Below are positions 1-10,028 of a stretch of DNA of 10,028 nucleotides, one piece after another. Source of the DNA: Candidatus Margulisiibacteriota bacterium. Its GTDB lineage: Bacteria; Margulisbacteria; WOR-1; O2-12-FULL-45-9. Position 1 is the first letter of the stretch; every line of letters starts with the position of its first letter. The position numbers were made by a program, and so were the translations under genes. The stretch spans positions 1 through 10,028 of the forward strand of contig JAHIZU010000118.1 in the NCBI GenBank assembly GCA_018814265.1, read 5' to 3'. The notes under the pieces were generated by a model. That model was given only the letters and a program-made list of their open reading frames with translations. It had not been told where the DNA came from and did not search any database.

Positions 1-392
1 TGACGGGGGATTAACTCAGTATTGTCGATCTTTATTTCTACCCAGTAGGGCTCATTAAAAGCCAAATCAAAAGATGATACGTCTATAAAGGTGCTAAAAA
101 ATCCATTATCATCAGGTGTTACAGGTACACCTTTTTCCCCAATAGTGGTGCCTGACGTTTCGACATCGTAAATCCCAAAGGTAACTGTAGTTTGCGCCGT
201 CACCGGCTTCCCGTCCTGCATCAGCACCCCCTGGATATTGATCTTCTCCGGGATCGCGGCCTTGGCCGGAAGCGCTAAAAAATTAACTAACAACAAACAA
301 CTTACGACTAATCCCGTTTTAACGGGATCCCGCAACACATTATTTATAATTATACGCAAGCGGGACAACCATCCATATTTAATATTTCTCAT
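1..392 (-). CDS. Exported protein with N-terminal signal peptide, 3' part beyond the window
   Basis: This is an open frame of 130 codons read leftwards from ATG at 392-390, with no stop before the window edge, so only the N terminus is seen. The start is well supported: GGAGG at 405-401 lies 8 bases upstream, behind a strong promoter. Residues 1-45 look like a Sec signal peptide with an unusually long basic n-region (about 27 residues), a hydrophobic core TGLVVSCLLLVNFLALP and a likely cleavage after AKA (residue 45). The mature part opens with IPEKINIQG and continues with VTFGIYDVETSGTT, NGFFSTFID and FNEPYWVEIKID. From memory, such INxQG, F.IYD, NG.FS and PYWxEI motifs begin many large secreted or tail-fibre-like proteins of candidate phyla; no enzymatic function can be read. 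An ATCCCG palindrome sits in the n-region at 311-332. The gene is divergent from everything to its right and independent of the forward operon. Confidence 0.82.
   Translation of the reverse strand, partial: MRNIKYGWLSRLRIIINNVLRDPVKTGLVVSCLLLVNFLALPAKAAIPEKINIQGVLMQDGKPVTAQTTVTFGIYDVETSGTTIGEKGVPVTPDDNGFFSTFIDVSSFDLAFNEPYWVEIKIDNTELIPR
311..332. repeat. ATCCCG palindrome inside the signal-peptide coding region
   Basis: ATCCCGTT (311-318) and AACGGGAT (321-328) are perfect 8-base inverted arms around TT. They overlap a second perfect palindrome, CGGGATCCCG (323-332). The unit is read in frame in the minus-strand gene as RDPVKTG, in the n-region of the signal peptide. The ATCCCG/CGGGAT stem also occurs in a hairpin at 3358-3376, which suggests the same small palindromic family rather than chance. 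Confidence 0.5.
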
Positions 393-439
393 TTTGTTTT
401 CCTCCATTACTCCTCTTTTTTTCTCTGGAAATTAAGCTT

Positions 440-466
440 ATTATAGCATGTAATATCTTTTGTCAA
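440..466 (-). promoter_or_regulatory. Sigma-70-type promoter of the exported-protein gene (extended -10)
   Basis: On the minus strand TTGACA (466-461) is followed after 15 bases by TATAAT (445-440), which is preceded by TGC to give an extended -10 TGN motif at 448-446. Both hexamers match the consensus exactly. The short 15-base spacer is below the usual 17, which the extended -10 may offset. Transcription would start near 433, giving a leader of roughly 40 bases before the ATG at 392. No equally good forward promoter was found for the operon on the right. Confidence 0.72.
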
Positions 467-572
467 CAATTGTTTTTTTCGCAGCGCTGATTGGCGGGAT
501 TTCGACACCCAATATCCAAATTTCCTCGTAAATGACCCTGGGGAAGGCTGGCAATAGGATTGCTGTATTATG

Positions 573-606
573 AGTAGTACAGTAGTGCGGTAGTATAGTA
601 GTACAG
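573..606. repeat. Left TAG-rich repeat upstream of the four-helix-bundle gene
   Basis: This is a degenerate tract built on AGTAGTAC/AGTAGTGC/AGTATAG units. Bases 581-598 are the inverted counterpart of 976-993 with 17 of 18 positions matching. The tract ends just before the AGGAGGGAGG ribosome binding site at 605-614. With its partner it brackets the gene at 622-1023. Confidence 0.65.
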
Positions 607-621
607 GAGGGAGGCACGATA

Positions 622-1023
622 ATGGAGAAAAAGTTCAATGGATTCAAGGATTTGATCGTTTGGCAGAAAGCATATGAATTATCCCTGCTAATTTATCGAA
701 AAACCGCTAGTTTTCCAAGATCTGAGACCTATGGCCTAGTTTCCCAGCTTAGAAGATGCTCTGTTTCTGTCCCATCAAACATTTCTGAGGGCTACGAAAG
801 AAAAGGATCAAAAGAATATCAACGTTTTCTCAATATTGCTAAGGGGTCGCTGGGCGAATTAGAGACACAGATATTACTCGCAAAGGATCTTGGTTATATC
901 AAGCAAGAAAGCTGGAAAGAAATAGATGATCTCAGACAAGAGACAATGCGAACCTTACGCGGCCTTATAAAATCCCTATACTACTGCACTACTAGCTACT
1001 ACACTACTAATAAGGTAAAATAA
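622..1023 (+). CDS. Four-helix-bundle protein of the 23S rRNA intervening-sequence (S23/IVP) family
   Basis: This 133-residue protein carries the family pattern throughout: FKDLIVWQKAYELSLLIYR near residues 8-26, SQLRRCSVSVPSNISEGY around 41-58, then EYQRFLNIAKGSLGELETQILLAKDLGYI around 66-94. These correspond to the first three helices, with a fourth ending at GLIKSL. The family was first known from ORFs in 23S rRNA intervening sequences and is structurally related to the Avd protein of diversity-generating retroelements. Its molecular function as a stand-alone gene is unknown. No rRNA or reverse transcriptase is present here. The start has a strong AGGAGGGAGG ribosome binding site (605-614). 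The C-terminal tail after KSL (YYCTTSYYTTNKVK) is unlike the family core and is encoded by the right-hand CTA-rich repeat. The stop is 5 bases before rimO, so the gene lies at the head of the core operon and may have inserted there. Confidence 0.9.
   Translation: MEKKFNGFKDLIVWQKAYELSLLIYRKTASFPRSETYGLVSQLRRCSVSVPSNISEGYERKGSKEYQRFLNIAKGSLGELETQILLAKDLGYIKQESWKEIDDLRQETMRTLRGLIKSLYYCTTSYYTTNKVK
976..1010. repeat. Right CTA-rich repeat at the 3' end of the four-helix-bundle gene
   Basis: This tract reads CTATACTACTGCACTACT at 976-993, then further CTACT units to about 1010. Bases 976-993 are the reverse complement of 581-598 with one mismatch. The reverse complement of the next segment (TTATTAGTAGTGTAGTAG, from 1013 leftwards) also resembles the left tract's TTATGAGTAGTACAGTAG at 15 of 18 positions. 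The repeat is translated as the tyrosine/threonine-rich tail of the protein. Confidence 0.65.
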
Positions 1024-1028
1024 TATCC

Positions 1029-2264
1029 ATGAAAGCCTACATCGTCAGCCTGGGCTGCCCCAAAAACCTGACAGACACAGAAGAGATAATGAGTAAACTT
1101 GCCTCGGAAGGCTATCGGTTTACAAATAACCCTTCAGAAGCAGAGCTTATTTTAGTCAACACCTGTGCCTTTCTCCAATCAGCTAAAAAAGAGGCCATTG
1201 ATACGATCCGGGAACTGGCCCAGTGGAAACGAAAAGGCAAATGTGAATATTTGATCGCTGCCGGTTGTTTGCCTCAACGCTATAAGCATGAAATACCCAA
1301 ACTCCTGCCCGAGGTCGATGCATTCATCGGCACCCCTAGAAAATTTGAGTCTTCCGCCTACCGCCTACCGTCTACCAGAATAAAAGCCACTCCCCCCTGG
1401 TTCGCTTACGTCAAAATCGCGGAAGGCTGCAATAATCGCTGCGCCTACTGCATAGTGCCTGCTATCCGGGGACCGTTGCGCATCAGGCTGATGAAAGATA
1501 TTCTAAATGAGGTCAAGCTCCTGGCCGCAACCGGCGTGAAAGAAATCATCTACGTTGCCCAGGACACGGCTGCCTATCCAAATTTTCCTGCTCTGCTGCA
1601 AAAAACCGCGCGGATCAAAGGGGTGCGCTGGATCCGCATCCTCTACGCCCACCCCGCCCATGTTACTGACAAATTGATCGAGGTGATTGCTAAAGAAAAG
1701 AAGATCGTGAAATATTTAGACTTGCCAATCCAGCATTGCCATGATAAAATACTCAAACTGATGAGGAGGCGCTATGAGCGCCCAGCACTTGAGAATTTAA
1801 TCGCTAAAATTAGAAGGAGGATACCTAGGATAGCCCTTCGCACCTCGGTCATCGTCGGGTTTCCCGGTGAAGGCGAGGCTGAGTTCGAAGCGCTGCTTGC
1901 TTTCATCAAAAAGGTAAAGTTTGACCGGCTTGGCGTCTTTACCTATTCCCAAGAACCCGGAACACCTGCAAGCAAAATGAGGGGGCAGGTTTCCGAGCAG
2001 AAAAAGCAACAAAGGTTTCACCGGCTGATGCGGGCCCAGTCCCGGATCTGCCGGGGATCGAACAAAAAAATGATCGGAACGACTTTAGCCACTATTATTG
2101 AAAGGAGCGTTCGCCACGGCTTTATTGGCCGGACTTTTCGCGACGCGCCAGACATTGATGGCACAGTCTTTGTTCGATCGACCAAATCTTTATCACCGGG
2201 TGAGCTCGTTTCTGTGCGCATCATTGGCGCCAGGACCTACGACCTCATCGGTTGCTTGACTTGA
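1029..2264 (+). CDS. rimO: Ribosomal protein S12 methylthiotransferase RimO
   Basis: This is a radical SAM enzyme that adds a methylthio group to a conserved aspartate of ribosomal protein S12. Its 411 residues show the full domain order. The N-terminal UPF0004/MTTase domain has three cluster cysteines: C10 in VSLGCPKN, C46 in NTCAF and C80 in AAGCLPQ. The radical SAM core has CNNRCAYC (C134, C138, C141), and the TRAM domain runs from about residue 345 to the end, closing with YDLIG. The SLGCPKN start and YDLIG end favour RimO over MiaB. Between the N-terminal and radical SAM domains, a heptamer tandem repeat (1354-1376) encodes part of a variable linker, SAYRLPSTR. No strong Shine-Dalgarno precedes the ATG, and the upstream gene ends only 5 bases before it, so translation may depend on that gene. 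The stop overlaps the likely pgsA start. Confidence 0.95.
   Translation: MKAYIVSLGCPKNLTDTEEIMSKLASEGYRFTNNPSEAELILVNTCAFLQSAKKEAIDTIRELAQWKRKGKCEYLIAAGCLPQRYKHEIPKLLPEVDAFIGTPRKFESSAYRLPSTRIKATPPWFAYVKIAEGCNNRCAYCIVPAIRGPLRIRLMKDILNEVKLLAATGVKEIIYVAQDTAAYPNFPALLQKTARIKGVRWIRILYAHPAHVTDKLIEVIAKEKKIVKYLDLPIQHCHDKILKLMRRRYERPALENLIAKIRRRIPRIALRTSVIVGFPGEGEAEFEALLAFIKKVKFDRLGVFTYSQEPGTPASKMRGQVSEQKKQQRFHRLMRAQSRICRGSNKKMIGTTLATIIERSVRHGFIGRTFRDAPDIDGTVFVRSTKSLSPGELVSVRIIGARTYDLIGCLT
1354..1376 (+). repeat. Heptamer tandem repeat within rimO
   Basis: Three consecutive heptamers CCGCCTA, CCGCCTA and CCGTCTA are followed by CC. The unit is not a multiple of three, so gain or loss of one copy would shift the rimO frame. 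It lies in the poorly conserved linker between the MTTase and radical SAM domains. Confidence 0.6.
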
Positions 2265-2773
2265 CCCTGGCAAATTACGTTACCCTGTCCAGGATCATCC
2301 TAATCCCCCTCATAATCACCCTGTTGTTGCTTGGTTTGAACGGTCTGGCAGTGATCATATTTTTAGCGCTGTCGTTCTCTGATGCTGTTGACGGCTACAT
2401 TGCCCGACGCTTCAACCAAGTTTCAGACCTGGGTAAATTTTTGGATCCCTTAGCGGATAAGATCCTTGTTATGTCAGTGCTGATCGTGCTGGTGGGCCTG
2501 GGCAAAGCGAGCTCTATCCCGGTCATCATCCTGACGGCCCGGGAACTGGTAGTCCAGGGCCTACGTATCAGCGCAGCCAGATACAAAAATATCATTGCAG
2601 CCAGTCCAGTAGCCAAGTGGAAAACCGCTACGCAAATAGTGGCCGTAGCGCTCCTGATCCTAAAACTACCCTATGCTGGCTGGATCCTCTGGCTGTCAGT
2701 TGTCCTATCACTTCTTTCAGGTGGTGCGTACCTGTGGCAGAGCCAGATATTAAAACAGTTGAGATCAAGCTAG
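2261..2773 (+). CDS. pgsA: CDP-diacylglycerol--glycerol-3-phosphate 3-phosphatidyltransferase
   Basis: PgsA transfers a phosphatidyl group from CDP-diacylglycerol to glycerol-3-phosphate in the membrane, the committed step to phosphatidylglycerol. The protein (about 170 residues, normal for the family) has the complete CDP-alcohol phosphatidyltransferase signature D-x2-DG-x2-AR-x8-G-x3-D-x3-D. It reads SDAVDGYIARRF...SDLGKFLDPLAD, from D41 to D66, counted from the start used here. Several hydrophobic membrane segments follow. I chose TTG at 2261 because it overlaps the rimO stop as TTGA and gives MTLANYVTLSRI, which aligns with the usual family N terminus. TTG at 2252 (three residues longer) is an alternative. 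Neither has a clear Shine-Dalgarno, so translational coupling to rimO is likely. It could in principle be another CDP-alcohol transferase, but length and gene neighbourhood favour PgsA. Confidence 0.9.
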   Translation: MTLANYVTLSRIILIPLIITLLLLGLNGLAVIIFLALSFSDAVDGYIARRFNQVSDLGKFLDPLADKILVMSVLIVLVGLGKASSIPVIILTARELVVQGLRISAARYKNIIAASPVAKWKTATQIVAVALLILKLPYAGWILWLSVVLSLLSGGAYLWQSQILKQLRSS

Positions 2774-2799
2774 AGAGCTTTTTTACTAAAGTTCTCTCC

Positions 2800-3291
2800 A
2801 TGATCGGCAAGATAACGGACCAGCAGATCGCTGATCTGCTGAAAAAAAGCCAGCAAACCGTGGCAACGGCGGAGTCGCTGACCGGCGGCCTGATCTCCGC
2901 CCATTTATCCAGCTCCCCCGGCAGTTCGGACTTTTTTATCGGCGGCATCGTCTGTTACCATCCACGCATCAAAGTGGTTAACGTTGGTATTCCGGCCGCT
3001 TTGATCAGCCAGCACGGCGTGGTCAGCAAAGAAGTCGCCATTGCCCTGGCCGAGAACATCAGAAAAAAATTCCGGGCTGATATTGGCATTGCTTCGACCG
3101 GCGTGGCCGGCCCGGCCCCTATCCCGCCGGCCCCAGTTGGCAAAGCCTTTATTGCCCTGGCTTCAGAAAAAGAAACCGAGTGGAAAGAGCTGGACCTGCA
3201 GGGCACCAGGAGTGAAATAAGGAAAAAAGTTGCTCAGGCAGCTTTGGGGTTGTTGTGGTTATACTTAGGTGGGGACGAGATAATTAAATAA
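2800..3291 (+). CDS. cinA: Stand-alone CinA C-terminal domain protein (nicotinamide-nucleotide amidohydrolase, PncC type)
   Basis: PncC-type proteins deamidate NMN to nicotinic acid mononucleotide in pyridine nucleotide salvage. This 163-residue protein contains only the CinA C-terminal domain, without the N-terminal MoaB-like domain of full CinA. Visible motifs are TAESLTGG (residues 23-30, with S26 at the expected nucleophile position; the usual Cys is Leu), PGSSDFFIGGIVCY (40-53), QHGVVSKEVA (71-80) and STGVAGP (99-105). The normally glycine-rich stretch after AGP is replaced by proline-rich APIPPAP, so activity should not be assumed. ATG 2800 gives the usual family length but a weak ribosome site. 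An in-frame GTG at 2734 has AGGTGG upstream but would overlap the pgsA end by 40 bases. The frame stays open further upstream only as a shadow of pgsA. A cinA gene beside pgsA and recA is a conserved arrangement. Confidence 0.88.
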   Translation: MIGKITDQQIADLLKKSQQTVATAESLTGGLISAHLSSSPGSSDFFIGGIVCYHPRIKVVNVGIPAALISQHGVVSKEVAIALAENIRKKFRADIGIASTGVAGPAPIPPAPVGKAFIALASEKETEWKELDLQGTRSEIRKKVAQAALGLLWLYLGGDEIIK

Positions 3292-3392
3292 CCTCACCCC
3301 CACTGACGTTTATGACGCCTCCCCCTCTCCATCGAAGATGGAGAGGGGGAAACCCGAATCCCGATGAAATCGGGATGAGGGAGGGGGTGAGG
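3292..3392. repeat. Nested palindromic element filling the cinA-thpR gap
   Basis: Outer arms CCTCACCCCC (3292-3301) and GGGGGTGAGG (3383-3392) are perfect 10-base complements. They enclose one hairpin with 13-base perfect arms (3321-3333 and 3337-3349, loop GAA) and a second with 8-base perfect arms ATCCCGAT and ATCGGGAT (3358-3365 and 3369-3376, loop GAA). The RNA could fold as a three-way junction. The element begins at the base after the cinA stop and ends 5 bases before the thpR start. There is no U-tract after any stem, so it is not a typical intrinsic terminator. Confidence 0.85.
3388..3392 (+). promoter_or_regulatory. thpR ribosome binding site embedded in the palindrome's right arm
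   Basis: TGAGG at 3388-3392 lies 5 bases before the thpR ATG (3398) and is the only Shine-Dalgarno candidate. It is also the last half of the outer palindrome arm, which pairs perfectly with 3292-3301 just after the cinA stop. A folded transcript would hide it. Ribosomes finishing cinA would pass through the left arm and could open it. Confidence 0.55.
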
Positions 3393-3397
3393 ATTAA

Positions 3398-3952
3398 ATG
3401 AGAACATTTATTTCAGTTGAACTGCCGGACAAAGTCAAGAAAAAAGCAGCTGAACTGATAAATGAGCTAAAGCAAGACAGTCCAGGGGTTAAGTGGGTTA
3501 GCGCGCAGGATCTGCACATAACCTTAAAGTTTTTGGGTTGGGTGGCTGACGAAAAACTTGACCAGTTAATAGATCTAACAGCTAAAGCCGCCGCAGGCTG
3601 CGGCAGCTTTAAAGCTAGATTTGAAGGTTTGGGTACTTTCCCGGCGGGGAGAATCCCAAGGGTTGTCTGGGTGGGGACAGCAGAAGGAGGGGGTAAATTA
3701 TGTCAATTGGCAAAGGACCTTGAGCAGACACTGTCTGCCGCAGGGTTTAGAAGTGAGGCGCGCGAACCTAAGCCTCACCTGACCCTGGGACGGGTCAAGG
3801 ATAAAAAAGGACTCGGGTCGTTGGTAAAAAAAATAAACAGTGTCCGGAAGGCTAAATTTGGAGAAGCGCTGGTTGATCGAATATACATTATGAAAAGCAC
3901 GCTTACTCAAAATGGGCCGATCTACGAAAAATATCAGGATGTAAAGTTATGA
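3398..3952 (+). CDS. thpR: RNA 2',3'-cyclic phosphodiesterase (LigT/ThpR, 2H family)
   Basis: This is a 2H phosphoesterase that hydrolyses 2',3'-cyclic phosphate RNA ends to 2'-phosphates and was first described as a 2'-5' RNA ligase. Both catalytic HxT motifs are present: HITLKFLG (H40, T42) and PHLTLGRV (H127, T129). The N terminus [11 protein letters not shown] is typical, as are GLGTFPAG and PRVVWVG between the motifs. The length, 184 residues, is normal. The ATG at 3398 is served by a Shine-Dalgarno that lies in the upstream palindrome. The stop overlaps the recA start as ATGA. Placement between cinA and recA matches the cinA-ligT-recA operon of Deinococcus. Two palindromes occur inside the gene (3583-3611 and 3724-3738). 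Confidence 0.94.
3583..3611. repeat. Imperfect palindrome within thpR
   Basis: TAAAGC-C-GCCGCA (3583-3595) and TGCGGC-A-GCTTTA (3599-3611) pair over 12 bases with one central mismatch around a GGC loop. It is read in frame as the linker KAAAGCGSF between the two HxT motifs. It may belong to the palindromic elements seen elsewhere in the window or be a chance stem. Confidence 0.45.
3724..3738. repeat. Perfect 15-base palindrome within thpR, upstream of recA
   Basis: GCAGACA-C-TGTCTGC is perfectly symmetric and lies about 210 bases before the recA start. Its form resembles an operator half-site pair, but no promoter was recognised beside it. A regulatory role is conjecture. Confidence 0.35.
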
Positions 3953-4947
3953 CAGACGGAAAAAGCAAAGCCTTGAGTATCGCGATCGCGCAAATTGAGA
4001 AGAATTACGGTAAAGGCTCCATTATGAAGATGGGTTCCAGTAAGAAACTGGAAATAGAAACAGTGCCAACCGGCGCTCTTTCCCTGGACCTGGCCTTGGG
4101 CGTTGGCGGCCTGCCGCGCGGCCGGGTAATTGAGATCTACGGCCCGGAAGGCGGCGGAAAAACCACGGTCTCGCTGCACGCGATCGCCGAAGTACAAAAG
4201 AAAGGCGGCATTGCCGCTTTTATTGACGCGGAACACGCCCTTGACCCGGTTTACGCCAAAAAGCTGGGGGTAGACGTGAACAACCTGCTTATTTCCCAGC
4301 CGGATTACGGCGAGCAGGCGCTGGAGATCGCCGAGACCCTGATCCGATCAGGGGCCATTGACATTATTGTAATTGACTCAGTTGCCGCGCTGGTGCCTAA
4401 AAAGGAAATTGAAGGGGATATGGGGGACGCCCAAATGGGACTGCAAGCTCGCCTCATGTCGCAAGCTTTAAGAAAACTGACCGCAGTGATCGGCAAGTCA
4501 AAAACCGTAATGATCTTTATCAACCAGCTGCGGGAAAAGATCGGGGTCATGTTCGGCAACCCGGAAACCACGCCAGGCGGCAGAGCGCTGAAATTTTATT
4601 CTTCAGTCAGGCTGGATGTCAGGGCCAGTGAAAAGATCAAAGAAGGCGACAAGATCATTGGCACACGCGTCAGGGTCAAGGTGGTCAAAAACAAGGTCGC
4701 CCCACCCTTCCGCACAGCCAGCTTTGTGCTGATCCACGGCCAGGGAATCTTAAGAGAAGCTGATGTCCTTGACCAGGCTGTCAGTCTGGAGATCGCGGTC
4801 AAAAGCGGCACCTGGTACTCCTTCGCTGGAGAAAAATTAGGCCAGGGGTTTGAAAGCACTATAAATTATTTGAAGGAGAATCCCAAGATCACGAACAAGC
4901 TGGAAACAGAAGTCCGCAAGGCAATTACTTCTGCTTCCAAGGATTAA
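3949..4947 (+). CDS. recA: Recombinase RecA
   Basis: RecA forms ATP-dependent filaments on single-stranded DNA, catalyses strand exchange and promotes LexA cleavage. The 332-residue protein has Walker A as GPEGGGKT (65-72), where most bacteria have GPESSGKT; catalytic E95 in [10 protein letters not shown]; Walker [11 protein letters not shown] with D143; the conserved [16 protein letters not shown] and [10 protein letters not shown] segments; and loop 2 with [23 protein letters not shown]. Later, [11 protein letters not shown] replaces the common F.I.YG.GI form. The C terminus ends at [12 protein letters not shown] without the long acidic tail of Escherichia coli RecA. The ATG overlaps the thpR stop (ATGA), with AGGA at 3936-3939 as ribosome site. 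There is no intergenic space for its own promoter, so damage induction, if any, must act from inside thpR or upstream. No clear SOS box of the E. coli or Bacillus type was seen. Confidence 0.97.
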
Positions 4948-4975
4948 TAACGAAACGTCTAGAAGGGGGTAAAAA

Positions 4976-6523
4976 ATGGAACTCAGTATTTTAATGTACC
5001 TTGTTGTTGGCGCGCTGCTGGTCTTTGGCCTGGGGCTGGTTTTTCTGATGCTGCGCCGCAGTTTGGCTGATCAAAAGGTCAAGATCGCCCAGGAAACAGC
5101 CAAGCATGTTCTGGAAGAAGCCAAAAAAGATGGGGAACGGATCAGAAAAGAAGCTTTGCTTGAGGCCAAGGACGAGGCGATCAAGGGCCGGTCAGAATTA
5201 GAAAGGGAAACCAAGGAAAGGAAAAAGGAGCTGTCCGGGCTGGAAAAAAGACTAGAGGGCCGGGAAGACAGGCTGCAGGCCAAAGAAAAGGAAGTCGAGG
5301 GCCGCGAAGAAAAGATCAAGAAGATCAATGAAGACCTGTTGAAACTTCGCGATGGTTTGCAGACAGCCAGGGAACAGCACATCCTGGCTTTGGAAAAGGT
5401 TGCGGCTCTTTCCAGGGACGACGCTAAAAAAGAATTGCTGACCAAATTAGACAAAGACCTGGAAAAAGAGGCCGCTGAGAGGATCAAGAACAATGAGGAA
5501 AAGATCAAACAGGAATCAGAAAAACGGGCCCGCGAGATCCTTTCCACCACGATCCAACGCTGCGCCGGCGACCATGTCGTTGAAACCACCACCAGCGTGG
5601 TAGAACTGCCTTCTGACGACATGAAAGGCCGGATCATCGGCCGTGAAGGCCGCAACATCCGCGCCTTTGAAACCGCGACCGGCGTTGACTTGATCGTTGA
5701 TGACACTCCGGAAGCGGTTATTCTCTCAAGCTTTAATCCTCTGCGCCGTGAGATCGCCCGCGTTACCCTGCAAAAACTGATCGCTGACGGCCGGATCCAT
5801 CCGGCCCGGGTTGAGGAAATGCATAAGAAATCCAGTGAAGAGATCAAAGCTAAAATGATGGAATACGGCGAACAAGCCGCGATCGAGACCGGAGTGCGAG
5901 GTTTGCCTCCGGTCCTGATCCAGCTGCTGGGTCGCCTCCATTACCGGACCAGCTATGGCCAGAACGTGCTTAAGCATTCCGTGGAAATGTGCCACTTAGC
6001 CGGCATGCTGGCTGCCGAACTTGGGGTAAACATTAACCTGGCCAAGCGGGCTGCCCTGCTCCACGACATTGGCAAAGCCATTGACCAGGATGTCGAAGGG
6101 ACCCACGTCAGACTCGGCGTGATGTTCGCGCAAAAAGCCGGCGAGTCGCCTGAGGTCCTTCACGGAATGGAAGCGCACCACGGGGATGTTGAACCCAGGA
6201 CCATTGAAGCTGTAATCGTTCAAGCCTGCGACGCTATTTCCGCTGCCCGGCCCGGCGCCAGGCGCGATACGCTGGAAGCTTATATCAAACGCCTGGAAAA
6301 ACTAGAGTCCGTGGCCATGAGTTTCCCCGGAGTAGTTAAGTGTTACGCGATCCAGGCCGGCCGCGAAGTCAGGGTAATTGTTGAGCCAACAAAGATCGAT
6401 GATGACTTAGCCCCTAAATTGGCTCACGACATTGCCCAGAAAATTGAAGCGGAGCTGGAATATCCCGGCGAAGTCAGGGTAACGGTCATCCGCGAGACAA
6501 GGGCAACTGATACCGCAAAATAA
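4976..6523 (+). CDS. rny: Ribonuclease Y, membrane-anchored endoribonuclease
   Basis: RNase Y starts mRNA decay in many bacteria that lack RNase E. The 515-residue protein shows the full order. An N-terminal transmembrane helix (about residues 4-27) is followed by a long, Lys/Glu-rich coiled coil (about 30-190). A KH domain follows, with its GREG loop at 222-225 within [17 protein letters not shown]. An HD hydrolase domain has H334, the H363-D364 pair in LLHDIGKA, H401-H402 in EAHHGD and D419. The C-terminal region ends with [11 protein letters not shown]. All expected metal ligands appear present. AAGGGGG about 6 bases upstream is a good ribosome site, after a 28-base gap from recA. The coiled-coil composition leaves a long open frame on the opposite strand that is not a gene. 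The stop overlaps the ymdB start (TAATG). Confidence 0.97.
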
Positions 6524-7326
6524 TGCAGAAATCAAAGTTGCTAAAGATCTTATTTGTTGGCGACATTATAGGCAAACTGGGCAGACAGGTTTGCCGACTG
6601 GTCCTCCCGGACCTTAAGGCTGAACTCGAGCCGGATCTAATTATTGCCAATGGTGAAAACTCCGCCCACGGCTACGGCATTACCGAGATAGTCTACAAAG
6701 AGCTGCTAGCAATGGGCATTGAAGCTATTACTATGGGCAACCATGTCTGGGACAAAAAGGACCTGGCTAAAAATATCAATAAGATGCCGCTTGTTGTCCG
6801 CCCGGCAAACTATCCGCCGGGAGTGCCGGGTCAAGATCATCTCATAATTGAAAAGTCCGGAGTTAAGATCGGCATCATCAACGTATCAGGCAGAACATTT
6901 ATGCCAGCCTTAGACTGCCCCTTTCGCGCCGCAGAAAGAGTCACCTCTAGCCTCAAAACCAACTTAATCCTGGTAGACATGCATGCAGAAGCAACGTCTG
7001 AAAAATGTGCTCTGGCCTGGTTTCTTAACGGCAAAGTTTCAGCCGTCCTGGGAACCCACACTCATGTCATGACCGCAGACGAAAGGATCTTACCCCAGGG
7101 AACTGCTTTTATTTCAGATATTGGCATGGTTGGGGCTTTTGAGTCCATCATTGGCATGGGCAAAGAGCAGATCCTAAAAAGATTTTTAACTCAGATGCCG
7201 GAAAGATTCGAGCCAATGGACCATGGCCCTGGCTTATTTAACGCGGTATTATTGAAGATTGACGCGATCAGCGGCCAGGCCAAAGAAATAAAACGGATCT
7301 ACAAAGTGGTGGAATCAACTGCCTAG
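6523..7326 (+). CDS. ymdB: YmdB-family metallophosphoesterase (2',3'-cyclic-nucleotide 2'-phosphodiesterase)
   Basis: YmdB proteins are calcineurin-like dinuclear metal phosphodiesterases. In Bacillus subtilis YmdB affects biofilm and sporulation decisions and is encoded beside rny. The 267-residue protein keeps the expected ligands: D14 in FVGDIIGKLGR, E45 and N46 in NGENSAHG, N73 and H74 in MGNHVWDKKDL, H154 in VDMHAEATSEK, and H179 and H181 in LGTHTHVMTADERI. Length is normal. The ATG shares one base with the rny stop. No near Shine-Dalgarno is visible, so it is probably translationally coupled to rny. It is the last gene of the forward operon and overlaps the convergent valS gene by 12 bases. 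No terminator separates the two. Confidence 0.95.
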   Translation: MQKSKLLKILFVGDIIGKLGRQVCRLVLPDLKAELEPDLIIANGENSAHGYGITEIVYKELLAMGIEAITMGNHVWDKKDLAKNINKMPLVVRPANYPPGVPGQDHLIIEKSGVKIGIINVSGRTFMPALDCPFRAAERVTSSLKTNLILVDMHAEATSEKCALAWFLNGKVSAVLGTHTHVMTADERILPQGTAFISDIGMVGAFESIIGMGKEQILKRFLTQMPERFEPMDHGPGLFNAVLLKIDAISGQAKEIKRIYKVVESTA

Positions 7327-10008
7327 GTCGTTGATCCGCGCGGCCAGAAGCTGCTTCTTTTCTTCCAGCTCTTTGAGCTGAACTTTTTGCTTGGCCACTG
7401 CTTCCGGAGGCGCTTTTGCTACAAAACTTTCGTTAGACAACAATTTTTTTAACCGCTCCAGGCCCTGAGAGACATTTTGTTCTTCTTTTTTGAGTCGTTC
7501 AACCTCTTTGCCAATATCGATCAAGCCTTTTAGCGGAACAAAAAATTGGATGTCAGAGACAACCCCGGTCGCTGATTGCTCCGGCTTCTTCTTCAGCGAG
7601 GCAACAATCTCGATCTTTGTGGTCTTGGCCAAGGATCTAATATAGGCTTCGCCTTTAGCAATAGTTTCTTGCTCGTTTTTCTTTGGCGCCACGATCATCA
7701 GCTCAATATCTTTTGTTTGCACGCCCATCTCCGCCTTGATATTTCTAACCTTGGCGATCAATTCCTTCAAAAGCCCCATCTCAGCCTCAACCTTTGGATC
7801 AATAAGATTTTTATCAACCTTAGGCCACTCTTGAAGCATGATCGTCTTCATTCGTTTATTCGTTTTGGATTCGTTGATAGCAATTCGTTGCCAGATCTCC
7901 TCCGAGATAAAAGGCATAATGGGGTGAAGCAGTCTCAGCGTCCCTTCTAATACATACAAAAGGACCTTAAGCGCCTTTTCTTTACGCTTAGCGTCTTCTG
8001 AATACAGGTCAATCTTGGATATTTCTACATACCAGTCGCAGTATTCGCCCCAGAGAAAGTCATAGATCTTGCGCGCAGCTTCCCCCAGGTCATAACTCTC
8101 GTTCAACGCTGTAACTTCTTTGATCAGGTTTTGATAACGGCTGATAATCCATTTATCAACCAATTCGAGCGATGTAGCGGCGACCTTTAGGTCGCCATTT
8201 AATGAAGGGCCAAAGCCCTCCGCTACATCCAAACTCATTAATATAAATCTTGTCACATTCCAGATCTTATTAGTAAAATTTCTCGCTTCGGTCATCTTGT
8301 CCTGAGTCAGTTTTATATCCTGGCCCTGGCCAGTGATCAGGGAGATCAAAGCAAAGCGCAAAGCATCCGCGCCAATCTTATCAATGATCTCCAGCGGATC
8401 GATCACGTTGCCAAAGGATTTGCTCATTTTCTTGCCTGAGGCATCGCGGACCAAACCGTGAATAAAAACAGTGTGAAAAGGCTCTTTTTTCATGAAATGC
8501 ACGCCCATCATGATCATTCGCGAGACCCAGAAAGTGATAATGTCGTAACCCGTGACCAGTACATCAGTAGGATAAAAGGTTTTTAGATCTTTTGTTTGCT
8601 CCGGCCAGCCCAGCGTTGAAAAAGGCCACAAACATGAAGAGAACCAGGTATCAAATACATCAGGGTCCTGCTCCCAGCCATCACCTTTAGGCGGCTCTTC
8701 CCCCACATAGGTTTCTTCGCCGCGATACCAGACCGGCACGCGATGGCCCCACCACAATTGGCGCGAAATACACCAATCCTTGAGATTAACCATCCAGTTG
8801 ATGTAAACCTTGGTCCAGCGGTCAGGCACATACTTAATTTCTCCCTCTTCCACCGCCTTGATCGCTTCGCGGGCCAGGTCTTTGATCTTAACGTACCACT
8901 GATCAGACAAATAAGGCTCAATAACACTCTTGCAGCGGTAGCATTCGCCGACCGCGTTCTCATAATCCTCGATCTTATCCAAAAATCCCTTTTCTTCTAG
9001 CATCTGGACTAAGCGTTCGCGGGCTTTATAGCGATCGAGCCCTTCTAATCCCTTAATTTCCTTTTTTTCTTCCTCTGCAAATTCATTAAATGTCAGTGTT
9101 GCTTTCGTGGTTAATATATTTATCCGCGGCAATCCGTGCCTATCCCCCATTTCAAAGTCATTAGGATCATGGGCTGGAGTAACTTTAACCGCGCCAGTGC
9201 CAAATTCAGGATCAACAAATTCATCTTTAATTATCGGGATCCTTCGATTGACCAGAGGAAGGATCAGCATCTTGCCGATCAGTTTCTTATAACGTTTGTC
9301 TTTGGGATTAACTGCAACCGCAGTGTCACCCAACATCGTCTCCGGCCGGGTCGTGGCGACAATGACTCCCGGACCCTGGCTACCGGCTACTGGATACTTG
9401 ATATACCAGAGTTTCCCTTTTTTAGTTTCATGCTCAACTTCGATGTCAGAAATAGCAGTCCCGCACTTGGGGCACCAGTTGACCAGCCGCTTGCCGCGAT
9501 AGACCAGGCCTTCATTATATAAGGTGACAAATTCGTGCGTGACAGCCTTGGATAATCCCTCATCCATGGTAAAACGCTCTCTAGTCCAGTCTAGCGCAGA
9601 ACCCAGGCGTCTCAATTGCCTGGTAATATTGCTGCCGTATTCTTCCTTCCAAGCCCAGACGCGTTTGATGAATTCTTCGCGGCCCAGGTCTTCCTTGGTC
9701 TTACCCTCTTTTTTTAAGGCCTTAGCAACCACATTTTGAGTCGCTATACCAGCATGATCAGTCCCGGGCAGCCAAAGGGTATTAAAGCCCTGCATTTTTT
9801 TATACCGGATCAGCACATCCTGGATAGAATTATCCAAAGCATGGCCCATGTGAAGATTCCCGGTCACATTCGGCGGCGGGATTACGATAGTAAATGGCTT
9901 TTTGCTAGAATTATCTTCAGGAGAGAAAAGGTTGTTCTCCTCCCAGAATTTATACCATTTCTGCTCAATTTCCTTCGGATCATAGATTTTTGGGATTTCT
10001 TGGTTCAT
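7315..10008 (-). CDS. valS: Valine--tRNA ligase
   Basis: This class I synthetase charges tRNA-Val and edits mischarged threonine. All 897 residues are present. The HIGH motif is HMGH (53-56) after PPPNVTGNL. A cysteine pair is C179/C182 (CPKCG) and a second is C356/C359 (CYRC), probably zinc-binding. The CP1 editing domain shows VATTRPETMLGDTAV and FGTGAVKVTPAHDP. The KMSKS loop is intact at 527-531. An anticodon-binding helical domain follows, and the end is the ValRS-type coiled coil (about residues 825-897). Residues 594-613 (DVAEGFG...KVAATS) are encoded by a nested palindrome in a variable linker after NKIWNVTRFILMSL. The ATG at 10008 has no evident Shine-Dalgarno. TATGAT at 10027-10022 could be a -10 element giving a very short leader, but its -35 would be outside the window. 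Confidence 0.97.
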   Translation of the reverse strand: MNQEIPKIYDPKEIEQKWYKFWEENNLFSPEDNSSKKPFTIVIPPPNVTGNLHMGHALDNSIQDVLIRYKKMQGFNTLWLPGTDHAGIATQNVVAKALKKEGKTKEDLGREEFIKRVWAWKEEYGSNITRQLRRLGSALDWTRERFTMDEGLSKAVTHEFVTLYNEGLVYRGKRLVNWCPKCGTAISDIEVEHETKKGKLWYIKYPVAGSQGPGVIVATTRPETMLGDTAVAVNPKDKRYKKLIGKMLILPLVNRRIPIIKDEFVDPEFGTGAVKVTPAHDPNDFEMGDRHGLPRINILTTKATLTFNEFAEEEKKEIKGLEGLDRYKARERLVQMLEEKGFLDKIEDYENAVGECYRCKSVIEPYLSDQWYVKIKDLAREAIKAVEEGEIKYVPDRWTKVYINWMVNLKDWCISRQLWWGHRVPVWYRGEETYVGEEPPKGDGWEQDPDVFDTWFSSCLWPFSTLGWPEQTKDLKTFYPTDVLVTGYDIITFWVSRMIMMGVHFMKKEPFHTVFIHGLVRDASGKKMSKSFGNVIDPLEIIDKIGADALRFALISLITGQGQDIKLTQDKMTEARNFTNKIWNVTRFILMSLDVAEGFGPSLNGDLKVAATSLELVDKWIISRYQNLIKEVTALNESYDLGEAARKIYDFLWGEYCDWYVEISKIDLYSEDAKRKEKALKVLLYVLEGTLRLLHPIMPFISEEIWQRIAINESKTNKRMKTIMLQEWPKVDKNLIDPKVEAEMGLLKELIAKVRNIKAEMGVQTKDIELMIVAPKKNEQETIAKGEAYIRSLAKTTKIEIVASLKKKPEQSATGVVSDIQFFVPLKGLIDIGKEVERLKKEEQNVSQGLERLKKLLSNESFVAKAPPEAVAKQKVQLKELEEKKQLLAARINDLGS
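8171..8229. repeat. In-frame nested palindrome inside valS
   Basis: Outer arms GATGTAGCGG (8171-8180) and CCGCTACATC (8220-8229) are perfect 10-base complements. They enclose GGCGACCT/AGGTCGCC (8179-8186 and 8189-8196, loop TT; its first two bases are shared with the outer arm) and AGGGC/GCCCT (8206-8210 and 8215-8219, loop CAAA). With one flanking base the unit equals 20 codons and keeps the valS frame. It resembles the intergenic element at 3292-3392 in plan: a 10-base outer stem around two hairpins. The design recalls Rickettsia palindromic elements, which also insert in frame into protein genes, but no sequence relation is claimed. Confidence 0.8.
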
Positions 10009-10028
10009 AGTCGTTTATTTTATCATAA

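Follow-up and report, generated by a model that had tools for sequence, protein, structure and literature searches.

The analyzed window, i.e. the whole stretch of DNA under study, comprises 10,028 nucleotides of a Margulisiibacteriota genome and harbors the gene valS on its minus strand (7315..10008). The intact frame encodes a valine--tRNA ligase (ValRS) of 897 amino acids that scores over the cut-offs of NCBIfam NF004349 and TIGR00422, and its residues 4-890 align with the ValRS of T. thermophilus (1gax). Within this gene, a nested palindrome of 59 bp is confirmed at 8171-8229, with the letters GATGTAGC-GGCGACC-TTTA-GGTCGCC-ATTTAAT-GAAGGGC-CAAA-GCCCTCC-GCTACATC. A sequence-only reading of the locus had described it as a 10-base outer stem around two inner hairpins, translated in frame as the 20 residues 594-613 of ValRS. 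Both statements agree with direct reading and with the open reading frame: the outer arms at 8171..8180 (plus strand) and 8220..8229 (minus strand) form a perfect 10-bp inverted repeat, although the inner GG/CC of the outer stem is also used by the hairpins, so that the three-helix fold has a shorter outer stem. The arms lie within an inverted repeat with 29-nt arms (72% complementary) that ranks top in the 10-kb window.

The element consists of two inverted units, arranged head-head. Unit 1 (8174..8197, plus strand) reads GTAG-C, the stem GGCGACC, the loop TTTA, and the stem GGTCGCC, followed by an A, so that CA stands after the stem, in line with the consensus and with 166 further units discussed below. 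A TTTAA spacer (8198..8202) separates it from unit 2 (8203..8226, minus strand), which reads GTAG-C, the stem GGAGGGC, the loop TTTG, and the stem GCCCTTC, again followed by A; this second hairpin has one A.C mismatch. Both units thus show GTAG, one base, a 7-bp stem and a 4-nt loop, in agreement with the definition of GTAG-type REPs applied here (a GTAG tag at the foot of a stem-loop with a stem of 5-13 bp and a loop of 2-20 nt). Two inverted REPs that form one larger hairpin are termed REPIN or BIME and are associated with the transposase RAYT (TnpAREP); this layout is present in valS. The RNA fold of 8171-8229 amounts to -31.2 kcal/mol; 200 dinucleotide-shuffled sequences have a mean of -13.2, and none of them reaches the observed value (z -6.6). 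No other 90-nt window of this valS gene folds as strongly as that of the element. The earlier claim that such symmetry exceeds chance is upheld by these values. A chance hairpin and a native regulatory RNA were rejected on the basis of this fold, the copies found by a covariance model (see below), and a search of the window against Rfam, which gave no match.

Dispersed copies and their reading frame

A BLAST search of the 1.48-Mb source genome (G000) revealed a second copy, 79% identical over the matched stretch, which lies on contig C112 in frame within a TatD-associated radical SAM gene. Searching with the outer-arm pattern recovers this copy together with copies in three related genomes (G011, G013, and G030); a match in G036 (locus L035) was discarded as a chance hit, having no inner hairpins. 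The copies share a common plan: GTAG, one base, a variable 7-bp stem, a TTTA-type loop, A, a spacer, and the unit again in inverted form. A covariance model of the GTAGC dimer (R1) has matches in 6 of 74 Margulisiibacteriota genomes. Counted by hand, its matches of at least 28 bits correspond to 23 distinct places, namely 12 in genes, one at a gene's N-terminus, nine in no convincing gene, and one on contig C12 of G009.

All 12 in-gene copies share a single reading frame, in which they encode V-A-A-T-F-R-S-P...G-G-L-K-T-A-A-T or a variant of this peptide. Their hosts are valS (G000 and G007) and the genes for the TatD-associated radical SAM protein, HemW, YgiQ (two copies), GH42 (two copies), QueA, the C-terminus of a ComEB-like deaminase (scoring below its own NCBIfam cut-off), Lnt, and BioF. 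By eye, the YgiQ copies of G011 and G013 occupy corresponding places; the GH42 copies belong to G013 and G009. The YgiQ of G011 and the GH42 of G009 were named by eye from their likeness to the tested proteins of G013. The N-terminal copy lies in an ORF that by eye resembles an M23 peptidase and may not be translated. Direct reading of the consensus unit reveals stops in two of the three frames, so only one frame can cross a gene. The distance from GTAG to CTAC, measured at 16 of the 23 places, is 2 mod 3 in each of the 11 in-gene copies covered and also in the N-terminal one, vs none of four intergenic copies. At the segment, solved homologues of QueA (11 residues shorter) and BioF (8 residues shorter) carry no like peptide; for the radical SAM host protein, no solved structure was matched. 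Weaker half units were seen in mutS and, by eye, in proA of G011.

Eighteen copies were aligned; a pattern fixing GTAGCGG and CTTTAG had supplied 11 of them, and the other seven stem from the window itself or from the search with the outer arms. No inner position of the stems was fixed. In this set, 98.6% of the pair cells are paired (85.3% in shuffled data) and 57 cells are changed on both sides (19.9 in shuffled data), i.e. the stems vary by complementary changes, as is typical of GTAG-type REPs. No pair of the two hairpins is altered on one side only, which points to a constraint on DNA rather than on RNA. Two of the five covariation measures were not above the shuffles: the number of pairs with both-side changes was reached by 45 of 500 and that of further pair types by 495 of 500.

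Beyond the phylum, a scan of the GTDB genome collection, including MAGs, detected at least 117 stretches that contain the full element and belong to many phyla. The above-mentioned 166 units were drawn from 117 of these loci, three of which are from Margulisiibacteriota. The four stem positions left unspecified are fully complementary in 137 of the 166 units, and an A directly follows the stem in 154; that GTAGCGG and CTTTAG do not vary from phylum to phylum is a product of the search pattern. With two dimers only, the source genome stays far below classic REP families, for which 20 to thousands of units per genome are usual. Some other MAGs harbor several copies per genome among the matches listed.

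The ValRS linker as a site of several repeats

In ValRS, the segment forms the connection between two helices, close to where the anticodon-binding region starts. In an AlphaFold2 model built from 55 ValRS sequences (mean pLDDT 81), it is predicted between the helices 569-591 and 616-637, both well predicted, and is itself of low confidence: residues 592-602 lack regular structure in the model and 603-613 form a helix of low confidence, the block means being 63 and 54. T. thermophilus ValRS is 11 residues shorter at this point and has no like peptide. The peptide is rare among relatives as well, since it was found in 1 of 29 (G007) in one comparison and, among the linkers extracted from 105 of 120 ValRS homologues, only in the window's own protein (P0001) and in P0073. 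The sequence-only reading had taken the segment for a palindromic element inserted where the length of ValRS varies, and had named as tests a search of the genome for a second copy and an alignment to see whether relatives lack the 20 residues. Both tests came out in its favor. A mobile element of this kind in a tolerant linker is supported by the second in-frame copy, by the rarity of the peptide, and by the low confidence predicted for the segment between well-predicted helices. A plain insertion of 20 residues does not describe the event. The 38 extracted linkers with a recognized element measure 17 to 36 residues with a median of 27, and the rest of the 105 have a median of 20, so the arrival of an element goes with the loss of the older linker, which is largely replaced.

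The DNA of the same linker holds other large palindromes in relatives. When 90-nt windows are compared along each of 49 valS genes, the strongest folding falls on the linker in 12 of the genes, vs 1.3 expected if all windows were equally likely (P 4.5e-9, assuming an independence that related genomes do not fully have); among the 12, L207 is a tandem repeat. Signatures for eight peptide classes, hand-written after inspection of the linkers, are matched in 39 of 120 aligned ValRS homologues. Four linker families are confirmed as dispersed DNA repeats: family A, the GTAGC dimer covered by the covariance model; family B (CTCACCCCC...GGGGGTGAG), with matches in 21 of the 74 genomes; family C (CCCCCTCTGTC...); and family D (AACCGCGACGTTCAGTCGCAGGTT), which also occurs within the valS linkers of G013 and G017. 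Classes E to H are defined by peptides or by the palindrome alone. The linkers L011, L018, and L020 had no match outside valS in the 1.4 Mb searched. Proteins that are closely related outside the linker hold different classes in it, as in the pairs P0086/P0103 (B and D, 91.7% identical), P0088/P0110 (C and E, 89.5%, class E being known from peptides only), and P0065/P0077 (B and D, 89.1%); in the pair P0003/P0002, with 95.2% identity, one linker is filled and the other plain.

Some further observations concern neighboring sites. A second peak of strong folding was noted at valS residues 401-427 in 9 of 50 genes. At two further loops of valS, around residues 211 and 430, some of the relatives listed have palindromes or heptamer tandem repeats. 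An intergenic palindrome of the window (3292-3392) has, by eye, outer arms as in the CTCACCCCC family and is absent from the BLAST matches listed for that family.

The ValRS linker thus appears to have been colonized again and again by differing palindromes. One may go further and regard it, in this phylum, as a revolving door, where several unrelated palindromic mobile families enter a single loop and replace each other faster than the enzyme diverges; this is a tentative view, to which we assign somewhat less than even odds. If it holds true, proteins would draw linkers from a standing supply of mobile palindromes, and selection at the DNA level would keep the palindrome inside a coding sequence. 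The linker may be a hot spot of insertion or may just tolerate insertions.

Proposed mobilization and origin of the valS element

Two of the 117 cross-phylum loci listed contain Y1 transposase genes, and both genes directly adjoin GTAGC units. In Zixibacteria CP070839.1 (L162), one dimer lies just upstream of the gene and a second one at its 3' end, where it forms the TAG stop of the gene; the encoded protein is a REP-associated tyrosine transposase (RAYT) that exceeds the cut-off of NCBIfam REP_Tyr_transpos. At L099, also from Zixibacteria, GTAG units are placed beside the 5' end of the Y1 gene, which runs off the locus and is visible on one side. The RAYT association known from GTAG-type REPs is therefore seen at these two loci. 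The source genome encodes a RAYT of its own on contig C151, which scores 126.7 bits against a cut-off of 80. The inverted GTAGA...CTTTAG hairpins that flank it have stems other than those of the valS element, so this RAYT is only a candidate for the mobilizing enzyme of the own genome. RAYT-like genes of G027, G012, G015, and G030 are bordered at both ends by inverted GTAGGG hairpins.

No REPtron of the exact valS-element family was found within the phylum, and G013 has three full in-gene copies, yet no match to a Y1 transposase. The raw count of GTAG...CTTTAG in the source genome (6) is not above that of the reversed-pattern control (7). GTAG-N-GG hairpins at 30 Y1 loci of the phylum were limited to one unit (L053), which lies in mutS and not at the transposase. 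When any tetramer preceding a hairpin was tallied near 40 Y1 loci, GTAG occurred 11 times at 7 loci, in a tie with its frame-shifted neighbor TGTA, and AAAA 13 times at 8 loci; this tally is weak on its own, so the argument is carried by the individual flanking pairs. An alternative mobilizer would be another enzyme, e.g. an IS200-type Y1 transposase, with the RAYT association being incidental. The second Y1 protein of the source genome (C211) fits the IS200 model better, and its gene stands beside repeats of a different family, D (AACCGCGACGTTCAGTCGCAGGTT), themselves present in the G013 and G017 valS linkers. However, GTAGC dimers are found directly beside RAYT-type genes in the two Zixibacteria loci, and the RAYT of the own genome carries hairpins with GTAG plus TTTA, making such another mobilizer unlikely.

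Several observations bear on what the segment is, namely its anatomy, the copies scattered elsewhere, stem changes that compensate each other, a reading frame limited to one usable choice, RAYTs next to such units, and other repeats occupying the same linker. On these grounds, we regard it as a REP dimer of the GTAG type with the head-head layout of a REPIN. It would be a small mobile element, non-autonomous, that has landed in frame in ValRS (probability about 0.8). Judging from sequence, it would be mobilized by a RAYT. This HUH enzyme would recognize single-stranded GTAG plus hairpin, cut next to the hairpin, where CA follows the stem, and move the dimer. As stops occupy two of the three frames, insertions into genes would survive in one frame only and with a length that keeps the phase, selection would leave such copies in flexible linkers, and the linker of ValRS might then be overwritten repeatedly by new arrivals.

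Other origins of the segment were considered. The segment might be no mobile element but a native part of valS that functions as an RNA or DNA structure, e.g. a regulatory hairpin or an mRNA stability element; this would explain the strong fold (z -6.6) and the paired changes that preserve the stems. Such an origin is very improbable, as the same element resides in unrelated genes, at intergenic sites and in other phyla, is absent from the valS of most relatives, some of which hold unrelated repeats instead, matches no Rfam family in the window, and has no one-side-only pair change in its two hairpins. The sequence-only reading had likened the segment to the palindromic elements of Rickettsia (RPE), for which Ogata 2000 is reportedly a source. 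The comparison holds for the behavior, i.e. in-frame palindromes in unrelated protein-coding genes, and fails for the family, since the element has a GTAG tag, a TTTA-type loop, a head-head dimer, and RAYT links elsewhere. Actual membership in the RPE is hardly conceivable and was rejected by tag (GTAG, not CGTC) and size (59 bp vs 105-146 bp for RPE, PMC2229807), the host being a member of the Margulisiibacteriota and not of the Rickettsiales.

A single ancient insertion in the ancestor of the lineages with a GTAG element in valS (G000, G007, and the source of P0073, the third ValRS with this subfamily peptide), kept by selection on palindrome or peptide, would be another origin. Since MAFFT misplaces the G007 element against the window (44%), ungapped comparison was used: the G000 and G007 elements share 50 of their 59 bases, vs 230 of 300 in the valS DNA upstream and 176 of 300 downstream. 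They have the spacer stretch ATTTAATG in common, and a G-C to C-G pair swap between the copies, read directly, preserves the stem. Nevertheless, G000 and G007 are not sisters in the valS tree, where several forks are open and G007 groups with G004 and G002, both without a GTAG element in the linker. Third positions at shared codons are only ~51% identical, so that 85% identity of the elements would need strong constraint, and the downstream junctions of the two elements differ. The same spacer recurs in the BioF copy of G011 and hence marks a mobile subfamily. One old shared insertion is accordingly quite unlikely, and repeated insertion from one mobile subfamily is favored. Neither a clean empty site nor a target duplication was shown for the valS element, because the linkers of the nearest relatives are unalignable and the net gain is ~7-9 residues, not 20.

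If the segment is indeed a REPIN, DNA of the REP type, normally called extragenic, rewrites an essential enzyme at one of its loops in this uncultured phylum, and an element found across phyla is linked to a named transposase family, the RAYTs. Two questions thereby become testable: do mobile palindromes shape the linkers of proteins, and does the transposase maintain the palindromes? Peptides derived from such repeats, e.g. VAATFRSPxxGGLKTAAT, should be treated with caution in predicted proteins, where they reflect dispersed DNA and not a shared function.

Relation to known palindromic elements

No report on palindromic elements in Margulisbacteria or candidate phyla, on palindrome insertion in synthetases, or on the repeated turnover of several families at one linker of an essential enzyme was found in the literature searched, which mostly excluded subscription papers. 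In the accessible part of PMC3733652, no case of a linker colonized by many families was found; different REPs at about the same recB site are described there for two Xanthomonas species. The same source ties the Rickettsia repeats RPE-4 and RPE-6 to a separate CGTC class (PMC3733652, in part). Like the valS element, RPE are in-frame palindromic insertions in conserved genes; they differ in their greater length, tag class, and host group (PMC2229807, in part).

A parallel with a characterized enzyme is REPMb of Marinomonas. In this REP, two bases separate GTAG from a perfect stem, mutations are not tolerated at certain positions of the TTTA loop, and TnpAREP cleaves at CA or CT (PMC8266576). 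The valS units likewise have GTAG, a TTTA-type loop, and CA after the stem; their stem is 7 bp long and one base from GTAG, whereas that of REPMb has 5 bp. Their match to the features of a TnpAREP substrate is suggestive only.

GTAG REPs, their head-head dimers, intragenic copies (some in tRNA synthetase genes), and their association with RAYTs have already been described (Di Nocera 2013, PMC3733652, in part). According to the same portion of that work, intragenic copies encode about 20-30 residues and the tag can supply TAG stops. The valS element resembles them in the GTAG tag beside a short stem-loop, the head-head dimer, the complementary variation of the stems, the intragenic copies, the TAG stop provided by the tag, and the RAYT association. 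It departs from them in the very low copy number of the source genome, in the location of 12 of 23 places of the phylum within genes, and in its hosts, which are uncultured candidate phyla. With its two inverted REPs in one hairpin, the valS element equals a REPIN or BIME in layout.

Additional structured sites in valS

Besides the linker, the valS loop that is filled by different palindromic repeat families in relatives, two further loops of this gene, near window residues 211 and 430, harbor in-frame palindromes or heptamer tandem repeats (AATGACA and ATCCGAA) in the valS genes of relatives (loci L017, L028, L189, L190, L024 and L193). Residues 401-427 of valS form a second peak of strongest folding (9/50 genes).

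Palindromes and short repeats outside valS

A nested palindrome with outer arms CCTCACCCCC/GGGGGTGAGG and two inner hairpins is located at window positions 3292-3392, between a cinA-like gene and an RNA 2',3'-cyclic phosphodiesterase gene. By eye, it resembles the repeat filling the valS linkers of four genomes of the phylum set (G010, G015, G021 and G002); it is absent among the matches listed by the BLAST search for that linker repeat. The four-helix-bundle gene (TIGR02436, 622-1023) is enclosed by an inverted pair of short repeats, with AGTAGTAC-type runs before it (575-612) and TACTACT-type runs after it (977-1012). In ygiQ of G011 and G013, GTAGC dimers (head-head GTAG-REP dimers) lie at positions that match by eye (L239 near 1284 and L251 near 2922).

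Repeats accompanying transposase genes

The repeat AACCGCGACGTTCAGTCGCAGGTT and its variants, which in G013 and G017 also occupy the valS linker, adjoin or lie within Y1 transposase genes at L053, L057, L061, L046 and L055 and are found at a greater distance at L059, an association that is not an unbiased count, since these six loci were selected for their Y1 genes. The Y1 genes of L053, L057 and L061, the three loci tested, match the IS200 model. The window's own genome encodes a REP-associated tyrosine transposase (RAYT; L282 1443-1996, contig C151) that, together with its flanking inverted GTAGA...CTTTAG hairpins, is a REPtron-like unit. RAYT-like genes of G027, G012, G015 and G030 (L279, L280, L281 and L285) carry inverted GTAGGG-tagged hairpins at both ends, which are a sister GTAG-REP type within the same phylum.
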